Source of the DNA: Verrucomicrobiaceae bacterium
GTDB lineage: Bacteria; Verrucomicrobiota; Verrucomicrobiia; Verrucomicrobiales; Verrucomicrobiaceae
Assembly (NCBI GenBank): GCA_016795365.1
Contig: JAEUHN010000040.1
Span: 186,001-250,000 of the forward strand
Reading direction: 5' to 3'
Length of the DNA stretch: 64,000 nucleotides
How positions within the stretch are numbered: position 1 is the first letter of the stretch; every line of letters starts with the position of its first letter. A program made the translations under genes and the position numbers. Of this stretch, positions 1 to 64,000 are shown one piece after another. The notes beneath the pieces were generated by a model. That model saw nothing but the letters and a program-made list of their open reading frames with translations, did not search any database and was not told the DNA's origin.

Positions 1-612
1 ATCGTCATTCACTCCATTGCTGTTCCAATCGCTCCATACATAGGCGTTCCAGGGGCTGGAGTCCTGGGAATCGACGACGTAGTCGCCGTCCGTGTCCCAC
101 TCATTGTTCACCGCATCGGTAGGATTGGGGTCATTGGGATCGGTGATGCCGTCGCCGTCCCAATCGTAAGGGGTAACACCATCGCCGAGGATCGTGGTGT
201 CCACGGAAGTATTGCCATAGAACTCGTTGTAGTCGCTAATGCCGTCCGTATTGGTGTCTGAGGAAGTCGGGCTGGTTCCGGTGATGGTCACTTCATCGGC
301 GTCGGTAATGCCATCGTAATCGGTGTCTGGATTATAGGCGCTGGTGCCGAGCACCATCTCGTCGGCATTGGTGATGTGGTCTCCATCCGAATCCTGAGTG
401 CTGGTCTCCGTCGTGGTTAAAGTATCACTGGCAATCACCGAGCCAGGTGTCCCATCCCCAACAACCTCGTCATCAGCGCGAGAAGTGGGTGCAGGGGATG
501 CAAGTATCAACTGTAGAAGCGCAAGCCACTGAACTAAGCGAGCTGACTGGCTCTGACGCAAATGAGCAAGGGTGGCTGAACCTAAATACCTACGGTGATG
601 ATTGATGATCAT
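1..612 (-). CDS. Secreted protein with Asp-rich calcium-binding repeats (partial)
   Basis: The reading frame is open from an ATG at 612 down to the left edge, so only the first 204 residues are present and the C-terminus lies outside. A hydrophobic stretch at about residues 41-58 (LVQWLALLQLILASPAPTS) follows a long basic leader and reads as a signal peptide. After it come repeated Asp-rich motifs such as DSDGDHITNADE, DTDYDGITDADE and DWDGDGITDPND, the pattern of thrombospondin type 3 or dockerin-like calcium-binding loops. It is probably an exported or surface protein of structural or adhesive type. The catalytic or binding part, if any, is not in the window. Confidence 0.75.
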   Translation of the reverse strand, partial: MIINHHRRYLGSATLAHLRQSQSARLVQWLALLQLILASPAPTSRADDEVVGDGTPGSVIASDTLTTTETSTQDSDGDHITNADEMVLGTSAYNPDTDYDGITDADEVTITGTSPTSSDTNTDGISDYNEFYGNTSVDTTILGDGVTPYDWDGDGITDPNDPNPTDAVNNEWDTDGDYVVDSQDSSPWNAYVWSDWNSNGVNDD

Positions 613-715
613 AGAGGTCGGTAGTTGGAAAATCCCGACTTTTTTAGTTAAAGCCGTCTGCTTTTACTAATTCCAACCTTGGTCCGTCAAGGAAAGTTTC
701 CGTCGCCACACTTGA

Positions 716-835
716 ATCGGTGAGGACTCCGCCTTCGGCTCCCGTCCTGGGAGTCCAGCATGCCACGGGATGCAAACTCTTGCACCCGTCACTTCGATAG
801 CCATGGGCGTGATTCCCGTAGCCGTTAGCACCGAT
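716..835 (-). other. Candidate multi-branched structured RNA element
   Basis: The region between the TMTC-like gene and the calcium-repeat gene can fold as a closed junction. A 7-bp closing helix pairs 716-722 (atcggtg) with 829-835 (caccgat). Inside it, 724-730 pairs with 750-756 (ggactcc/ggagtcc), and 765-774 pairs with 781-789 (acggg-tgca/tgcacccgt, one bulged A). A competing hairpin pairs 739-743 with 749-753. There is no U-tract directly after it, so a simple terminator is unlikely. It lies 23 bases after the TMTC-like stop codon. It could be a leader RNA, a riboswitch-like element or a dispersed repeat. I do not recognise the family. Confidence 0.35.
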
Positions 836-857
836 GGGAGCGCTGTGGCAATGCGTG

Positions 858-2780
858 CTACTGCGCAGCGAGCGAGTCTTTCTGCTCAAGCTGCTGAATG
901 ATAGACGGAAGTTTGGGATGCTGTGGTTGCAGCCTCAGCGCCTTGCGGAAGCACTCCAGAGCGGCAGTTGGCTGGTTTGTGGACTGGTAAAAGGCTCCCA
1001 AGGCAATGTGGGCATACAGGTGCTCCGGCTGTGTGGTCACAACGCGCTTGAGCCAGCCCGCGCCCTCATGCTCACGACCCACATTGATGAGGGCGATGGC
1101 GTATTGGTATTGGATGTCCACTGAGTGGCCAAACTGGGGAATCGCGGCGACGGTCTTCTCAATCGCTTGGATGGCATCTGGATGCCGCTTGAGCGCATTG
1201 AGCAAGGCAAAGCGATTGAGCTGACCGCGTGCAAAGAGCGGCTCCATCTCCACAGCTTTCTCAGTGCATCGGAGGGCTTCTTCATGCTCCTTTCTCTCGT
1301 AATGGGCAACGCCGAGATTCGCCCACACCCGATACTTGCCCGGGCTCTTGGCCGCCGTGTCCTGCCAGAGCGAGAGCTTGGTGCTCCAAACGTCGTTACG
1401 ATTCCATGTGGCAAGCCCGAGACCCAAAATGCTGACGGAGGCGGCGACAGGTGCCAGGTGCAGCAGGAACTCATGCTCCATGAACTGCTCCCGCACCCAG
1501 TTCAACGCCCAGGCCACCACGATGAAGAACCCGATGGAGGCCATGTAACTGCGATGCTCGGCCACGAGGTCGGGCAAGGGCACCGCACCCGACGAAGGGA
1601 AAAGGCAGATGAAGAACCAAAGCAGAAACACCAGCGGCACTCGATGCTGAGGCTGTCTGCCGTTTCGCCGCATGATCCACCACGCGGCCCCGAGGAGTGC
1701 TGAGAAGATGGCGATCGCACGCAGCACCGGCCCCTGGAACACATGATGGTAGAGAGGCCACTCAGGATCGATGTTCTGCCCAGTGGGCCAGACGAGCATT
1801 CGCAGGTAATGCAGCACGACCGTCAGCTGGGTGATGAAGTAGTGTGAGTGGTCCCAGGGCTGCTCCTTGAGGTTAGCCAGGTGGATGGCGGCCATCAGAC
1901 CAAAGTTGTCCGGGCTTTGTGCCCAGGCGACCAGCAGCATGAAACCCGGAATCACAGGCAGGCAGAGCAGCAATGGCAATGCTCTTTTCATGGCTTTGCC
2001 CAACGAGGTGCGAATCAAAACCACATCGATCAGCACCGCGATCACCGGGGCGGTGATCGTGCTCTCCTTGGTCAGCATGCCCAGCAGCAAAAGCATCGTG
2101 GCACCCGCGCGGCGAAGCACTTGCTGACGACGGCTCGTGGCATCATCGGCGGCGAAATACATCCACAGGCATCCAAGGTAAAACGCCGTGCTCAACGAGG
2201 CGAAACGCTGGATGATGTAGGTGACCGACTCGGTGGCCAGTGGATGCACGGCAAAGAGCAGTGCCGCAGTGAAACTGATGAACCAGCGTGAATGGCGATT
2301 CACATTGAGCCGCCTGAGCAGCAGACCGGTGAGTCCGGCGATCAGAATGACGTTGGTAGCGTGCAGCAGGATGTTCAATGCCCGATACCAGCGAGGCGTG
2401 AATCCATCGAACCAGTAGTTGAGGTAAAAGGTGGCATACGCGACGGGGCGCATGATGAAGTTCGTGGCGAGGTCGGGATCGAGTCCCAGCTGTGCCGGAC
2501 GATTGGCGAACTCATGAAGATGGCCGAGGTAGCCGAAGCTCTCCGCCTTGCCCGCGAGGGGATTGTTTCTCAGATACATCTCGTCATCGAAGACCATCGG
2601 ATAGTCGAGCGTGCGACCATAAAGGGCGACACACACAGCTATGAAGAACAGGGCAGCAAGAGCACCCCAAAGCCAGGGAGAACGCGTGGAGGACGATGCG
2701 ACAGCAGGCTCATTCCCAACCTCTTCAGCGTGCGCTGGTTGGATGACGTTGCTTGTGCGGCGAACATTTTTCTTTGCCAT
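858..2780 (-). CDS. TMTC-like membrane protein with C-terminal TPR repeats
   Basis: A 640-residue protein. After a short polar N-terminus it has about ten hydrophobic segments (residues about 35-455), then a soluble tail of tetratricopeptide repeats (about 480-630). The first loop carries the acidic FDDE motif and a later segment carries HPLATESVTYIIQR, both typical of bacterial relatives of eukaryotic TMTC proteins, which are GT-C-fold O-mannosyltransferases that use a lipid-linked sugar. Glycosyl transfer at the outer face of the inner membrane is therefore plausible but inferred. The TPR tail (for example AHYERKEHEEALRCTEKAVE) probably binds a protein partner. It stands alone between regulatory genes. 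Confidence 0.7.
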   Translation of the reverse strand: MAKKNVRRTSNVIQPAHAEEVGNEPAVASSSTRSPWLWGALAALFFIAVCVALYGRTLDYPMVFDDEMYLRNNPLAGKAESFGYLGHLHEFANRPAQLGLDPDLATNFIMRPVAYATFYLNYWFDGFTPRWYRALNILLHATNVILIAGLTGLLLRRLNVNRHSRWFISFTAALLFAVHPLATESVTYIIQRFASLSTAFYLGCLWMYFAADDATSRRQQVLRRAGATMLLLLGMLTKESTITAPVIAVLIDVVLIRTSLGKAMKRALPLLLCLPVIPGFMLLVAWAQSPDNFGLMAAIHLANLKEQPWDHSHYFITQLTVVLHYLRMLVWPTGQNIDPEWPLYHHVFQGPVLRAIAIFSALLGAAWWIMRRNGRQPQHRVPLVFLLWFFICLFPSSGAVPLPDLVAEHRSYMASIGFFIVVAWALNWVREQFMEHEFLLHLAPVAASVSILGLGLATWNRNDVWSTKLSLWQDTAAKSPGKYRVWANLGVAHYERKEHEEALRCTEKAVEMEPLFARGQLNRFALLNALKRHPDAIQAIEKTVAAIPQFGHSVDIQYQYAIALINVGREHEGAGWLKRVVTTQPEHLYAHIALGAFYQSTNQPTAALECFRKALRLQPQHPKLPSIIQQLEQKDSLAAQ

Positions 2781-2863
2781 GCGCCAAGCCTCTCATGAGG
2801 CGAGGCTGGCTGGCAAAAGTCACCACTTGTAGCGCTGCACACCACCCGGTGTGGTGCCGGGCA

Positions 2864-3541
2864 TCACGCCCCGTGATCACGCACCCACTGGCCGGCGCGA
2901 AGGTAGAGCTCGGCAGCGCTTCGTAGCTGGAGCTTCTCTTTGATTCGGGCTCGATAGGTTTCCACCGTGGACTCGCCAAGGTTCAGCGCCACGGCGATGT
3001 CATGGGTGCTTTTGCCACGACCCAGCAGCTGGAAGACTTCCAGCTCGCGATCGGCGAGCAGCGCGAGACCCTGGATGTCGGACGAGGAACGTTTCTGTGT
3101 CATGCGCTCCAGCAGGCGGGCCGTCATGCGCTTGCTCACATAGACCTCGCCGTTCATCACTTTGCGAATCGCTTTCACCACCTCGGATGAGGCTTCGTTC
3201 TTGGTGATGTAACCTTTGGCTCCGGCGCGCAGCGAGCGCTCGGCATACAGGTCCTCGTCATGCATGGAGAGAACGAGCACGGGGAGGTCGATACCCTGCG
3301 CCTTGATGTCCTTGAGCAGCTCAAGCCCGCTGGACCCTCGCAGGGTGATGTCCACGATGGCGATGTCGGGCTTCTGCTCGCGGATCAGCGTCATGGCATC
3401 CTTGATGTTGTCCGCCTCACCACAGACCTCCATGCCTAGGTCACGATTGATCAGCTGGCCGATGTGCTCACGAAACATCGGATGATCTTCGACCAGGGCC
3501 ACCTGGAAGCGTTTTCCGGAAGTGTTGCTATGCTGGGCCAT
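2864..3541 (-). CDS. NarL/FixJ-type response regulator
   Basis: A 225-residue two-domain regulator. The N-terminal receiver has the acidic pair in VEDH (residues 18-19), the phospho-acceptor D64 in AIVDITLRGSSG and the Thr/Ser-Lys switch region. The C-terminal LuxR-type helix-turn-helix contains LADRELEVFQLLGRGKST and ESTVETYRARIKEKL. Its start overlaps the end of the histidine kinase gene by 14 bases, so the two are translated from one message and form a pair. Its targets cannot be read from the sequence. Confidence 0.93.
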   Translation of the reverse strand: MAQHSNTSGKRFQVALVEDHPMFREHIGQLINRDLGMEVCGEADNIKDAMTLIREQKPDIAIVDITLRGSSGLELLKDIKAQGIDLPVLVLSMHDEDLYAERSLRAGAKGYITKNEASSEVVKAIRKVMNGEVYVSKRMTARLLERMTQKRSSSDIQGLALLADRELEVFQLLGRGKSTHDIAVALNLGESTVETYRARIKEKLQLRSAAELYLRAGQWVRDHGA

Positions 3542-4622
3542 AAAAAGTGGGTTCTGGAAGGTCGGGTTTCACTTTGAGCTGGCACACGACGACGGTCCCG
3601 CCAGCCACTCGGTTCTTGATGATAAGGTCGGCACCCAGAGCCTGAGCGCGGTAGCGCATGGTGCGCAATCCCATGCCTTCCCGAGGTGAGCGGCGGCTGG
3701 CTTCAATACCGCAGCCATTGTCTTCGATGCGTAGCTCGAGGATCCCCTCGTGAGCTTCCAGCGCAATCACAATCAATGTGGCTCCACTGTGGCGCACGGC
3801 ATTGGCGACGGCTTCCTGCGCGATGCGATAGAGGTGCATGGACACATCAGGGTCCGAGAGATGCACCTCCGCACCTTCCTTCACTTCAATGGGCACACCT
3901 GTGAGGCGGCTGGTGGTGTTGGCCAGTTCGCTGAGCGCTGTCGAGAGCCCACTGCGATCCACGTGCACCGGGAAGATGCCACGCGCGAGACTGCGGGCCT
4001 CGAGCACGGCCTGCTGAATGAGTTCCTCAATCTGGCTGGCGTCCTGGGCCTCGGGAAGGGCGCGTGCCTGAAGATCATCGGCCAGCGCACGCGCAGCGCA
4101 TCCGATGGCTGCCAGCTGCTGACACAGACCATCGTGAAGATCTTGACCGATGCGCTGCTGCTCATGCTCGCTCACCGAGACAAGGTCCTGCTCCAGCTGC
4201 CTTCGCTCTTCAAGCATCCGAATGTGCGCTGCATCTGCCTCCTGCTTGTTCCGAATCGCCGCCCCACCAATCGCGGCGAACGCGAAGTAAACAAAGCGGC
4301 TGAACATGGCGAGATTGTAGCCCAGCTGAGTTTGATAGGGGTTGCCCGCTTGATTGGCCACCCACCAGATCACCGCGCTCCAGCCGGCCAGCAATAACCC
4401 CGCATTCCTGCCCCGCCACCACACCGCCAGAAAGATGGGGAGAGCATACAACACAAACAAGCTCCACTCCCACCCCGTGAGGTAGTCGATCCACCCGATG
4501 GCAGCCGAAAGTCCGGGCAACACGATCGCCATCAACCAGACAGGCATGCGCCTCAGCGCCGCCTCAAGGCTGACCCGAGACGAAGGAGCATGAAAGGCCT
4601 TGGTTTCGGAATGGATGATCAT
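3528..4622 (-). CDS. Sensor histidine kinase (HisKA_3 family)
   Basis: A 364-residue membrane kinase. About four hydrophobic segments (residues about 28-125) form a small membrane sensor without an obvious large external domain. A short coiled coil leads to the dimerisation/phosphorylation motif QRIGQDLHDGLCQQL with the phospho-acceptor H163. The HATPase_c domain follows, with the N-box near AQEAVANAVRHS, DNGCGIE and GMGLRTMRYRA. This is the NarX/DesK-type kinase architecture that pairs with LuxR-type regulators, and the gene overlaps one directly. The signal is unknown. Confidence 0.92.
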   Translation of the reverse strand: MIIHSETKAFHAPSSRVSLEAALRRMPVWLMAIVLPGLSAAIGWIDYLTGWEWSLFVLYALPIFLAVWWRGRNAGLLLAGWSAVIWWVANQAGNPYQTQLGYNLAMFSRFVYFAFAAIGGAAIRNKQEADAAHIRMLEERRQLEQDLVSVSEHEQQRIGQDLHDGLCQQLAAIGCAARALADDLQARALPEAQDASQIEELIQQAVLEARSLARGIFPVHVDRSGLSTALSELANTTSRLTGVPIEVKEGAEVHLSDPDVSMHLYRIAQEAVANAVRHSGATLIVIALEAHEGILELRIEDNGCGIEASRRSPREGMGLRTMRYRAQALGADLIIKNRVAGGTVVVCQLKVKPDLPEPTFYGPA

Positions 4623-4663
4623 TGGGTCAGAGATGGATCGAAGGCAGGCTGTCGTATCTCCCC

Positions 4664-5428
4664 TTAGGTCGGAGCCAGCTCCCCGAGCGAGGCCTGCTCC
4701 GGCTGCACAGAGTCCGTGGACCCTGGCTTGCCGACAATGCCAAAAACGGAAGACCCAAAGGGCAGGTGCAACCAGCGGGCCATTGCTGCATCAACCCTGC
4801 CTGCGGAACAAAACACCGCATTCAGCCAGCGCGGCAAGGAGTGGAGGTCCGATGTTCCAGCACGTCCGCACCGACGCCTCACCAGCAGCGGCAGAAAGAG
4901 CCAAGCATTCCAGTAGTGAAGCATCTTGGGCTCAAGATTATGCCGTTCCAACAGATGTCGCACATGACTCACCGTGTAGCGCCTGGCACCACAAACCCGG
5001 TCATCGTGCCCGCCTCGCAAACAGTCAAATGCAGGCTCATTAAACACCAGTCTGCCCCCTGGGCGAAGCACCCGCGCCATCTCGTTCAGCGCCAGACTGT
5101 CGTCCACCATCTCGTGGTAAAGCACGTTGAGACAAGTGACCACATCAAAGGACTCGTCGGCAAACGGAAGGTCATGCACGGAGGCCGCTTGCACCGAAGA
5201 CAACCCACGACCCCGGCAATGACTGATCGCATGAGCCGAGACATCGATTCCCTGCGCTTTCACGCGGTTCATCTTTGAGAGCAACCCACCCGTGCCGCAA
5301 CCAACGTCAAGCAAGTTCGCATCCTGCGGAACGTGCTCCAGCTCCCTTAGCACCAGCCAATGCAACACATCATACCACCAGTGACTGTTTTCAAAGGTTC
5401 GGAGGAGGTCGTGTTCATCAGGTGGCAT
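4664..5428 (-). CDS. SAM-dependent class I methyltransferase
   Basis: A Rossmann-fold methyltransferase of about 254 residues. The SAM-binding motif I is LLDVGCGTGGLL, followed by an acidic motif II (GIDVSAHAISHC) and a post-motif FDVVTCLNVLYHEMVDD. The C-terminal part HMLERH-like region and a hydrophobic patch (WLFLPLLVRRR) resemble Methyltransf_11/UbiE-like enzymes that act on lipids or sugars. I chose the ATG at 5428 (MPPDEHDLLRTFENSHWWYD), where family-like sequence begins. The frame stays open up to an ATG at 5494. The substrate is unknown. It lies 41 bases downstream of the kinase/regulator pair's promoter side and faces the same way. Confidence 0.82.
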   Translation of the reverse strand: MPPDEHDLLRTFENSHWWYDVLHWLVLRELEHVPQDANLLDVGCGTGGLLSKMNRVKAQGIDVSAHAISHCRGRGLSSVQAASVHDLPFADESFDVVTCLNVLYHEMVDDSLALNEMARVLRPGGRLVFNEPAFDCLRGGHDDRVCGARRYTVSHVRHLLERHNLEPKMLHYWNAWLFLPLLVRRRCGRAGTSDLHSLPRWLNAVFCSAGRVDAAMARWLHLPFGSSVFGIVGKPGSTDSVQPEQASLGELAPT

Positions 5429-5560
5429 CCGTTTTAAGGTAGCGGTTGTGCCCCGCCTCGCCATGCCAATCGCTTGTGGTGCCAACTGCCACAACGATAC
5501 CCAGGCACCTGCTCACAAGCGCAAGTGGCAGCATGGATGCGGTGAAGGTGACAGCCGTTG

Positions 5561-6328
5561 TCACTTCGTTTTGATCGTCGGCAGCTTCTCGGGATCGAAC
5601 CAGTCGGCAGGACTGCGCCCGGCCTTCATCTCGCTCAAGGTGATGTCTTCGATGTCACCGTGGTTGTCGATGCGCAGCCCGGTGGCGCGTCGGGCACCGA
5701 GCACGGTTTCGTAGCGAGTGAAAAGCACCTGGCGGAAGACCCGGCGGCTGGCGGTGTAATGCTCGGCTTTCCATGGATGCCCGGCGTCGTCGATCCAGCA
5801 GCGGACCAGTGGCGAGCGGTTCTTCACACCGGGTTTGGGCGTGAAGTCCAACACCGTGCATGGATGCGCAGAACCCGCGGCTGTCACGGATTCCCGACCT
5901 GCGAGCGTATGATCGAAGTCATCGGTGAACCGCCAGTTCATGAGGTCCGCGACGAGCGCTTGCGAGGCGACCTGTTGTGCGGGCATGCGTGAGGCGCGCT
6001 TCGCTCGCGGGTCGAAGAACCAGCACGCGTCGCCCACGAAGAGGATCATCTTGCCCGCATCGCGCGCCGGCTCATCGCAGACCACCAGTGTATCGAGCAC
6101 GACGCGGCCATTGGCTTCCACCCGACGATGCGAATACTGCCGGAACGTCGCGGTCTCGCTCGTCGAGGCGCCGGCCTTGGTCTTCTGCACGGTGACGCGG
6201 GCGGTGAAATCTTCGGGCGGCACGCGCATCGCGTCGAGCTTCTGCACCAGCGACACATGCGTGTTCGGCGTCTGGGCTGAAGCCGTCAGCACCCAAAGAA
6301 GAACAAAGATAGGCACGAGTGACTTCAT
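5561..6328 (-). CDS. Outer-membrane lipoprotein-sorting (LolA-like) protein, cassette 1
   Basis: A 255-residue exported protein. The signal peptide is MKSLVPIFVLLWVLTASAQ. The mature part has alternating beta-strand character with the pattern CWFFDPRAKRASRMPAQQV followed by a segment around FTDDFDHTL, like the LolA_like family annotated as outer-membrane lipoprotein-sorting proteins. The ATG at 6328 was chosen because the signal peptide begins there, although the frame is open further upstream. It starts 5 bases after the permease gene ends and completes an ATPase-permease-carrier set. It probably carries a lipid or lipoprotein across the periplasm, but the cargo is unknown. A second, diverged copy of the same set lies at 22320-24963. 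Confidence 0.75.
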   Translation of the reverse strand: MKSLVPIFVLLWVLTASAQTPNTHVSLVQKLDAMRVPPEDFTARVTVQKTKAGASTSETATFRQYSHRRVEANGRVVLDTLVVCDEPARDAGKMILFVGDACWFFDPRAKRASRMPAQQVASQALVADLMNWRFTDDFDHTLAGRESVTAAGSAHPCTVLDFTPKPGVKNRSPLVRCWIDDAGHPWKAEHYTASRRVFRQVLFTRYETVLGARRATGLRIDNHGDIEDITLSEMKAGRSPADWFDPEKLPTIKTK

Positions 6329-6333
6329 GAGGA

Positions 6334-7632
6334 TCAATGGCGAAGGGCCTCCGCGATCTCCAGGCGGCTGGCTCGACGTGCAGGGAACAACGCGCCGATG
6401 ACGGCGACGCAGAAGCTGCTCAGGAAACTGCCCGTCACGATCATGGGAGAGTGCAGACAGGCCACCTCCAGCTTGGCCTGCACATTGAAATAAGGCGGCG
6501 TGTAGAGAATCATCGAGTGGTTCACCGCCCACGCGGTCACAAGGCCCGCAACGATGCCCGCACATCCGCCCAGGAGGCCGAGCACGATGCCTTCCTGCAC
6601 GAACATGGTCACGATACCGGCACGGGTGACGCCCATCGCGCGCATCGCGCCGATCTCGCGCGTGCGCTCGACGATGCCCATCATCATCGTGTTGTAGATC
6701 GTGAACACGAGCACCACGGCCACGATGCAGAAGGCGAAGGCAAAGAACATGTTCACCATCGAGAGCGAGCGTGCGTGATTCGGGTTCAACTCCCAGCAAT
6801 CGCGGTGCTCCCATTCGAGGTGGTGCTCGCGAGCGAGTTCATCGATGCGCTGCTCGACCAGCGGTAGATCCTCGGTGCTCTTGAGCAGCAGTTGCACCGA
6901 CGTGACGTGCAACGGCTCACCAGGGAACAGCAGACCACTCGCCATCTCGATGGGCATGACGACGAGATGATTGTCGAGTTCCTCCATCGCGCGAATGCTT
7001 GTCTGCCTGACGGTGCCGGAGACCATGTTGGGCAGGCCGCCGGAGGGCGGCAGGGCCGTGAGTTCCAGCGAAGGCCGGGCGCTGCCGTTCACGCCGAGCA
7101 CCCGCGCGAGACCTTCCCCGATGGTGATGCCATCCGGATCGCTGGCATCGAGTTCCGGTTCCCGCGCAAAGAGATGGCGGTTGGCCGGGATGTGCCGCGC
7201 CTCGGTCAGGCCATACGGATTCCAGTAAATGATGCGCTCGATCTCACCGGGGAAGGCACCCATGCCAGCGAACGTAGCCGTCGTTTGTTGTTCGGCGCTG
7301 GTGACGATGCCGCTGACCACCAGCCTGCCGGTGATAAGGTCGATTCGCGGGCCGATCACCGGGTCGCCAAGGAGCATCTTCTTGATCTCATCGTAACCCG
7401 TCAGCGCATACGCAGCGGGATTGCCCGAGCCTTTAGCCTGATAGCCCGCCTTGAAGATCTGCAGGTGCCCGGACAGCACCACGGCATGAACTTCAGCAGC
7501 GAGATGAGCCCAGGTGATGTAGCCGCCGAACAACATCAGACCCGCGCACGACAACGCGATGGCCAGCATCGTGGACACGCTGCGGCGGGCATTACGCCAC
7601 ACATTGCGGAAAGCCAGACTCCAGGCGGTCAT
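6334..7632 (-). CDS. FtsX/LolE-type ABC transporter permease, cassette 1
   Basis: A 432-residue inner-membrane protein. One N-terminal transmembrane helix (residues about 18-40, MLAIALSCAGLMLFGGYI) is followed by a large periplasmic domain of about 240 residues, then three C-terminal helices. The cytoplasmic loop ERTREIGAMRAMGVTRAGI is the coupling-helix signature of the MacB/LolCE/FtsX fold. Its start overlaps the ATPase gene by 4 bases. With the ATPase and the LolA-like protein it forms a complete extraction-type ABC system (type VII), which pulls substrates out of the inner membrane without transporting them through it. Confidence 0.9.
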   Translation of the reverse strand: MTAWSLAFRNVWRNARRSVSTMLAIALSCAGLMLFGGYITWAHLAAEVHAVVLSGHLQIFKAGYQAKGSGNPAAYALTGYDEIKKMLLGDPVIGPRIDLITGRLVVSGIVTSAEQQTTATFAGMGAFPGEIERIIYWNPYGLTEARHIPANRHLFAREPELDASDPDGITIGEGLARVLGVNGSARPSLELTALPPSGGLPNMVSGTVRQTSIRAMEELDNHLVVMPIEMASGLLFPGEPLHVTSVQLLLKSTEDLPLVEQRIDELAREHHLEWEHRDCWELNPNHARSLSMVNMFFAFAFCIVAVVLVFTIYNTMMMGIVERTREIGAMRAMGVTRAGIVTMFVQEGIVLGLLGGCAGIVAGLVTAWAVNHSMILYTPPYFNVQAKLEVACLHSPMIVTGSFLSSFCVAVIGALFPARRASRLEIAEALRH

Positions 7633-8321
7633 GTGTCGGTGAGGAGTCCATCACGCATGAGCAGCCGGCGCTCGGCGAGCGCGGCGACCTGCGGATCATG
7701 AGTTGAAATGACAAACGTGGTGCCCAGGCGGTCACGCATCTCGCGCATGAGTTCGATGATCTTCGCGCCCGTCGTGGAGTCGAGATTGGCTGTCGGTTCG
7801 TCGGCAATCACCAGCGCTGGATGGGTGACCAGCGCGCGACCGACGGCGACCCGCTGGCACTGACCGCCGGACAATTCGGCGGGCCGTTGATGCGCCTCCG
7901 CTCCCAAGCCCAGTGAGTCTAGCATCTCCAGTGCGCGTGCTCTCGCCTCCGTCACTGACACACCATTGAGGCGAAGCGGATACTCGATGTTCTCCGCGGC
8001 GGTAAGCACGGGGATGAGATTGAAATTTTGAAACACGAAGCCCAGCTTTCGCGCGCGAAACCGCGAGAGGCTGGCGTCGGCCAGCGTGCCCACATCTTCG
8101 CCCGCGACCATGACGCTGCCGGTGGTGGGATGATCGATGCAGCCAATCAGATTGAGCAGTGTCGTTTTGCCCGAGCCCGAGGGTCCTTGCATCACCACAA
8201 ACGCACCACCGGCAATTTCCACCGTGACTCCGCGCAGGGCCTGCACAGTGCGATGCCCGAGTGGGTAGTCTTTGGTGGCGGCGATGACGCGCACGAGCGG
8301 CGGTGGCGAGGGATCTGGCAT
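7629..8321 (-). CDS. ABC transporter ATP-binding protein (LolD/MacB-like), cassette 1
   Basis: A 230-residue ATPase. Walker A is GPSGSGKTTLL, the Q-loop lies in GFVFQNFNLIPVLTAAEN, the signature is LSGGQCQRVAVGRAL and Walker B is LVIADEPTANLD followed by the H-loop STHDPQ. The start at 8321 (MPDPSPPPLVRV) gives the usual family length. A longer frame reaches 8450. It energises the FtsX-type permease that follows with a 4-base overlap. The gene is divergent from the carotenoid pair, and the 69-base gap between them must hold both promoters. Confidence 0.93.
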   Translation of the reverse strand: MPDPSPPPLVRVIAATKDYPLGHRTVQALRGVTVEIAGGAFVVMQGPSGSGKTTLLNLIGCIDHPTTGSVMVAGEDVGTLADASLSRFRARKLGFVFQNFNLIPVLTAAENIEYPLRLNGVSVTEARARALEMLDSLGLGAEAHQRPAELSGGQCQRVAVGRALVTHPALVIADEPTANLDSTTGAKIIELMREMRDRLGTTFVISTHDPQVAALAERRLLMRDGLLTDT

Positions 8322-8390
8322 GTAGGCGTGGCGGCCAGCATAGGAGTATCGGCAGCGAATGCAATGCACACGCTGGAACTCTGGTTGCAC

Positions 8391-9251
8391 ATGGCATGGA
8401 TGCTTTTCACCATGCGACGAATGAACGGACCCATGCCGCGCCACTCCCAAGACTCGCCGAAGCGCGGCGTTTCCATGGTGATTCTGCCACTGGCTTTTGT
8501 GTGGCTGCTTGGGGTGCCGTTTGTGTCGCAGGCAAGCCTGGGATCGGGCTGGCTGGTGACCGGAGAAGCCGTCCTCGTGGGCAGTTTGATCCTCACCGCC
8601 ACCAATCTCTGGTATGCATCACTGGAAGTGTCACGGCGCGATGCGTGGCGATTGTTTCTGCTCGCGTTTGGCATCGGCTGGGCAGCGGAGGCGTGCGGTG
8701 TGCATACCGGTGTGCCGTTTGGCAGTCGCTACGTTTACCACGCCGCGTTTCAGCCGCACTTGTCCGGCGGAGTTCCTTTGGCGATCCCGCTGTCGTGGTA
8801 TGTGCTGGTGCGGCTGCCGGTGGTGCTGCTGCGTCGGCACACGTGGAGTCTCACCACACGGTCGCTGCTGTGCGGCCTGTTCATGGCAGGAACGGCGCTG
8901 CTCCTGGACCCGCTCGGCCAGTCCATCGGGCTATGGCACTTTGCGATCGAAGACGGCGCCCGCCTGCAAGTGCTGAACGCTCTGGGCTGGGGTGCTGTGA
9001 CCACGCTGATCACAGCTGCATATTTCCACCTCGGTCGCTCGGATCAGCTGGAGGCTCGGCCGATCGACGAGCGCCTGGAGTCGCTGCTGCTCACGATGTC
9101 CGCCGCCTTCCACGCGCTGGCGATCGTGGCCGCCGCCAACCGGTTCGGCAATGCCTGGCCGCTGATCGCTTCCACCGTGCTCATGCTGCCGTGCTGGTGG
9201 GTGTGGTGGCGCGGGCGAATTGCCCTTGTCGTTCCGAGTAAATGTCGCTGA
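8391..9251 (+). CDS. Carotenoid biosynthesis membrane protein (CruF/DUF422-like)
   Basis: A polytopic protein of about 286 residues with roughly seven hydrophobic segments. The motifs EACGVHTGVPFGSRY and LLLDPLGQSIGLWHF are typical of the DUF422 family, which includes the bacterial carotenoid hydratase CruF. A role in modifying an acyclic carotenoid end group at the membrane is likely but not proven. Several in-frame ATGs exist (8391, 8400, 8412, 8421, 8475) with no clear ribosome-binding site, so the start is uncertain and the core begins at 8475. Its stop overlaps the next membrane gene by 10 bases, which suggests coupled translation. Confidence 0.75.
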   Translation: MAWMLFTMRRMNGPMPRHSQDSPKRGVSMVILPLAFVWLLGVPFVSQASLGSGWLVTGEAVLVGSLILTATNLWYASLEVSRRDAWRLFLLAFGIGWAAEACGVHTGVPFGSRYVYHAAFQPHLSGGVPLAIPLSWYVLVRLPVVLLRRHTWSLTTRSLLCGLFMAGTALLLDPLGQSIGLWHFAIEDGARLQVLNALGWGAVTTLITAAYFHLGRSDQLEARPIDERLESLLLTMSAAFHALAIVAAANRFGNAWPLIASTVLMLPCWWVWWRGRIALVVPSKCR

Positions 9252-9961
9252 CTCTCACCATGCCTGACTATGCCTACATGTCTGGAGCGCTGTTCTGGCT
9301 AGCGGTGTGGGCATTGTTGTTCGCCATCCTGAAAAAGCAGCGCACGACCATGGTCGTCGTGGGTGCCCTCCTGTCGGTAGCGGGACCTGTTTCCGAATAC
9401 TGGTCGCTCCGCGATTACTGGCACCCTGGCTACCTGTGTCCCTTCATCGTCGGGGGCATTCACTTCGGTGGCTTGGAAGACCTGATCCTGACCTTTGCTC
9501 TCGCGGGAGGCTGCGCGGGAGTGTTTGAAGCCGTCGCCACACGACTTGGATGGGAGCCGCTGCCACCGCTTCACTGGCGCACGGTCGTCCGGGTATGGCT
9601 GCTGGGACTGTGCGGCATCGCAGGTTTCTTCCTGCTGACCGCCGTGACCACGTGGAACTCGATCCATGTGCTGCTCGCAACCGTCACCGTAGTAGCGGTC
9701 GTTATGCAGACGGTGCAGCCCTCGTGCGCGCGACTCACGCTGGCGCTCTCGCTCGCCGCAGGAGTGGCTTATCAGTTGTTCTACGTGCTGATCTTTGTGC
9801 CGCTCTACCCAGGGGTGTTTGAAGCGTGGTGGAACCTGTCCGCCACGTGGCCGATCCGATGGGCTGGCGTGCCGCTCGAGGAGACGGCCTGGGCCGCCGT
9901 GACCATGGCGTTTGCCGGACCGCTGCTGCGAGTGTGCTCGCGAAACAGGTCGTCGGAATGA
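9242..9961 (+). CDS. Polytopic membrane protein, lycopene-cyclase-domain-like
   Basis: A 239-residue protein of seven or so hydrophobic helices. It contains HFGGLEDLILTFALAGG in the first half and VPLEETAWAAVTMAF near the end. Paired acidic ED/EE motifs in transmembrane context are characteristic of the heterodimeric CrtYc/CrtYd lycopene-cyclase domain. The 10-base overlap with the CruF-like gene supports a carotenoid role. The identification rests on motif resemblance only, so a cyclase, elongase partner or unrelated carotenoid membrane protein are all possible. No phytoene synthase or desaturase is visible nearby. Confidence 0.55.
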   Translation: MSLTLTMPDYAYMSGALFWLAVWALLFAILKKQRTTMVVVGALLSVAGPVSEYWSLRDYWHPGYLCPFIVGGIHFGGLEDLILTFALAGGCAGVFEAVATRLGWEPLPPLHWRTVVRVWLLGLCGIAGFFLLTAVTTWNSIHVLLATVTVVAVVMQTVQPSCARLTLALSLAAGVAYQLFYVLIFVPLYPGVFEAWWNLSATWPIRWAGVPLEETAWAAVTMAFAGPLLRVCSRNRSSE

Positions 9962-10060
9962 CTCCGGCCGAGGCCGGGCTCAGCGCTCTCATCGCTGGTC
10001 AAACTAGCGGTTGCGCTGCGCCCAGCTCCGCCATTCGCTTGTCACGCCGAATACGACCCC

Positions 10061-11881
10061 ATGCCCGAAGCCAGCCCACCGACCTACACCCAGCGCGAAC
10101 TGCTGCGCCGATTGTCGGCGATGGCGTGGAAGCACCGGAGTGGATGCCTCACCTTGATCGCCCAGCAATCATCGCTGGTGCTGCTGTCGCTCGCAGGCTT
10201 GGGCGGCATTGGCTTGGGCATCGACTACGTGCGGCATGTGCTGGAGCACACGGACACCGCGCCGGGATTCCCGTTCGGCTGGCAGCCACCGACCTCATGG
10301 AAGCCGATGCAGGTGCTCGCGGTGCTGAGCGCGTGGGTGTTCGGTGTCGCGATGCTGCGTGCATGGCTGAGCTATCGAGCCGCACTCACGAACTCGCGTC
10401 TCGGCCAGGGCAGGATCGTCGTCGGCCTGCGCAGTGAGGTGTATGCCAAGATGCAGCGCCTGAGCTTTCGGTTCTTCGATGCCAACACAACAGGGCCGCT
10501 GATCAATCGCGTCACCGGCGATACGCAGGCCGTGCGCTTGTTCCTCGACGGCGTGGTGGTGCAGAGCGTGAACACGCTGCTCGCCTTCGCCTTCTACCTC
10601 GTGTGCCTGCTACGCATTCATCCGGGGCTCACGCTCGCGTGCCTGCTGCCGCTACCGTTCGTGTGGCTCACGGTGATCATCTTTTCCGGCTGGCTGCGCC
10701 GCGACTACAATGCGAACCGCGACCTCGTGGACAAGCTGGTGCTCACCTTCGAGGAACTCATGCGCGGCATCAGCATCGTGAAGGCGTTCGCGCTCGAGCC
10801 GTGGGCGACGCAGCGCTTCGACGAAGCCAACGACGCCGTGCGCGTGCAGAAGCGCGGCATCTTCTTCAAGCTTTCGTTGCTGCACCCGCTCGTGGGCTTG
10901 CTCAATCATCTGAGCATGGCCGTGCTGCTCGGTTACGGCGGCTGGCTCGCGATTCAGGGCCGCATTCCACTCGGCACCGGCCTGGTCGTGTTCGCGGGCG
11001 TGCTGCAGCAGCTCGCGGCGCAGGTCAATGCGATCGCGGGCATCGCGGACAATCTGCAGCAGACGCTCGCCGGCGCGCAGCGCGTGTTCGAGATCATCGA
11101 CACGCAGCCCGAGGTGCGCGATGCACCAAACGCCGCATCGCTCAATCGTGCGCGTGGTGAACTCGCCTTCGAGAACGTGAGCTTCGCCTTCAAGGAGAAC
11201 AACACCGTGCTGCACGACATCAACTTCGCGGTGAAGTCCGGCGAACGCATCGCGATCGTAGGCCCCACGGGCGCAGGCAAGAGCGCGCTCATCCATTTGA
11301 TCCCGCGGTTCTACGATCCTGATGCCGGCTGTGTGCGACTCGATGGACGCGACTTGTGCGAGTGGAAGCTGGAGGATGTGCGCAAGCAGGTGGGACTCGT
11401 GTTTCAGGAGAGCTTCCTCTTCAGCGCCAGCGTGGCGGCGAACATCGCCTTCGGCAAACCAGATGCCACGCGCGAGCAGATCGAGCGCGCGGCCCGACTC
11501 GCTGCCGCGCATGAGTTCATCGAACGCCTGCCGCAGGGCTACGACTCGCTCGTGCAGGAGAACGGCAGCAACTTCTCCGGCGGACAACGGCAACGCCTCG
11601 CGCTGGCTCGCGCGCTGATCCTTGATCCCGCGATCCTCATTCTCGATGACCCGACCGCCGCCGTGGACACCGAAACCGAAGCTGAGATCCTCCGAGCGCT
11701 CGACTCCGCGATGAAGGGCCGCACCTGCTTCCTCATCGCGCATCGGCTCGGGGCCGTGAAGTATGCCGATCGCATCGTGGTGCTCGATCAAGGCCGCATC
11801 GTAGCGACCGGCACACACGAGGAACTCAGCGCGCGCGAAGGCTACTACCGCGATGCCTTGCTGGCTCAGTCCGTGGGGTAG
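10061..11881 (+). CDS. MsbA-like ABC exporter half-transporter
   Basis: A 606-residue fusion of a six-helix exporter domain (residues about 25-330) and a nucleotide-binding domain. Walker A is GPTGAGKSAL, the Q-loop is in GLVFQESFLFSASV, the signature is NFSGGQRQRLALARAL and Walker B is ILILDDPTAAVD. Such proteins dimerise and flip lipid A precursors, lipids or drugs. The residue after Walker B is D530 where an ATP-hydrolysing glutamate is usual, a change known from the weak site of heterodimeric exporters. No partner half-transporter lies next to it. The gene stands alone, 99 bases after the carotenoid pair. Confidence 0.9.
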   Translation: MPEASPPTYTQRELLRRLSAMAWKHRSGCLTLIAQQSSLVLLSLAGLGGIGLGIDYVRHVLEHTDTAPGFPFGWQPPTSWKPMQVLAVLSAWVFGVAMLRAWLSYRAALTNSRLGQGRIVVGLRSEVYAKMQRLSFRFFDANTTGPLINRVTGDTQAVRLFLDGVVVQSVNTLLAFAFYLVCLLRIHPGLTLACLLPLPFVWLTVIIFSGWLRRDYNANRDLVDKLVLTFEELMRGISIVKAFALEPWATQRFDEANDAVRVQKRGIFFKLSLLHPLVGLLNHLSMAVLLGYGGWLAIQGRIPLGTGLVVFAGVLQQLAAQVNAIAGIADNLQQTLAGAQRVFEIIDTQPEVRDAPNAASLNRARGELAFENVSFAFKENNTVLHDINFAVKSGERIAIVGPTGAGKSALIHLIPRFYDPDAGCVRLDGRDLCEWKLEDVRKQVGLVFQESFLFSASVAANIAFGKPDATREQIERAARLAAAHEFIERLPQGYDSLVQENGSNFSGGQRQRLALARALILDPAILILDDPTAAVDTETEAEILRALDSAMKGRTCFLIAHRLGAVKYADRIVVLDQGRIVATGTHEELSAREGYYRDALLAQSVG

Positions 11882-11934
11882 ATTAACTTTGTCTTACTAT
11901 CAACAAGGCCGCTGCGGAGTGCGAAAACAAAAGC

Positions 11935-11963
11935 TTGTCGTCTGGAATTATAGTAATTATAAA
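11935..11963 (+). promoter_or_regulatory. Sigma-70-like promoter for the secreted protease
   Basis: TTGTCG at 11935-11940 and TATAAA at 11958-11963 are separated by 17 bases. The ATG at 11971 lies 8 bases beyond the -10 box, close to where transcription would start, so the message may be leaderless or nearly so. Confidence 0.5.
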
Positions 11964-11970
11964 GCCGTCC

Positions 11971-13959
11971 ATGAAACTGACTCCGTTTCCCTGGCAGGGC
12001 AGCAAGCTGATGCTTGCCGCGATCATTGCGACTTCTGCGATCACCAGCCTCCAAGCCCAGGCTCCACGTCGATTCCGACATAACACGGAAATCGAGAACA
12101 CCCTTGGCAATCGCATTTCCTCAACAGCCCAGTCACTGGGTCTGGACGAAAAAGACTTCCGTGAAGTTGTCCGCCACGACCATGGTATGCGTTGCGATGA
12201 AACGGGTGCTCTCCACTACTGCTGTCAGGGCCTGATTCCCGCAGGCGTGGGCCGCGTTCGCACAACGCTGGGAACGGTGACCACCGCGACCACCGGATCA
12301 AGCATTGTGCCTGCCACGAACTATCCCACATCGCAGACTTTCCTGCTTCATAGCCGCCCGACCTCGACAAAAAAGATTTACCTCGATTTCGACGGTCACA
12401 CCACCACCGGCACTTCGTGGAACAGCACCTACACAGCCGGAGCCAGCTTCACGACGCCTGCTTTCAACACCGACAGCACCACAGGATTCAGCGATGCTGA
12501 ATTGCTGCGCATCCAGATGATCTGGCGGCGAGTGGTGGAAGACTTCGCTGCCTTTGATTTGGATGTGACCACCGAGGACCCAGGCCTTGAGGGCCTGCGC
12601 CGCAGCACCTCCACCGATCAGGCTTACGGCGTGCGCGTGTGCATCGGTGGCAGCAGCAGCGACTGGTTTGGCTCGGCAGCAGGTGGCGTGGCTTATATCG
12701 GTTCCTTCAACTGGAACAGCGACACCCCTTGCTTCGTCTTCACCACTCAACTCGGTGGCGGCAATGAAAAATACACTGCGGAAGCAACCAGCCATGAGGT
12801 CGGCCACACACTGGGGCTCACTCACGATGGGCAGACCAACGGCACTGAATACTATTCCGGCCATGGCAACTGGGCACCGATCATGGGCGTGGGTTACTAC
12901 TCCGAAGTCGTTCAGTGGAGCAAAGGCGAATACTCCCTGGCCAACAACAAGCAGGACGACCTCACGGTGATGCAAAGCTACGGCGCAGTGCCTGTGGCGG
13001 ATGAGCATGGCAACTCGATCACCACAGCCTCAGTGCTTAGCGGCAGCAGCGTGAGCGCCGAGGGACTCATCACCTCGCGCACCGACCTGGATGTCTTCCG
13101 CTTCACCACAGGTGCAGGCTCGGTCTCGTTCAACGCAGCAACCGCCACGCCCTCACCCAACCTCGATGTGACGCTCGCGCTCTATGATGGAGCAGGCACT
13201 CTCGTCACTTCCTCCAATCCCACCGGCCTTCCTGGCTCACTGACCACCACGCTCGCCGCTGGCACCTACTACCTCGCCGTTGACGGCACGGGCACAGGCG
13301 ATCCCACCACTGCCTACAATGACTACGGCAGCATCGGGCAGTATCTGCTCACCGGCACTGTCATTCCCGCTGGCAACCAGCCACCCGTGGTCTCCATCGC
13401 CAGCTCAGCCCCTGTCACTGGCACCGCACCCCTGACCGTCAACTTCTCCAGCAATGGCACCTACGATCCCGACGGCACCATCGCGAGCTACGACTGGGAC
13501 TTCGGCGACGGCACGCCCCATGCCACCACCGCGAATGCCTCACATCAATACACCACGCCAGGAACCTTCACAGCTTCCTTGGTCGCCTTTGACAATGGCG
13601 GACTCTCCTCCAGCGCGACGCTTTCCATCACGGTCACGCAGACTTTGCAGATCTACGTCGCCAACATCGCGATGTCCGTGAACACCAACAAGAAGGGCTC
13701 AGCTGCGACGGCTTCCGTCACCGTGCGGAATCAAAATGGAGCCTTGGTCCCCGGTGCTCGTGTGACCGGCTCATGGTCTGGCCTCTACGCCGCCAATGTC
13801 AGCGGGACGACCAATACCAGCGGGGTGGCCGCTTTGAGCACCGCCCGCATCCGCGGCTCAGGCACCTTCATCTTCACGGTCACGGGCATCACGATCAGCG
13901 GCAGCACCTACACACCGTCGTTGAACGTCGAAACCACGGACTCCATCACCGTTCCCTGA
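11971..13959 (+). CDS. Secreted metzincin-type zinc metalloprotease with PPC and PKD domains
   Basis: A 662-residue exported protein. It has a signal peptide (residues about 1-28, ending ITSLQAQA), a propeptide-like region with paired Cys (CCQG), then a catalytic domain. Residues 275-286 are HEVGHTLGLTHD, the HExxHxxGxxHD zinc site of metzincins, followed by a Met-turn candidate IMGVGYY. Next come a pre-peptidase C-terminal-like beta domain (VFRFTTGAGSVSFNAA), a PKD domain (YDWDFGDGTPHATT) and a final Ig-like domain. The start at 11971 was preferred over an upstream in-frame ATG at 11935 because the latter falls in the promoter. Probable role: extracellular protein degradation. Confidence 0.87.
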   Translation: MKLTPFPWQGSKLMLAAIIATSAITSLQAQAPRRFRHNTEIENTLGNRISSTAQSLGLDEKDFREVVRHDHGMRCDETGALHYCCQGLIPAGVGRVRTTLGTVTTATTGSSIVPATNYPTSQTFLLHSRPTSTKKIYLDFDGHTTTGTSWNSTYTAGASFTTPAFNTDSTTGFSDAELLRIQMIWRRVVEDFAAFDLDVTTEDPGLEGLRRSTSTDQAYGVRVCIGGSSSDWFGSAAGGVAYIGSFNWNSDTPCFVFTTQLGGGNEKYTAEATSHEVGHTLGLTHDGQTNGTEYYSGHGNWAPIMGVGYYSEVVQWSKGEYSLANNKQDDLTVMQSYGAVPVADEHGNSITTASVLSGSSVSAEGLITSRTDLDVFRFTTGAGSVSFNAATATPSPNLDVTLALYDGAGTLVTSSNPTGLPGSLTTTLAAGTYYLAVDGTGTGDPTTAYNDYGSIGQYLLTGTVIPAGNQPPVVSIASSAPVTGTAPLTVNFSSNGTYDPDGTIASYDWDFGDGTPHATTANASHQYTTPGTFTASLVAFDNGGLSSSATLSITVTQTLQIYVANIAMSVNTNKKGSAATASVTVRNQNGALVPGARVTGSWSGLYAANVSGTTNTSGVAALSTARIRGSGTFIFTVTGITISGSTYTPSLNVETTDSITVP

Positions 13960-13973
13960 TTCATCGACCACGG

Positions 13974-14996
13974 TCACTGTGCATCAGCCACGAGCTGATG
14001 CACATCGTCCTCGGTGACTTTCCATGAGCACATGAAACGGGAGCCGCCGCCGATGAAACTGTAGAAGCGCCAGCCCTTGGCCTTGAGCTTGTCCTTGATC
14101 GAGTCGGGCAGCTTCAGGAAACAGGCATTCGCCTGCACGGGGTAGAGCAGCTCCACACCGTCCAAAGCGGTCATTTTTTCCGCGAGCAATCGGGCGAGGC
14201 GATTGCCGTGATCGGCGTGCTTGCGCCACGTTTCATCGCGCAGAAGTCGCAGCCACTGCGCGGAGATGAAGCGCATCTTCGAGCAGAGCTGCCCGGCTTG
14301 CTTGCAGCGATAGGCGAAGGCTTCGCCCAGCTCGCGACGGAAGAACACGACTGCCTCGGTCACGGCCATGCCGAGCTTCGTGCCGCCACAGCAAAGCACA
14401 TCGACACCCGCTCTCCAGGTGATGTCCGCCGCTGACGCCTTGCTGCCCGCGAGGGCATTGAAGAAGCGCGCGCCGTCCATGTGAACGGACAAGCCTTTGC
14501 GATGCGCGAGACTGGTGACAGCCTGCAACTCGGCGTGCGTGTAAACGGTGCCGAGTTCCGTGCTCTGGCTTAGACTCAGCGCGGCGGGCTTCGGGTAATG
14601 CACATCGGTGCGATGCGTGATCAGGCGCTCGACATCTGCGGCATCCAGCTTGCCCTGGACCGCGCGTGCGCAGAGTAGCTTCGCGCCATGGCTGAAGAAC
14701 TCGGGCGCGCCGCACTCGTCGGTCTCCACATGCGACTCGTTCGCGCAGATGATGCTGTTGTAGCTCTGCGTCAGGCTCGCCAGCGAGAGCGAGTTCGCCG
14801 CCGTGCCGTTGAAGACGAAATACACATCGCAGTCCGTCTCGAAGAACTGCCGGAACGTCTCGCACGCCTCGCGCGTGATCTCGTCATCGCCGTAGCTCGG
14901 CTGGAATCCTTGATTAGCCTCTTCCAGTGCCTGCCATGCTTCAGGGCAGATGCCGGAGGTGTTGTCGGAAGCGAAGTGATACTTGGGCGAGATCAT
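13974..14996 (-). CDS. Low-specificity L-threonine aldolase-like PLP enzyme
   Basis: A 340-residue fold-type I PLP enzyme. The N-terminal SDNTSGICPEAW-type opening, the HMDGARFFNAL active-site loop and the PLP lysine K207 in CCGGTKLGM match threonine aldolases (beta-eliminating lyases). The usual GGTKNG is GGTKLG here. It would cleave L-threonine or allo-threonine to glycine and acetaldehyde. The start at 14996 overlaps the upstream MauE-like gene by 4 bases. Convergent with the protease gene, with only 14 bases between the stops. Confidence 0.85.
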   Translation of the reverse strand: MISPKYHFASDNTSGICPEAWQALEEANQGFQPSYGDDEITREACETFRQFFETDCDVYFVFNGTAANSLSLASLTQSYNSIICANESHVETDECGAPEFFSHGAKLLCARAVQGKLDAADVERLITHRTDVHYPKPAALSLSQSTELGTVYTHAELQAVTSLAHRKGLSVHMDGARFFNALAGSKASAADITWRAGVDVLCCGGTKLGMAVTEAVVFFRRELGEAFAYRCKQAGQLCSKMRFISAQWLRLLRDETWRKHADHGNRLARLLAEKMTALDGVELLYPVQANACFLKLPDSIKDKLKAKGWRFYSFIGGGSRFMCSWKVTEDDVHQLVADAQ

Positions 14997-15424
14997 GATT
15001 TGCGAAGGCGTCGAATCTCCAGCCATGACGTGACAGCGCCCAACGCAAGCAGGATGCCATCGCGGGTGAAGAGCCAGGTGTAGTTGGAGGCAGCATCGGA
15101 CTTGCCGAAGCAGCCGCATTTGATGTCGATGCCGCGATGCCAAGCCCAACCAATGGCGATGAAGAAGACAACGAGCAGCACATTGAGTATGAGCAGACCA
15201 CTCGCACGAAACACCCCGATCACGACGGCGAGCCCAGCGAAGATCTCCAGCCAAGGCAAGCTGATCGACAGCCACGCAGCGTAAGGATCAGGCAGCATGT
15301 CGAAGCTGCGCACGTCGATGAGGAAGAGCCCGGGGTCGAGCGCCTTGACCACGCCCGCATAGACGAACGTGCCGCCGAAGACGACGGCGAGCACGCGCAG
15401 AATCCAGGGCTCAGCTTTGGTCAT
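14993..15424 (-). CDS. MauE/DoxX-family membrane protein
   Basis: A 143-residue protein with four hydrophobic segments, of DoxX/MauE type. The loop between helices three and four carries CGCFGK, the Cys motif shared by MauE-like redox-associated proteins. Such proteins help disulfide handling or heme/quinol chemistry at the inner membrane. It begins 6 bases after the end of the beta-propeller gene and overlaps the aldolase gene by 4 bases, so all three form one transcription unit. No Mau structural genes are present, so a methylamine role is unlikely. Confidence 0.8.
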   Translation of the reverse strand: MTKAEPWILRVLAVVFGGTFVYAGVVKALDPGLFLIDVRSFDMLPDPYAAWLSISLPWLEIFAGLAVVIGVFRASGLLILNVLLVVFFIAIGWAWHRGIDIKCGCFGKSDAASNYTWLFTRDGILLALGAVTSWLEIRRLRKS

Positions 15425-15430
15425 GAAGGA

Positions 15431-16384
15431 TCAGCGATGGATTTCGCCCTTCGTGACATCACCGGGCACGTCGAGGAGCATGATCTGGTTGATGGTCTTG
15501 AACTGGGCGTGATCGGCCACGTTCCAGACGACTTTCTTGTCGGGCGTGACTTCGATCACCTGGGGCTGCTCGCCGATGTGGCCGTGGCCGAGGTAAACGC
15601 AGAAAACAGTGTTGCCACTGGGCAGGCGCTGGCAGCCAGCCATGAGGCGCAGGGTGTTGCCGGGCAGGTCGTTCTCGTTGAGTTCCCACACGCTTTTGCC
15701 TTGGGCATCGAACTCGATCACCTTGTGCCCATCGCCGCAGGTGACGATGAGATTGCCGTTGGGCAGTGGCACGACTTCATGCGGATCGCCGGGCACGGGG
15801 AGTTCGCGCAGCACCTTGCCGTCGGCGTCGAGTTCCACGACTTTGCCTTCGCCTTTGAAGCACACGAGGTAGTGACCGTTGGTGAGCTTGCGCGTGCCGC
15901 GAAACTGGTTATGCAGGCTGATGTTGGGAGCGGTGTGGAGCTTGATTTCCTTCGCGATCTTGCCACCGCGATCGACTTCGATGATGCGGCTGGTGCCGCA
16001 CTCGGTGATCATGACGTTGCCATTCGGCAGCGGCTGGCAGGCGTGGCATTCGACGCCTTGCTCCACGTCCTTCTCCACCGTGGTGCCGTCTTTCTTCTTC
16101 TGCACGACGTGGCTCATGGCCTTGAGTTCCTGCTTGTATTCCCAGACGACTTTCTTGTCGGGCGTGACCTCCATCGCGCCGTTGAGGTAGCAGAAGAGGA
16201 CGTTGCCGTTCGGGAGCTTCCAGCAGTCCTGTGGGTTCTTGCAATCCCACTGCCACTCGATGTTGCCTTCGGCAGAAACGACGCAGACCTTGCCGCCGCC
16301 GTAGTCGCAGCAGAGAAAAGGATGAGCCGCGTGGGACAGCGTTGCGATGGCGGTTAGGACGATGGTTACAAGGAGCTGGCGCAT
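15431..16384 (-). CDS. Secreted beta-propeller protein (PQQ/NHL-like repeats)
   Basis: A 317-residue protein with a signal peptide (MRQLLVTIVLTAIATLSHA). The mature part repeats a blade-like pattern: LPNGNVLFCYLNGAMEV, LPNGNVMITECGTSRIIEV, LPNGNLIVTCGDGHKVIEF and LPSGNTVFCVYLGHG, each preceded by a linker of about 45 residues. This matches PQQ-like or arylsulfotransferase-like propellers and probably forms six to seven blades. No catalytic residues can be assigned. It is first in a unit with the MauE-like and aldolase genes and is divergent from ruvA. Confidence 0.8.
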   Translation of the reverse strand: MRQLLVTIVLTAIATLSHAAHPFLCCDYGGGKVCVVSAEGNIEWQWDCKNPQDCWKLPNGNVLFCYLNGAMEVTPDKKVVWEYKQELKAMSHVVQKKKDGTTVEKDVEQGVECHACQPLPNGNVMITECGTSRIIEVDRGGKIAKEIKLHTAPNISLHNQFRGTRKLTNGHYLVCFKGEGKVVELDADGKVLRELPVPGDPHEVVPLPNGNLIVTCGDGHKVIEFDAQGKSVWELNENDLPGNTLRLMAGCQRLPSGNTVFCVYLGHGHIGEQPQVIEVTPDKKVVWNVADHAQFKTINQIMLLDVPGDVTKGEIHR

Positions 16385-16465
16385 GAATGGCTGAACGTGA
16401 CGCGAGTAGTCGATCCGTCAACGATTGGCCCTTGCGTGCGTGAAGTTCCCCGGCCTCATAGCGCC

Positions 16466-17083
16466 ATGATCGCCTATCTCCGCGGCCGCGTGGCCGAGTC
16501 GTTGCCGAACCAAGCCATCATCGACGTGGGTGGTGTGGGTTACCATGTGCTGATCCCGCTCTCGACTTACGACAAGCTAGCGCAGTCGAGTGGCGAGGTG
16601 CAGCTGCTCACGCACTACCACGTCACGGATCGCGACCACACGCTCTACGGCTTTTTCACCAGCGATGAGCGCGACTTGTTTCGCCTGCTGATCGATCGTG
16701 TGTCGGGCATCGGGCCCAAGATGGGACTCGCGGTGCTGAGCGGGATGCCGGTGTCGGCTTTCAAGGATGCGGTCATTCGCGAGGATGTGGCCGCGCTGGC
16801 CAAAATCAGCGGCGTGGGCAAGAAGACCGCGGAGCGCATCGTGCTGGAACTGAAGGACAAGGTCGGCGTCGTGGGCGCGTGGCAAGAAGCGCGCGCCAGC
16901 ACGGCAGCGCACGATCCGGCGAAGACCGCGCAAAGCGATGCGGTGCTGGCTTTGATCGCGCTGGGCTACAAGCAAGGCGAAGCGCAGAAGACGGTGCAGT
17001 CCATTGTCAAGCAACCGGGCTTCGACTCCACCTCACTAGACGCGAACAAGCTCGTTCGCGAGGCCTTGCGCGCGATGAACTGA
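16466..17083 (+). CDS. ruvA: Holliday junction branch migration protein RuvA
   Basis: A 205-residue RuvA. The OB-fold N-terminus begins MIAYLRGRVAE and includes GVGYHVLIP. The helix-hairpin-helix region contains LIDRVSGIGPKMGLAVLSG and ISGVGKKTAERIVLELKDK. A linker leads to the C-terminal UBA-like domain (ALIALGYKQGEAQKTVQ) that regulates RuvB. RuvA tetramers bind four-way junctions and load RuvB during recombinational repair. The start at 16466 fits the family N-terminus. ruvB and ruvC are not adjacent, and a sensor kinase follows after 18 bases. Confidence 0.96.
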   Translation: MIAYLRGRVAESLPNQAIIDVGGVGYHVLIPLSTYDKLAQSSGEVQLLTHYHVTDRDHTLYGFFTSDERDLFRLLIDRVSGIGPKMGLAVLSGMPVSAFKDAVIREDVAALAKISGVGKKTAERIVLELKDKVGVVGAWQEARASTAAHDPAKTAQSDAVLALIALGYKQGEAQKTVQSIVKQPGFDSTSLDANKLVREALRAMN

Positions 17084-17101
17084 ACTGCTCCATGAGCCGC
17101 C

Positions 17102-19273
17102 ATGAATGATTCGAACAAGTTGCTGCTGGCCAACACAAGGGCACTGATTTCAGGCCTCACGGGCATGGGAGGACACGGCTATTTCGTGTGGGACTACGAA
17201 TCGAACAAAATGATCGCGGGCGGCGACCGCCTGGCAGAGCTGTTTGGCTACAAGGAAGAGGCGGTGGAGAAGCGGCCCGGAGGCTGGAGATCGCTGGTCC
17301 ATCCTGACGACGCGGCGATCATCACCAAAATGAAACGCCGCCTCAGCCAGGCGGGCCCCACCACCATTGTCTCCGAGCGCGTCCGCATCCTCCGCGGGGA
17401 CGGTCGCTGGGACATCGTTCACATTAGTCAGCGCGTGCTGGAGAGAAGTCGCAAAGGCAAGCTCATTTCCACCGTCGGCCTGTCCCAGGTCATCACAAAC
17501 TACGTGGGACCCTACGAAGAAGTGGTGAAACGCGAGGCCCTTTACCGCCAGATGGTGGACGAAGCAGGGGACGGCATCTTTCTGTTCGACGCCCGCGGGG
17601 CCATCTACTACGCCAACCGCTTCATGGAGCGCCTGCTGGGCTTCAGAAAGGATGAGCTGCGCGGACAGACGCTGTGGCAGATCTTTGACCTGCGCCTCAG
17701 CAGCAAAGCCAAGCTGGATCTGCGGAAGCTCAAGAATGCCCAGATGCCACGGTTCGCCTGTCGAGCCCGTCGCCTCGGCGGAGGCGAGGTGGAGATGGAC
17801 CTTCGCCTGCGGCGTCTCGACAAGGAACGCTTCCTCGGAATCGCTCGCGATATGACTCGCGAAATGCAGCTTGCCGAGGCCAGCAAGCAACAGGCAGCCT
17901 ACTATCGAGGTCTGTTCCTCAACAATTCCTCGGGCGTAGCGGTGTTCGACGAGCAAATGCGGATCACTGCCTCCAATCGGGCGCTGGCCTCCCTTTTGAA
18001 GTATTCCGAAAGTGAACTGCAAGGCTCACGCCTCATCGACTTCGTCGCCAATGAGAGCCTGGACACCGCACGCGAAACGTTCACCGCCATGGAACGCAGT
18101 CCTCGTTTCAATGCCACCCATCGTCACGGTGTGAAGCTAGTGCTTCAATCGAAGGACAAGAAGCATATCCACACTCAACTCGCCCTGACTGCGATTGGAG
18201 ACGACGGTGCAGTGTTTCGCCAGGGCATCGCGATTCTCACCGACATCACGGTGGAGCAACGTTACCGCCGGGAGCGCGACGATGAGGCCCAGTTCAACAA
18301 GGCACTCCTCGCCAACGCACCGGCAGCCATCATCGTCAGCGATCCTTCTGGACGAATCATCGACGTGAATCCAGCGGTCGAAAAGATCACGGGCTACACG
18401 CGAAAGCAGCTCGTCGGAAAACTAGGCTGGGAGTCCGGACTCCTGGACGAGGAGCAGGCCCACGGCACCCGTGATCGATTGGCGGCCCTCCTCAAGGGGG
18501 CACAGCAAGTCAGTTCCACCCTCAGGGTGTTTACCAAGCGCGGCGGCATCCGGCTGTTCGAAACCCAAAGCACGGCGGCTAGGCGTCCCAATGGAGACAT
18601 CGCATGCATCATCATCACCGGAATGGACGTGACCGAGCAAAAACGGCTCGAAACCGAGGTGATCAAGGTAGCAGAGCAAGAACAGATGCGCATCGGTAAT
18701 GACCTCCATGATGGAGTGGGCCAGGTGCTCACTGGCATCATGTCGCTCACCGAGGCGCTCGAATCGACCCTTGAGGGCACCGCCCAGCGAGAAGCCGCAC
18801 GCATCAGGGAGCTGGTGCGGGACGCCATCCAGCAGGTCCGCCAGCTGTCGCATGGACTGTCGCCCTCTGCGGTCAAACATCGGGGACTCGCGGCCTCGCT
18901 GCGCCTGCTGGCGGAAGGAGTGAGCAGTTCCAAGCTGCACTGCGAATGCCGGATCGATTGGGAGCCACAATTCACTAATGTCGAAGCCGAGACGCATCTT
19001 TTTAGAGTGGCCCAGGAGGCTGTGAGCAATGCAATTCGTCACGGCAAGCCTACGAAAATCGCTATCTCTCTGAGGCGCGAAAATGGACAGTCAGCTCTTA
19101 TGGAAATCGAGGACAATGGGGTTGGTATAAAGGCCGGAAAAATAGCCAGCTCAGAAGGCATCGGAGTGCGCGTGATGCGCTACAGAATAGGCCTTATCGG
19201 GGGGCAGTTCGATATTTCTCGTCGGGAGGAAGGTGGCACCCGAATACGCTGTAGATTCTCTTGTGCTCTTTAA
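17102..19273 (+). CDS. Multi-PAS sensor histidine kinase (HisKA_3)
   Basis: A 723-residue kinase without clear transmembrane segments, so probably cytoplasmic. Four PAS-like domains are seen: about residues 20-130 (ENKMIAGG-like start YFVWDYESNKM), 145-255 (GIFLFDARGAIYYANRFMER), 270-385 (GVAVFDEQMRITASNRAL) and 400-515 (AIIVSDPSGRIIDVNPAVEK). The kinase core has QMRIGNDLHDGVGQVL with phospho-acceptor H536, then VSNAIRHG, EDNGVGI and EGIGVRVMRYRI. The NarL-type regulator gene 56 bases downstream is its likely partner. The PAS domains could sense redox, ligands or oxygen, but no cofactor site is evident. Confidence 0.92.
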   Translation: MNDSNKLLLANTRALISGLTGMGGHGYFVWDYESNKMIAGGDRLAELFGYKEEAVEKRPGGWRSLVHPDDAAIITKMKRRLSQAGPTTIVSERVRILRGDGRWDIVHISQRVLERSRKGKLISTVGLSQVITNYVGPYEEVVKREALYRQMVDEAGDGIFLFDARGAIYYANRFMERLLGFRKDELRGQTLWQIFDLRLSSKAKLDLRKLKNAQMPRFACRARRLGGGEVEMDLRLRRLDKERFLGIARDMTREMQLAEASKQQAAYYRGLFLNNSSGVAVFDEQMRITASNRALASLLKYSESELQGSRLIDFVANESLDTARETFTAMERSPRFNATHRHGVKLVLQSKDKKHIHTQLALTAIGDDGAVFRQGIAILTDITVEQRYRRERDDEAQFNKALLANAPAAIIVSDPSGRIIDVNPAVEKITGYTRKQLVGKLGWESGLLDEEQAHGTRDRLAALLKGAQQVSSTLRVFTKRGGIRLFETQSTAARRPNGDIACIIITGMDVTEQKRLETEVIKVAEQEQMRIGNDLHDGVGQVLTGIMSLTEALESTLEGTAQREAARIRELVRDAIQQVRQLSHGLSPSAVKHRGLAASLRLLAEGVSSSKLHCECRIDWEPQFTNVEAETHLFRVAQEAVSNAIRHGKPTKIAISLRRENGQSALMEIEDNGVGIKAGKIASSEGIGVRVMRYRIGLIGGQFDISRREEGGTRIRCRFSCAL

Positions 19274-19329
19274 AGAAATAGCTAGTTTTTGACTCACCTC
19301 CCTCCAACTCAAACAACTAGAACATACTC

Positions 19330-19968
19330 GTGAAGCATAAAATCTACATCCTCGACGACCACCCCATCGTTATCGAAGGTCTTACTAAAGTCATCAATGG
19401 CCAGGAAGACATGCAGGTGGTTGGCAGTTCCGACGATGCAACGGCGGCGCTGACACAGATCGGCAAGCTTAAGCCAGACCTCGTGGTGCTCGACATCACT
19501 CTGAAGGACAGGAGCGGTGTGGACATGATCAAGAAGATCAAGACGGCCGTCACCACAACTCAGGTGCTCGTGTATTCCATGCACGACGAGAATGTTTACG
19601 CCGAACGCTGCCTTCGCGCTGGTGCCATGGGTTACCTCATGAAGGGTGAAGGCGGAGCGCGCGTCGTCCAGGGCATCAAGCAAATCCTTGGCGGCAGCTT
19701 CTGTTTCAGCGCCAATCTGATCGGCAGCATCGTCAGCGGTGGCGGTCCTCGCACCGGATCCCGTGGCGAACCAGGACGTCTCCTCAGCGATCGCCAGCTG
19801 GAAGTCTTTGAAATGGTAGGTCGTGGCTTTGACTCCCACGAGATCGCGGAAAAGCTCAGCCTCAGCGCCAAAACCGTCGATGCTCACAAGGCGAACATCC
19901 GCCAGAAGCTCGGCCTCGCCTCCGCTCGCGAATTGCTCATGGAAGCCGTTCGCTGGGTCGAGAAATAA
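19330..19968 (+). CDS. NarL/FixJ-type response regulator (GTG start)
   Basis: A 212-residue regulator starting at a GTG (VKHKIYILDDHP when read literally). The receiver has DD at residues 9-10, phospho-acceptor D55 in LVVLDITLKDRSG and the Lys switch region near MKGEGGA. The LuxR-type HTH contains LSDRQLEVFEMVGRGFDS and AKTVDAHKANIRQKLGL. The receiver and HTH resemble those of the regulator at 2864-3541, suggesting related pathways. A strong intrinsic terminator follows. Confidence 0.93.
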   Translation: MKHKIYILDDHPIVIEGLTKVINGQEDMQVVGSSDDATAALTQIGKLKPDLVVLDITLKDRSGVDMIKKIKTAVTTTQVLVYSMHDENVYAERCLRAGAMGYLMKGEGGARVVQGIKQILGGSFCFSANLIGSIVSGGGPRTGSRGEPGRLLSDRQLEVFEMVGRGFDSHEIAEKLSLSAKTVDAHKANIRQKLGLASARELLMEAVRWVEK

Positions 19969-20004
19969 CCCGCTTCGAATTCGAATCCTCCAACCAAAGC
20001 AACG

Positions 20005-20034
20005 CGCCCTTCGATGTTCTCGAAGGGCGTTTTG
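20005..20034 (+). terminator. Intrinsic terminator after the response regulator
   Basis: A perfect 10-bp stem (20005-20014 cgcccttcga with 20020-20029 tcgaagggcg), loop tgttc, followed by a T-run. It ends the rightward kinase/regulator transcript just before the convergent M3 peptidase gene. Confidence 0.88.
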
Positions 20035-20054
20035 TTTGGCAGCAATCGAAGAGC

Positions 20055-22175
20055 TTACATCAGCCCATCGCGACGCAGCAGAGCATCGGGGTCTGGATCA
20101 CGGCCCATAAAGTCGCGGAAGAGCTTCGCGGGGTCCTCGGAGTTGCCTTTGCTCAGAATGCAGTCGCGGAATGAGCGCCCCGTCTGCGGATTGAGCACAC
20201 CCTCGCGCTGGAAGCGTGTGAAGGCATCGGCCACGAGCACATCGGCCCACTTGTAGCTGTAGTAGCCAGAGGCGTAGCCGACGGGGCTGCTGAAGAGATG
20301 GCTGAACGAGCGAGCCATCGAAGGTGGCAGCGTCTTAAGCGGAATCGTGTAGCCCTTGGTGATTTCGCGAGAGAGATCGTCCAGATCGCCCTCATGCCGC
20401 GAATACTTGATGTGGAGATCGAGGTCCAGCTTGCCAAAGCTGAGCTGCCGCATGGTGGCGCGCGCAGAGCCATAGTTGCGCGCCTTGATCATGCGATCCA
20501 CAAGCCTCGCGGGCATGGGCTCCTGGGTTTGATGATGCTTGGCGAAGAATTCGAGGCTCTTGTAGTCCCAGCAGAAGTTCTCCATGAACTGCGAGGGCAG
20601 TTCGACGAAGTCCCAGGCGACATTGGTGCCGTTCATGGAAGGCAGTTCCACATTGCCGAAGAGCTGGTGCAAGAGGTGGCCGAACTCATGAAACACGGTG
20701 GTGACCTCGTTGTGGTTGAGGAGCGCCGGCTTGCCATCCACCGGGGGCGACATATTACCGCAAATCAGGCCGAGGTGCAGACGACGATCGCGGTTCTTCA
20801 CTGGGGGGCAACCCGTGAGCAGGTGACCCATCCATGCTCCGGCACGCTTGGAGGTTCTCGGATGCCAGTCGGCATAGAAGGAGCCGACGTGCACGCCATC
20901 AGCATTACGCATCTCGTAGAACTTCACTTCAGGATGCCAGACTTCGACGGGGCCGGGAGTGTTAGGATCGAGGCTGGCAGGAGTGGCCTCGCTGGTGGAC
21001 ATGGGATGAAGGAAGACCGTCGGCCGCTCCACCAGCTTCACATCGAACAAATGCTCGGCGAGCCGGAACATGCCGTTGATGACGCCATCGACGGGGAAGT
21101 ATTGGCGCAGCTCTTCCGTGTCGAAGTCGAACTCGTGCTTCCGCAATTTCTCTGACCAGTAGGGCACGTCCCAGGGCTCGAAGAGGTCGTGCTCGCAGTT
21201 TGCGGCCTCAGCGCGGAACTCCTGCAGCTGCATCACTTCGCGATCAAAGTGCGGCTTCACCCGCTTCTGCAGCCTCTCAATGAACTCGAGCGCGGTGGCC
21301 CCATTCTTCGCCATGCGCAGCTCGAGCACATGATCAGCAAAGTTTGCTTTGCCGAGCAGTTCCGCCTTTTCCTGCCTGAGTCGCAGGATCTCCCAGATCA
21401 GCGCAGTGTTATCATGCTGGCCACCGCGACCGATGCTGCAAACGCCCAGCCAGATCTGCTTCCGGAGTTCTGCATCATCGCCAAACTGCAGCACGGGGAA
21501 GTAGCTGGGGATCGTGGCGTTGATGCGATACTTGGGCTGATCGAGTGTGCCATGTCCATTGGCGGCGGCATCGGCTCTTGCAGCATCGATCGCTGTCTGT
21601 GGCACACCTCTGAGCCGGCTGGCATCGTCGAGGATGATCTCGAAAGCTTTGGTCGAATCGAGGACATTGTTGGCAAACTTTTGTGCTACAGCAGAAAGTT
21701 CGGCCTGAAGCGCTTCGAGACGCGCCTTCTTCTCGTCGGACAGTTCCGCTCCATGATTGCGGAAGTGCGCCAGCGTTTCACTCAGCGAGCGCTGATATAC
21801 GCCGGCCAGGCTGCGGGCTTCATCCGTTTTGCTGTAGGTTTGGATCAGGTCCCACAGGTGACGATTGAGCGGGATTCGCGCGTGGAAGGCGCTGACTTTG
21901 GCTAGCATCACTTCGTGAGCGGCACGCAACTCAGGCGAGTCGCACACAGCTTTGAGGTGCTGCACCAGACCCCAGGCCTGATCGAGTTCGCGGGTGGCTT
22001 CTTCGAGACCGAAGATGACAGAGTCGAAGGTCATCCGGCCACGATCTTGCTCGATCACGGCATCGACGGCTTTCTGCGCACGCTCGAGCGCGAGTTCGAT
22101 GTCAGGAACGATGTGATCGGGGGTCAGCGTGGACCAGCGGATGTGGAAGTCCTGAGTAAGAAACGGATTTGGCAT
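20055..22175 (-). CDS. M3 family metallopeptidase (oligopeptidase A-like)
   Basis: A 706-residue thimet-type oligopeptidase. The catalytic motif FHEFGHLLHQLFG begins at about residue 495, with the third zinc ligand expected in the downstream helix (ELPSQFMENFCWD). The N-terminal half is helical with PDHIVPDIELAL. The C-terminal part includes YASGYYSYKWADVLVADAF and FRDCILSKGNSEDPAKLF, close to PrlC/oligopeptidase A. It would degrade short peptides in the cytoplasm, including cleaved signal peptides. The start at 22175 (MPNPFLTQDFHIRW) matches the family. A longer frame to 22214 is unlikely. Confidence 0.93.
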   Translation of the reverse strand: MPNPFLTQDFHIRWSTLTPDHIVPDIELALERAQKAVDAVIEQDRGRMTFDSVIFGLEEATRELDQAWGLVQHLKAVCDSPELRAAHEVMLAKVSAFHARIPLNRHLWDLIQTYSKTDEARSLAGVYQRSLSETLAHFRNHGAELSDEKKARLEALQAELSAVAQKFANNVLDSTKAFEIILDDASRLRGVPQTAIDAARADAAANGHGTLDQPKYRINATIPSYFPVLQFGDDAELRKQIWLGVCSIGRGGQHDNTALIWEILRLRQEKAELLGKANFADHVLELRMAKNGATALEFIERLQKRVKPHFDREVMQLQEFRAEAANCEHDLFEPWDVPYWSEKLRKHEFDFDTEELRQYFPVDGVINGMFRLAEHLFDVKLVERPTVFLHPMSTSEATPASLDPNTPGPVEVWHPEVKFYEMRNADGVHVGSFYADWHPRTSKRAGAWMGHLLTGCPPVKNRDRRLHLGLICGNMSPPVDGKPALLNHNEVTTVFHEFGHLLHQLFGNVELPSMNGTNVAWDFVELPSQFMENFCWDYKSLEFFAKHHQTQEPMPARLVDRMIKARNYGSARATMRQLSFGKLDLDLHIKYSRHEGDLDDLSREITKGYTIPLKTLPPSMARSFSHLFSSPVGYASGYYSYKWADVLVADAFTRFQREGVLNPQTGRSFRDCILSKGNSEDPAKLFRDFMGRDPDPDALLRRDGLM

Positions 22176-22319
22176 GGGGGACAGCAACGGTGAAGGGCGA
22201 CGGTGGAGGCGCAAGCGCGAACACAGTCAGGAACGGACGATGGTGAATGAGGGCGCAGTGGCCTCATCGTTCCGTCGAGCGATGCGTGAAGCATCCATCA
22301 TGCCCATTTGCAAAGGCTC

Positions 22320-23099
22320 TTACTTCGCAGGAGAGGCGGTAGCCTCAATGGCCGCATCGCTGAAGTCGGCATCGGTGAAATCTTGTTCGCTGGAGCTGGA
22401 CCCCGCGATTCTTGTCTGCGTGCCTTTGGCGGGTGTGCTGACGGTGAAGGTCCGGGGGCACCAGTAGCCGCTGGGCAAGCGGATGACTTCCTCAGCTTCC
22501 ACAACGCGCGAAGGCTGATCACCGCCATCGAAGAGCTGCACGCGCCAGGCGATGTAGCGCTTCTCATCCACCCAGGTCTTCACTTTGCTAGGGCTGGTGC
22601 CAGCCTTGGGAGGTGTGGACTCGATGATCATGCACTGGCCGCTGCGGACTTTTTCTTTGCCGATGGCTTCATGTTTCGACCAGTCGAGGAATTCGGCGAG
22701 CGCATCTTCCAGAGTCATGTCGGTGCCGAAAATGGGCGTGCGTTTGTCCGTGGCGGAGAGCGTCTTGAAGCCCTGGCCGGGTGTGAAGGTGCGGGCCGTG
22801 AAGGCCGACCCGCGCTTGGTCCGAAGCAGCAGCGCCTCGCCCTTTCGTTCCTTCGGAAAGGTGATCTGGAAGAGCTGCTCGGTGGCACCGTCGGCTGTCT
22901 CGCGGCGTTTGATTTGAGCGAGGATCACCTGCTTCCCATCAGGTTTTGTTTGTTCCATGCGCACTCGCACCAGCAGGCCGCCTTTGGGCTTGGCTGCCTT
23001 GACCGTGGCGATTAATTCCGGCGCGCTCCAAGTGCGGGTTTCCTCCGCTTGAACAGAGATCACGAGCGCGGTGACAAGGAGTGCAATGAAGCGAGCCAT
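22320..23099 (-). CDS. Outer-membrane lipoprotein-sorting (LolA-like) protein, cassette 2
   Basis: A 259-residue exported protein. The signal peptide is MARFIALLVTALVISVQA. Beta-rich segments such as LLVRVRMEQTKPDGKQVI, FTARTFTPGQGFKTL and IFGTDMTLEDALAEFLDW resemble LolA_like outer-membrane lipoprotein-sorting proteins. The start at 23099 marks the signal peptide, although the frame is open upstream into the permease gene. It is 20 bases downstream of the permease. It is diverged in sequence from the cassette 1 protein at 5561-6328 but occupies the same place in the gene order. Its cargo is unknown. Confidence 0.75.
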   Translation of the reverse strand: MARFIALLVTALVISVQAEETRTWSAPELIATVKAAKPKGGLLVRVRMEQTKPDGKQVILAQIKRRETADGATEQLFQITFPKERKGEALLLRTKRGSAFTARTFTPGQGFKTLSATDKRTPIFGTDMTLEDALAEFLDWSKHEAIGKEKVRSGQCMIIESTPPKAGTSPSKVKTWVDEKRYIAWRVQLFDGGDQPSRVVEAEEVIRLPSGYWCPRTFTVSTPAKGTQTRIAGSSSSEQDFTDADFSDAAIEATASPAK

Positions 23100-23119
23100 C
23101 CTTACCTTTTGCACGAACC

Positions 23120-24226
23120 TTAGCCCTGCCGCAATGCCAAGCTGGGATTGATCTTGGTGCAATGAAGCGCCGGGTAGAGCCCGCTGAGCAAGCCGACGCC
23201 AATGGCGAGTCCCAGCGCGATGCCGATGAGATCGAGACCGATGTAGGGCTCCAGCTTGCCGGACATGAAGGGTGTCGCGGCCAATATCTTGAGCAGCACG
23301 ACACCAAACACCACGCCCAACACGCCTGCGCCAACGCAAAGTGCCACGGATTCAAACACGATCATGCGCAGGATGCGCGCCCGCCGCCAGCCGAGGGCGA
23401 TGAGGATGCCGATCTCCCGCGTCCGCTCGAAGACACTCATGAACATGGTGTTCATCACGCCGAAGGTGCCTACCAGAAGCGCGATCGCACTGGTGCCCCA
23501 GTTCATCGCTTCGAAGGTCTTGACCCCGTCATTGTTGGCCGTGACATCGTGTGCGGTATCGACACGGTAGCCGACGAGCTTTTGCTGCACGGCCTGCTGG
23601 ATTTTTGCGATGTCCTGACCGGACTGCACGCGGATGTTGATGAAGTTGATCTTGCCCTCCTTCTGCATCACACGCTGGAGATGAGTGAGTTCCATGAAGA
23701 TGGAGCCATTCTCGACAAAGGCTTTCCCATCGGCGATGCCGACCACGGTGAATTCCTCGGACTCGATGGCCACGGTGTCGCCAGGTTTCTTGTTGAGCGA
23801 CTCAGCAGCCAGCTTGCCCAGAACAACGGTGCGTTCGGCAGCATCCTTGGGCTTGCGTCCCTCGACCATCTCCAACGCATCCCAAAGGTAGCTGCCCCAC
23901 TCGCGACCGGACACAACCATGAGCGGCACCTCCTCAATGCTGAGCGTCTCGACGAGCAAGTTCGTAGCAGCCGCCACACCCGGAATCTGGCGCACGTCTT
24001 GGACCGCTTTGTCGTCATAAGGCTGGGCCTGAAGGCCGCTGCCTTTGCGCACCACAAGGTCGGTGCCGCGTGCCTTATAGGCGTCGTTCCAGCTTTCCGA
24101 GAGTCCTCGTGCCAGCCCCAGCAAGGCCACGACAGCGCCGATGCCCACACCAATGCCCATGACCGTGAGCACCGTGCGAATGGGCCGACGAAGAAGATTT
24201 TTGAGAGTAAAATCAAGAAGGGTCAT
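23120..24226 (-). CDS. MacB/FtsX-type ABC transporter permease, cassette 2
   Basis: A 368-residue membrane protein. The first helix lies at residues about 16-40 (TVLTVMGIGVGIGAVVALLGL), a periplasmic MacB-PCD-like domain of about 200 residues follows, then three C-terminal helices. The coupling loop reads ERTREIGILIALGWRRARIL. It is about 65 residues shorter than its counterpart at 6334-7632, mainly in the periplasmic domain. Its ATG overlaps the ATPase stop by one base (TGATG), so translation is coupled. Together with the ATPase and the LolA-like protein it should form an extraction-type ABC system. Confidence 0.9.
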   Translation of the reverse strand: MTLLDFTLKNLLRRPIRTVLTVMGIGVGIGAVVALLGLARGLSESWNDAYKARGTDLVVRKGSGLQAQPYDDKAVQDVRQIPGVAAATNLLVETLSIEEVPLMVVSGREWGSYLWDALEMVEGRKPKDAAERTVVLGKLAAESLNKKPGDTVAIESEEFTVVGIADGKAFVENGSIFMELTHLQRVMQKEGKINFINIRVQSGQDIAKIQQAVQQKLVGYRVDTAHDVTANNDGVKTFEAMNWGTSAIALLVGTFGVMNTMFMSVFERTREIGILIALGWRRARILRMIVFESVALCVGAGVLGVVFGVVLLKILAATPFMSGKLEPYIGLDLIGIALGLAIGVGLLSGLYPALHCTKINPSLALRQG

Positions 24227-24963
24227 CAGGCTACGGACTCCACAGGGTGGTGAGAAGGTTCATCGGACACGACCAAGCCATCCCGCATGGTGATGATGCG
24301 ATCTGCGGCGCGGGCCACGTGCATGTCGTGCGTGACGAGGACCATGGTCATGCCCTTTTCGCGATGCACACGCTGGAGCAATTCCATGATCTGATGGGAA
24401 TTGCGGCTGTCGAGATTGCCGGTGGGCTCGTCCGCCAGGAGGATATGCGGGTCATTGCCCAGACTGCGAGCGATGGCCACACGCTGACGCTCGCCACCCG
24501 AGAGCTTGCTGGGCAAATGATCGAGCCGGTGCTCCATGCCCACGGCCTGGAGCAGTTCGCGCGCCTTGCGCTGGCGCTCGCCCACAGACCAGCCCATCTC
24601 AAACATGGGCACCTGGACATTTTCCAAGGCTGTCAGAGTGGGCAAAAGATGGAAGGCCTGGAAGATGAAACCAATGTTGTGCGACCGAAACGCAGCGGGG
24701 TCCTTGAGCTTGGTGATGGGCTCGCCTTTGAAAAGGATCTCCCCCTGATCGGCGGTGTCCAGAGTGCCAAGCAGGCTGAGCAGGGTGGACTTGCCACTGC
24801 CGCTGCTGCCGATGATGGCCACAAACTCGCCTTCACGAATCGTGAGCGTCACGCCCCGCAGCGCGAGAACATGACCGCCATCGAAATCGCGATGCACGTT
24901 CACCACCTCCAGCAGCGCAGGCTTGGATTGATTGGCAGGTGAAGTGGTTTCGGGCAGAGGCAT
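24226..24963 (-). CDS. ABC transporter ATP-binding protein (LolD/MacB-like), cassette 2
   Basis: A 245-residue ATPase. Walker A is GSSGSGKSTLLSLLG, the Q-loop lies in GFIFQAFHLLPTLTALEN, the signature is LSGGERQRVAIARSL and Walker B is ILLADEPTGNLDS, followed by THDMHVARAADR. All catalytic residues are intact. It is the first gene of cassette 2 and is transcribed away from the acyltransferase gene. The 197-base gap to that gene shows no convincing promoter to my eye. Confidence 0.93.
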   Translation of the reverse strand: MPLPETTSPANQSKPALLEVVNVHRDFDGGHVLALRGVTLTIREGEFVAIIGSSGSGKSTLLSLLGTLDTADQGEILFKGEPITKLKDPAAFRSHNIGFIFQAFHLLPTLTALENVQVPMFEMGWSVGERQRKARELLQAVGMEHRLDHLPSKLSGGERQRVAIARSLGNDPHILLADEPTGNLDSRNSHQIMELLQRVHREKGMTMVLVTHDMHVARAADRIITMRDGLVVSDEPSHHPVESVA

Positions 24964-25160
24964 GGGAGGAACAGTCGAATCTGACAGTTTCGAAAGTCAC
25001 AAGGCTCGCGCAAGCTCAACCTTTGCGACTGCGAACGGTCCGGGTTGACGAACAAAGCGGTTGCACTCACATCTGGCTCGCCACAATCGGGCGCTCTGCC
25101 CGGCTGTCGGGCCAGCGCGAATGAACGCTCGTCGGTGATCGCGCCTCCTACTCCCTCCCA

Positions 25161-27011
25161 GTGAATTCAGATCCTCTCCAGTCACGCAAGCATCCACCTC
25201 TGATCGACCTGAACGCCGTCGATTTGCCAGCGATCAAGCCGGTGCTGAAGTTGCTCGGCCCCACGCTGAGCCGCTGGCTGAAGTTTGACGAGCTGAATGC
25301 GGTTCACGATCAGGTCATCGAGACCGCATCAGCCGAGAACTTTTTCTCCCGCACGCTTCAGCTCCTGGGAGCGAGCTACGAGGTCGCGCAATCAGACCTG
25401 GACCGTATCCCTGCCAGCGGACCTGTGGTCATCGTTGCCAACCATCCCCTGGGCGGCCTCGACGGCATCATCCTTGGCGATCTCCTCCATCGGCGGCGGA
25501 AAGACACGAAGCTGATGGCTAATTTCCTCCTGAAGCGGGTGAAGCACGCGGATCAACACATGTTCTTCGTGGACCCGTTCCCACGTCCCGAAGCTGTGCG
25601 CGCTAACCTCTCGGGCCTGCGGGACTGCCTCAAGCATCTTAAAGGCGGCGGCTTGCTGGGAGTGTTTCCCGGCAACCGCGTTTCGCATTGGCAGTGGGAT
25701 CGGCGGCAGGTGTGCGACCCTGATTGGGTGGCCAATGTGGGCTCTCTGATTCGTCGAGCGGAGGCCACCGTGGTGCCAATTTTTATCGAAGGCGGCAACA
25801 GCTTGCTCTTCAATCTCGCAGGCCTTGTGCATCCACTGCTACGCACGTCACTGCTGGCGCGAGAGCTGATCCGCCAGGCTCACGACCCCGAACCTGTGCA
25901 GTTGCACGTGGGCACTCCGATCTCGTATTCAAGGCTCAAACGCTTCGAGAAGGACGAGGACCTCGTGGCCTTCCTTCGCCTCGCCACCTATGTGCTGAGC
26001 AATCGCCCGGACGACGCGACCCCCGAGAAGCTCGCCGTCGTGGCGCAAGCGCAAGAACCAGAGCCTGTGGCCACTCCGTTGCCGCCAGAGCTTCTGGAGG
26101 CCGACATCGCAGCGCTGCCGCCGGAAGCCAGACTCTTCACTCAGGGCGACTTCGACGTTTACATCGCACGCTACCAGCAACTGCCTCACATCATGCAGGA
26201 GATCGGACGTGGACGCGAAGTCAGCTTCCGTGCGGCTGGCGGCGGCACGCTCAAGGCCCTCGACCTCGCTCCACAGGACGAATACTACCACCACATGTTC
26301 CTGTGGAATCGGAAGCAGAGCGCATTGGTAGGTGCCTATCGATTGGGCATGTCCGACGAGATCCTGGCCAAATATGGACCCGAGGGACTTATCTGCAGCG
26401 GGCTGTTCGAGTTGAAGCCCAAGTTTCTCGCCGAATTGAATCCGGGCATCGAGCTTGGGCGATCGTATGTGCTCCCTGAATGGCAACGAAACTACAATTC
26501 ACTGGTGCTGCTCTGGGCAGGCATTTTTTCGTTCGTCGCCAGGGAGCCGCGCTACCGCATCATGTTCGGAAGTGTCGGGATCAGTCAGGGCGACGAATAC
26601 ACCGCGGCCTCGCGGACCCTGATCGTCAACTACATGCGTGAGCACCTGAGCCATCCCACGCTAGCAGTTCATGTGGAACCACGCAGCCCGTTCGAAGGGA
26701 TCAAGCTCAGCGGCATGAAGCCCGAGGAAATCAGCAGCCTGGTGCAGAGTGTGGAGGACGTGAGCACGCTCGTAACCGGACTGGAGCAAGACGGCAAGGG
26801 CGTTCCCGTGTTGATCAAGCACTACGTGCGGATGAATGCCAAGCTGATCAGCTTCGGTGTCTGGAAGAACCACAGCAACGCCGTTGTGAGTTTCATTGTC
26901 ACCGATCTGACCACGTCCGACCCGAAGTTCCTCCGCCGATACATGGGTGCCGAGGCGTATGAACGATTCATGGCCTACCATGGTGCTCAGGAGCCCTCGT
27001 CGTCGGACTAG
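25161..27011 (+). CDS. Fused acyltransferase: PlsC-like plus OlsB/GNAT-like domains (OlsF-like)
   Basis: A 616-residue two-domain protein from a GTG start. Residues about 60-290 form an acylglycerophosphate acyltransferase-like domain with NHPLGGLDG (H95 to D101) and FPGNRVSHW. Residues about 350-560 form an ornithine N-acyltransferase-like GNAT domain (FDVYIARYQQLPHIMQEIG, YHHMFLWNRKQSALVGAYR, ELGRSYVLPEWQ). This order matches OlsF, a bifunctional enzyme that makes ornithine lipids by N-acylating then O-acylating ornithine. The product here could instead be another acylated amino acid. It stands alone with no neighbour to refine substrate. Confidence 0.83.
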   Translation: MNSDPLQSRKHPPLIDLNAVDLPAIKPVLKLLGPTLSRWLKFDELNAVHDQVIETASAENFFSRTLQLLGASYEVAQSDLDRIPASGPVVIVANHPLGGLDGIILGDLLHRRRKDTKLMANFLLKRVKHADQHMFFVDPFPRPEAVRANLSGLRDCLKHLKGGGLLGVFPGNRVSHWQWDRRQVCDPDWVANVGSLIRRAEATVVPIFIEGGNSLLFNLAGLVHPLLRTSLLARELIRQAHDPEPVQLHVGTPISYSRLKRFEKDEDLVAFLRLATYVLSNRPDDATPEKLAVVAQAQEPEPVATPLPPELLEADIAALPPEARLFTQGDFDVYIARYQQLPHIMQEIGRGREVSFRAAGGGTLKALDLAPQDEYYHHMFLWNRKQSALVGAYRLGMSDEILAKYGPEGLICSGLFELKPKFLAELNPGIELGRSYVLPEWQRNYNSLVLLWAGIFSFVAREPRYRIMFGSVGISQGDEYTAASRTLIVNYMREHLSHPTLAVHVEPRSPFEGIKLSGMKPEEISSLVQSVEDVSTLVTGLEQDGKGVPVLIKHYVRMNAKLISFGVWKNHSNAVVSFIVTDLTTSDPKFLRRYMGAEAYERFMAYHGAQEPSSSD

Positions 27012-27028
27012 AGCGCCCGACTCTTGGC

Positions 27029-27346
27029 TCAGGAGTATTTCACGTTCTTACGCGGCTCCATCTCGTAAGCCTGCACACTTTCCTCCGCGACTGCGGGCTT
27101 GAGCACTTCTTCGCGAAACTTGAAGTAGTGAGGATCGTCATGGCAGATGGCCAGCTTGTCGAGGCTCTCGACTTCAATGGCCACGAACCACTGCCAGGGA
27201 TCGGATTCCTTCGTGCGCTTGCCAGTTCTCACCACCAGCACCTCCGGCACTCGCAGCAGGTGAACACGGGTAAGAGACATCATCTCCTCCAGGCGCTCCT
27301 CAGTCACCTCGGGCTTCAGCTTGAACAGGCTGATGTGGGCGATCAT
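27029..27346 (-). CDS. Dabb-family (stress-responsive A/B barrel) protein
   Basis: A 105-residue protein of the dimeric alpha/beta-barrel Dabb fold. It opens MIAHISLFKLKPEVTEERLEEM, includes the family-typical strand VVRTGKRTKESDPWQWFVAIEVES, and has HDDPHYFKFREEVLKPAV near the end. Bacterial members are mostly uncharacterised. Some bind small hydrophobic ligands. It starts 3 bases after the nuoA stop and probably shares its transcript. Confidence 0.82.
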   Translation of the reverse strand: MIAHISLFKLKPEVTEERLEEMMSLTRVHLLRVPEVLVVRTGKRTKESDPWQWFVAIEVESLDKLAICHDDPHYFKFREEVLKPAVAEESVQAYEMEPRKNVKYS

Positions 27347-27349
27347 GAG

Positions 27350-27724
27350 TTATTTGTTCCAGCTCAGTGCGCCCTTCTTCCAGGCATAGGCGAAAGCCAC
27401 CGTCAGGATGCCCACAAAGCCAAGCATGGAGCCAAGAATCGCACCTCCGTGGGCAGCGAGATAGTCCTTGTAGATCACCGACCAGGGATACAGGAACACC
27501 ACTTCGATATCGAAAAGCACGAAGAGCATTGCCACGATGTAAAACTTCACACTGAAGCGCGGCTGGGCTTCGCCAATCGGCAGCATCCCGCACTCATACG
27601 CGCTGTCCTTCATGTCATTGCTCCGGGCTGATTTACCGAGCAGGACGCTGATGAGGAGCGTAACGCCGGCGAATCCGCCAGCGATGACGATTTGCAGAAG
27701 GACGGGGAGATAGTTTTCGAGCAT
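27350..27724 (-). CDS. nuoA: NADH-quinone oxidoreductase subunit A
   Basis: A 124-residue membrane subunit of complex I with three hydrophobic helices. The conserved loop YECGMLPIGEAQPRFSVKFY lies between helices one and two and VLFDIEVVFLYPW starts helix two, both diagnostic of NuoA. NuoA sits at the hinge between the peripheral and membrane arms. No nuoB or other nuo gene adjoins it. The following gene encodes a Dabb protein, so this is either a detached part of the complex I genes or an additional copy. Confidence 0.94.
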   Translation of the reverse strand: MLENYLPVLLQIVIAGGFAGVTLLISVLLGKSARSNDMKDSAYECGMLPIGEAQPRFSVKFYIVAMLFVLFDIEVVFLYPWSVIYKDYLAAHGGAILGSMLGFVGILTVAFAYAWKKGALSWNK

Positions 27725-27801
27725 GACGCAGAGGACGTGTAGCCGTTGCCCCGCAAGGCGTCAAACTGCGAAATCCACAGAGCCTGCTCGCGCCCGAATG
27801 C

Positions 27802-27838
27802 AAAAAGGCCGCCTGAACGCTTTTGCTCAGACGGCCTT
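27802..27838 (-). terminator. Intrinsic terminator after the Ala-tailed protein gene
   Basis: A 12-base stem with one mismatch pairs 27827-27838 with 27805-27816 (aaggccgtctga reading leftward against tcaggcggcctt), and a T5 run follows on the minus strand. It ends the leftward transcript of 27863-28189. Confidence 0.85.
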
Positions 27839-27862
27839 CAAATCTAAATTCGAAACCAAATA

Positions 27863-28189
27863 CTAGCCCGCAGCAGCGGCGGCGGCAGCAGCCGCACGAG
27901 CAGCAGCCGCAGCACTGGACGCCTGCTCGATGCCAGCAAGGCCACGATAGGTGCGGCCAGCCTTGGCCACCAATCCGCGGCTCACAAGACCCTGAAGCTT
28001 CTCATAGGAACGAAGGCGAAGCATTTCTTCACCACCACTCACCGCGTTCTTCAGCTTCAAGTTTTCATAAACCAGCCCGAAAAGCTCGTTGAACTCATGT
28101 GTCTTGCCTTTGGAGAGAACATTCACCAATTCATCAGTGACATGATCAGGAACGCGACGAGAAAAACGAGTTTTACGTGTGGTAGCCAT
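27863..28189 (-). CDS. Small basic protein with poly-alanine tail
   Basis: A 108-residue protein that I cannot assign to a family. Its N-terminal half is basic and helical (MATTRKTRFSRRVPDHV, then FNELFGLVYENLKLKNAV). The middle repeats arginine/glycine (LQGLVSRGLVAKAGRTYRGL). The last 20 or so residues are almost pure alanine with one arginine. The gene is followed by a good terminator and preceded by a 237-base gap shared with the divergent reductase gene. The basic body and helical tail suggest DNA or RNA binding, perhaps chromosome- or ribosome-associated, but this is only inference. Confidence 0.7.
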   Translation of the reverse strand: MATTRKTRFSRRVPDHVTDELVNVLSKGKTHEFNELFGLVYENLKLKNAVSGGEEMLRLRSYEKLQGLVSRGLVAKAGRTYRGLAGIEQASSAAAAARAAAAAAAAAG

Positions 28190-28426
28190 AGACCAGCATC
28201 ATAGCACGCCTGCGACGCCTTGGCGACGGATTTGTTGATTTCAAGAAGAGAATCTGCTCCCCATGCGATTGACGGATAGAACCACCATCGGGAGCCGTTC
28301 GGGTCCGAATGGCTTTTCCGGGCTGGGTGGTGACGCAGGAATCACACGAGCTTTTTGACAGCCCGGCCTGACGCGGAATCATCCCGACTTCAAAAGGCTC
28401 AGCCATCCATCAGATCATTCATCTCT

Positions 28427-29188
28427 ATGCCTGTCACCATCGACCTCTCAAACCGCATCGCTCTCATCACCGGAGCCTCGCAAGGGATTGGCGCTCAAAT
28501 AGCCCGAATTTTCCACATGGCAGGCGCTACCGTCGTTCTCAACCATCCAAACATCGGCACCACCAGCAGCGATGCAGCAGCTATCGCGGCAGACCTCAAC
28601 GGCCAGCGGCCAGGCAGTGCCGTGGTGATAGCCGCTGATGTCTCGAAACCGGAAGAGGTTCAGTCGATGATGCAGGAGATCAAGACCATCGCTGGCGGAC
28701 TCGATTTCCTGATCAACAACGCAGCCATCATCAAAGACCGAACGATCGCCAAGATGGACCTCGACGAGTGGGATGCTGTGATCGACGTCAACCTCTCGGG
28801 CGTCTTCTACTGCTGCAAATACGCCCTCGAGATCATGCGCGATCACGGTTCGATCGTCAGCTTCGGCAGCATCGCAGCGATCCAGGGCTTCTTTGGGCAA
28901 GCCAACTATGCGTCTGCCAAAGCAGGTGTGCAGGCGATGATGCGAGTCCTGAGCCGCGAGGCCGCCAAGAAACAAATTCGAGCCAACGCAGTGGCTCCCG
29001 GCGTCATCAATACCTCAATGGCAGCGACCATTCCTGAAGCCGTCCGGGCCGAGATGATGAAGAACGTCCCCCTGGCTCGATTTGGTTCCGTCGAGGAGGT
29101 AGCAAACGTCGTGCTTTTCCTTTGCTCGCCACTGGCCTCCTACGTTACAGGCCAGACCATTGAAATCAATGGTGGATGGCGCGGCTAG
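28427..29188 (+). CDS. Short-chain dehydrogenase/reductase (FabG-like)
   Basis: A 253-residue SDR enzyme. The cofactor motif is TGASQGIG near residue 16, the structural motif is NNAAI, and the catalytic set is Ser-Tyr-Lys in FGSIAA and YASAKAG. The end PLASYVTGQTIEINGGWRG is typical of FabG-type 3-oxoacyl reductases. It probably uses NADP(H). The substrate may be an acyl thioester or sugar. The ATG at 28427 gives the normal family length. Its TAG stop shares the palindrome CTAG with the convergent hisH stop. Confidence 0.92.
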   Translation: MPVTIDLSNRIALITGASQGIGAQIARIFHMAGATVVLNHPNIGTTSSDAAAIAADLNGQRPGSAVVIAADVSKPEEVQSMMQEIKTIAGGLDFLINNAAIIKDRTIAKMDLDEWDAVIDVNLSGVFYCCKYALEIMRDHGSIVSFGSIAAIQGFFGQANYASAKAGVQAMMRVLSREAAKKQIRANAVAPGVINTSMAATIPEAVRAEMMKNVPLARFGSVEEVANVVLFLCSPLASYVTGQTIEINGGWRG

Positions 29189-29823
29189 GATTGTGTGCCA
29201 GCTTCCGCTTCGAAGAGCGCCAGACTATTTCTCAGCAGGCCCAGGCCCGCGTCCTGGCTCTTTTCTGGATGGAACTGCACAGCCACGAGATTGGGCTTGA
29301 TGATGCCACTGGCAAACTCCGCACCATAAGTCGTCGTGCAGGCCACCAGACTGTCATCTTCCACATCGGGATAGTAGCTGTGCACGAAGTAAAAGTGAGC
29401 CGCATTCGCACCGCCAGCGTGGAGCGCAGCTGCTCTCGACGTCCATTGAACCTGATTCCAGCCCATGTGTGGCACCTTGAGACCATGATCCGGTGAGAAC
29501 TTCCGCACGCGCCCAGGAGCTACGCCTAGACCAGTGACACCTGGAGATTCCTCGCTGGACTCGAACAGCAATTGATAGCCAAGGCAGATGCCGAGGTAGG
29601 GCTTGCCAGAGCTCAACCAATCACGGAGAGGCGTCCACAAGTCGTTCTGCTTCAAGATCCGGACACTGTCCCCAAACGCTCCTTGGCCTGGAAAAACCAG
29701 GGTATCAATCCCATCGAAATCAGCCGGGCTGGAAATCAGTTTCCCCGGCCTGCCAATGGCAATGAATGCATTGAGCACGCTGCGCAGGTTGCCAGCACCA
29801 TAATCGAGAACTCCAAGCTTCAT
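29185..29823 (-). CDS. hisH: Imidazole glycerol phosphate synthase glutaminase subunit HisH
   Basis: A 212-residue class I glutamine amidotransferase. The nucleophile is C80 in YLGICLGYQLLFESS, and the other triad members are H185 and E187 in QFHPEKS. The oxyanion region PGQGAFGDS and the N-terminal VLDYGAGNLRSV are typical of HisH. With HisF it forms the enzyme that makes imidazole glycerol phosphate and AICAR in histidine synthesis. It follows hisB by 8 bases. hisF and hisA are not in this window. Confidence 0.96.
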   Translation of the reverse strand: MKLGVLDYGAGNLRSVLNAFIAIGRPGKLISSPADFDGIDTLVFPGQGAFGDSVRILKQNDLWTPLRDWLSSGKPYLGICLGYQLLFESSEESPGVTGLGVAPGRVRKFSPDHGLKVPHMGWNQVQWTSRAAALHAGGANAAHFYFVHSYYPDVEDDSLVACTTTYGAEFASGIIKPNLVAVQFHPEKSQDAGLGLLRNSLALFEAEAGTQS

Positions 29824-29831
29824 GATGGAAC

Positions 29832-30428
29832 CTAGAGCATGTCCTTGGTGCTCAAGACACCAGTGATTCGCGGGTCAAACTGGGTCGCTTGATCCATGAC
29901 CTTCGCCAGTCCTTTGAAGATCGCCTCAGCCATGTGGTGAGCGTCTTTTCCACGCACGATCTCAATGTGCAGATTCGCCAGCGCCGAGGTGGAAAACCCG
30001 CGCATGAATTCTTCCACCAGTTGGAAATGGAAACCCACGCCGATCGTGTCCACGCGTTCAGGCACGGTGTAAACCAGCAGCGGACGCCCGCTCAAGTCGA
30101 TGGCCAGACTTGCCAGCGTTTCATCCATGGGCAGGAGGCACCAGCCGTAACGACGAATGCCTTCCTTCTTCCCCAGCGCCTCACGAAACGCCTGGCCAAG
30201 AACGATCCCCACGTCTTCCACGGTGTGATGAAAATCGACTTCGATGTCGCCTTTGGCCTCAATCATCAGATCAAACAGTCCATGCTTCGAAAACAAGGTG
30301 AGCATGTGGTCGAGGAAGGCGACTCCCGTGCGAATCGTGCTCTTGCCCGCCCCGTCCACCTTGAGTTCCATGCGGATATCCGTTTCCGCAGTTGTGCGAT
30401 GAATAGTCGAAGTTCGTGTCTGGCTCAT
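29832..30428 (-). CDS. hisB: Imidazoleglycerol-phosphate dehydratase HisB
   Basis: A 198-residue manganese enzyme. The metal-binding motifs FLDHMLTLFSKHG, DFHHTVEDVGI and KDAHHMAEAIFKGLAK are all intact. It is the single-function type without an N-terminal phosphatase domain. It dehydrates imidazole glycerol phosphate to imidazole acetol phosphate in the histidine pathway. The ATG at 30428 (MSQTRTSTIHRTTAE) was chosen because family similarity starts there. A longer frame reaches 30482. It forms a two-gene unit with hisH. Confidence 0.96.
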   Translation of the reverse strand: MSQTRTSTIHRTTAETDIRMELKVDGAGKSTIRTGVAFLDHMLTLFSKHGLFDLMIEAKGDIEVDFHHTVEDVGIVLGQAFREALGKKEGIRRYGWCLLPMDETLASLAIDLSGRPLLVYTVPERVDTIGVGFHFQLVEEFMRGFSTSALANLHIEIVRGKDAHHMAEAIFKGLAKVMDQATQFDPRITGVLSTKDML

Positions 30429-30482
30429 GAAAGCCCAGACTATCGGCGATGCTCGAAGTGGATCAATGAGGAATCCAGACAC

Positions 30483-30513
30483 AAAAAAGCGGCGATGGTG
30501 CTGCCATCGCCGC
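30483..30513 (-). terminator. Intrinsic terminator after the coiled-coil membrane-anchored protein
   Basis: A perfect 10-bp stem (30504-30513 with 30489-30498, arms gcggcgatgg and ccatcgccgc) is followed by T6 on the minus strand. It closes the leftward transcript of 30538-31995. Confidence 0.9.
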
Positions 30514-30537
30514 CAGAAATCTCTCGGTCTCTCTGCC

Positions 30538-31995
30538 TTACTTCTTCTTCTGGATGAACAGGGCTGCGAGCAGGATCACAAGGAGGGCACCGCCACCGAT
30601 GATCAGATACTTCTGCAGGCCGCCATCAGAGTCCGCCGTGTCTTCCGTGGAAGATGTGCGCTCCGATTTGGAGCTGGACTTCGTCGAACTGGAACTTCCA
30701 CCCTTGGAGCCTGCCGTCAGTCCACCGGTGGACTTCGCTACCGGCTCGTCTTTCTCTTCGTCCTTGGCAGCTTTCTTGTCAGCCTTGTCCTTGGCAGACT
30801 CTTCCATGGCCTTGGCCACGCGATCATCCGTCTCAGTGGTAGCTCCCGTGAGAGCGCCCGAGTTGCCGTAGAGCCTCTGGGTTGCACGTTTCTTGCCCAG
30901 TTCGCCTTTGACCTTGGTGATCTCACTCTTGAGCTTGGTGATCGCGCTGGAAACAATCGAAGTCCGGCCTGCCGCCTCCACTGCTTTTGCTACTGATGCC
31001 TCGGCAAGTTCCACATTCTGGTCACCCAGATAGCGGCGAGCGGCGGTGATTGCTTCGTTGGTCGCCTTGAGTCTCGCGAGATCAAGCGCCGCAATCTTTG
31101 CCAGCTCATCGACCACCGTCTTCGCAGCAGCCTGAATGCCCTTGGCGTCATACTTGTAAATCGTCATCCAATGCGTGCGGGTCTTCTTCTCGAGGTCGTT
31201 GATGTTCTTGAACTTGGCGACTTCCTCAGCAATGGCCTTCTTGGTTCTGCTAAGGTCGGGCTCAACCAATCCTTTCGTCGCACTGTCACGTCGGAGTTGC
31301 AGTTGAGGTTGCTCAGCGAGCTGGCGCTCCAGCACTTGCTTGTAGCTCTCCAGGATCTTCTGCGCTTCTGGAACGGCCTGCACATACTGCTCAGTATCGA
31401 CAAAGCCGTCATCACGATCATTGAGCTTGTCCCACTCGGTCAGTGCCTGAGTCCACTCGTTCTTCGCAGCGGCTGAGTTCATCGACTTGCGGAGGCGATA
31501 GGCCTCAATGTTTCGCGTCTCGCGCTTCGCCACTTCCGGGGTCAGCCATTGGCCATCCATTTTCAGCTGGCCGCCCGTGACCTTCGCCTTCTCAGCCTCG
31601 TAAGTCGCGATCATCGCCTCCACTTCCTTCGCTTCGGCGGTGCCAGCGAACTGGCTCAAGAAAGGACGCAGCTGATCCTGGATAATGCCCTCATACTTGT
31701 CGGCAGTCAGCAGATCCTCTGAAGGCACCAGCTTGCGCAGCGGGACGATCGCAATCTCCTCGGGGCGCTGCTTGATGATCTGGGCGATGTTCGCTTTCGG
31801 CTCGGTGCGCGTATCGGGAATTCGCGGCGTGAGCATGTATTTGAACGTCACGGAGTCCGCTGTTTCGGACAGCACCGTGGCGCTTTCATATTTCTTGCCA
31901 TCCTTCATCACGACCACGTCAGCCCGGGAGGCGTGAGGCAGAGCGATGAGGCTGAGGGCGGTGGCAAAGGCGAGGCTGAGACTGCTAGGCTTCAT
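30538..31995 (-). CDS. Exported coiled-coil protein with C-terminal membrane anchor
   Basis: A 485-residue protein of unknown function. It has a signal peptide (residues 1-25, ending PHASRA), then a small beta domain (VVVMKDGKKYESATVLSE), then a long helical and coiled-coil region (about 95-385) with many Lys/Glu residues. A low-complexity Lys/Asp/Ser-rich linker follows (about 390-455). The end is a single transmembrane helix, YLIIGGGALLVILLAALFI, and a basic KKK tail. Such architecture suggests a periplasmic rod tethered to the inner membrane. It could be a spacer or scaffold of the envelope. It sits between the histidine genes and xthA as a separate unit. Confidence 0.72.
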   Translation of the reverse strand: MKPSSLSLAFATALSLIALPHASRADVVVMKDGKKYESATVLSETADSVTFKYMLTPRIPDTRTEPKANIAQIIKQRPEEIAIVPLRKLVPSEDLLTADKYEGIIQDQLRPFLSQFAGTAEAKEVEAMIATYEAEKAKVTGGQLKMDGQWLTPEVAKRETRNIEAYRLRKSMNSAAAKNEWTQALTEWDKLNDRDDGFVDTEQYVQAVPEAQKILESYKQVLERQLAEQPQLQLRRDSATKGLVEPDLSRTKKAIAEEVAKFKNINDLEKKTRTHWMTIYKYDAKGIQAAAKTVVDELAKIAALDLARLKATNEAITAARRYLGDQNVELAEASVAKAVEAAGRTSIVSSAITKLKSEITKVKGELGKKRATQRLYGNSGALTGATTETDDRVAKAMEESAKDKADKKAAKDEEKDEPVAKSTGGLTAGSKGGSSSSTKSSSKSERTSSTEDTADSDGGLQKYLIIGGGALLVILLAALFIQKKK

Positions 31996-32067
31996 AATGA
32001 ATTATCGGGAAATGATATGCAGAATCTCGTTCCTATCAGGATTGGCCTGATGAGTAAACAGCAAAAC

Positions 32068-32826
32068 TCACACGAGCTGTGTCTCTACCGGACAGTGGTC
32101 AGAGCCATAGATGTCCGAGCGAATCGTGCATGATTGAAGGCGTGGCCTGAGAGCTTTTGAGGCCAGCCAGTAATCCAGGCGCCATCCGATATTTTTCTCC
32201 CGCGCGGAGCCTCCGGTGCGCATGGTCCACCACGTGTAGCGACCCGGATTGGGATCGAACTCACGGAACACGTCGAGGATATCGTTCTCGATGTAGCGGT
32301 CGAAACTAGCCCTCTCCTCATCGCTGAAACCGGGGTTCTTTCGATTCGACTTCGGATTGGCCAGGTCGATCTCCTTGTGGGCACAGTTAAGATCCCCACA
32401 GACCAGCACAGGTTTAGTCCTCTCGAGTTGCTTCAGATGGGCGCGGAACGCCTCGTCCCAAGCGAGTCGATACGACAAGCGGGCAAGCTCTGCCTGGGAG
32501 TTTGGGGTGTAAACATTGACCAGATGAAAGTCCGCGAACTCCACCGTGATGACCCGCCCTTCCTTGTCATGCTCGGCGATGCCCAGGCCCAGCGATTGCC
32601 CCACGATCGGAGTGCGACTGAGCACCAGGGTGCCCGAGTATCCCTTCTTCTCGGCACTGTTCCAGATGGCCGTGTATCCTTCCAGCCAGCTCAAGTCACA
32701 TTGGTCGGGCTGTGCCTTGGTTTCTTGGAGGCAAATCACGTCCGCCGCGCCCGTTTTGAGGTAGTCGCGGAGTCCCTTGTCCATCGCCGAGCGGATGCCA
32801 TTCACGTTCCAGGTGCTAAGTTTCAT
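32068..32826 (-). CDS. xthA: Exodeoxyribonuclease III
   Basis: A 252-residue AP endonuclease/3'-5' exonuclease of the EEP fold. It begins MKLSTWNVNGIRSAMDKG. Metal-binding LQETKA, the catalytic Asp-Asn pair in CGDLNCAHKEIDLANP and the final SDHCPVE are all present. It removes abasic sites and 3' blocking groups during base excision repair. The DNA-intercalating region around NPGRYTWWTMR is also conserved. It is a single gene, with an independent promoter expected in the gap to the pseudopilin gene. Confidence 0.95.
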   Translation of the reverse strand: MKLSTWNVNGIRSAMDKGLRDYLKTGAADVICLQETKAQPDQCDLSWLEGYTAIWNSAEKKGYSGTLVLSRTPIVGQSLGLGIAEHDKEGRVITVEFADFHLVNVYTPNSQAELARLSYRLAWDEAFRAHLKQLERTKPVLVCGDLNCAHKEIDLANPKSNRKNPGFSDEERASFDRYIENDILDVFREFDPNPGRYTWWTMRTGGSAREKNIGWRLDYWLASKALRPRLQSCTIRSDIYGSDHCPVETQLV

Positions 32827-32894
32827 GCGCCGCGAGTGGTAGGCGCGCGGTGTCAGGACGCAAGCACCGTGTCACCTCGTTGCTAACTCCGTGA

Positions 32895-32924
32895 TTGACG
32901 TTCCGAGCGCAATCTGGCTACACT
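32895..32924 (+). promoter_or_regulatory. Sigma-70-like promoter for the pseudopilin gene
   Basis: TTGACG at 32895-32900 and TACACT at 32919-32924, separated by 18 bases, lie about 80 bases before the pseudopilin ATG at 33004. Confidence 0.5.
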
Positions 32925-33003
32925 CGCCCGTCGCTGCATTTCGCATCCGCACAGGGTGTCGAGTCCGTCGCGGCTCCTCCCCCACCTCTTCACCAACGCA
33001 CTC

Positions 33004-33594
33004 ATGAAAATACCCTTCCGTCTCCCTGCTCGCTCAGGCTTCACTTTGATCGAAATGCTCGTTGTGATCGGCATCATCGGCATTCTCGCCAGCCTCGCCG
33101 TGCCCGCCGCCACTGGCGTCATGAAAAAGGCCAAGAAAGTCAAGACCTCGGCCGCACTCAAAGACATCCAGCTCGGCATCAAGAACTATCAGGCCGAATA
33201 CAACCGTTACCCGCTCAAGCCGGGCATGACGTCGGAGAATCCCATCGCCCTGGACGAAGGTGCTACCTTGCTCAAGATCCTGCTCGGCGAGAACGAGCAA
33301 AAGCTCAATCCCCGGCAGATCGTTTACATTGAGCCTCCCATGGGCAAGAATGGTTCAGGTGGACTCGTCGGCAGCGAAGGCAGCTACGGTCTCATGGACT
33401 CCTGGGGCCAGCCTTACCAAGTGATCATGGACGCCAATTACGACAACAAGATCTCCAACCCAGACACACGTAACGAAGACCAGAGCGTCTCCACTGGTGC
33501 CCCTGCCAATCTGCCTATCGGCGTGATCGTTTATAGCCATGGCGAAGACAAGAAACCGAACACCAAGGATGACGTCGCTTCGTGGCGCCCTTGA
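33004..33594 (+). CDS. Type II secretion/type IV pilus major pseudopilin-like protein (GspG-like)
   Basis: A 196-residue prepilin. The prepilin peptidase site is SGFTLIEMLVVIGIIGILAS, giving cleavage before the Phe and the invariant Glu at position 5. The mature head contains IKNYQAEYNRYPLKPG and DSWGQPYQVIMDANYDNK, typical of GspG and of Verrucomicrobia pseudopilins. It would assemble into the secretion pseudopilus or a pilus. It stands alone, but the window also encodes a secretin and two PilT-type ATPases. A terminator follows directly. Confidence 0.88.
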   Translation: MKIPFRLPARSGFTLIEMLVVIGIIGILASLAVPAATGVMKKAKKVKTSAALKDIQLGIKNYQAEYNRYPLKPGMTSENPIALDEGATLLKILLGENEQKLNPRQIVYIEPPMGKNGSGGLVGSEGSYGLMDSWGQPYQVIMDANYDNKISNPDTRNEDQSVSTGAPANLPIGVIVYSHGEDKKPNTKDDVASWRP

Positions 33595-33629
33595 TTGAGC
33601 ACGACTTCAAATCATCCGGTTAAACTCAG

Positions 33630-33658
33630 AAGGCAACCCGCGAGGGTTGCCTTCTTTC
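33630..33658 (+). terminator. Intrinsic terminator after the pseudopilin gene
   Basis: A perfect 10-bp stem (33630-33639 aaggcaaccc with 33644-33653 gggttgcctt), GCGA loop, then a short T-rich stretch (ctttcgtttcg). It may also slow the convergent lipoprotein transcript. Confidence 0.8.
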
Positions 33659-33708
33659 GTTTCGTCAGAGTTCGCCTGTGAAAACCTCTCCTCGTTCGCT
33701 TCAACAGA

Positions 33709-34437
33709 TCATGGCTTGATCATGAGCGGCGGCTGCTGAAGCAAGCCTCCCTCCAGCGGGATCTTGTTCGTCGTGGGAGCCGTGGGCAGGCCATTCGCAG
33801 AAGGGGCTCCAGGCGTCGGCGCGGGCGCGCGCGGTTCTGCCGCCGCGTCTTTCGCCTTGAGTCCCTCGGCCTTGATCATCTGCTCGGCTTCACGCTTGGA
33901 CCTCTTCTTTTCCGCCTTCGTCGTCGGCAGCATCTCCTGGGCATTGGACATGGAGCGCAGCTTGCTCAGAGGAGGATACTTCTTTTCCATCTCCGTCACC
34001 ACTTCCTGAGGCACGCCTTCCCAGATCGTGATGATCCCATCCGACACCGGTCGATCGATCGTCACATAGTCCACCGCGTGGGCATTGACCATCGCCAGCA
34101 TGATCTCACCCGTGCGGGTGCGCGTGATCAGGTCCAAGGCATTCCCACCGCGGAAATCGAGCCGCAGAGTCACGCCATAGCCATTGCCGCTCTCGGCAGG
34201 AAAGGCGTGCATGCCAGCGATATTGTTCTGCGAGAACTCAGGCACCACCTTGAACACCACCGGATACTGCTTTCCTGGAATGACTTGGCGGAAGATGCTG
34301 CGCGGTGAATCCATGTCCGACCCCTGCACATGGAAAGTGATCAGGAACTTGTGCTTCTCTTTTCCCGTAAGCGCCGCGCATCCAGCGAGCGACAGGGCGG
34401 TGGCAGTCAGGGCGAGACAGGAGAGGAGTCGATTCAT
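33709..34437 (-). CDS. Predicted lipoprotein of unknown function
   Basis: A 242-residue lipoprotein. The signal ends in lipobox LSLAGC, making C20 the lipidated residue. The next residues are AAL, which gives no clear Asp+2 retention signal, so outer-membrane placement is likely. The core (residues about 25-145) has beta-rich segments such as HKFLITFHVQGSDMDSP and TRTRTGEIMLAMVNAHAVDYV. The C-terminal third is basic, then Pro/Ala-rich and disordered. It is convergent with the pseudopilin gene and has no co-oriented neighbour that would suggest a role. Confidence 0.75.
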   Translation of the reverse strand: MNRLLSCLALTATALSLAGCAALTGKEKHKFLITFHVQGSDMDSPRSIFRQVIPGKQYPVVFKVVPEFSQNNIAGMHAFPAESGNGYGVTLRLDFRGGNALDLITRTRTGEIMLAMVNAHAVDYVTIDRPVSDGIITIWEGVPQEVVTEMEKKYPPLSKLRSMSNAQEMLPTTKAEKKRSKREAEQMIKAEGLKAKDAAAEPRAPAPTPGAPSANGLPTAPTTNKIPLEGGLLQQPPLMIKP

Positions 34438-34656
34438 CGTGCGGAGATCAAATCAGAGATCAGGCCCGATGAAAAGGTGAATCCTGCTCTGTGCTCCAGG
34501 CTTGCTGCCTGTTCATGGTTCCTCTTCAATCCTCGCAACGAAGCCGGTCTCCTCGACCTGTATATTTTGGCAAGATGATGGAGTCCTTGCTGAACAACCA
34601 ACCTCCACGAATCATCCACTGACGTCGCGGCTAAGCGTGAGAAGATAGTTTGGAGC

Positions 34657-34695
34657 CCAAAAACAAAAGCGGCACTCAGGTCGCCCCGAGTGCCG
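34657..34695 (-). terminator. Intrinsic terminator after the DUF1501 gene
   Basis: An 8-bp stem (34688-34695 with 34670-34677, arms cggcactc/gagtgccg) is followed on the minus strand by CTTTTGTTTTTGG. It ends the DUF1501 transcript, so that gene has no co-transcribed partner downstream. Confidence 0.82.
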
Positions 34696-34717
34696 TTGAA
34701 AGGGAATCCTTGACCGA

Positions 34718-36184
34718 CTACGCGAACAACTGCGTCACCGGCTTGGCCTTCACGAGTTCGCGAGGCTGGTTGAGGTGATTGTAAACGATCGTCTCGGGAT
34801 CGATGCCCATGGCGTGGTAGATCGTGGCCAGCAGTTCGGTGGGATGCACGGGGTTCTCCACGGGAGCGGAGCCGGTCTTGTCCGACTTGCCATGGATGTA
34901 ACCGCGCTTGATGCCCGCGCCACCGACGACGGCGGTGTAGCAATAAGGCCAGTGGTCGCGACCATCGGCACTGTTGCCGTTGCCGGAGGTGGACACGCCT
35001 TTCTCTGGGCTGCGACCGAATTCACCGAGGGCGACGACGATCGTTTCATCGAGCAGCCCCGTCGAATCCAGATCGGCAAAGAGAGCCGCGAGACCCTGGT
35101 CAAGCATGGGTCCAGACTTGTTCTTCATACGCTCAGTGAGGCCGACGTGGTGATCCCACGAGTGGTTGTCCGAGTTCGCGACCTTGGGCCAGATGACTTC
35201 GACGACACGGGTGCCAGCTTCCAGCAGGCGACGGGCGAGCAAGCAGCTCTGGCCGAAGGTGTTGCGGCCATAGCGATCACGCATGGCATCGGTTTCGCGA
35301 TCGAGCGCGAAGGCATCGCGGGCACGGCCACTGGCGATGAGGTTGAGCGCCTGATCGTAGTATTGATCGAGGCTGAGGCCGCTCACGGCTTTTTCCAGGT
35401 CGGGCATCTGCGCATCAATGGCGTTGCGCAGCTTGGCACGGCGCTGGAGACGGAGGCTGAAGAGGTCGGGACGAAGCTGGAGATCGTCGATCTTGATCCG
35501 GCTCATCTTGTCCATGTCGAGGTCATCACCATCGGGGTAGAGTGTGTAGGGATCGTAAGCCTTGCCGAGGAAGCCTGCGGTGCCGCCTTTGCCGATCACG
35601 TTGGACTCCTGCAAGGGTCGGGGCAGCATGACGAAGGGCAGCATGGGCTCATCCATCGGCTTGAGGCGGATGATGTTGGAGCCGAAGTTGGGATAGTCCT
35701 TGGCGTTCGGTGGTTCGAGCTGGCCGGACGGGCTCACCTTGTCCGTGGTGTAGCCGGTCATGATCTGGTAGATCGCCGCCGTGTGGTTGAACAATCCATT
35801 GGGCGTATAGCTCATGGAGTTGATCATGGTGAACTTGTCATTCACCTGCGCGAGCTTGGGCAGGATCTCGGTAAACTGCTTGCCTGCGACCTTGGTGGGA
35901 ATGTTCTTGAAGGCGGAGCGAACATTGTCCGGCACGTTTTCCTTTGGGTCCCAGAGGTCGAGATGCGAGGGGCCGCCCTGGAGGTAGATCATGAGGACGT
36001 GCTTGGCCTTGCCCCATCCGGCGCGGCCCGCGCCGCCTCCGGTGCTGGCGGCTTGGGCGCGGAATACATTGTTGAGCGTGAGGCCAAGCATCGAAGCTCC
36101 GCCAACGCGAAGCACGTCGCGGCGCGAAACCCCGAGATGAGTGTCGCAAAGATCTTTTCCAGGAACTCCAGGCAGGCGGAACAT
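34718..36184 (-). CDS. DUF1501 domain-containing exported protein
   Basis: A 488-residue member of the DUF1501 family, distantly related to alkaline-phosphatase/sulfatase folds. A twin-arginine export signal ([20 protein letters not shown] at residues 21-22) begins the protein. Family motifs include [27 protein letters not shown] and [18 protein letters not shown]. The family is very abundant in Planctomycetota and Verrucomicrobiota, usually paired with a DUF1553/DUF1549 protein, but no such gene adjoins this one. The function is unknown and may involve polysaccharide or sulfate-ester handling outside the cytoplasm. Confidence 0.92.
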
Positions 36185-36305
36185 AAGATGAGAGCAGGGT
36201 TAAGGTTGCGGCCAATACGCCACCACCGGACGCAATCTTCGCACAGGTTCAGCCAAGAGCCGACAAGTGCGTGCTGCCTGCACCGATCTTCCATGCTCTG
36301 AACGC

Positions 36306-36334
36306 ACAAAACCCAAGGCGGTTGCCCTGGGTTT
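36306..36334 (-). terminator. Likely intrinsic terminator after the ECF sigma factor
   Basis: A stem of 7 bp (36328-36334 with 36309-36315) extended after one mismatch by 2 bp, followed on the minus strand by TTTTG. The T-run is short, so confidence is moderate. Confidence 0.6.
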
Positions 36335-36365
36335 CGCGGTGATTCGAGGATGAGATGTGCAGGCC

Positions 36366-36971
36366 CTACAACTCGCGTTCGATGATGGCACCAAGTGCTT
36401 TGATGCCGCGGCGGACACGAGCTTTCACCGTGCCCAAAGGTTCGCCAGAGCTGTTCGCCATATCCTTCCTCGCTTTGCCTGCGAAGAAGGCCTGCTCGAT
36501 CGCTTCGCGCTGCGAGGGCGAGAGACGCTGCACGGCGCGGCGGACGATGGCGGCGCGTTCACTGAGGAGCAGGTTCTCGTCAGCGGAGTGCTCATCCATC
36601 TCAGGCAGCTCGACCTTTTGCTGGTTCTCGAAGCGGTTGTTCAACTCGCTCCGGCGCTGGCGGGAACGAACGAGATCGATCGAGCGGTTGCGCGCCAGGG
36701 TGGTCATCCAGGTGACAGGCTTGCCCTTGCTCGGCTCGTAGAGGTGAGCCTTCTGCCACAGGGCGACGAAGACTTCCTGAACGATGTCCTGTGTATCCTG
36801 ATAATCGTCCAGCACACGGTTCACGGTGTGGATGAGCAGCGGGGTGTAAAGCTTGTGCAGCTCTGCAAAAGCGGACGCATCTTTCATGGCAATGCGGCGG
36901 AGCAGGGCGGCGTCCCGCTCAGTCGTGTCTGGAGCGTCGGAGGCAGAGGGGGAAGAGGTGTTCGGCTTCAT
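36366..36971 (-). CDS. ECF-type RNA polymerase sigma factor
   Basis: A 201-residue sigma factor with only regions 2 and 4. Region 2 includes DTQDIVQEVFVALWQKAH and VTWMTTLARNRSIDLVRSRQ. Region 4 includes LSPSQREAIEQAFFAGKA and EPLGTVKARVRRGIKAL. A DNA-binding helix of this kind recognises the -35 element. It resembles SigK/RpoE-like ECF members. No anti-sigma gene adjoins it, unlike most ECF loci, so control may be transcriptional or by a distant partner. The gap to the divergent UbiA gene carries several small repeats. Confidence 0.9.
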   Translation of the reverse strand: MKPNTSSPSASDAPDTTERDAALLRRIAMKDASAFAELHKLYTPLLIHTVNRVLDDYQDTQDIVQEVFVALWQKAHLYEPSKGKPVTWMTTLARNRSIDLVRSRQRRSELNNRFENQQKVELPEMDEHSADENLLLSERAAIVRRAVQRLSPSQREAIEQAFFAGKARKDMANSSGEPLGTVKARVRRGIKALGAIIEREL

Positions 36972-37011
36972 GATGTTGGAGGAGGGTAAGAGCGAACGGC
37001 ACGGAGTTTAT

Positions 37012-37092
37012 TCCCGGACAACCCGGGATGTGGACAATCATTGTGTGAGTTTTGTCTAATGTAAATGTCTTTTTGTCTAATCTTTGTCCAAC
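37012..37092. promoter_or_regulatory. Cluster of TTGTC motifs and small palindromes between the sigma factor and UbiA genes
   Basis: Direct copies of tttgtctaat occur at 37051-37060 and 37072-37081, with a variant tttgtccaac at 37083-37092. The inverted form ggacaa occurs at 37016-37021 and 37032-37037. In the same stretch lie two palindromes, tcccgg-acaac-ccggga (37012-37028) and acaat-c-attgt (37034-37044). The density of related motifs in a 172-base divergent region suggests operator or sigma-recognition sites. Confidence 0.35.
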
Positions 37093-37143
37093 ATCATCAT
37101 CCCAGCTTGAGGCGAGGCGCTTCCCGGCCAGAGGTAAGGCCCC

Positions 37144-38058
37144 ATGCTTCGCGCCCTCCTCGAACTCAGCCGCGTGTCCAATCTGCCGACTGTCTGGACC
37201 AATGTCCTGGCCGCCTGGATCATCGCCAGCGGGTCGGACTGGCGCTGGACTCCGGCACTCGGCTGGCTGCTGCTGGGTGCCTCCTTGATCTACAGCGCGG
37301 GTATGATCCTCAACGATGCCTGCGACGCCGTCTGGGACCGCGACCACCGCCCCGAGCGCCCCATTCCGAGCGGTCGGATTCGTCTTCGAATGGTGTGGAT
37401 CATCGGCCTCACCTGGCTCCTCGGTGGTGCGGCAACCATGATCCTGCTCGGCGGTGCGAGCTGGCTCATGACGCTGCTCCTGCTCGGTGCCATCGTGGCC
37501 TACGATGTCTATCACAAGCCCTGGGCCGGCAGCGTCATCGTGATGGGCGCGTGCCGGACGTTGTTGTATTTGGCGGTGGGGAGTGCGCATCGCTCAGGAG
37601 CCGGGATTGCATTCTTTGTCGAGTCACAGGAAGCCGTGCCTTGGATGCTACGCAATTCAGGTGTGTTGCTAGGCCTCTACATCATCAGCTTATCGCTTGT
37701 CGCCCGGTCAGAGTCGAAGGGTGTCGTGGGACGAATCTCCCGGTATCTGGCTCAGGCTTTTTGGGCGTTGCCCATTGTCTGGTCGATACTGCTCTTCATT
37801 CCAGCTAGCAAAGGTATCCATCCTCCTGTGATCTGGCTCTGGCTCCCCATCGGATGTTACGTCGGCTGGCTTCTTTTCTCGGTTCGTCAGTTGCGAGTTG
37901 GTCCGCGGGGCATTGGCACTGCCGTCGGATGCCTTTTGGCCGGCATTCCTCTGGTGGATGCGCTCATGATCTCATCCAAGTCTCCGCTTACCGCGGCGTT
38001 CCTGTGCTGTCTCCCGCCCCTCCTCCGCTGCTGGCAGCGATGGGTGACGGCGACGTGA
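37144..38058 (+). CDS. UbiA-family prenyltransferase
   Basis: A 304-residue membrane protein with about eight or nine helices. The first Asp-rich motif is NDACDAVWDRDHRPERPI, the standard prenyl-diphosphate-binding site, and the second is around YDVYHKPW, reduced compared with quinone-synthesis enzymes. It also resembles EboC-like members. A hydrophobic acceptor could be a quinone precursor, heme or sugar derivative. AGAGGTAAGG before the ATG is a good ribosome-binding site. The gene is divergent from the ECF sigma factor and no ebo genes are present. Confidence 0.87.
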   Translation: MLRALLELSRVSNLPTVWTNVLAAWIIASGSDWRWTPALGWLLLGASLIYSAGMILNDACDAVWDRDHRPERPIPSGRIRLRMVWIIGLTWLLGGAATMILLGGASWLMTLLLLGAIVAYDVYHKPWAGSVIVMGACRTLLYLAVGSAHRSGAGIAFFVESQEAVPWMLRNSGVLLGLYIISLSLVARSESKGVVGRISRYLAQAFWALPIVWSILLFIPASKGIHPPVIWLWLPIGCYVGWLLFSVRQLRVGPRGIGTAVGCLLAGIPLVDALMISSKSPLTAAFLCCLPPLLRCWQRWVTAT

Positions 38059-38137
38059 GCGGCACCATCAGCAAGCGATCACATCTTCGCGAATAACAAG
38101 CTTGCCGAGCTGCGAGGGCGTCTGATTACATGCAGCC

Positions 38138-39439
38138 ATGCATCGCCTTCTCCTGCTGTCGCTGAGTGTTTCGCTGTCAGTTCATGCCGTGGATCTCGTC
38201 GGCGTCGTGGCCAAGGAAGTCCCTTCGCTCACGGAGCTTTACAAGGAACTGCATGCCAACCCCGAGCTGTCGCTTCACGAAGAGCAGAGCGCCGCACGTG
38301 TCGCCGCCGAGCTGCGCAAGGTGGGGATCGAGGTCACGGAAAAAGTCGGCGGGCACGGCATCGTCGGCGTCTTGAAGAACGGCGAGGGTCCGGTCGTCAT
38401 GGTGCGAACCGACCTGGACGCACTGCCCGTGCGAGAGCAGACCGACCTGCCTTACTCCAGCAGCAAGACCACTAAGGACGACCTGGGCCGCGAAGTCTCC
38501 GTGATGCACGCCTGCGGTCACGACATGCACATGGCTTGCTTCGTCGGCACGGCACGGACCTTGGTTCAGTTGCGCGATCAATGGCGCGGCACGGTCGTCA
38601 TGATCGGTCAGCCCGCCGAAGAGCGGGTGCTGGGAGCCCGACTCATGTTGCGCGCGGGATTGTTCTCCAAGTTCCCGAAGCCCGACAAGGCGCTGGCGCT
38701 GCATTGCTCGGCAGACATGCCGCACGGCACCGTGGGCCTGACCGAGGGCTTTGCCCTAGCCAATGTGGACACGATGGAGATCGTGGTGAAGGGCGTGGGC
38801 GGGCACGGCTCAATGCCAAACTTGTGCAAGGACCCCGTGCTGCTGGCTTCCCAGATCGTCGTGGCGCTGCAAAGCATTGTGAGCCGTGAGGTCAGGCCTG
38901 GCGACCCCGCGGTCGTCACCGTCGGCAGCATTCACGGCGGCACCAAAAGCAACATCATTCCCGATGAAGTCCGGCTTCAGCTCACGCTGCGGAGCTACAA
39001 GAAGGAGACGCGTCAGCATCTGATCGACTCCGTCAAACGAATCACTCTCGCGCAAGCCGAGTCCGCCGGCATGCCGAAGGACAAGATGCCCGAGATCATC
39101 CTCAGCGATGACCAAACGCCCGCGCTCTACAATCAGCCCGAACTCGCCGCCACCGTGAGCAAAGCCATCGCAGGCACCCTGGGCGCAGACAATGTGCAGA
39201 CGCGAGATCCTTCGATGGGCGCAGAGGACTTTGCCGAATACGGACTCACGAGAGAGAAGGTGCCACTGTGCATGTTCTGGCTGGGCACCCAATCGCCAGC
39301 GACCGTTGCCGAAGCCAAGGCCAGAGGCCAGACGCTGCCATCCCTGCACTCGCCCTTCTTCAAGCCCGTGCCCGAACCCACCCTACAAACAGGTGTGCAA
39401 GCCATGACCGCAGCAGTGCTCGCCCTAATGCCGAAGTGA
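38138..39439 (+). CDS. Exported M20-family amidohydrolase
   Basis: A 433-residue metallo-amidohydrolase of the hippurate/IAA-amino-acid hydrolase type with a signal peptide (MHRLLLLSLSVSLSVHA). Metal-binding motifs are DLDALPVRE, HACGHDMHM, GQPAEERVLGA and GAEDFAEYG. The dimerisation domain contains GVGGHGSMPN. It would hydrolyse N-acyl amino acids outside the cytoplasm, releasing amino acids for uptake. The DLVGVVAKEVPSLTEL stretch suggests the mature start. It stands alone and abuts the convergent signalling genes with a 0-base gap at 39439/39440. Confidence 0.92.
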   Translation: MHRLLLLSLSVSLSVHAVDLVGVVAKEVPSLTELYKELHANPELSLHEEQSAARVAAELRKVGIEVTEKVGGHGIVGVLKNGEGPVVMVRTDLDALPVREQTDLPYSSSKTTKDDLGREVSVMHACGHDMHMACFVGTARTLVQLRDQWRGTVVMIGQPAEERVLGARLMLRAGLFSKFPKPDKALALHCSADMPHGTVGLTEGFALANVDTMEIVVKGVGGHGSMPNLCKDPVLLASQIVVALQSIVSREVRPGDPAVVTVGSIHGGTKSNIIPDEVRLQLTLRSYKKETRQHLIDSVKRITLAQAESAGMPKDKMPEIILSDDQTPALYNQPELAATVSKAIAGTLGADNVQTRDPSMGAEDFAEYGLTREKVPLCMFWLGTQSPATVAEAKARGQTLPSLHSPFFKPVPEPTLQTGVQAMTAAVLALMPK

Positions 39440-40687
39440 TCAGGTGTCCCGCTCCTTCCAGCGCCTTTCGTGTTCTAACAGTCGCTGGAAATAGGCGTCG
39501 GCATCAGGCGTCGGCTCCTGGGCATCGACTGGAATAGTGATCACAATATTGAGTCCACCTCCCTCGCGTGGCGATGCTTCGATGTTGCCGCCGTGCTGAT
39601 GCACGATCACGTAGCAGGCCGTCAGATTGACGCCGATCTCGGTAGGCTGGTGGGTGCGAACGAAAAACGGATCAAAGAGATTGCCCACGTTGTCTCGATT
39701 GGCCCACGCGCCGGTGTCTTGCACGACGAACCGGATCGCAGGACGGTCAGATGAATCGCAGCAAGGCTCAGCATGGATATGCACCTGGTCGCCACGGGAC
39801 AGGTGCGTAAGTTGATCCGAAAGCAGCAGCCGCCACAGGCGGCTAAAGCGCTCCGAGTTCACTCGAATGGGCGGCACACTCGGATGGACATAGTGAGTGA
39901 GATGGATGCCCTTGAGTTCGAACGACTGGAGATACAGCGCCGCTGTTTCGTCCAGCACATCGAGAGGGTGAACGAAGTCCTCCCGCGGGAAGTCGCGTAT
40001 CTGGGAGGCTTCGCCCAGGCGGTTGAGAACCGTTTGAATGCGCTGCATCTGATCCTGCGCCTGAGCATGCAGATCGGTCCAGAAGCTCGTATCTGCGGGC
40101 AGTTGGTCGTGCAGTTCCTCACGAACCTTGAGAGGGGCCAGATCGACAAACGCTCTCACCACCGTCAGCGCATTTCGCAAATGATGGTTAAGGCCTTCGG
40201 CAAGGATGCCGAGTCCGGAAACCTTGTCCGACATGATCACATGACGAACGGTGTCCAGCTTCTCTCCTAACAAACGCTCACGCTCAACAAGCGCTGAGTA
40301 AAGATCTGTCGCCCGCTCCAGCGTCAGATGCATCTCCTCCGGGTCCCACGGTTTGTGCAGGTAACGATAGATGCGGCCCGAGTTCACGGCATCGACAGCT
40401 GTGTCGTAGTCGGTGTAAGCAGTGACCAGGATGCGGACGAGATTGGGATTGAGACGTCGCGCCTTCTCCAGCAGATCTACGCCCTTCTCGCCAGGCATAC
40501 GTTGATCCGTCATCAACACGCCAATGTCTTGCCCACGCTCCATAAGGATCGAGAATCCTTCCGCCGCGTTGTTGGCAGTGTAGATTGTAAAGTCATCTTC
40601 GAAGGCCTCCCGGAAATAGTGCAAGGCCTTGGCTTCATCGTCTACGTAGAGCACTGCGGCTCGGGTTTTTCGGCCAAGATCAATCAT
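39440..40687 (-). CDS. Receiver domain fused to a degenerate histidine kinase
   Basis: A 415-residue hybrid. Residues 10-125 are a receiver with phospho-acceptor D61 in LMTDQRMPGEKG. Residues about 150-225 resemble a HisKA domain, with H168 aligned to the phospho-acceptor in GLNHHLRNAL. The ATPase domain is damaged. The N-box Asn is replaced (LLLSDQL), the G1 box reads DTGAWA in place of DTGxGI, and the G2 box reads IGVNLTACYVI. It is therefore probably a pseudokinase whose receiver is phosphorylated by the intact kinase just upstream. The start at 40687 overlaps that kinase by 8 bases. A longer frame reaches 40768. Confidence 0.85.
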   Translation of the reverse strand: MIDLGRKTRAAVLYVDDEAKALHYFREAFEDDFTIYTANNAAEGFSILMERGQDIGVLMTDQRMPGEKGVDLLEKARRLNPNLVRILVTAYTDYDTAVDAVNSGRIYRYLHKPWDPEEMHLTLERATDLYSALVERERLLGEKLDTVRHVIMSDKVSGLGILAEGLNHHLRNALTVVRAFVDLAPLKVREELHDQLPADTSFWTDLHAQAQDQMQRIQTVLNRLGEASQIRDFPREDFVHPLDVLDETAALYLQSFELKGIHLTHYVHPSVPPIRVNSERFSRLWRLLLSDQLTHLSRGDQVHIHAEPCCDSSDRPAIRFVVQDTGAWANRDNVGNLFDPFFVRTHQPTEIGVNLTACYVIVHQHGGNIEASPREGGGLNIVITIPVDAQEPTPDADAYFQRLLEHERRWKERDT

Positions 40688-42149
40688 CGTCAGGGGAGGG
40701 AGTGAAAAGTGGGAACCAAAGGGTGAAGGTGGTGCCTGCACCCAGAGTGCTGGTGACCTCGATGCCACCGCGCATCTGGTGCATCAGGCGGAAGCTCACA
40801 CTGAGCCCCATGCCCATGCCTTCACCGACATCCTTGGTGGTGAAGAAGGGATCAAAAACCTTCGGCAGATTCTCGGGCGGGATACCGCAGCCCGTGTCCG
40901 TGACGCTCAACTCCACACGCGTTTCTGTCTCGATCGCCTTGATCACGATGGCCCGGACAGCGCTGTGCTTCATCGCATCAATCGCGTTCTGGATGAGATT
41001 GATCAGGATCTGGATGATCTGATTTCGATCGCCCATCAGTTGCAGTCCACGTGGCAAGGATGCGTCCAGATTGACTTCGTGGTCCTTGAGTTCTTTGCCC
41101 ATGAGGCGCACCGCGTTATGAACCGCGTCGTAAAAATCGATGAGCTGAGTGGACCCGGAGTCTGGATGTGAGAAGCATCGCAAGTCTGTCACGATTGACG
41201 ACACGCGACTGATTCCATCTTTGATGTCGGCAACAATACGGTCGAAGTTCTCACGCTCGGTTTCAGGCATGTGGCGGCCCTTCTTCTTCAAGACGTAAAG
41301 CGCCTGATTGGTGAAGTTGAGCGGGTTGTTGATCTCATGAATGATGCCAGCGCTCATACGACCGAGAGAGGCGAGCTTCTCGCTTTGGAACAGCTGGTTT
41401 TCTGTCTCGCGCAGCTGTCGAAGGGTGCTCGTGAGTTCTTCGTTTCGCGTCTTCAGTTCTTCCTTCTGCTGCTCCACCTCGACTCGGTTGAGGAACTCGC
41501 GAACGCGAATGCGATGATGGTAAAAGCTGCCGCTGAGAATCACCACGCCGTTGAGCAGGATGAAGACGCAGTTGTTCACGAACGAGGCCATGGTGGCACC
41601 CGGCACTCCTGCGCGCAGAGCCTGAGCATTGGCAGCGAGATAGAAAGCGATGGTCAGAAACAGGGCGATCGCACTCTCACGGAAGGTCCAGTGAAACATG
41701 AACCCGATGGCCACAAGGCAAAGCGTGAGACCCGCGTAGTATCCAGATCCTGGATCATGCGCCTGCTTGATCATGAGGCTGATGAAGAAGGCGGGCGTCA
41801 TCGGCACGATGACGGTCATCGCACGATAGTAGCTGTGCCCGATCGCTGTGCGTGAGGTGTAGAGAATGATCGCGAGACACGCCGTGCAGGTGAGTCGCAG
41901 CATCGTGAACTCCACCAGCAGCTCTGGATAGGCGAACCAGTCCAGGACCACGGCCGCAGGCACGAGCACCATCGCGATCCAGCACAGGTTGCGAACATTG
42001 CGCAGCGTTAAGGCACGGTCCTCCTGGCGAAACCGCTCGGCCAGACGCACGTCCCTGAACTCGGGCTGCCCGCGCACAATCTTGACATCAGGCTGCCCGG
42101 CAGGAGCCACGGGAATGTCTAGCGCTGTGCTGGCAGTCAACATGTTCAA
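40680..42149 (-). CDS. Membrane sensor histidine kinase
   Basis: A 489-residue kinase. About six helices (residues about 50-225) make a membrane sensor with little extra-cytoplasmic domain. A coiled coil (QQKEELKTRNEELTSTLRQL) precedes the intact HisKA box GIIHEINNPLNFTNQAL. The ATPase domain has NLIQNAIDAM, DTGCGIPPENLPKVF and GMGMGLSV. All catalytic motifs are present. It follows the secretin gene by 6 bases and overlaps the receiver/pseudokinase gene, suggesting that the three genes form one operon. Confidence 0.92.
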   Translation of the reverse strand: MNMLTASTALDIPVAPAGQPDVKIVRGQPEFRDVRLAERFRQEDRALTLRNVRNLCWIAMVLVPAAVVLDWFAYPELLVEFTMLRLTCTACLAIILYTSRTAIGHSYYRAMTVIVPMTPAFFISLMIKQAHDPGSGYYAGLTLCLVAIGFMFHWTFRESAIALFLTIAFYLAANAQALRAGVPGATMASFVNNCVFILLNGVVILSGSFYHHRIRVREFLNRVEVEQQKEELKTRNEELTSTLRQLRETENQLFQSEKLASLGRMSAGIIHEINNPLNFTNQALYVLKKKGRHMPETERENFDRIVADIKDGISRVSSIVTDLRCFSHPDSGSTQLIDFYDAVHNAVRLMGKELKDHEVNLDASLPRGLQLMGDRNQIIQILINLIQNAIDAMKHSAVRAIVIKAIETETRVELSVTDTGCGIPPENLPKVFDPFFTTKDVGEGMGMGLSVSFRLMHQMRGGIEVTSTLGAGTTFTLWFPLFTPSPDDD

Positions 42150-42155
42150 AGCGCA

Positions 42156-44618
42156 TTACTTCGCCATCTCCGCACGTCGGACTTCCGGGGTCTCCGTCGC
42201 GAAGCGAATGCTCTCGGCATAAACCTTGGAACGACCTGCCTCGATGGTGTTGGGAAGGTCCAGCGGGTCCTGACTGCGAATGATCTTTGGCTGGATGAAG
42301 ATGAGCAGCTCTTCGCGAGTCTTGCTCTTCTCCGTGCGGTTGAAGAGGTGTTTCACGACCGGGATGCGGCGCAGGAAGATCAGGCCGTTCTCGGTATGTT
42401 GCTCACGCTCCGTGATCAGGCCGCCGAGCACGACAGTCTCGCCGTCTTTGACGGACACGGTGGTCTCGATTTCCTGAGTGCCAATGGTGGGGATGCTGTT
42501 GCCGCCGATGTTTTGCTGGCCAACGACGTTGTCATTCACCTGGAGGATACGAAGGGTCACTTCGTCATCGCTGTTGATCAGCGGCACGACTTCCAGGCGT
42601 AGAACCACATCGCGGTAATCGATGCTGGAACTGACCGCTGCCGTGCTGCCCACGGAACCGACGTTGCTCAAGGTGCTGACCGGAACGGCGATACGCTGAC
42701 CATTGGCGATGACAGCCTTCTGATTGTTGCGCACGGTCATCGAAGGACGGTTGAGGACGGTGAAGTTCTTGTTGCCCTCCAGAAGGTGCAGATAGCGACC
42801 CAGCGACCCGATCTGGCCGTAGAGGTTAAACTTGTCCCACTCAAAGCCCGTGAGGTTGAGAGGCAACTCGATCAATCCAGGCGTGCCTGCGGCCTGGGCA
42901 AGGATCTGGCCGGCAGTGCTGCCAATGCCCGTTCCCGTCGTGGTGCCGGTATTGGTTCCGGTGTTCGTGCCCGTATTGGTTCCGGTGGTGGTCCCTGTGT
43001 TCGTGCCCGTGTTTATTATATCACGGGGCTGGGAGCGCAGTGTGAAATCATCCAACCCGCGGAGGAGATCGATGCCGTAATCGTAAGTGCCACCGAGATT
43101 GAGCTGCCCGATGATCGTGCTGATGTAGATCTGCTGTGGACGCACATCCATGCGCTCGATGAGCTTGTCCACGATCGCGATGTGCTCAGGGGAGCCATTG
43201 ACGATCAAGGTGTTAGCCCTCGTGTCGGCGATCAACAAGGTCTTGCCCACGACGACCGACTCGGGTGCGCCTGCGTCTTCGGGGTCGTCGAGGGATGAAT
43301 TGGACCCGATGCTGCTGCCGCCACCACCCATCCCATTCCCGAAACCACCGCCGTTCTGGAAGCCGTTGTTGCGGGCTAGAGCGTTGTCGGTGCTCGGCGT
43401 GTTGTTCGACCGGCTGCTGCGGCTGCTGCGACCTGATGACGAACGAGAGCTGCGTGATGATCCATTGCTGCTGCCCCCGCCACTGGTGGAACTGTCGCTC
43501 TCGATGTCGGTGTCGCGTGCCAGCGCATCTCTCGCAACCGCGAGGAACTCCGTCACGGGCATGTAGCGAAGCTTGCGCTCGAGGAAATTGGATTCGCCGC
43601 CTTCACGATCGAGCTTCTCGACCAGGGCCTTGATGTTCTCGATGTCCACGGGACGTGCGATCACGAGGATCGAGTTGGTGCGGCGATGAGGAATGATTTT
43701 CACCTTGGCTGCCGTGGGATTGGTGTTCGCAGCATTGGCACCACCTGCACCAGCAGCAGCGACTCCGGCAGCGGGAGCAGCTCCTGGAACCGGAGGCGTA
43801 TTGCCACTGACGGACTGAGGAGCCGATGGCACGGACGACTTTTCTTTCTCCTCGTAGATGTCCTGAATGATCTCTGCAATGCCCTCAGCATCCGAGCGCT
43901 TTAGCTCGATGAGTTCGTTGGCAATGTCTGCCGGTGGAACGTCGATGATCTGGGCGAGTTCGTAGATGCTGCGAATGGTCGCGGTGTTCTCCTTGATGAT
44001 GACGTTGGACGTGTTGTTCACCGCCGTGATCGCACCATAGGCGTGAAGCTTGACCACCGTGGTGAAAGCCTTCGTCGCTTCCTCAGGGGAGATGTGTTGC
44101 AATGGTAGGATGAAGTGAACAATTTCTTCGTTCTTGGGAAGATCGCGGATTGAGTTGATCACGGGGATGCCTTCAGCAGACGGATCCTTGCCACCGCTGT
44201 GATGGATCACTTTCACCGTTTCTTCGTCCACCTTGATGATCGCGTAGCCGTTGAGCAGCAAGGACGCTTCGATGAAGGCAATCGCTTCGCTCTTGGTCAG
44301 GGGCCGGGGGCTCATGATCTTCAAGTTCTCGCCCTGAAGCGATCCATCGAGGATCATCTTTTTGCCCGTCATTTGTTGATAGGCAGGCATGATGCCCTGA
44401 ATCGGAGTGTTCGGGAAATTCACCTTCCAGGTAGCCGATCCGTCGTCCGCAGCTGGGGCAGCACCCGGAGTCTTGCCCGCGGGAGAAACGGCACCGCTAG
44501 GAGTCGCTGGCGTGAAGGTCTGTGCAGGCAGCCAGCGAACGACCGCTGCTACCATTCCGAGAGCGATGACCCGGAAAAGGACGCGTTGAAAGTGGTGCCG
44601 ACCAAGTGCAGAAGCCAT
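42156..44618 (-). CDS. gspD: Type II secretion system secretin (GspD-like)
   Basis: An 820-residue secretin. It has an N-terminal signal peptide, an N0-like domain (WKVNFPNTPIQGIMPAYQQ), repeated N1-N3 KH-like domains, and the secretin beta-barrel domain with LNRPSMTVRNNQKAVIANG, VSVKDGETVVLGGLI and the C-terminal TREELLIFIQPKII. Two low-complexity inserts are unusual: a Ser/Arg-rich stretch (about residues 375-415) and an Asn/Thr/Gly repeat (about 534-564). It forms the outer-membrane channel. Its only co-oriented neighbours are signalling genes. No gspE, gspF or other core genes adjoin it. Confidence 0.93.
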   Translation of the reverse strand: MASALGRHHFQRVLFRVIALGMVAAVVRWLPAQTFTPATPSGAVSPAGKTPGAAPAADDGSATWKVNFPNTPIQGIMPAYQQMTGKKMILDGSLQGENLKIMSPRPLTKSEAIAFIEASLLLNGYAIIKVDEETVKVIHHSGGKDPSAEGIPVINSIRDLPKNEEIVHFILPLQHISPEEATKAFTTVVKLHAYGAITAVNNTSNVIIKENTATIRSIYELAQIIDVPPADIANELIELKRSDAEGIAEIIQDIYEEKEKSSVPSAPQSVSGNTPPVPGAAPAAGVAAAGAGGANAANTNPTAAKVKIIPHRRTNSILVIARPVDIENIKALVEKLDREGGESNFLERKLRYMPVTEFLAVARDALARDTDIESDSSTSGGGSSNGSSRSSRSSSGRSSRSSRSNNTPSTDNALARNNGFQNGGGFGNGMGGGGSSIGSNSSLDDPEDAGAPESVVVGKTLLIADTRANTLIVNGSPEHIAIVDKLIERMDVRPQQIYISTIIGQLNLGGTYDYGIDLLRGLDDFTLRSQPRDIINTGTNTGTTTGTNTGTNTGTNTGTTTGTGIGSTAGQILAQAAGTPGLIELPLNLTGFEWDKFNLYGQIGSLGRYLHLLEGNKNFTVLNRPSMTVRNNQKAVIANGQRIAVPVSTLSNVGSVGSTAAVSSSIDYRDVVLRLEVVPLINSDDEVTLRILQVNDNVVGQQNIGGNSIPTIGTQEIETTVSVKDGETVVLGGLITEREQHTENGLIFLRRIPVVKHLFNRTEKSKTREELLIFIQPKIIRSQDPLDLPNTIEAGRSKVYAESIRFATETPEVRRAEMAK
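42927..43017. repeat. Short tandem repeat encoding an (N/T)TGT tract in the secretin
   Basis: About 90 bases of imperfect 12-base repeats (variants of gttcgtgcccgt and attggttccggt) encode alternating NTGT and TTGT units. The repeat lies within a secretin domain loop and is likely to vary in copy number between strains. Confidence 0.75.
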
Positions 44619-44638
44619 ATATAATGATAATTACCATA

Positions 44639-44666
44639 ATTATATAGGATGACAATGCTTTAGCAA
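44639..44666 (-). promoter_or_regulatory. Promoter and AT-rich palindrome upstream of the secretin gene
   Basis: On the minus strand TTGCTA (44666-44661) and TATAAT (44644-44639) are separated by 16 bases, about 21 bases before the ATG at 44618. An inverted repeat, 44618-44625 (tatataat) with 44639-44646 (attatata), overlaps the -10 box and the start codon. Confidence 0.5.
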
Positions 44667-44715
44667 GCAAACTATTTTAATTTACCAGAATATCTGGCTC
44701 TGCCGTTCGGATGGC

Positions 44716-46035
44716 CTAACCCAACGTCTCAACACGCATCCAGCTAGGAGCTTCGGTGACGCAACCCAACCCGGAAATGGCTTCCACTGCGGCCCGCATC
44801 TGCCCTAGGGAAGCATCATGAATCATGAGGAAAAGCGGTATCGTGCCGGTCTCGGAGGCGAGGTCCTCGGGCTGCATGACCGAGCTGATACCGATGTTGC
44901 GCTGGCCGAGCACGGTGGCGACTTGCGCCAGCACGCCGGGCTCGTCTTTGACCAGCAGCCTCAGGTAGTAGTGGCTGACGGTCTCGTCGATGGGCTTCGA
45001 CTTGCCGTAGAGTCCGTGGGGAACGAAGCCGGTGTGACGGAAGCCGTAGATGAGAATGGCGGCGGCGTCGCAGAGGTCGCTGATGACGGAGGATGAGGTG
45101 GGGTCCTGGCCCGCGCCGCGCCCGTAGAAAAGCGTTTCGCCCACGATGTCGCCTTGAACAACGACGGCGTTAAACGAGCCGCTGACGCTAGCAAGCACAT
45201 GGGAGTTTGGCACCATGGAGGGCTGCGTGCGCACTTCGACACGGCCCTGCGCGTCCGCGCGGATGACGGAGAGGAGCTTGATCGTATAGCCCAGGCGGCG
45301 GGCGAATTCGATGTCCGTGGCGCTCACCTTGTCGATGCCCTCGACATACACATCGGCCTGCGGAATCCAGAACCCATACGAGAGCGAAGCGAGGATGATG
45401 GCCTTGTGCGCGGCATCCCAGCCGCTCACGTCGAGGTAGGGATCAGCCTCGGCAAAGCCCTTTTCCTGGGCCTCTTGCAGCGCGGCCTCATACGTCAGGC
45501 CAGCCTGGCTCATGCGTGTGAGGATGTAATTGCAGGTGCCGTTGATGATGCCGTGGATGGACTGGATGTGATTGCCCACCAGACCTTCCTGAAGCGCCTG
45601 AATGATCGGGATGCCACCGGCCACGGCGGACTCGAAGTAAATCGGCATCCCGCATTGCTCAGCGAGAGCGAAGAGTTCTTTGCCGTGCTCAGCGAGCAAG
45701 GCCTTGTTGCCCGTGACCACGATCTTCCGGGCCTTCAGCGCGGCGCTGACGAGTTCAAAGGCCTGGCCGGTGCCGCCGATGAGTTCGACGATGATCTGTA
45801 GCTCCGGGTTGTTCACCAAATCTCGCCAGTCGGTGGTGAGCATCTCAGCAGGCACCTCCACGTCGCGGGGCTTGCCCAGGTCACGAACGGCCACCTGCAC
45901 GATCTGCAAATCGGCTCCCGTGCGCTGCTGAATAAGCGCGGCGTTCTTCTGGATGTTTTTGAAGACGCCCGCGCCCACATTGCCGAGTCCGGCGAGACCG
46001 ATTTTGATGGGACGAGGAGGGGAACCGTTGGGCAT
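44716..46035 (-). CDS. hom: Homoserine dehydrogenase
   Basis: A 439-residue enzyme. The NAD(P)-binding motif is IGLAGLGNVGAGV. Catalytic-domain motifs include NGTCNYILTRM, AEADPYLDVSGWDAAHK and the Lys near the active site. A C-terminal ACT domain (LRLLVKDEPGVLAQVATVL) suggests allosteric control by threonine. It converts aspartate semialdehyde to homoserine for threonine and methionine synthesis. It is a monofunctional form without aspartokinase. The start at 46035 gives MPNGSPPRPIKIGL. Confidence 0.96.
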   Translation of the reverse strand: MPNGSPPRPIKIGLAGLGNVGAGVFKNIQKNAALIQQRTGADLQIVQVAVRDLGKPRDVEVPAEMLTTDWRDLVNNPELQIIVELIGGTGQAFELVSAALKARKIVVTGNKALLAEHGKELFALAEQCGMPIYFESAVAGGIPIIQALQEGLVGNHIQSIHGIINGTCNYILTRMSQAGLTYEAALQEAQEKGFAEADPYLDVSGWDAAHKAIILASLSYGFWIPQADVYVEGIDKVSATDIEFARRLGYTIKLLSVIRADAQGRVEVRTQPSMVPNSHVLASVSGSFNAVVVQGDIVGETLFYGRGAGQDPTSSSVISDLCDAAAILIYGFRHTGFVPHGLYGKSKPIDETVSHYYLRLLVKDEPGVLAQVATVLGQRNIGISSVMQPEDLASETGTIPLFLMIHDASLGQMRAAVEAISGLGCVTEAPSWMRVETLG

Positions 46036-46103
46036 GGTGGAAAAAGGGTGGCTAATGGACCCCAGGACGGCGCGTGTGCAAGCTCGGAAGCCGCCGAGAG
46101 CAC

Positions 46104-47276
46104 CTAGCGTTTCAAGTCCAGCACCAGCGGCTGTCCCTCGATCAACTCAGCCTCCACCGTCTGCTGGGCGGTGCCATCTGGCGTGTCGAGCCCCGGCACG
46201 TCGGCAGCGGAATAGGTGACGTGCAGCTTGTGCTTGCCAACCACTGCGCCATTCGCTGCTTCGAGCTTGAAGTTCCCTTTCATCACACGTGCGGTGGGGC
46301 GCGGGGCGTTGGTGTCCGCATTCTCAAACGCGATCGCTCCCCAGCTCACGGGCTGGCCATTGATCGTCACCTTGCCCGTGACGGCTGTGCGCTTTGCCGT
46401 GCTGAAAAAACCCTGATTGCGCAGCCAGGCGGCGAGATGCTGCGGCCAGGTGCCGAGCACCGGATCGCCTTGCATGAGGCCGACACCATGCGGTCCCGGC
46501 TTGTAGATGTGCAGCTCGGCAGGGACCTTGTGCTTGCGGCACGCGAGGTAGAAATTCACCGCGTTCTCAGCAGGCACCACGGTGTCGTCATCGGTCTGGA
46601 AGATGAAGATCGGCGGCGTCTTGTCGGTCACCTGGAGAGAGGTGGTCGTCTTCTCCATCAGTGCGGCGTTGTCGGCATTCGGGCCGAGCAGGTTTTTGCG
46701 CGAGCCCATGTGGCCGAAGTCGTCCTTCATCGAGATCACCGGATAAGTGGGGCACGCAACGGAGGGCCGGGCACTGAGCTGATCGACCGCGTCGTTGGTC
46801 ATGCCCTCGGGCTTCTCATCGAACAAGGTGGCGGCCATGGAGGTGAGGTGTCCGCCCGCAGAGAAGCCAATGATGCCCACGCGCTCGGGATCGAGCGCAT
46901 ACTCGCCCGCCTTGAACCGCACGAGACGAATCGCGCGCTGCACGTCCATGAGTTCGATCGGGTAATGGTAACCCGCGCTGCCAAGCCGGTAGTGCAGCAC
47001 GAAAGCAGACACGCCCAGCGCATTGAAATACTTCGCCACCTGCACGCCCTCGTGATCCGCCGCTAGCCCGCCGTAGCCACCACCAGGCGCGACGACGAAT
47101 GCTGCACCGTTCGCCTTGTCCTGCGGCGCAAGCCACACATCCACCCAGGGCTGGTCTTTGTCTGTCTGGCCTTTGGCACCTGGCGCGCCATTCGGCCACA
47201 AGGGGAGTTTAGGCACTTCGGCTCCGAAGGTGGACAGCGCGATCAGGACGGGCAGCAAGGATAGGCGAAAGTTCAT
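46104..47276 (-). CDS. Exported alpha/beta-hydrolase (carbohydrate esterase-like)
   Basis: A 390-residue protein with a signal peptide (MNFRLSLLPVLIALSTFGA). The hydrolase core has the oxyanion region PGGGYGGLA, the nucleophile S139 in GFSAGG, the acid in FQTDDDTVVPAEN and the catalytic His in GPHGVG. A C-terminal beta-sandwich of about 90 residues (VTGKVTINGQPVSWGAI) follows. The first part resembles BD-FAE/acetyl-xylan-esterase proteins common in Verrucomicrobiota. It probably removes acetyl or other ester groups from plant or algal glycans. It is divergent from the TIM-barrel gene and may share a promoter region with it. Confidence 0.88.
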   Translation of the reverse strand: MNFRLSLLPVLIALSTFGAEVPKLPLWPNGAPGAKGQTDKDQPWVDVWLAPQDKANGAAFVVAPGGGYGGLAADHEGVQVAKYFNALGVSAFVLHYRLGSAGYHYPIELMDVQRAIRLVRFKAGEYALDPERVGIIGFSAGGHLTSMAATLFDEKPEGMTNDAVDQLSARPSVACPTYPVISMKDDFGHMGSRKNLLGPNADNAALMEKTTTSLQVTDKTPPIFIFQTDDDTVVPAENAVNFYLACRKHKVPAELHIYKPGPHGVGLMQGDPVLGTWPQHLAAWLRNQGFFSTAKRTAVTGKVTINGQPVSWGAIAFENADTNAPRPTARVMKGNFKLEAANGAVVGKHKLHVTYSAADVPGLDTPDGTAQQTVEAELIEGQPLVLDLKR

Positions 47277-47352
47277 GAGAAATAAGGCTGTTCAAGTCGG
47301 GCTCATCCTGGCCATCCTCTCACACTTTCCAATCCAAATCGTCGCTCCACTC

Positions 47353-48270
47353 ATGAACCGTCGCCACTTCCTCACCACCTCGCTGGGCGCGCTCAGCGTC
47401 TCCACCTTGCCCGCCATCGAACCCATCAATCGTCCGGGCAAAAGCCGCATGATGCTGGGCGTGGCAGCCTACAGCTTCCGTGAATACTTCCAGTGGTCGC
47501 GCGACAAGGAGCAGAAGCCCAAGGGCGATCGGAAGCCCTGGAGCATTCTCGACTTCGTGGACTGGTGCGGGGACAACAACGTCCCAGGAGCCGAGGTGAC
47601 GAGCTACTTCTTCCCGCCGAACTGCGACGAGGCCTTCCTGCTAGAGCTGCGCCGCCGTGCTTACCTCCGTGGCGTTCAGCTCTGCGGCACCGCCGTGGGC
47701 AATACCTTCGTGCTGCCCAAGGGACCCAAGCTCGACGAACAAATCGCCTACACCAAGAAGTGGATCGACAACGCTGCGATCATGGGCTGCTCGCACATCC
47801 GCGTCTTCGCCGGTGCCAAGCCCAAGGACATGAGCGACGAGGACGCCGTCAAGATCTGCACCGAGACCTACCAGCACTGCCTCGACTACGCCGCTACGAA
47901 GGGCGTGTTCCTTGGCCTTGAGAATCACGGCGGTATCGTCGCTGAGCCTGACAATCTCGTCACCATGATCAAGGCGGCGAACAGCCCCTGGGCGGGCATC
48001 AATCTCGACAGTGGCAACTTCCACACCGAGGACCCGTATGCCGACCTCGCGAAGATCGCGCCCTACGCCGTCAATGTTCAGCTCAAGATGGAAATCTCCC
48101 GCAAGGGCGCGAAGAAGGGCGAAGGCGAACCCAGCGACGTGAAGCGCGTCCTTCAGATCATGCGCGACGCCAACTACCAGGGCTGGTTCACCCTCGAATA
48201 CGAAAAGACCGACGACCCCTTCGTCGAGGTGCCGAAGATCCTCGACATGCTGCGCCCGTTGCTCGGCTGA
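47353..48270 (+). CDS. Sugar phosphate isomerase/epimerase-like TIM-barrel protein
   Basis: A 305-residue protein of the AP endonuclease 2/xylose isomerase-like fold. It opens with a twin-arginine-like leader (MNRRHFLTTSLGALS), so it is probably exported. Barrel strands include ILDFVDWCGDNNVPGAEV, HIRVFAGAKPKDMSDEDA and VFLGLENHGGIVAEPDN, with acidic and His residues that could bind a metal. The end GWFTLEYEKTDDPFVEVPK is typical. It may epimerise or isomerise a sugar released by the neighbouring esterase system. The start at 47353 gives the leader. The frame is open upstream. Confidence 0.82.
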   Translation: MNRRHFLTTSLGALSVSTLPAIEPINRPGKSRMMLGVAAYSFREYFQWSRDKEQKPKGDRKPWSILDFVDWCGDNNVPGAEVTSYFFPPNCDEAFLLELRRRAYLRGVQLCGTAVGNTFVLPKGPKLDEQIAYTKKWIDNAAIMGCSHIRVFAGAKPKDMSDEDAVKICTETYQHCLDYAATKGVFLGLENHGGIVAEPDNLVTMIKAANSPWAGINLDSGNFHTEDPYADLAKIAPYAVNVQLKMEISRKGAKKGEGEPSDVKRVLQIMRDANYQGWFTLEYEKTDDPFVEVPKILDMLRPLLG

Positions 48271-48350
48271 TCGAACACATCGCTCGTTGATCAACGAAAG
48301 TGGCTCGGAGAATGCTCCGAGACATCGGCGATGTATCGCGCATTGGTCGT

Positions 48351-48378
48351 TTGAGTCGTAGCAAACCTCGACTAGACT
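48351..48378 (+). promoter_or_regulatory. Sigma-70-like promoter for the E2 gene
   Basis: TTGAGT at 48351-48356 and TAGACT at 48373-48378, separated by 16 bases, lie about 42 bases before the ATG at 48421. A perfect hairpin (48304-48310 with 48315-48321, ctcggag/ctccgag) without a T-run lies just upstream. Confidence 0.45.
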
Positions 48379-48420
48379 CGCGACCCGATTCCCCCAAAAA
48401 CCCTCTCTCATCTTCCCGCC

Positions 48421-49725
48421 ATGCCCAAGTTTATCGAGATGCCCAAATTGAGTGACACCATGACCGAGGGCACCCTTGCGAAATGGCTGATCAAGGAAGG
48501 TGACACACTCAAGACCGGGCAGGTCGTGGCGGACATCGAGACGGACAAGGCGACCATGGAATACGCCAGCTCGTATGAGGGCAAGGTGATCAGGCTCCTG
48601 GTCAAGTCGGGGCAAAAAGTCGCCCTCAGCAGCCCTCTCGCCGTCGTGCTGGAAGAGGACGAGGAAGCCCCCGCCAACATCGACGAACTCATCGCCGCCG
48701 CCCAGGCCAAGGCCAGCGCCCCCGCCAAAGCCGCTGCCGAACCCGCAGGTGGAGCCACTCGCAGCAGCGGAACCGTGGCCGTTGGTTTAAAACTCCCTCC
48801 CTCGGCCCCGCAGCATCGCCGCAACGTCGCGGCGGCCAGCAACGGAGCCCGCGTCAAAGCTTCTCCCCTCGCCCGCAAAATCGCCGCTGAGCGCGGGGTC
48901 AACCTCGCCGCCCTTGTTGGCACTGGTCCTGGCGGACGCATCGTCCGTTTCGACGTGGAGAATGCCCCCGCCTCCGGTGGTGCCGCAGCCCCTGCCAAAG
49001 CCGCACCCGCCATCCGTCCCGTCTGCGGCCCCGATGATGAACGCGTGGCCGTCTCCGGCATGCGGACGATCATTGCCGACCGCCTCCTGGCCAGCAAGAC
49101 GCAGATCCCGCACTTTTACCTCAACATGGAAGTCGATGCCGCGCCTCTGATGAAGTTCCGTGCGCATCTGAATGCCACGAACGAGAAGACCGGCGGCAAG
49201 AAATACACAGTCAACGACTTCATCCTCAAAGCCGTCGTCCGCGCCGCTCAAGCCGCGCCCGCCATCAACGCCGCCTGGGACGGCGATGCGATCGTGAAGT
49301 TCAAGCACGTCGGCCTCAGCGTCGCCATTGCTGTCGAGGACGGCCTCGTCACCCCCGTTATCAAGGAAGCCGACACCAAAACGCTACTCCAGATCAGCGA
49401 CGCTGTGAAAGACATGGCCACCCGCGCCAAGAACAAGAAGTTGTCCCCCGATGATTTCGCGGGCGGCACCATCACCGTCAGCAACCTCGGTGCCTTCGGC
49501 ATCGACAGCTTCAGCGCCATCATCAATCCCCCCCAGGCCGCCATCATCAGCGTGGGCAGCATTCGCAACGTGCCCGTCGTCGATGACAAAGGCGCGATCG
49601 TCGCCGGCCAGCGCATGTGGATCGGCCTCAGCGGCGACCACCGAGTCGTCGATGGTGCCGTCGCCGCCGGCTTCCTCGCCGAGATGCGCAAGCTGGTGGA
49701 GAACCCGGCTTTGATGCTGGTGTAG
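48421..49725 (+). CDS. pdhC: Dihydrolipoamide acyltransferase (E2) of a 2-oxoacid dehydrogenase complex
   Basis: A 434-residue E2. The lipoyl domain (residues 1-78) carries the lipoylated K43 in ETDKATMEY. An Ala/Pro-rich linker leads to the E1/E3-binding domain (SPLARKIAAERGVNLAAL). The catalytic domain contains HFYLNMEVDAAPLM and the active-site motif SGDHRVVDG with H407. It resembles pyruvate dehydrogenase E2. E1 (alpha/beta) and E3 genes do not adjoin it, so the complex must be assembled from distant loci. It is probably transcribed alone from the promoter just upstream. Confidence 0.95.
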   Translation: MPKFIEMPKLSDTMTEGTLAKWLIKEGDTLKTGQVVADIETDKATMEYASSYEGKVIRLLVKSGQKVALSSPLAVVLEEDEEAPANIDELIAAAQAKASAPAKAAAEPAGGATRSSGTVAVGLKLPPSAPQHRRNVAAASNGARVKASPLARKIAAERGVNLAALVGTGPGGRIVRFDVENAPASGGAAAPAKAAPAIRPVCGPDDERVAVSGMRTIIADRLLASKTQIPHFYLNMEVDAAPLMKFRAHLNATNEKTGGKKYTVNDFILKAVVRAAQAAPAINAAWDGDAIVKFKHVGLSVAIAVEDGLVTPVIKEADTKTLLQISDAVKDMATRAKNKKLSPDDFAGGTITVSNLGAFGIDSFSAIINPPQAAIISVGSIRNVPVVDDKGAIVAGQRMWIGLSGDHRVVDGAVAAGFLAEMRKLVENPALMLV

Positions 49726-49728
49726 CCT

Positions 49729-50397
49729 TCAGCGAACGAACCTTTGCGCCAGCGGGCTCCAATACATGAGCGCGAGGGCGATGCTCGCACCGGTCCATTG
49801 AAGACTGCCGAAGAAGCCGAATAGCGGACCTGCGACCGGCGGCGGTGGACCTAGCATGCAGACGATCGCCCACCCGAGCGTGCAGGCGTAAAGGGTTCTT
49901 CCGATTCGCAACTCGCCAAGGCAAAGTGCATTCGCCACCATCGTCAGACCAAGCAGGGGCCAGTGGCTCAGGTAAGCAAAGCGCCAGAGGGCGTCAGAGA
50001 GTGCGAGAGACGTGAAGTATTGCTCAACTTCCTCGGGGACTTTCGGAGTGAAGAGTGCGGGACAGCATGCGACCAATACTTCGAACATCAGATCATAAAC
50101 AAGGAGCCATCGCAGGAAGCTGCGAAGCCTCGTCGGGGACTGCTGAGTGACGTTGTGCAAAGGGGCGGATTCAGTCAGCGGTGGTGAAGTGGCCGATTCG
50201 ACTTCGGCCAGCAGGCTCGTTGCTTCCGCAAACTGCTCCTCAGGGAGCTCGATGCGAATCGACGCTGATGTCGCTCCGAGAATGTTGCCACCATAGGCCC
50301 GGTCCTCGACGACCACAGCATCGAGCCCCATCTCGCAGAGAAGCGCTGCGTCGATGCAGGCTTGCTCAGACTTCGAGTAGGTGCGGAAGATGGCCAT
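49729..50397 (-). CDS. DUF2007-like protein with C-terminal membrane domain
   Basis: A 222-residue protein. The N-terminal part (MAIFRTYSKSEQACIDAAL, then GLDAVVVEDRAYGG and VELPEEQFAEATSLL-like) matches the DUF2007 (putative signal-transducing protein) fold that often binds nucleotides or proteins. Four hydrophobic segments follow from about residue 95 on. Together this suggests a cytoplasmic sensor domain attached to a membrane domain. No known function is assigned to the fusion. It is convergent with the E2 gene, with only three bases between the stops. Confidence 0.7.
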   Translation of the reverse strand: MAIFRTYSKSEQACIDAALLCEMGLDAVVVEDRAYGGNILGATSASIRIELPEEQFAEATSLLAEVESATSPPLTESAPLHNVTQQSPTRLRSFLRWLLVYDLMFEVLVACCPALFTPKVPEEVEQYFTSLALSDALWRFAYLSHWPLLGLTMVANALCLGELRIGRTLYACTLGWAIVCMLGPPPPVAGPLFGFFGSLQWTGASIALALMYWSPLAQRFVR

Positions 50398-50436
50398 GGG
50401 AGTAGATCGTGGTCGTCATGGGTCTTTCGGTGTGGA

Positions 50437-51021
50437 TCACCGTGCCTTCATTCGTGGCGTTCCTTTGTGCGCGCTGAAATCAATGAGGCCCATCTGGGCG
50501 AGGTAAAGAACCTCCGTGCGATGCTCGGGGTGATCAGTGATCGACTGCCACTTGTCGGCGGCTTTCAACGCGGCGAGCACCTTTTCTAACCGCTCCTCCA
50601 ACTCCTTTGAGGCGGGGATGCGTGAGGAAAACAACGTCCACGCTTTCAGCACCCAGAGCGGACCGGCGAGGAATGTCTGACTGATGACGTAAGCGGGCCC
50701 CGTGACTCGCTGGAGGTAGTGCTCGGTGAAGTAGGCACCGCCGGTGTCTGCGGCGCTGAGGTCATGATAAAAGGCAGACTCGTGGTAGGACTGCAAGCCG
50801 CCCTTGTTCTTCCACGTCCGATAGCCGCTGAAGGCAACGGCCAGCAATCCAAGTCCTGCAACAAGCTGGGCCATCATTGGGCTCAGTGGATAGCCAAACG
50901 ACTTGCTGATAAACCCGGGCACATACCGAAAGAAGAGGTAGGCGAGGAAGAAACAGAACAGGCCGCCCACGAGCGCCACAGAGCCGAGGATCAGTTGCGA
51001 CCGGTTGTAGCGACTGATCAT
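50437..51021 (-). CDS. Membrane protein of unknown function
   Basis: A 194-residue protein. Two hydrophobic segments (about residues 12-32 and 47-65) lie near the N-terminus. The rest is soluble with a helical C-terminal region (KELEERLEKVLAALKAADK). I do not recognise a family. It is encoded just downstream of the PilT pair and in the same orientation, with 33 bases between, so it may be part of that transcript and act on the pilus or the envelope. Confidence 0.65.
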   Translation of the reverse strand: MISRYNRSQLILGSVALVGGLFCFFLAYLFFRYVPGFISKSFGYPLSPMMAQLVAGLGLLAVAFSGYRTWKNKGGLQSYHESAFYHDLSAADTGGAYFTEHYLQRVTGPAYVISQTFLAGPLWVLKAWTLFSSRIPASKELEERLEKVLAALKAADKWQSITDHPEHRTEVLYLAQMGLIDFSAHKGTPRMKAR

Positions 51022-51054
51022 CGGGAGGACGAGGCTAGCAGGTTGAGCCGAGCC

Positions 51055-52161
51055 TTACTTCTTCTTGTCCTCACCACCGCCAGCATTGGCGATGGCTTGA
51101 TCTTCGGGGGGCAGGAAGCCCTTGAAGCGGGCTTTGTCGATGGCCTTCATGTAGGCTTCCATCGGGCTCACGAGACCGTCGCGGAGCTTGGTCCAGATGG
51201 CTTCGTCCATGAACTGCATGCCCTGCGCCTTGCCGCCGATGATGACGTCGTAGAGCTTCTGGGTCGCACCTTCACGGATGATGGAGGACACGGCGGCGTT
51301 GGAGATCATGATCTCGTTCACAGCCACGCGGCCACGGCCATCGGCTTTCTTCATGAGGAGCTGGGCGACCACGCCTTTCAGCGACGCGGCGAGCATGGTG
51401 CGCACCTGACTCTGCTGGTCGGCAGGGAAGACGTCCACGATACGGTCAACGGTCTTGCGGGCGTTGTTCGTGTGAAGGGTGCCGAACACAAGCAGGCCGG
51501 TTTCGGCAGCGGTGAGGGCAAGCGAGATGGTTTCCAGGTCGCGCATTTCACCCACGAGCACGATGTCGGCGTCCTCACGCAGGGCGGCGCGCAGGCCGTC
51601 GGCGAAGGTGGGCGTCTGGATCGGCACTTCGCGCTGGGTGATGATGGACCTCTTGTTGCGATGCACGAACTCGATCGGTTCCTCGATCGTGATGATGTGG
51701 CGGCGGAAGTTGACGTTGATGTAGTCGAGCAGGGCCGCGAGCGTGGTGGACTTGCCGGAGCCGGTGGGACCGGTGACGAGCACGAGGCCACCACGCAGAT
51801 GGCCGAACTCCTTCACGACGGGCGGGATGCCGAGCTGCTCGAGCGATGCGATCTTCGTGGGAATGATACGGAAGACGCAGCCCATGCCGTTCTGCTGCTT
51901 GAAGTAGTTGCAGCGGAAGCGGTTGTCCGAGTCCATCTCATACGCGAAGTCAAGGTCGCCGCGCTCCTGATACTTGTTCCAGGCGCGCTCCTCACAGATC
52001 TCTCTCATCATCGGCTCGATGGTCTCGGGCGTGAGGATTTCGTCGGAGATGGGCTTGATGCTGCCGTGAACTCGAATCTTGGGGGGCTGGCCCTGGCTAA
52101 GGTGAAGGTCGGAACCACCGAGTTCGATGAGCTTGGCGAAGTAGGCGTCGATGACGGGCAT
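51055..52161 (-). CDS. pilT: PilT-type type IV pilus retraction ATPase
   Basis: A 368-residue secretion ATPase. The N-terminal PAS-like domain includes LIELGGSDLHLSQGQPPKIR. The C-terminal RecA domain has Walker A GPTGSGKSTTLAAL, the Asp box, Walker B and the His box (LTAAETGLLVFGTLHTNNA), and the AIRNLIRE-equivalent motif near LREDADIVLVGEMRDLE. It retracts type IV pili in motility and DNA uptake. It follows another PilT-family gene in tandem. No pilin or PilB gene is nearby. Confidence 0.94.
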   Translation of the reverse strand: MPVIDAYFAKLIELGGSDLHLSQGQPPKIRVHGSIKPISDEILTPETIEPMMREICEERAWNKYQERGDLDFAYEMDSDNRFRCNYFKQQNGMGCVFRIIPTKIASLEQLGIPPVVKEFGHLRGGLVLVTGPTGSGKSTTLAALLDYINVNFRRHIITIEEPIEFVHRNKRSIITQREVPIQTPTFADGLRAALREDADIVLVGEMRDLETISLALTAAETGLLVFGTLHTNNARKTVDRIVDVFPADQQSQVRTMLAASLKGVVAQLLMKKADGRGRVAVNEIMISNAAVSSIIREGATQKLYDVIIGGKAQGMQFMDEAIWTKLRDGLVSPMEAYMKAIDKARFKGFLPPEDQAIANAGGGEDKKK

Positions 52162-52206
52162 GGGAAACGAAAGGATGAAGGATGAAGTCGGAAGGATAAA
52201 AAGGCA

Positions 52207-53358
52207 TCAAGCGCCTTTGGCGAGGAAGGTGCGCATCACGGCCTTGTCCTCGGCGCGGGTCTCGCATTCCTCACGCGAGATGAGGCCCTGCGAGTAGAGG
52301 CTGCGCAGGGAGTCGTCCATGGTGATCATGCCCACCGACTTACCAGTCTGCATGATGCCGTTGAGCATGAAGGTTTTGCCATCACGAATCGTCGCGGCCA
52401 CAGCGGGCGTGTTCACAAGAAGCTCGAGCGCCATGGCGCGGCCGTTGCCGTCCACGCGGGGGATGAGCTGCTGGGAAATGATGCCGCGCAGAGATTCGGA
52501 CACCATGACTCGGATCTGATCGCGCTGGTCGGAGGGGAACACGTCGAGCACACGGTCCAGGGTTCGCGCTGAGTTACCGGTGTGCAGTGTGCCGAGCACC
52601 AAGTGGCCCGTTTCCGCAGCGGTGATGGCGAGCGAGATGGTTTCCAAGTCGCGCATTTCACCCACCATGATGACGTCCGGGTCTTCACGGAGTGCGCCAC
52701 GAAGGGCAGCGGAGAAGGACGCGGTGTGCGTGTGCACTTCGCGTTGGTTCACATGGCAGCCTTTGGAATCGACGACGTATTCGATCGGGTCTTCCAGCGT
52801 GATGATGTGGTCCTGACGCTCGGTATTGATGGAGTCCACGAGGGCCGCGAGTGTGGTCGATTTACCGCAGCCCACGGGGCCAGTCACGAGGATGAGGCCG
52901 TTGTGGTAGCGCGTGAGGGTGCGCACGGTGTCGGGCAGGCCGAGTTCATCAATGGAACGCAGGTGCGTGTTGATGATGCGGAAGGCCATGTCGATACCGA
53001 GACGCTGCTGCACCACGGAAGCACGGAAGCGACCGTAGTCCGGTGAGTAGGCGAAATCGACGTCGCCGCGTTCCTTGAGCTGCTTTTGCTGCTGCTCGCC
53101 CAGGAAGCCCATCGCCAGACGTTCGGCGTCTTCGGCAGTCAGCGGGGCGGCCCGATGGGTGGCGCTTTCCCAGATGGGACCTAGGGTGCCGTAGCGACGC
53201 CACATGGGCGGGGAGGCGGTGGCGAGGTGGAGATCGGAGGCATCGTATTGGATGCAAAACTTCAGGTAATCATCCACCGAGTTCAGCACCGGGACGATCT
53301 GAGGTTCATCAGTGACGACGACGGCTTGCGGGACGTGTTCTTCAGACTCTTGCGACAT
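52207..53358 (-). CDS. PilT/PilU-family retraction ATPase
   Basis: A 383-residue paralogue of the downstream PilT protein. It has an extra 30-residue leader, then CIQYDASDLHLATASPPMWR. Walker A is GPVGCGKSTTLAALVDS, with Cys replacing the usual Ser, and the Walker B/Asp motifs are DPDVIMVGEMRDLE and LAITAAETGHLVLGTLHTGN. A tandem pair of this kind resembles PilT-PilU. The gene starts within the end of the small membrane protein gene upstream (17-base overlap). Confidence 0.9.
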   Translation of the reverse strand: MSQESEEHVPQAVVVTDEPQIVPVLNSVDDYLKFCIQYDASDLHLATASPPMWRRYGTLGPIWESATHRAAPLTAEDAERLAMGFLGEQQQKQLKERGDVDFAYSPDYGRFRASVVQQRLGIDMAFRIINTHLRSIDELGLPDTVRTLTRYHNGLILVTGPVGCGKSTTLAALVDSINTERQDHIITLEDPIEYVVDSKGCHVNQREVHTHTASFSAALRGALREDPDVIMVGEMRDLETISLAITAAETGHLVLGTLHTGNSARTLDRVLDVFPSDQRDQIRVMVSESLRGIISQQLIPRVDGNGRAMALELLVNTPAVAATIRDGKTFMLNGIMQTGKSVGMITMDDSLRSLYSQGLISREECETRAEDKAVMRTFLAKGA

Positions 53359-53758
53359 GGGAATGGGTATCGGGGCCTTGGCGTTTCAGGACAGTAGCGA
53401 TGTAATTCTGGAGATGGTCTTTGAGGTGCGTGGTGGCGAAATTCATCGCGGCGCGCCGTGCGACCGTGAAAAACAAACCGCTCATCATGCCGGAGAACCC
53501 GCGTTTTGTATCGGAACCGCCAAATTTGTCACTCCTAATCTTGGGCGGGAAGATCAATCGGATCGCCAAGAGCCCCGTTACCACGCCGCCGACGATCCAG
53601 GCGAGCTTGTGCTTTTCCAGGCTGCGACGCGCCAGCGTGGCGGGATTCCATTCGGTGCGCGCGAGCCTTGACTCGTAGGTCAGCTCGGCGCGGGCACTGT
53701 CCAGCTCTAGCAGGAGCTGGCGTTTCAGTTCGGCGGTTGTTGGTTGCGGGCGACCCAT
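53342..53758 (-). CDS. Small membrane protein, YqjK/DUF3618-like
   Basis: A 138-residue protein. The N-terminus is polar and helical (TTAELKRQLLLELDSARAEL), followed by a single hydrophobic helix (AWIVGGVVTGLLAIRLIF) and an amphipathic second half that may also sit in the membrane. It resembles YqjK/DUF3618 proteins in size and layout only. It overlaps both neighbours (34 bases with the YqjE-like gene, 17 bases with the PilU-like gene), which makes co-transcription very likely. Confidence 0.65.
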   Translation of the reverse strand: MGRPQPTTAELKRQLLLELDSARAELTYESRLARTEWNPATLARRSLEKHKLAWIVGGVVTGLLAIRLIFPPKIRSDKFGGSDTKRGFSGMMSGLFFTVARRAAMNFATTHLKDHLQNYIATVLKRQGPDTHSHVARV

Positions 53759-54159
53759 TCGCGATCCTTTTCGAATTGGTTGAGACTTTCCTCAAAGAGA
53801 CGCACGCGCTTCCATCGGCCCTTCGCGGCGATGAGGAAGAGGAAGCCGAAGAAAAAGTGCAGCCCCGCGAGCATGAGGGCGAGGTATTCCCACCGCATCC
53901 AGGACCAGACGTGCTGCTGAAGGTATTCAGCGCCGAGAGAGACCACCGCTGGCATCGCCAGCAGCCAGGCCACGATCAGGCTCATCAGCGCCAGCACGCC
54001 GCGCGACCCCACCTTCGACACATGAGTGCCGGCCTCCTGGGCCTCGATTTGAAACAGTTTTCCGCGCGCTCCGACGTAGCGGAGCACGGCCTGCAAAAGC
54101 CCGCGAATGCGGCCCTCGGTGCCGGATTCCTGCGCTGGGGGCTGACCGGCGTCCGGCAT
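53725..54159 (-). CDS. YqjE-like/phage-holin-family membrane protein
   Basis: A 144-residue protein of the DUF1469/YqjE family. A helical N-terminus (YVGARGKLFQIEAQEAG) precedes two transmembrane helices (residues about 55-78 and 90-113) and a basic C-terminal helix. Family proteins are inner-membrane proteins of unclear role, encoded beside YqjD. It lies 27 bases downstream of the DUF883/YqjD-like gene. The name phage holin comes from fold similarity and does not imply a phage. Confidence 0.8.
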   Translation of the reverse strand: MPDAGQPPAQESGTEGRIRGLLQAVLRYVGARGKLFQIEAQEAGTHVSKVGSRGVLALMSLIVAWLLAMPAVVSLGAEYLQQHVWSWMRWEYLALMLAGLHFFFGFLFLIAAKGRWKRVRLFEESLNQFEKDREWVARNQQPPN

Positions 54160-54186
54160 GGCTGCTCTTAGTTCACCGCTTTTGGA

Positions 54187-54540
54187 TTAGCGACGGAGAA
54201 TGAGGCCGACAAAGAGGCCCACGCCGAAGGCGGTAAGCACAGCCTGCACGGGCTTTTCGCGAACGAACTTCTCACCTTCGGTGCGAAGATCAGCGTAGCG
54301 ATCGCGTGCTTCGTTGAAAGCCTGGCCTGCATACTCCTTGAAGTCGTCGGCACGCTCGGTGGCCGTGCTCTTGAACTGCTGCGCACGTTCTTGCGCGGCG
54401 GAACGAAGTTCCTGTGCCTTCTGGCTGGCGGCGTTGCGCAATTCTTCGGCAGCCTTCATGGCACTCGCCTTGGCGGCCTGGAAGGGGTCCTGGCTGGCTG
54501 CTGCGCCAAACTGGGGGTCAGATGGGATGGGATCGCTCAT
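54187..54540 (-). CDS. DUF883/YqjD-like ribosome- and membrane-associated protein
   Basis: A 117-residue protein. The body is a long Ala/Glu/Arg-rich helix (LRSAAQERAQQFKSTATE). The C-terminus is a single transmembrane helix with small-residue repeats (VLTAFGVGLFVGLILRR) that ends in RR, the typical ElaB/YqjD pattern. E. coli YqjD binds ribosomes at the membrane in stationary phase, so a stress or growth-arrest function is plausible. The start at 54540 (MSDPIPSDPQFG) was chosen by family likeness, although the frame is open to 54720. Confidence 0.82.
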   Translation of the reverse strand: MSDPIPSDPQFGAAASQDPFQAAKASAMKAAEELRNAASQKAQELRSAAQERAQQFKSTATERADDFKEYAGQAFNEARDRYADLRTEGEKFVREKPVQAVLTAFGVGLFVGLILRR

Positions 54541-54707
54541 ATCAGGATGGATGGTTTCAGTTATTACGACTGCGAACGACTTAACTGAAACGCGTTTGAT
54601 TCGCGAGAGAAAAAGCAGCGCGATTGTTGGAGGCGTTCGTAGCACCCTCGTGGTCCAAACACCTTGACCTCGCCATCGCACGCCACCAGATAACCTGCCT
54701 CCAACCA

Positions 54708-55595
54708 ATGCCTGCTCCAACCAAAGTCCTGGTGCTGGGTGCCTCCGGGCGCCTGGGCCGCGCGCTGCTCAGGATCTACCGCGGCGCAGGGATTTCAGCG
54801 AGTGCCCTGTCCCACACGGACCTCGACCTCTCGCGCCCCGAAGACATCGCCACACGTCTGGCCCGCTATGAGTTCGATGTGCTGATCAACACCGCAGGCA
54901 TCACCGACGTGGATTATTGCGAAGCGAACGAAGGTTTGGCCATGACTGTTAATGGCCAGGCTCCCGGTGCTGCGGCCGCCCACTGTCGGGAACGCGGAGC
55001 CCGGTTCGTCCAGATCAGCACCGACTATGTCTTCGATGGCGCAGGTCGCGAGCCGATCACGGAGGACATGCCGTGCAAGCCCGTCAATGCGTATGGACGC
55101 AGCAAGCTCGAGGGCGAGCAGACCGCCGTTGCTGCTCTGCCAGAAGCTCTGGTGCTGCGCGTCTCATGGTTGTTCGGCATCGAGAAGTCGAGCTTCCCCG
55201 ATCGCATCATCCGTCAGGCACGTGAGCGCCTCGACGTCAGCGCCGTGAACGACAAGTGGGCATGCCCGACGTATGCGGATGACGTCTGCGATTGGATGCT
55301 CGCCCTGCTGTCGATGGACGATGTGAAAGGCATCTTCCACCTGTGCAATTCGGGTGCCTGCTCCTGGCAGGAGTATGGCGAAGCGGCGCTGACCATTGCT
55401 TCGCAGCTCGGTGTCCCCTTGAAGACCACCAGCGTCCGCGGCCACACCATGGAAGGCTTTGCCCCCTTCCTCGCCGCACGTCCGGCCTACACCGCGCTCA
55501 GCACCGCGAAGTTCACCGCTCTCACCGGCATCCAGCCGCGCAGCTGGGACGCCGCCCTGGAAGACTACCTGCGCACCAAGCACCTCAGCCGATGA
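54708..55595 (+). CDS. rfbD: dTDP-4-dehydrorhamnose reductase
   Basis: A 295-residue extended SDR. The cofactor motif is VLVLGASGRLGRAL, the catalytic Tyr/Lys lie in AYGRSKLEGE, and DYVFDGAGREPITED is typical of RmlD/RfbD. It reduces dTDP-4-keto-L-rhamnose in the last step of dTDP-rhamnose synthesis, a precursor for lipopolysaccharide or exopolysaccharide. It overlaps the mutarotase gene by 4 bases (ATGA). rfbA, rfbB and rfbC are not visible here, so the rest of the pathway lies elsewhere. Confidence 0.88.
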   Translation: MPAPTKVLVLGASGRLGRALLRIYRGAGISASALSHTDLDLSRPEDIATRLARYEFDVLINTAGITDVDYCEANEGLAMTVNGQAPGAAAAHCRERGARFVQISTDYVFDGAGREPITEDMPCKPVNAYGRSKLEGEQTAVAALPEALVLRVSWLFGIEKSSFPDRIIRQARERLDVSAVNDKWACPTYADDVCDWMLALLSMDDVKGIFHLCNSGACSWQEYGEAALTIASQLGVPLKTTSVRGHTMEGFAPFLAARPAYTALSTAKFTALTGIQPRSWDAALEDYLRTKHLSR

Positions 55596-56398
55596 ACGAC
55601 CAGCTCACCCTCCGCACGCCTGAAGGTGCCAGTGCCACGATCTTCCACCAAGGCGCGCATGTCACGTCGTGGAAAACCCCTGATGACCGCGAGCAGATGT
55701 TTCTCAGCAGCCGCTCGGAGTTCGGCGCTGGGACGGCCATCCGCGGCGGCGTGCCGATCGTGTTCCCGCAGTTCTCAGGGCTCGGCCCGTTGAAGAAGCA
55801 CGGGTTCGCCCGCAACCTCGCCTGGACGCCAGTCTCGGTGCAAACCGATGCTGCCGTGCTGCAATTGGAAGACTCGGAAGAAACTCGAGCCCAGTGGCCA
55901 CATGGCTTTCGCGTGGAGCTTCACATTCAGCTTCACGCCTGGAGCCTGGACATGACTTTGCGAGTTCAGAACACGGGCAGCACGACCTTCGATTTCACAG
56001 CTGCACTCCACACCTACCTCGCGGTGGATGATGCTTTCGCCAGCCAGGTGGAGGGACTTCAAGGCCTGACCTACCGGAACAATCCGACGCAGACCGAGCA
56101 CCTCGAATCCGCCGCCCTCATTAGCTTTGGCAGCGAGATCGACCGAGCTTACTTCGGTGCAGGCTCGCGCCAGGTGATCCTGCACGATGGCTCGCGTCGC
56201 GTGCTGGTGAGTCAGCGCGGCTTTGACGACACGGTGGTCTGGAATCCCGCTGCTGAAGTCGGGGCCAAGATCCCCGACATGGAGCCCGAGGGCTGGCTTC
56301 GTTACGTGTGCATCGAAGCCGCCGCCGTGAAGCCCGCCATCACGCTGGCTCCCGGTGCCGAATGGTCCGGCACACAGCGGCTGGATGCGAGCGCTTAG
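55592..56398 (+). CDS. D-hexose-6-phosphate mutarotase-like protein
   Basis: A 268-residue beta-sandwich aldose-1-epimerase-like protein of the YeaD family. Motifs include GAHVTSWKTPDDREQMFLS, RGGVPIVFPQFSGLG, KKHGFARNLAW and NPAAEVGAKIPDMEPEGWLRYVCIE, with conserved His and Glu. It interconverts anomers of hexose 6-phosphates. The ATGA overlap with rfbD indicates coupled translation. The link to rhamnose synthesis is by position only. Confidence 0.88.
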   Translation: MNDQLTLRTPEGASATIFHQGAHVTSWKTPDDREQMFLSSRSEFGAGTAIRGGVPIVFPQFSGLGPLKKHGFARNLAWTPVSVQTDAAVLQLEDSEETRAQWPHGFRVELHIQLHAWSLDMTLRVQNTGSTTFDFTAALHTYLAVDDAFASQVEGLQGLTYRNNPTQTEHLESAALISFGSEIDRAYFGAGSRQVILHDGSRRVLVSQRGFDDTVVWNPAAEVGAKIPDMEPEGWLRYVCIEAAAVKPAITLAPGAEWSGTQRLDASA

Positions 56399-56502
56399 AC
56401 CGTTGCCGAATAGGCGCTTCATCCCATTGCCCACCAGGGAGAGTCCGTGAAGGAACCTTCGAGGTGCATCGTTTGGTTTTGGCTCCATCCACCACCGAAC
56501 TC

Positions 56503-57975
56503 ATGCGTCTTCATCTCGCTCTTTCCGCCCTGCTGGGCATGGCCCTCGTCGCCCATGCTCAAGAAAAGAAGCCTGCCCCCGCGGCAGCCAAACCCGCTCC
56601 GGCCAAGCCCGCGCCCAAAGGCTGGGGATTGAAGGACGGCGATCGCGTGATCTTCATCGGCGATTCGATCACCCACCAGTGCCTCTACACCCAGTATGTG
56701 GAGGACTATTTTTTCACGCGTTACCCGAACGTGAACATCAAGTTCCGCAACGCCGGCATCAGCGGCGACCGAGCCCAGGATGCGCTCGACCGCTTCGACG
56801 ACGACATCGCGCCCTTCAAGCCCACCGTCGCCACCGTCCTCCTCGGCATGAACGACGGTAGCTACCGCGACTTCGATCCGGTCATCTTCAAGACCTACGC
56901 TGATGGCATGACGAAGCTCTGCGACCGCCTCGACGCCCTGAAGTGTCGCGTCATCCTGATGAGCCCCACCATGTTCGATCATCAAGCCTTCGAGCAGATG
57001 GTGGCCAAGGACCCCGCCAAGGCGAAGAACAAGGACCCACAGAACTACAACGGCGTGCTCGCCTACTACGGCAAGTGGGTGCAGGAAACCGCCCGCAAGC
57101 GCGGCTACGGCTTCGTCGATCTCTATGGTCCGCTCAACACGCTCACCACTCAAGGTCGCCGCCAGGATCCCAACTTCACTCTCATCGCTGACGCGATCCA
57201 TCCCGGCCCTGATGGCCAGTTGATCATGGCTTACGAGCTGCTGAAACAGACTGGCGAACTCGGCGGTATCTTCGGCAGCGGGGCCAAGCTGGCGGCCGGT
57301 CAATGGAAGTCGTTGAATCCTGGCATCGTCACCGATGTGAGGGGCGAACCCGGCAAGTCTGTGAGCTACACGGCCACGATCAAATCGCTCCCTTGGATCG
57401 TGCCCGCCGAGGCGGCTCTGGGCTACAAGCTCAGCCGCGCAGGCCACACCGGCACGCAGGAGAGCCACATCGTCGTCGGCTTGAACGCCGGCTACTACAA
57501 CCTCCGCATCAATGGTCAGGACGTGGGCCGGTTCGATGAGCGCGGCCTCGCCGTTCACGCTGAGATCGAAGAGAACCCGAATTCCCCCACGCATCAGCAA
57601 GCCCTCAAGGTCGCAGAATTGAACAAGCAGCGTAACGCCGAGGCCATCAACCCGCTGCGTGGCCTCTACGGCCAGCGCAAGGGCAAGCTCCGCGCCGCCC
57701 GAGAAGCCGCCAATCAGGCCGCCGCTCCGTCCAAGGACGGCCAGCCTGCCCCCGCCGCCGGGAAAGTGAACAGCATGGAAGCCTTCAACGCGTGGCGCGA
57801 GAACGAGCTGAAGCCCAAGGAAGCCGAGCTGCTCAAGAAGGCCGAATCCTTCGAAGAACAGATCCGCCAGGCCGCCCAGCCCCAGCCCGTCAAAGTGGAA
57901 GTCATCCCTACCGCCGCTCCCGCCAAGCCGATGCCCAAGGCCCGGCCCAAGGCGGCGGCGAAGAAGGCGGCTTGA
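56503..57975 (+). CDS. Exported SGNH/GDSL hydrolase with Lys/Ala/Pro-rich tails
   Basis: A 490-residue protein with a signal peptide (MRLHLALSALLGMALVAHA). A Pro/Ala/Lys-rich linker precedes the hydrolase. The block I nucleophile is S55 in FIGDSITHQ, block III is GMNDG and block V is DAIHPGPDG, giving the Ser-Asp-His triad. The region after residue 260 is long, and the end is again Pro/Ala/Lys-rich (PMPKARPKAAAKKAA). It probably acts as an esterase on carbohydrate acetyl groups. It precedes the terpene cyclase gene by 36 bases. The basic ends may bind surface polymers. Confidence 0.87.
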   Translation: MRLHLALSALLGMALVAHAQEKKPAPAAAKPAPAKPAPKGWGLKDGDRVIFIGDSITHQCLYTQYVEDYFFTRYPNVNIKFRNAGISGDRAQDALDRFDDDIAPFKPTVATVLLGMNDGSYRDFDPVIFKTYADGMTKLCDRLDALKCRVILMSPTMFDHQAFEQMVAKDPAKAKNKDPQNYNGVLAYYGKWVQETARKRGYGFVDLYGPLNTLTTQGRRQDPNFTLIADAIHPGPDGQLIMAYELLKQTGELGGIFGSGAKLAAGQWKSLNPGIVTDVRGEPGKSVSYTATIKSLPWIVPAEAALGYKLSRAGHTGTQESHIVVGLNAGYYNLRINGQDVGRFDERGLAVHAEIEENPNSPTHQQALKVAELNKQRNAEAINPLRGLYGQRKGKLRAAREAANQAAAPSKDGQPAPAAGKVNSMEAFNAWRENELKPKEAELLKKAESFEEQIRQAAQPQPVKVEVIPTAAPAKPMPKARPKAAAKKAA

Positions 57976-58011
57976 GCTTGTGCATTTGCACGCCTTGTTC
58001 GCGCGCTGCCC

Positions 58012-59871
58012 ATGGAACGTCTGAATCAGGCCATCGCCAACACCCATGCCCGCCTGCTGGCGGAGATGCAGCAGCACGGGCACTGGGAGGGCGAGCTGTC
58101 CAGCAGCGCGCTCTCCACGGCAACAGCCGTGGTGGCCCTGTCATTGGTCGATGCCACGGCGCACGAGGGTTTCATCCGCGCGGGCGTTCGATGGATCGCC
58201 GCGCACCAGAACAGCGACGGCGGCTGGGGTGACACGCCCGTGTCCCGCAGCAATTTGTCCACCACACTGCTGTGCTGGTCCGCTCTGGGCATCGTCAGCC
58301 AGGAGGCACCGATCGAAGTCGTTCGCCTGTGCGAGATGTGGATTCGGAATACCGTCGGGTCGCTGCGACCGGACGAGGTAGCGAAGGCGGTGATCGCCCG
58401 CTACGGCAAGGACAAGACGTTTTCCGTCCCGATCCTGATGATGGCCACCCTGTGCGGGCGCATGGGGGACAATGCCTGGTCCCGCGTGTTGCCCCTGCCC
58501 TTCGAGCTGGCTGTGCTCCCCCGCTCCTGGTTCGGGGCCATCGGCTTGCCCGTGGTCAGCTACGCCCTACCCGCGCTGATTGCCATTGGCCATGCGCGAT
58601 TCCATCACTCGCCCCCGGGCTGGTGGTCGCCCCTGCGCTGGATTCGCGGCTGGGCCTGGAAACGGGTGCGCCCGATGCTGCGGGACTTGCAGCCCTCCAG
58701 CGGCGGTTACCTGGAGGCCACGCCACTGACCAGCTTCGTGACCATGGCCCTGGCTGGCTCGGGTGAAAAAGACCATCCCTGTGTGCCCAAGGCGGTCGAG
58801 TTCCTCCATCGGTCCATGCGCACCGACGGTAGTTGGCCCATCGACACAAACCTCGCCACCTGGGGCACCACGCTGGCGGTCAAGGCCCTGGGCGACGACT
58901 TGCCCCGAGATCAACGTTCGAAGATCAAGTCCTGGCTGCTCGACCAGCAATACACTTCCATCCATCCGTTCACCAATGCCGCGCCCGGTGGCTGGGCTTG
59001 GACGGATCTCCCCGGCGGTGTGCCCGATGCAGACGACACGGCGGGGGGGCTGATCGCGCTCTGGCACCTCTGCGACGATGAGGACGACCGCCAACGCCAC
59101 GTGCCTCAAGCAGCCGCCGCCGTGCGCTGGCTGCTCGATCTCCAGAATCGCGACGGCGGCATTCCCACCTTCTGCCGAGGCTGGGGCACCCTGCCCTTTG
59201 ATCGCAGTGCTCCCGAACTCACCGCCCACGCGCTCTGGGCCTGGCACCTGTGGTCCGTTTACATGCCCGCCGAGATCAGCGAGCGCCTGCCCGACGCGGT
59301 CGAGCGCGCGCAGCGTTACCTCACCCGCACAGGCAAGGTCTTCGCCAAGCTCGAAGCCCGCCGCACCATCGCCTATACCCCGCGGCATCGCCTTCCCGCG
59401 CCTCGCCGCCTGCCCCACTGGGAGCCACTTTGGTTCGGCAACGAAGCCTCGGCTGAGCAATCCAATCCCATCTATGGCACGGCTGCCGTGCTTCGGGGCC
59501 TGCTCGGCAGCGGTCTCACGGCAAAGCATCCTCTGGTGCGCAGCGCTGCCTTGTTTCTATTCGCGGATCAGGATGCCCTCGGCGGCTGGGGCGGTGCCCA
59601 TGGCGTGGCTCCGAGCATTGAGGAAACGGCGGTGGCGCTAACCGCCCTCGCTCCCGTGGCCGATCAATTCAATGAGGTGGTGCAACGCAATGCCAAGCCG
59701 GTGGAACGCGCCGCTGCCTGGCTGCTGGAAGCCACTCGCGAGGGCACTCACTTCCCCGCCGCGCCCATCGGGCTCTACTTTGCCCGCCTCTGGTATCATG
59801 AGCGGCTCTACCCCATCATCTGGACGCTCGGCGCTCTGAAGGCGGCACGCGATGCGCTGACGAAGTCCTGA
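58012..59871 (+). CDS. Class II terpene cyclase-like protein (squalene-hopene cyclase family)
   Basis: A 619-residue alpha-toroid protein. The protonating acid motif is DADD at residues 339-342 (within VPDADDTAGG), matching the DxDD of squalene-hopene cyclases. QW-type repeats include NSDGGWGDTP, TDGSWPIDTN, RDGGIPTFCRGWG and DALGGWGGAHG. The length is close to squalene-hopene or tetraprenyl-curcumene cyclases. I could not decide which polyprene it uses. It starts 36 bases after the GDSL hydrolase gene and its stop abuts the convergent folC stop. No hopanoid genes are seen nearby. Confidence 0.8.
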   Translation: MERLNQAIANTHARLLAEMQQHGHWEGELSSSALSTATAVVALSLVDATAHEGFIRAGVRWIAAHQNSDGGWGDTPVSRSNLSTTLLCWSALGIVSQEAPIEVVRLCEMWIRNTVGSLRPDEVAKAVIARYGKDKTFSVPILMMATLCGRMGDNAWSRVLPLPFELAVLPRSWFGAIGLPVVSYALPALIAIGHARFHHSPPGWWSPLRWIRGWAWKRVRPMLRDLQPSSGGYLEATPLTSFVTMALAGSGEKDHPCVPKAVEFLHRSMRTDGSWPIDTNLATWGTTLAVKALGDDLPRDQRSKIKSWLLDQQYTSIHPFTNAAPGGWAWTDLPGGVPDADDTAGGLIALWHLCDDEDDRQRHVPQAAAAVRWLLDLQNRDGGIPTFCRGWGTLPFDRSAPELTAHALWAWHLWSVYMPAEISERLPDAVERAQRYLTRTGKVFAKLEARRTIAYTPRHRLPAPRRLPHWEPLWFGNEASAEQSNPIYGTAAVLRGLLGSGLTAKHPLVRSAALFLFADQDALGGWGGAHGVAPSIEETAVALTALAPVADQFNEVVQRNAKPVERAAAWLLEATREGTHFPAAPIGLYFARLWYHERLYPIIWTLGALKAARDALTKS

Positions 59872-61113
59872 TCACTGGGCCGTGGCCTGGAAAAGCTTTT
59901 CCTCACCACGCACGTGGGCCAGCACTTCGCCAGCGAGGTAAAGCGATCCAGTGATGAGTGTCCGTTCCTTGCCCTTCTTCGCAGCCGCGATCGCCAGGTC
60001 GGGACTCTCATGCACATGGGTCTCGACGGATGGTCCAAACATCGCTGCCAGGACCTCGCGGATGTGCGCGGGCGGAGCCGAGCGTGTGGACTGGAAGCCT
60101 GTGAAATGCCAGCGCGCAGCGATCGGCTGCATGGCACGCAGGATGGCGCGCACGTCTTTGGAACTCGCCGCCCCAAACACGATCGAGGCCTTCTCGCCGG
60201 GAAATTTTTGCTGCCAGGTGCGGACCAGAGTTTCAGCGGAGTCGATGTTGTGAGCGCCATCGAGGATCATCCGGTTGTCGGCATCCAAACGCTGGAACCG
60301 CGCCGGCCAATCGACTTGCTTCAGCCCTGCCCGTAGAACGGACTCAGGGAATCGCAGGCCCACGGCCTTGAGCGCCGCGACCGCGAGCGCCGCGTTCCAC
60401 AATTGATGCTGGCCCGCCAGACCCAGCTCGTAGCCACGCACAGGCGTGGTCACGACTTGCAGCGGTGCCCCGCGTTCACGCGCTGTCATGGAAATGATCT
60501 CCATCACATCGGGATGCTGCTTGATCGTCAGCACAGGAATGCCGGGTTTGATGATGCCAGCCTTTTCACGAGCGATCTCGCGCAGGGATTCACCGAGCAA
60601 TCCCTGATGGTCCATGCTGACCGAGGTAATGACCGTGACCTCGGGCTTCAGCGCATTGGTGGCATCAAGCCGTCCACCGAGGCCGGTCTCAAGCACCACC
60701 CACTCGTTCTTGCGATCACGAAACCAGTCGAGGGCGAGGGCAAAGGTCAGTTCGAAGAAGGTCGGATGCGGGTCCCACTCCGTTACTTTGGACCGGAGCG
60801 CCTCCAGCTTCTGCACGATTTCAGACGAGTTGATCATGCGCTCCGTGTCACGCACACGCTCGCGAAATTGAATGAGGTGAGGCGAAGTGAAAAGACCCGC
60901 ATTGATGCCCCCCGACTTCATGATGCTGTGGATGAAGGCACACACGCTGCCCTTGCCATTGGTGCCTGCGACGTGGATGAACTTCTGCGCTTCGTCCGGC
61001 AATTCCATCTCGCGCAGGAGCTTGCGGACGTTGTCGAGTCCCAGCTTGATGCCGAACAACTGGGTGCTGTAAAGCCAGTCGAGCAGCGTCTTCTCGTTGT
61101 TGGGCGCAGACAT
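59872..61113 (-). CDS. folC: Folylpolyglutamate/dihydrofolate synthase FolC
   Basis: A 413-residue Mur-ligase-fold enzyme. The P-loop is HVAGTNGKGSVCAFI, and other motifs are ETGLGGRLDATN, SMDHQGLLGESL and the C-terminal LDGAHNIDSAETLV. It adds glutamate to folates and, in many bacteria, to dihydropteroate. The start at 61113 (MSAPNNEKTLLDWLYS) begins with typical family sequence. It follows rsmE with a 4-base gap and is probably co-transcribed. Confidence 0.95.
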   Translation of the reverse strand: MSAPNNEKTLLDWLYSTQLFGIKLGLDNVRKLLREMELPDEAQKFIHVAGTNGKGSVCAFIHSIMKSGGINAGLFTSPHLIQFRERVRDTERMINSSEIVQKLEALRSKVTEWDPHPTFFELTFALALDWFRDRKNEWVVLETGLGGRLDATNALKPEVTVITSVSMDHQGLLGESLREIAREKAGIIKPGIPVLTIKQHPDVMEIISMTARERGAPLQVVTTPVRGYELGLAGQHQLWNAALAVAALKAVGLRFPESVLRAGLKQVDWPARFQRLDADNRMILDGAHNIDSAETLVRTWQQKFPGEKASIVFGAASSKDVRAILRAMQPIAARWHFTGFQSTRSAPPAHIREVLAAMFGPSVETHVHESPDLAIAAAKKGKERTLITGSLYLAGEVLAHVRGEEKLFQATAQ

Positions 61114-61117
61114 CGGT

Positions 61118-61864
61118 TCAGATCGGTTCGGATGCCCACTCGTAGCCAAGGATTGAAAGTGCGCAAACGGCCGCTGTCTCACTGCGAAGAATCAGAGAGC
61201 CGAGGGACCAGGGCTGAAATCCCCCCGCCGCCAGCACCGCATACTCTCCTTCGGTGAAATCCCCTTCCGGGCCAATGGCGAGAGCCGCCGAGCGCGCCGC
61301 ACCCTGCCGGATTGCCCGCAGACTGCGTGCCTCCGGCTGCAGCGAAGCGGTGAGTTTCACGTCCGCCTCGAGTGGTCCGCAGGCCGCTTCCACGCTGCAT
61401 GGCATCACCACCTCCGGCAGCCACGCCTGGCCACATTGCTTGCAGGCCTCCAGCGCCACACGCTGCCACTTGGCCAGTTTTTTCGCCGCCTCCGCCGTGT
61501 TCAGCCGCACGATGCTCCGCTGCGATATGACAGGAATGATGCGCTGCACTCCCAGCTCCACCGCCTTCTCGATGATCCACTCCATGGTGTCGCCCTTCAC
61601 CAAGGCCTGCAGCAACGTAATCTCACAACGAGGTTTCGGAATCTGTGAATCATCGAGCAAGTGAAGACGCACCACACCTCCAGAAGCCGCTTCGATCCTC
61701 GCCTCCGCCTTTCTGCCAGCTCCGTCAAAGAGCACAACCACATCGCCCGCCCGATGGCGAGTCACTTGAATGCAGTGCTTCGCCTCCTCACCACGCAGTT
61801 CCACGTCACTGCCATGCCACTCGGAGGCCGGGAGATGGAAATGGGCGTGGATCATTTCGTTCAT
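61118..61864 (-). CDS. rsmE: 16S rRNA m3U1498 methyltransferase RsmE
   Basis: A 248-residue SPOUT methyltransferase. The SAM-binding knot region has LAIGPEGDFTEGEY and GSLILRSETAAVCALSIL. The N-terminal PUA-like part contains LRGEEAKHCIQVTRHRAGD. It methylates U1498 of 16S rRNA. The ATG at 61864 and the nearby in-frame ATG at 61855 are both possible starts. It is the first gene of an rsmE-folC unit. Confidence 0.95.
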   Translation of the reverse strand: MNEMIHAHFHLPASEWHGSDVELRGEEAKHCIQVTRHRAGDVVVLFDGAGRKAEARIEAASGGVVRLHLLDDSQIPKPRCEITLLQALVKGDTMEWIIEKAVELGVQRIIPVISQRSIVRLNTAEAAKKLAKWQRVALEACKQCGQAWLPEVVMPCSVEAACGPLEADVKLTASLQPEARSLRAIRQGAARSAALAIGPEGDFTEGEYAVLAAGGFQPWSLGSLILRSETAAVCALSILGYEWASEPI

Positions 61865-61972
61865 CAGAGCGGACGGACCCAGAATGGTCAACACCAGTGC
61901 TTAATCCTTCTGAAGAAAGCGCTTGCGGAAAAAGGGACTGCGGCAATCATTGCGCCCCTCAAAATTCAGTAT

Positions 61973-62047
61973 TCCTGAGTAGCTCAGCGGTAGAGCGGGT
62001 GGCTGTTAACCACTAGGTCGTAGGTTCGAACCCTACCTCAGGAGCCA
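61973..62047 (+). tRNA. tRNA-Asn (anticodon GUU)
   Basis: A complete cloverleaf. The acceptor stem pairs tcctgag (61973-61979) with ctcagga (62037-62043), followed by discriminator g and an encoded CCA (62045-62047). The anticodon loop ctgttaa has gtt at 62005-62007. The T-arm contains ggttcgaacc. It is preceded by rsmE on the other strand. Confidence 0.97.
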
Positions 62048-62061
62048 AGCACTTTTTCGAA

Positions 62062-62085
62062 CCTCGCAGCAATGCGGGGTTTTTT
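62062..62085 (+). terminator. Intrinsic terminator after tRNA-Asn
   Basis: A 7-bp stem with one G-U pair (62062-62068 cctcgca with 62073-62079 tgcgggg), a GCAA tetraloop and a T6 run. It ends the tRNA transcript. Confidence 0.88.
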
Positions 62086-62123
62086 ATTTGTGAATAAGTG
62101 CTAAATTTCAGGGTTTCCAGAAT

Positions 62124-62141
62124 CGGGCCAAACTTGGCCCG
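62124..62141. promoter_or_regulatory. Perfect palindrome in the beta-barrel gene leader region
   Basis: CGGGCCAA-AC-TTGGCCCG is an 8-bp perfect inverted repeat with a two-base centre, about 97 bases before the ATG at 62238. It could be an operator for a dimeric repressor. A two-base centre is too small for an RNA loop unless the inner pairs open. Confidence 0.4.
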
Positions 62142-62237
62142 CATCATGCTGAAACATTCCCGCTCTGTCGCTGCAGGGTCTCAACAACCCTCTGGCGATA
62201 ACAACCTCAAACCGAACCAAACAAGAACAACGCAATC

Positions 62238-62999
62238 ATGAAGAAAGCACTCCTCTGCCTCCTCGTCTCGGTTGCCGGCTTTACCCAGGCCGGAACCAAG
62301 CCTGCCAAGAACCCGGTGGTCGCCCCCGCTCCTGTGGATGACTCCCTCGGATTCAGCCTCACCGCTGGTTATGACTCCTCCTACATCTTCCGTGGTGTGA
62401 ACTACGGTGACCATCTGCTCTCCGTGGGCCTTAGCGCTCCGATCAAATTGACAGACAAGGCCACCTTCACCTTCGCTCCCTGGTATGGCCACATCGCTGG
62501 TGAGTCCTACGACGAACTCGATCTCGTCGCCAGCCTCACCTACGACCTCGGTTTCGTCACCGCTGGCGTGGGCTACACTTGGTATTACTATCCGTTCTCG
62601 GACTTCAGCACCAGCGAACCTAACATCACGCTCTCCAAGAGCTTTGCTGGCTTTAACTGGTTCGCAGGTGCCTACCTCGACGTCAACGCTGACGGCGGCG
62701 ATCTCTTCGCCAACAAGGGCGGCGACGAAGGCTGGTATTTCGAAACGGGCGTGAACTATCCTATCAAAGTCACCGAATCCTTCAGCCTCGTGCCTGAAGT
62801 GAAGATCAGCTACGGCGACAAGTATTACGGCGTGTCCGGCTTCAACAACGTGATTGTGAAGCTGACCGCTCCTATCGCGCTGACAAAGACGGCAACACTT
62901 GCTCCCTACATCGCTGGCTCCTTCGCCATCGACAGTCTGGAAGACCTGGGCGTGGAAGACTACCTCGTCGGTGGTGTCGCTCTGACCGTCACTTTCTAG
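62238..62999 (+). CDS. Outer-membrane beta-barrel protein
   Basis: A 253-residue protein with a signal peptide (MKKALLCLLVSVAGFTQAG). The mature part is a chain of alternating amphipathic strands, such as GFSLTAGYDSSYIFRGVNY, LSVGLSAPIKL and FVTAGVGYTWYYYPF, ending in VTF with the C-terminal Phe typical of outer-membrane barrels. About eight to twelve strands are likely. It resembles bacterial TorF/TIGR02001-like proteins, of unclear function. A palindrome precedes it and a strong terminator follows. Confidence 0.83.
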   Translation: MKKALLCLLVSVAGFTQAGTKPAKNPVVAPAPVDDSLGFSLTAGYDSSYIFRGVNYGDHLLSVGLSAPIKLTDKATFTFAPWYGHIAGESYDELDLVASLTYDLGFVTAGVGYTWYYYPFSDFSTSEPNITLSKSFAGFNWFAGAYLDVNADGGDLFANKGGDEGWYFETGVNYPIKVTESFSLVPEVKISYGDKYYGVSGFNNVIVKLTAPIALTKTATLAPYIAGSFAIDSLEDLGVEDYLVGGVALTVTF

Positions 63000-63020
63000 T
63001 CGCGCTAGAAAAACAACCTT

Positions 63021-63050
63021 CGAACGGTCACTTTGGTTGGAGGCCGTTCG
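63021..63050 (+). other. Hairpin with TTTGGTTGG loop
   Basis: A 7-bp stem (63021-63027 cgaacgg with 63044-63050 ccgttcg) encloses a loop with TTTGGTTGG (63032-63040). The next hairpin, 63059-63092, has the same nonamer at 63071-63079 in its loop. It has no T-run of its own. Confidence 0.5.
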
Positions 63051-63058
63051 GATCACAA

Positions 63059-63099
63059 GGCTCGGTGGGATTTGGTTGGGTTCCACCGGGCCATTTTTT
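63059..63099 (+). terminator. Intrinsic terminator after the beta-barrel gene
   Basis: A 10-bp stem with one G-U pair (63059-63068 ggctcggtgg with 63083-63092 ccaccgggcc), a loop containing TTTGGTTGG, then A and T6 (63094-63099). Confidence 0.88.
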
Positions 63100-63140
63100 A
63101 CTTCAGGAGGCTCGTGAGGGGCCTCCTGACAAAATAAAAA

Positions 63141-63171
63141 AGCCAGTCTCGCATCGCGAGGCTGGCTTTTT
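63141..63171. terminator. Bidirectional terminator before the Cys-rich mini-protein gene
   Basis: A 12-bp stem with one G-U pair (63141-63152 agccagtctcgc with 63156-63167 gcgaggctggct). Reading right it is followed by T5, and reading left by T6. It mainly ends the leftward Cys-rich gene and backs up the beta-barrel terminator. A further 9-bp hairpin without T-run lies at 63103-63129. Confidence 0.85.
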
Positions 63172-63209
63172 GTTTGTTAACGGAAGACCGGGCGCTGCCC
63201 GGTGCCGGG

Positions 63210-63392
63210 CTAGCTATTGCACTTGGCGCAGACCTTGCCTTCCTTGGCGGCCTTCACGCAGCAGGGGTGGGAGCATTCTTTGCCGGCCTTCTTGGCCTTG
63301 TCGCAGCAGGAACCTTCTTTGATCTTGGCGTCAGCAGCGAAGACAGAGGCAGCCATGGCGAAGGCGGTAACGATGATAGCGGTCAGTTTCAT
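63210..63392 (-). CDS. Exported cysteine-rich mini-protein
   Basis: A 60-residue precursor. The signal peptide runs to about residue 20 (MKLTAIIVTAFAMAASVFAA), leaving a mature peptide of about 40 residues with seven Cys (SCC, EC, HPCC, VC, KC) and many Lys. The repeated pair (D/V)KAAK-type spacing around the Cys pairs hints at a duplicated half. It may bind metal ions, for example copper or zinc, or be cross-linked by disulfides. I do not know the family. A strong terminator follows, which supports a real gene. Confidence 0.72.
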   Translation of the reverse strand: MKLTAIIVTAFAMAASVFAADAKIKEGSCCDKAKKAGKECSHPCCVKAAKEGKVCAKCNS

Positions 63393-63536
63393 GGGTCAGT
63401 TAGTTTTGGGTTAACAGTGGCACAATCGAGATTGCCCGATGATGCAGCAGCCCCGGTATGGCTGAAGCGTTCGTGCGAATTCCCGACCACCGATAGACGA
63501 TCAGACTCGCTGGTCTCTGTCGAGACAATCCGCCGA

Positions 63537-64000
63537 TCAGTTCTTCAGCAGCTGATTGAGCAGCCCGCCGCCAATGCCTTTAAACATCTGCTCGATCGCT
63601 CCCGCCTGGCCACCCAGCTTGATCTTGGGCTTGGAGAGTCGGTCACTTGAAATGAAGTCGAAGACCATTCGCCCTTCCCCGTCGGCAAACACGGAGAACA
63701 CCGTTTTGGCAAGGCCGTCACCCAACTTCGAAGCGACACCCGTCTTGATTTTGCTTGCCAGTTCTTCATCCGGCACCAGCTGGATGATCATCTCGTGATC
63801 ATCGGCCGACCCGTTCAGCCAGCTGCCGGGGCGGACTCCCACCGCGTAGTCCTCAAACTCCACGCGCAGATCTTTAACAAACTCCACCTTGCCGTTCTGG
63901 AGGCGCATTTCCGCCGTCGCATCGTTCTGCAAGATGCCACCCACTTTCACATCGTCGATGTCGATGCCCAGATTGCCTTTGATGCTAGAGAAGGTTTTGT
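63537..64000 (-). CDS. C-terminal part of an AsmA-like protein (partial)
   Basis: The frame is open to the right edge, so the N-terminal part lies outside. The visible 154 residues (from KTFSSIKGNLGIDIDD to the end GGGLLNQLLKN) alternate short beta strands, with FEDYAVGVRPGSWLNGSADD and RMVFDFISSDRLSKPKI. This kind of repetitive beta structure and a C-terminal amphipathic end resemble AsmA/TamB-like proteins that help transfer lipids between membranes. The assignment is tentative because only the end is seen. A GTG at 63950 is internal. Confidence 0.6.
   Translation of the reverse strand, partial: KTFSSIKGNLGIDIDDVKVGGILQNDATAEMRLQNGKVEFVKDLRVEFEDYAVGVRPGSWLNGSADDHEMIIQLVPDEELASKIKTGVASKLGDGLAKTVFSVFADGEGRMVFDFISSDRLSKPKIKLGGQAGAIEQMFKGIGGGLLNQLLKN

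Follow-up and report, generated by a model that had tools for sequence, protein, structure and literature searches.

A LolD-FtsX-LolA_like gene cassette beside carotenoid-type genes in a Verrucomicrobiaceae genome, a candidate accessory export line

Background

Among the described systems related to the locus presented here, the BBJ23-29 cluster of Borrelia includes the genes BBJ26, BBJ27 and BBJ28, which encode an ATPase, a permease and a carrier, and a non-polar ligand has been proposed for it (PMC13078400). In LolC, the segment known as the Hook (residues 167-179) is essential for the recruitment of LolA (PMC10865981), and in Escherichia coli lolA (at 937,372) lies apart from lolCDE (1,175,427-1,178,564), as a preliminary description of the present locus had stated. 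LolB has been reported to be missing from the Verrucomicrobiota (PMC10260701). LolA paralogs have also been proposed to transport pigments, i.e. LolA2/LolB2 for flexirubin (PMC11885536) and ApeL for aryl polyenes (PMC8253772). The LolA3 protein of Porphyromonas gingivalis (PDB 9tp6) binds LolB weakly and is thought to serve a separate function (PMC13103446), and the deletion of lolA3 in Flavobacterium johnsoniae gave no phenotype (PMC11885536). In the literature on LolA in carotenoid or polyketide export we found no direct precedent.

In this work we analyzed a stretch of 64,000 nucleotides from a Verrucomicrobiaceae bacterium (contig JAEUHN010000040.1, positions 186,001 to 250,000), referred to here as the window. 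It carries two cassettes that encode an ATPase, a permease and a LolA_like protein, the first of which had been put forward as a dedicated export line. Its genes were compared with those of relatives by means of profile searches, predicted structures, phylogenetic trees and the inspection of flanking genes.

Results

Cassette 1 is encoded on the reverse strand and comprises, in this order, the genes of a LolD-like ABC ATPase of 230 aa (P0003; 7629..8321; PF00005, 2.3e-29), an FtsX-type permease of 432 aa (P0002; 6334..7632; FtsX PF02687, 2e-18), and a secreted LolA_like carrier of 255 aa (P0001; 5561..6328; PF17131, 6.7e-19). Re-reading and the Pfam matches confirmed the coordinates and reading frames given for these genes earlier, together with the 4-base overlap (ATGA) of the ATPase and permease genes and the 5-base gap to the carrier gene; the start codons are consistent with those in relatives. 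The ATPase has intact motifs (Walker A GPSGSGKTT, signature LSGGQ, and DEPTANLD for Walker B and the D-loop), and its orthologs at loci L060, L062, L063 and L065 are 84-66% identical to it. The best NCBIfam match of the ATPase is LolD and that of the permease is lolCE, both far under the equivalog cut-offs: the ATPase scores 215 bits with TIGR02211 (LolD; cut-off 308), under the LolD equivalog level, and the permease 81 bits with TIGR02212 (cut-off 362). As context, a SAM-dependent methyltransferase gene (4664..5494; PF08241, 4.7e-21) follows downstream on the same strand, with no counterpart adjoining the other cassettes compared. A kinase/regulator pair (2864-4622) also lies downstream of cassette 1.

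The permease P0002 has one large periplasmic loop and four predicted transmembrane helices, placed in the structure model at residues 15-54, 284-317, 337-373 and 396-420, with low model confidence in the loop. Its orthologs are 78-45% identical, and a profile search of the PDB matched YtrF, LolF, LolC, MacB and LolE. In maximum-likelihood trees, whose root is arbitrary and from which the Borrelia and Klebsiella copies were left out, the cassette-1 permeases fall in one separate clade of PF17131-linked permeases (19 rows; 100/100), outside LolC/LolE and outside MacB; the E. coli LolC and LolE group instead with another permease of this genome (contig C22, about 77.6-79.0 kb; 100/99). At the site of the LolC Hook, the interval between the flanking strands has 25-26 residues in the cassette-1 permeases, a region where the structure model is poor, compared with 31 in LolC, 30 in LolE, 20 in MacB and 16 in cassette 2. 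A GG(L/M)xN motif is kept at this loop in the closest eight permeases, and the loop is compatible with a short Hook.

The carrier P0001 has a Sec-type leader and no lipobox, as read from the sequence. Its predicted structure, a confident model (pLDDT 84.7), is closest to structures of the PF17131/DUF1329 group, i.e. PDB 4z48 (Z 24.2), 3bk5 (23.4), 9tp6 (23.0) and 3buu (21.9), with 216-223 residues aligned at 2.3-2.9 A. The next structural neighbours are true LolA proteins (Z 11-13; LolA and LolB taken together, Z 10-13). The sequence profile of P0001 matched 3buu (5e-28), 4z48 (6e-8) and 3bk5 (1e-7), with just 0.16 for 9tp6. In the family test P0001 matched PF17131 only, hence it is not a PF03548 LolA.

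Cassette 2 is also encoded on the reverse strand and includes a LolD-like ATPase (P0006; 24226..24963; PF00005, 1.5e-36; TIGR02211, 242 bits, under the cut-off), a MacB-type FtsX permease (P0005; 23120..24226; MacB_PCD PF12704, 1.5e-24, and PF02687), and a LolA_like carrier (22320..23099; PF17131, 2.7e-22). Divergent from it is a gene for an OlsF-like ornithine/glycine-lipid synthase (25161..27011, forward strand), which scores 318 bits with NF052615 (OlsF) over the full length, short of the cut-off of 620. The two cassettes had been called parallel, and they do share the order of genes (24963-22320 in cassette 2); their permeases, however, fall in separate clades, that of cassette 2 with MacB (97/95). 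Since the permeases come from different lineages, the cassettes are not copies of each other, and both the trees and the periplasmic loop length exclude a recent duplication.

Of the 12 Verrucomicrobiota loci examined, 11 have their genes in the order ATPase-permease-LolA_like (the window, L060, L062, L063, L064, L065, L129, L130, L131, L140 and L141, the last counted on its permease and carrier, given that the gene caller returned no ATPase there), far beyond chance. The exception is genome G008, where the LolA_like gene lies on another contig; the flavin-enzyme neighbours of this lone gene best match PRK07208/PRK07233 and not CrtI, so a placement beside carotenoid desaturases was discarded. 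Close carrier orthologs (>50% identity) are present in three of the 68 genomes of the GTDB family, i.e. the source genome (G000), G008 and G023; G010 has a distant triad, and the one other genome of the same genus that was searched has neither a carrier nor a permease ortholog. The phylum and class draws gave few further cassette-1 permeases (G188, G440, G181, G504 and G678), with a single one in the 83 genomes of the family of G504, and a scan of genome contigs added L060, L062 and L065. This scattered occurrence makes cassette 1 an accessory element and speaks against its being the housekeeping Lol pathway. The permease and carrier trees agree except for L060, whose carrier groups with the lone G008 carrier; this broad concordance indicates that the parts of the cassette travel together, and cassette 1 has probably spread by transfer.

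For canonical Lol components elsewhere in the genome, whose presence had been raised as a question, the outcome was mixed: a LolC/E-type permease is encoded on C22, but the sole PF03548 LolA is closest to the flexirubin LolA2 and lies in an aryl-polyene-like cluster, with an AMP ligase and flavin enzymes as neighbours.

Outside the phylum, relatives were found at eight proteobacterial plasmid loci of different organisms, all with ATPase, permease and carrier. The carrier is annotated as an outer membrane lipoprotein-sorting protein, except in Klebsiella, whose copy is annotated in broken pieces without a name, and it is usually followed by a fourth gene for a protein of unknown family of about 400-480 aa. 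In Rahnella, Enterobacter and Klebsiella one further gene separates that of the ATPase from that of the permease. Six of the eight loci (on plasmids of Paraburkholderia, Aliiroseovarius, Rahnella, Enterobacter, Klebsiella and E. coli; the three FAS-type loci of enterobacteria among them belong to one family and are not independent) are accompanied by ketosynthases, acyl carrier protein or related enzymes, and in place of biosynthesis genes the Vibrio and Plesiomonas loci have a histidine kinase and a LytTR regulator. The fourth proteins are only in part related to one another; several have a leader and a C-terminal F or Y, and they are compatible with outer-membrane barrels. In the window, L060, L062, L063 and L065, neither a fourth gene nor an Omp85 gene was seen next to the cassette. 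P0002 also matches Borreliella plasmid permeases over the full length (23% identity, E 5e-18).

Divergent from the cassette-1 ATPase, on the forward strand, is a gene for a CruF-like carotenoid biosynthesis membrane protein (8475..9251, start uncertain; PF04240, 75 bits, cut-off 25; TIGR03460 CruF, 62 bits, under the cut-off of 155), whose L060 ortholog (60% identity) occupies the same position relative to the cassette. The frame 8303-9241 (+), taken at first for this gene, is the wrong frame and has no Pfam match. The CruF-like gene is followed on the same strand by a gene for a lycopene-cyclase-like membrane protein with a GVPLEE motif (9242..9961), for which the PF18916 match is marginal (24.9 bits, or 28.9 bits in the genome search; cut-off 27). 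As further context, an MsbA-like ABC exporter is encoded at 10061..11881 (+; TIGR02203, 421 bits, under the cut-off of 602). A full carotenoid cluster does not surround the cassette: the PF00494 synthases of this genome are on other contigs, and no phytoene synthase lies nearby.

The sole PF04240 match and the sole PF18916 match of the source genome both adjoin cassette 1. PF04240 occurs in five of the 12 genomes searched, with one gene in each (G000, G448, G008 and the distant G451 and G452), and in G000 and G448 (L060) this gene and the cassette ATPase are divergent neighbours, while in G008 it is located elsewhere; the linkage in G000 and G448 may reflect shared ancestry. G000 and G450 (L065) each contain one PF18916 match, next to the cassette in both but on opposite sides of it, and G008 contains one away from the cassette. 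In G450 a CrtC-like/polyprenyl-synthase fusion and a squalene-cyclase-like gene lie within about 6 kb of the cassette, and in G449 (L062) the end of a squalene-cyclase-like gene lies immediately upstream of the ATPase gene; this genome has one PF00494 synthase, on C496, the contig that also carries the squalene-cyclase match. No terpene gene was found within 5 kb of the cassette in G008, G023 or G504, whose flanks are informative, and G188 has no match to PF04240, PF18916, PF13243 or PF00494; the contig of G010 is too short for a comparison of flanks. Rough estimates of the probability of this linkage by chance are 1e-6 (4 of 8 genomes), 4e-5 (3 of 7, with the related G000 and G448 merged) and 1e-5 for PF18916 alone, figures that overstate the case because the terpene categories were set once the window had been seen and weak matches could be counted only approximately. 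A lipid or pigment cargo had been suggested from the carotenoid genes and the MsbA-like exporter: the carotenoid genes are real and the linkage recurs in three further genomes (G448, G449 and G450), but it is missing from G008, G023, G504 and G188, and the exporter has no counterpart in the loci compared.

Discussion

The reading that we favor, with about even confidence, is that cassette 1 serves as an accessory line of Lol-like type that exports a single hydrophobic, lipid-like product, in this genome most likely a terpenoid and perhaps one derived from a carotenoid. The cargo is deduced from the biosynthetic clusters that accompany relatives and from the carotenoid and terpene genes found here. 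By analogy with LolCDE, the parts are most simply read as a LolDF-like dimer that would extract the product and pass it to the carrier. Starting from the observed gene order and its conservation, the carrier fold, the permease clade and the genomic linkage, we infer the stoichiometry, direction, docking, cargo and acceptor of this line as follows. Two copies each of permease and ATPase would form a type VII ABC extractor, in which the binding of ATP would force the product from the outer leaflet of the inner membrane. The LolA_like carrier would dock on the periplasmic loop of the permease, accommodate the acyl or isoprenoid portion in its groove, and cross the periplasm towards an outer-membrane acceptor that is not encoded at the cassette. 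If the terpenoid is a carotenoid derivative, the divergent pair of CruF-like and lycopene-cyclase-like genes would be responsible for making it.

In favor of this proposal we count the groove and leader of the carrier, the order kept in 11 of 12 loci, the largely concordant permease and carrier trees, the ketosynthase-bearing clusters of relatives, the linkage to terpene genes and the precedents of LolA proteins in pigment loci. We count against it that the fourth gene, which may encode the outer-membrane partner, is missing from the close clade, that four genomes (G008, G023, G504 and G188) show no terpene link, that the PF00494 backbone genes of the source genome are elsewhere, and that, at the equivalog level, the matches to PF18916 and CruF are weak. 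The idea of a dedicated line gains from the cassette having its own carrier, a conserved order, a permease outside LolC/LolE and a scattered distribution; a self-contained set is not in itself unusual, given the Borrelia BBJ26-28 genes. Overall, the preliminary description was accurate in what it observed and reasonable in what it inferred.

The same parts could belong to a second lipoprotein-sorting line, in which cassette 1 would extract a subset of lipoproteins and the LolA_like carrier would ferry them to the outer membrane. The best NCBIfam matches (LolD and lolCE), the resemblance of the carrier fold to LolA, a Hook-site loop longer than that of MacB (where the structure model is poor), and the flexirubin type of the sole PF03548 LolA of the genome, in its aryl-polyene-like cluster, agree with such a line. 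We nevertheless consider it somewhat unlikely: the permease lies outside the LolC/LolE clade, which does hold the C22 permease of this genome; most relatives, among them the same-genus genome searched, have no close orthologs; relatives sit in metabolite clusters; P. gingivalis LolA3, a structural relative from the PF17131 group, binds LolB only weakly (PMC13103446); and the F. johnsoniae lolA3 deletion is without phenotype (PMC11885536).

In unrelated genomes the cassette has the sole genome-wide CruF-like and lycopene-cyclase-like genes as neighbours, and relatives reside repeatedly in biosynthetic clusters, which makes it unlikely that cassette 1 acts as a general exporter of several substrates, for lipids or in envelope stress, whose terpene neighbours would be coincidental; on the side of such an exporter are the widely varying contexts, the four genomes without a terpene link, and the Vibrio and Plesiomonas relatives, which have two-component systems and no biosynthesis genes, as well as the kinase/regulator pair of the window (2864-4622). 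A MacB-like role in drug or peptide efflux, or in mechanotransmission, with the LolA_like protein as an accessory sensor, could draw on the permease fold common to the FtsX/MacB superfamily and on LolA-fold sensors such as RseB/MucB. It is highly improbable, considering that neither a membrane-fusion protein nor a TolC-like gene was observed among the neighbours of cassette 1, that its permease does not group with MacB, and that carrier and permease are inherited together.

Extending the reading of cassette 1 as an export line, we propose, more tentatively, that this cassette and its barrel-less clade may be a terpenoid-dedicated Lol-type line (for carotenoids or hopanoid-like products), and that LolD-FtsX-LolA_like cassettes may form a modular class of cargo-specific lines that bring hydrophobic metabolites to the outer membrane and stay next to the synthases of their own cargo; cassette 2, with the OlsF-like aminolipid synthase as its neighbour, would be one of them. 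To our knowledge, little has been established about how carotenoids and other neutral or isoprenoid lipids reach the Gram-negative outer membrane; a compact line of three genes with a soluble carrier, adjoining the sole CruF-like/lycopene-cyclase-like genes, makes such a route testable through the ligand of the purified carrier. If the proposal is true, LolA_like proteins, routinely annotated as outer membrane lipoprotein-sorting proteins, would often be metabolite carriers.

Comparison with known systems

Cassette 1 shares the FtsX/MacB permease fold with MacAB-TolC, which differs in its fused ATPase-permease, its MacA adaptor, its TolC duct and the lack of a LolA-fold carrier; in cassette 1 ATPase and permease are separate, and no MacA-type adaptor is encoded among its neighbours. 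With LolCDE-LolA of E. coli it has in common a LolD-like ATPase, an FtsX permease and a LolA-fold carrier. In contrast, the E. coli system has a heterodimeric LolC/LolE of another clade, a PF03548 LolA encoded elsewhere, the acceptor LolB, and lipoproteins as cargo. Flexirubin LolA2/LolB2 and aryl polyene ApeL are, as here, LolA-fold carriers in pigment loci, but they are named as LolA homologs proper, their pigments are polyketide-like and not isoprenoid, and the partner in the aryl polyene system is an RND transporter.

The proteobacterial four-gene modules have a permease of the same clade (100/100), an ATPase and a PF17131 carrier; they differ in the fourth gene and the ketosynthases, whereas the window has no fourth gene and has carotenoid genes. 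Borrelia BBJ26-BBJ27-BBJ28 likewise encode an ATPase, a single MacB/LolE-like permease (a proposed homodimer) and a LolA_like carrier, to which that cluster adds an Omp85 barrel, two TPR proteins and BBJ29, with no terpene genes described. At the sequence level, cassette 1 is assignable by gene order and permease clade to PF17131-coupled ABC export lines of the Borrelia BBJ26-28 type. Since the published BBJ26-28 genes have the same order, this kind of system is already known in outline, and the terpene-linked, barrel-less subclade is a variant of it.

Genes near the cassettes

In many relatives, the carrier gene is followed by a fourth gene without a Pfam match, as in the Verrucomicrobiota loci L131 (4387-5589), L130 (1-513) and L129 (11706-13019), and also in L163-L169; a leader together with a terminal F/Y, present in several of the encoded proteins, suggests a candidate family of outer-membrane barrels. 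Downstream of cassette 1, and on the same strand, lie genes for a LuxR-type response regulator and a histidine kinase (window 2864-4622); two-component genes, there of the LytTR type, also accompany the related plasmid cassettes of Vibrio and Plesiomonas.

Cassette 2 forms a divergent pair with an OlsF-like ornithine/glycine-lipid synthase gene (window 24963-25161 between them), and at locus L058 of genome G062 (149-5427) polyketide (KR/ER/ACP), condensation and fatty-acid desaturase genes are followed by a cassette-2 relative. Given this neighbour and this biosynthetic context, cassette 2 may serve a lipid product as well. In the Verrucomicrobiota locus L065, a single gene (7069-9057) fuses a CrtC-like lipocalin hydratase to a polyprenyl diphosphate synthase and adjoins a divergent squalene-cyclase-like gene.

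Other LolA-type genes

In genome G008 the LolA_like gene (L055 7770-8528) and its ATPase/permease pair lie in separate places; the carrier most similar to this one is that of the Verrucomicrobiota locus L060, which hints at carrier exchange. The genome of the window encodes a third PF17131 protein (L015 5771-6502, contig C7); its immediate surroundings showed no ABC genes, and the start of the following gene resembles a protein kinase. The single PF03548 LolA of this genome resembles the flexirubin LolA2 and is encoded within the region L014 5296-10854 (contig C22, about 153-159 kb), among AMP-ligase and flavin-enzyme genes, a set that resembles an aryl-polyene/flexirubin cluster.
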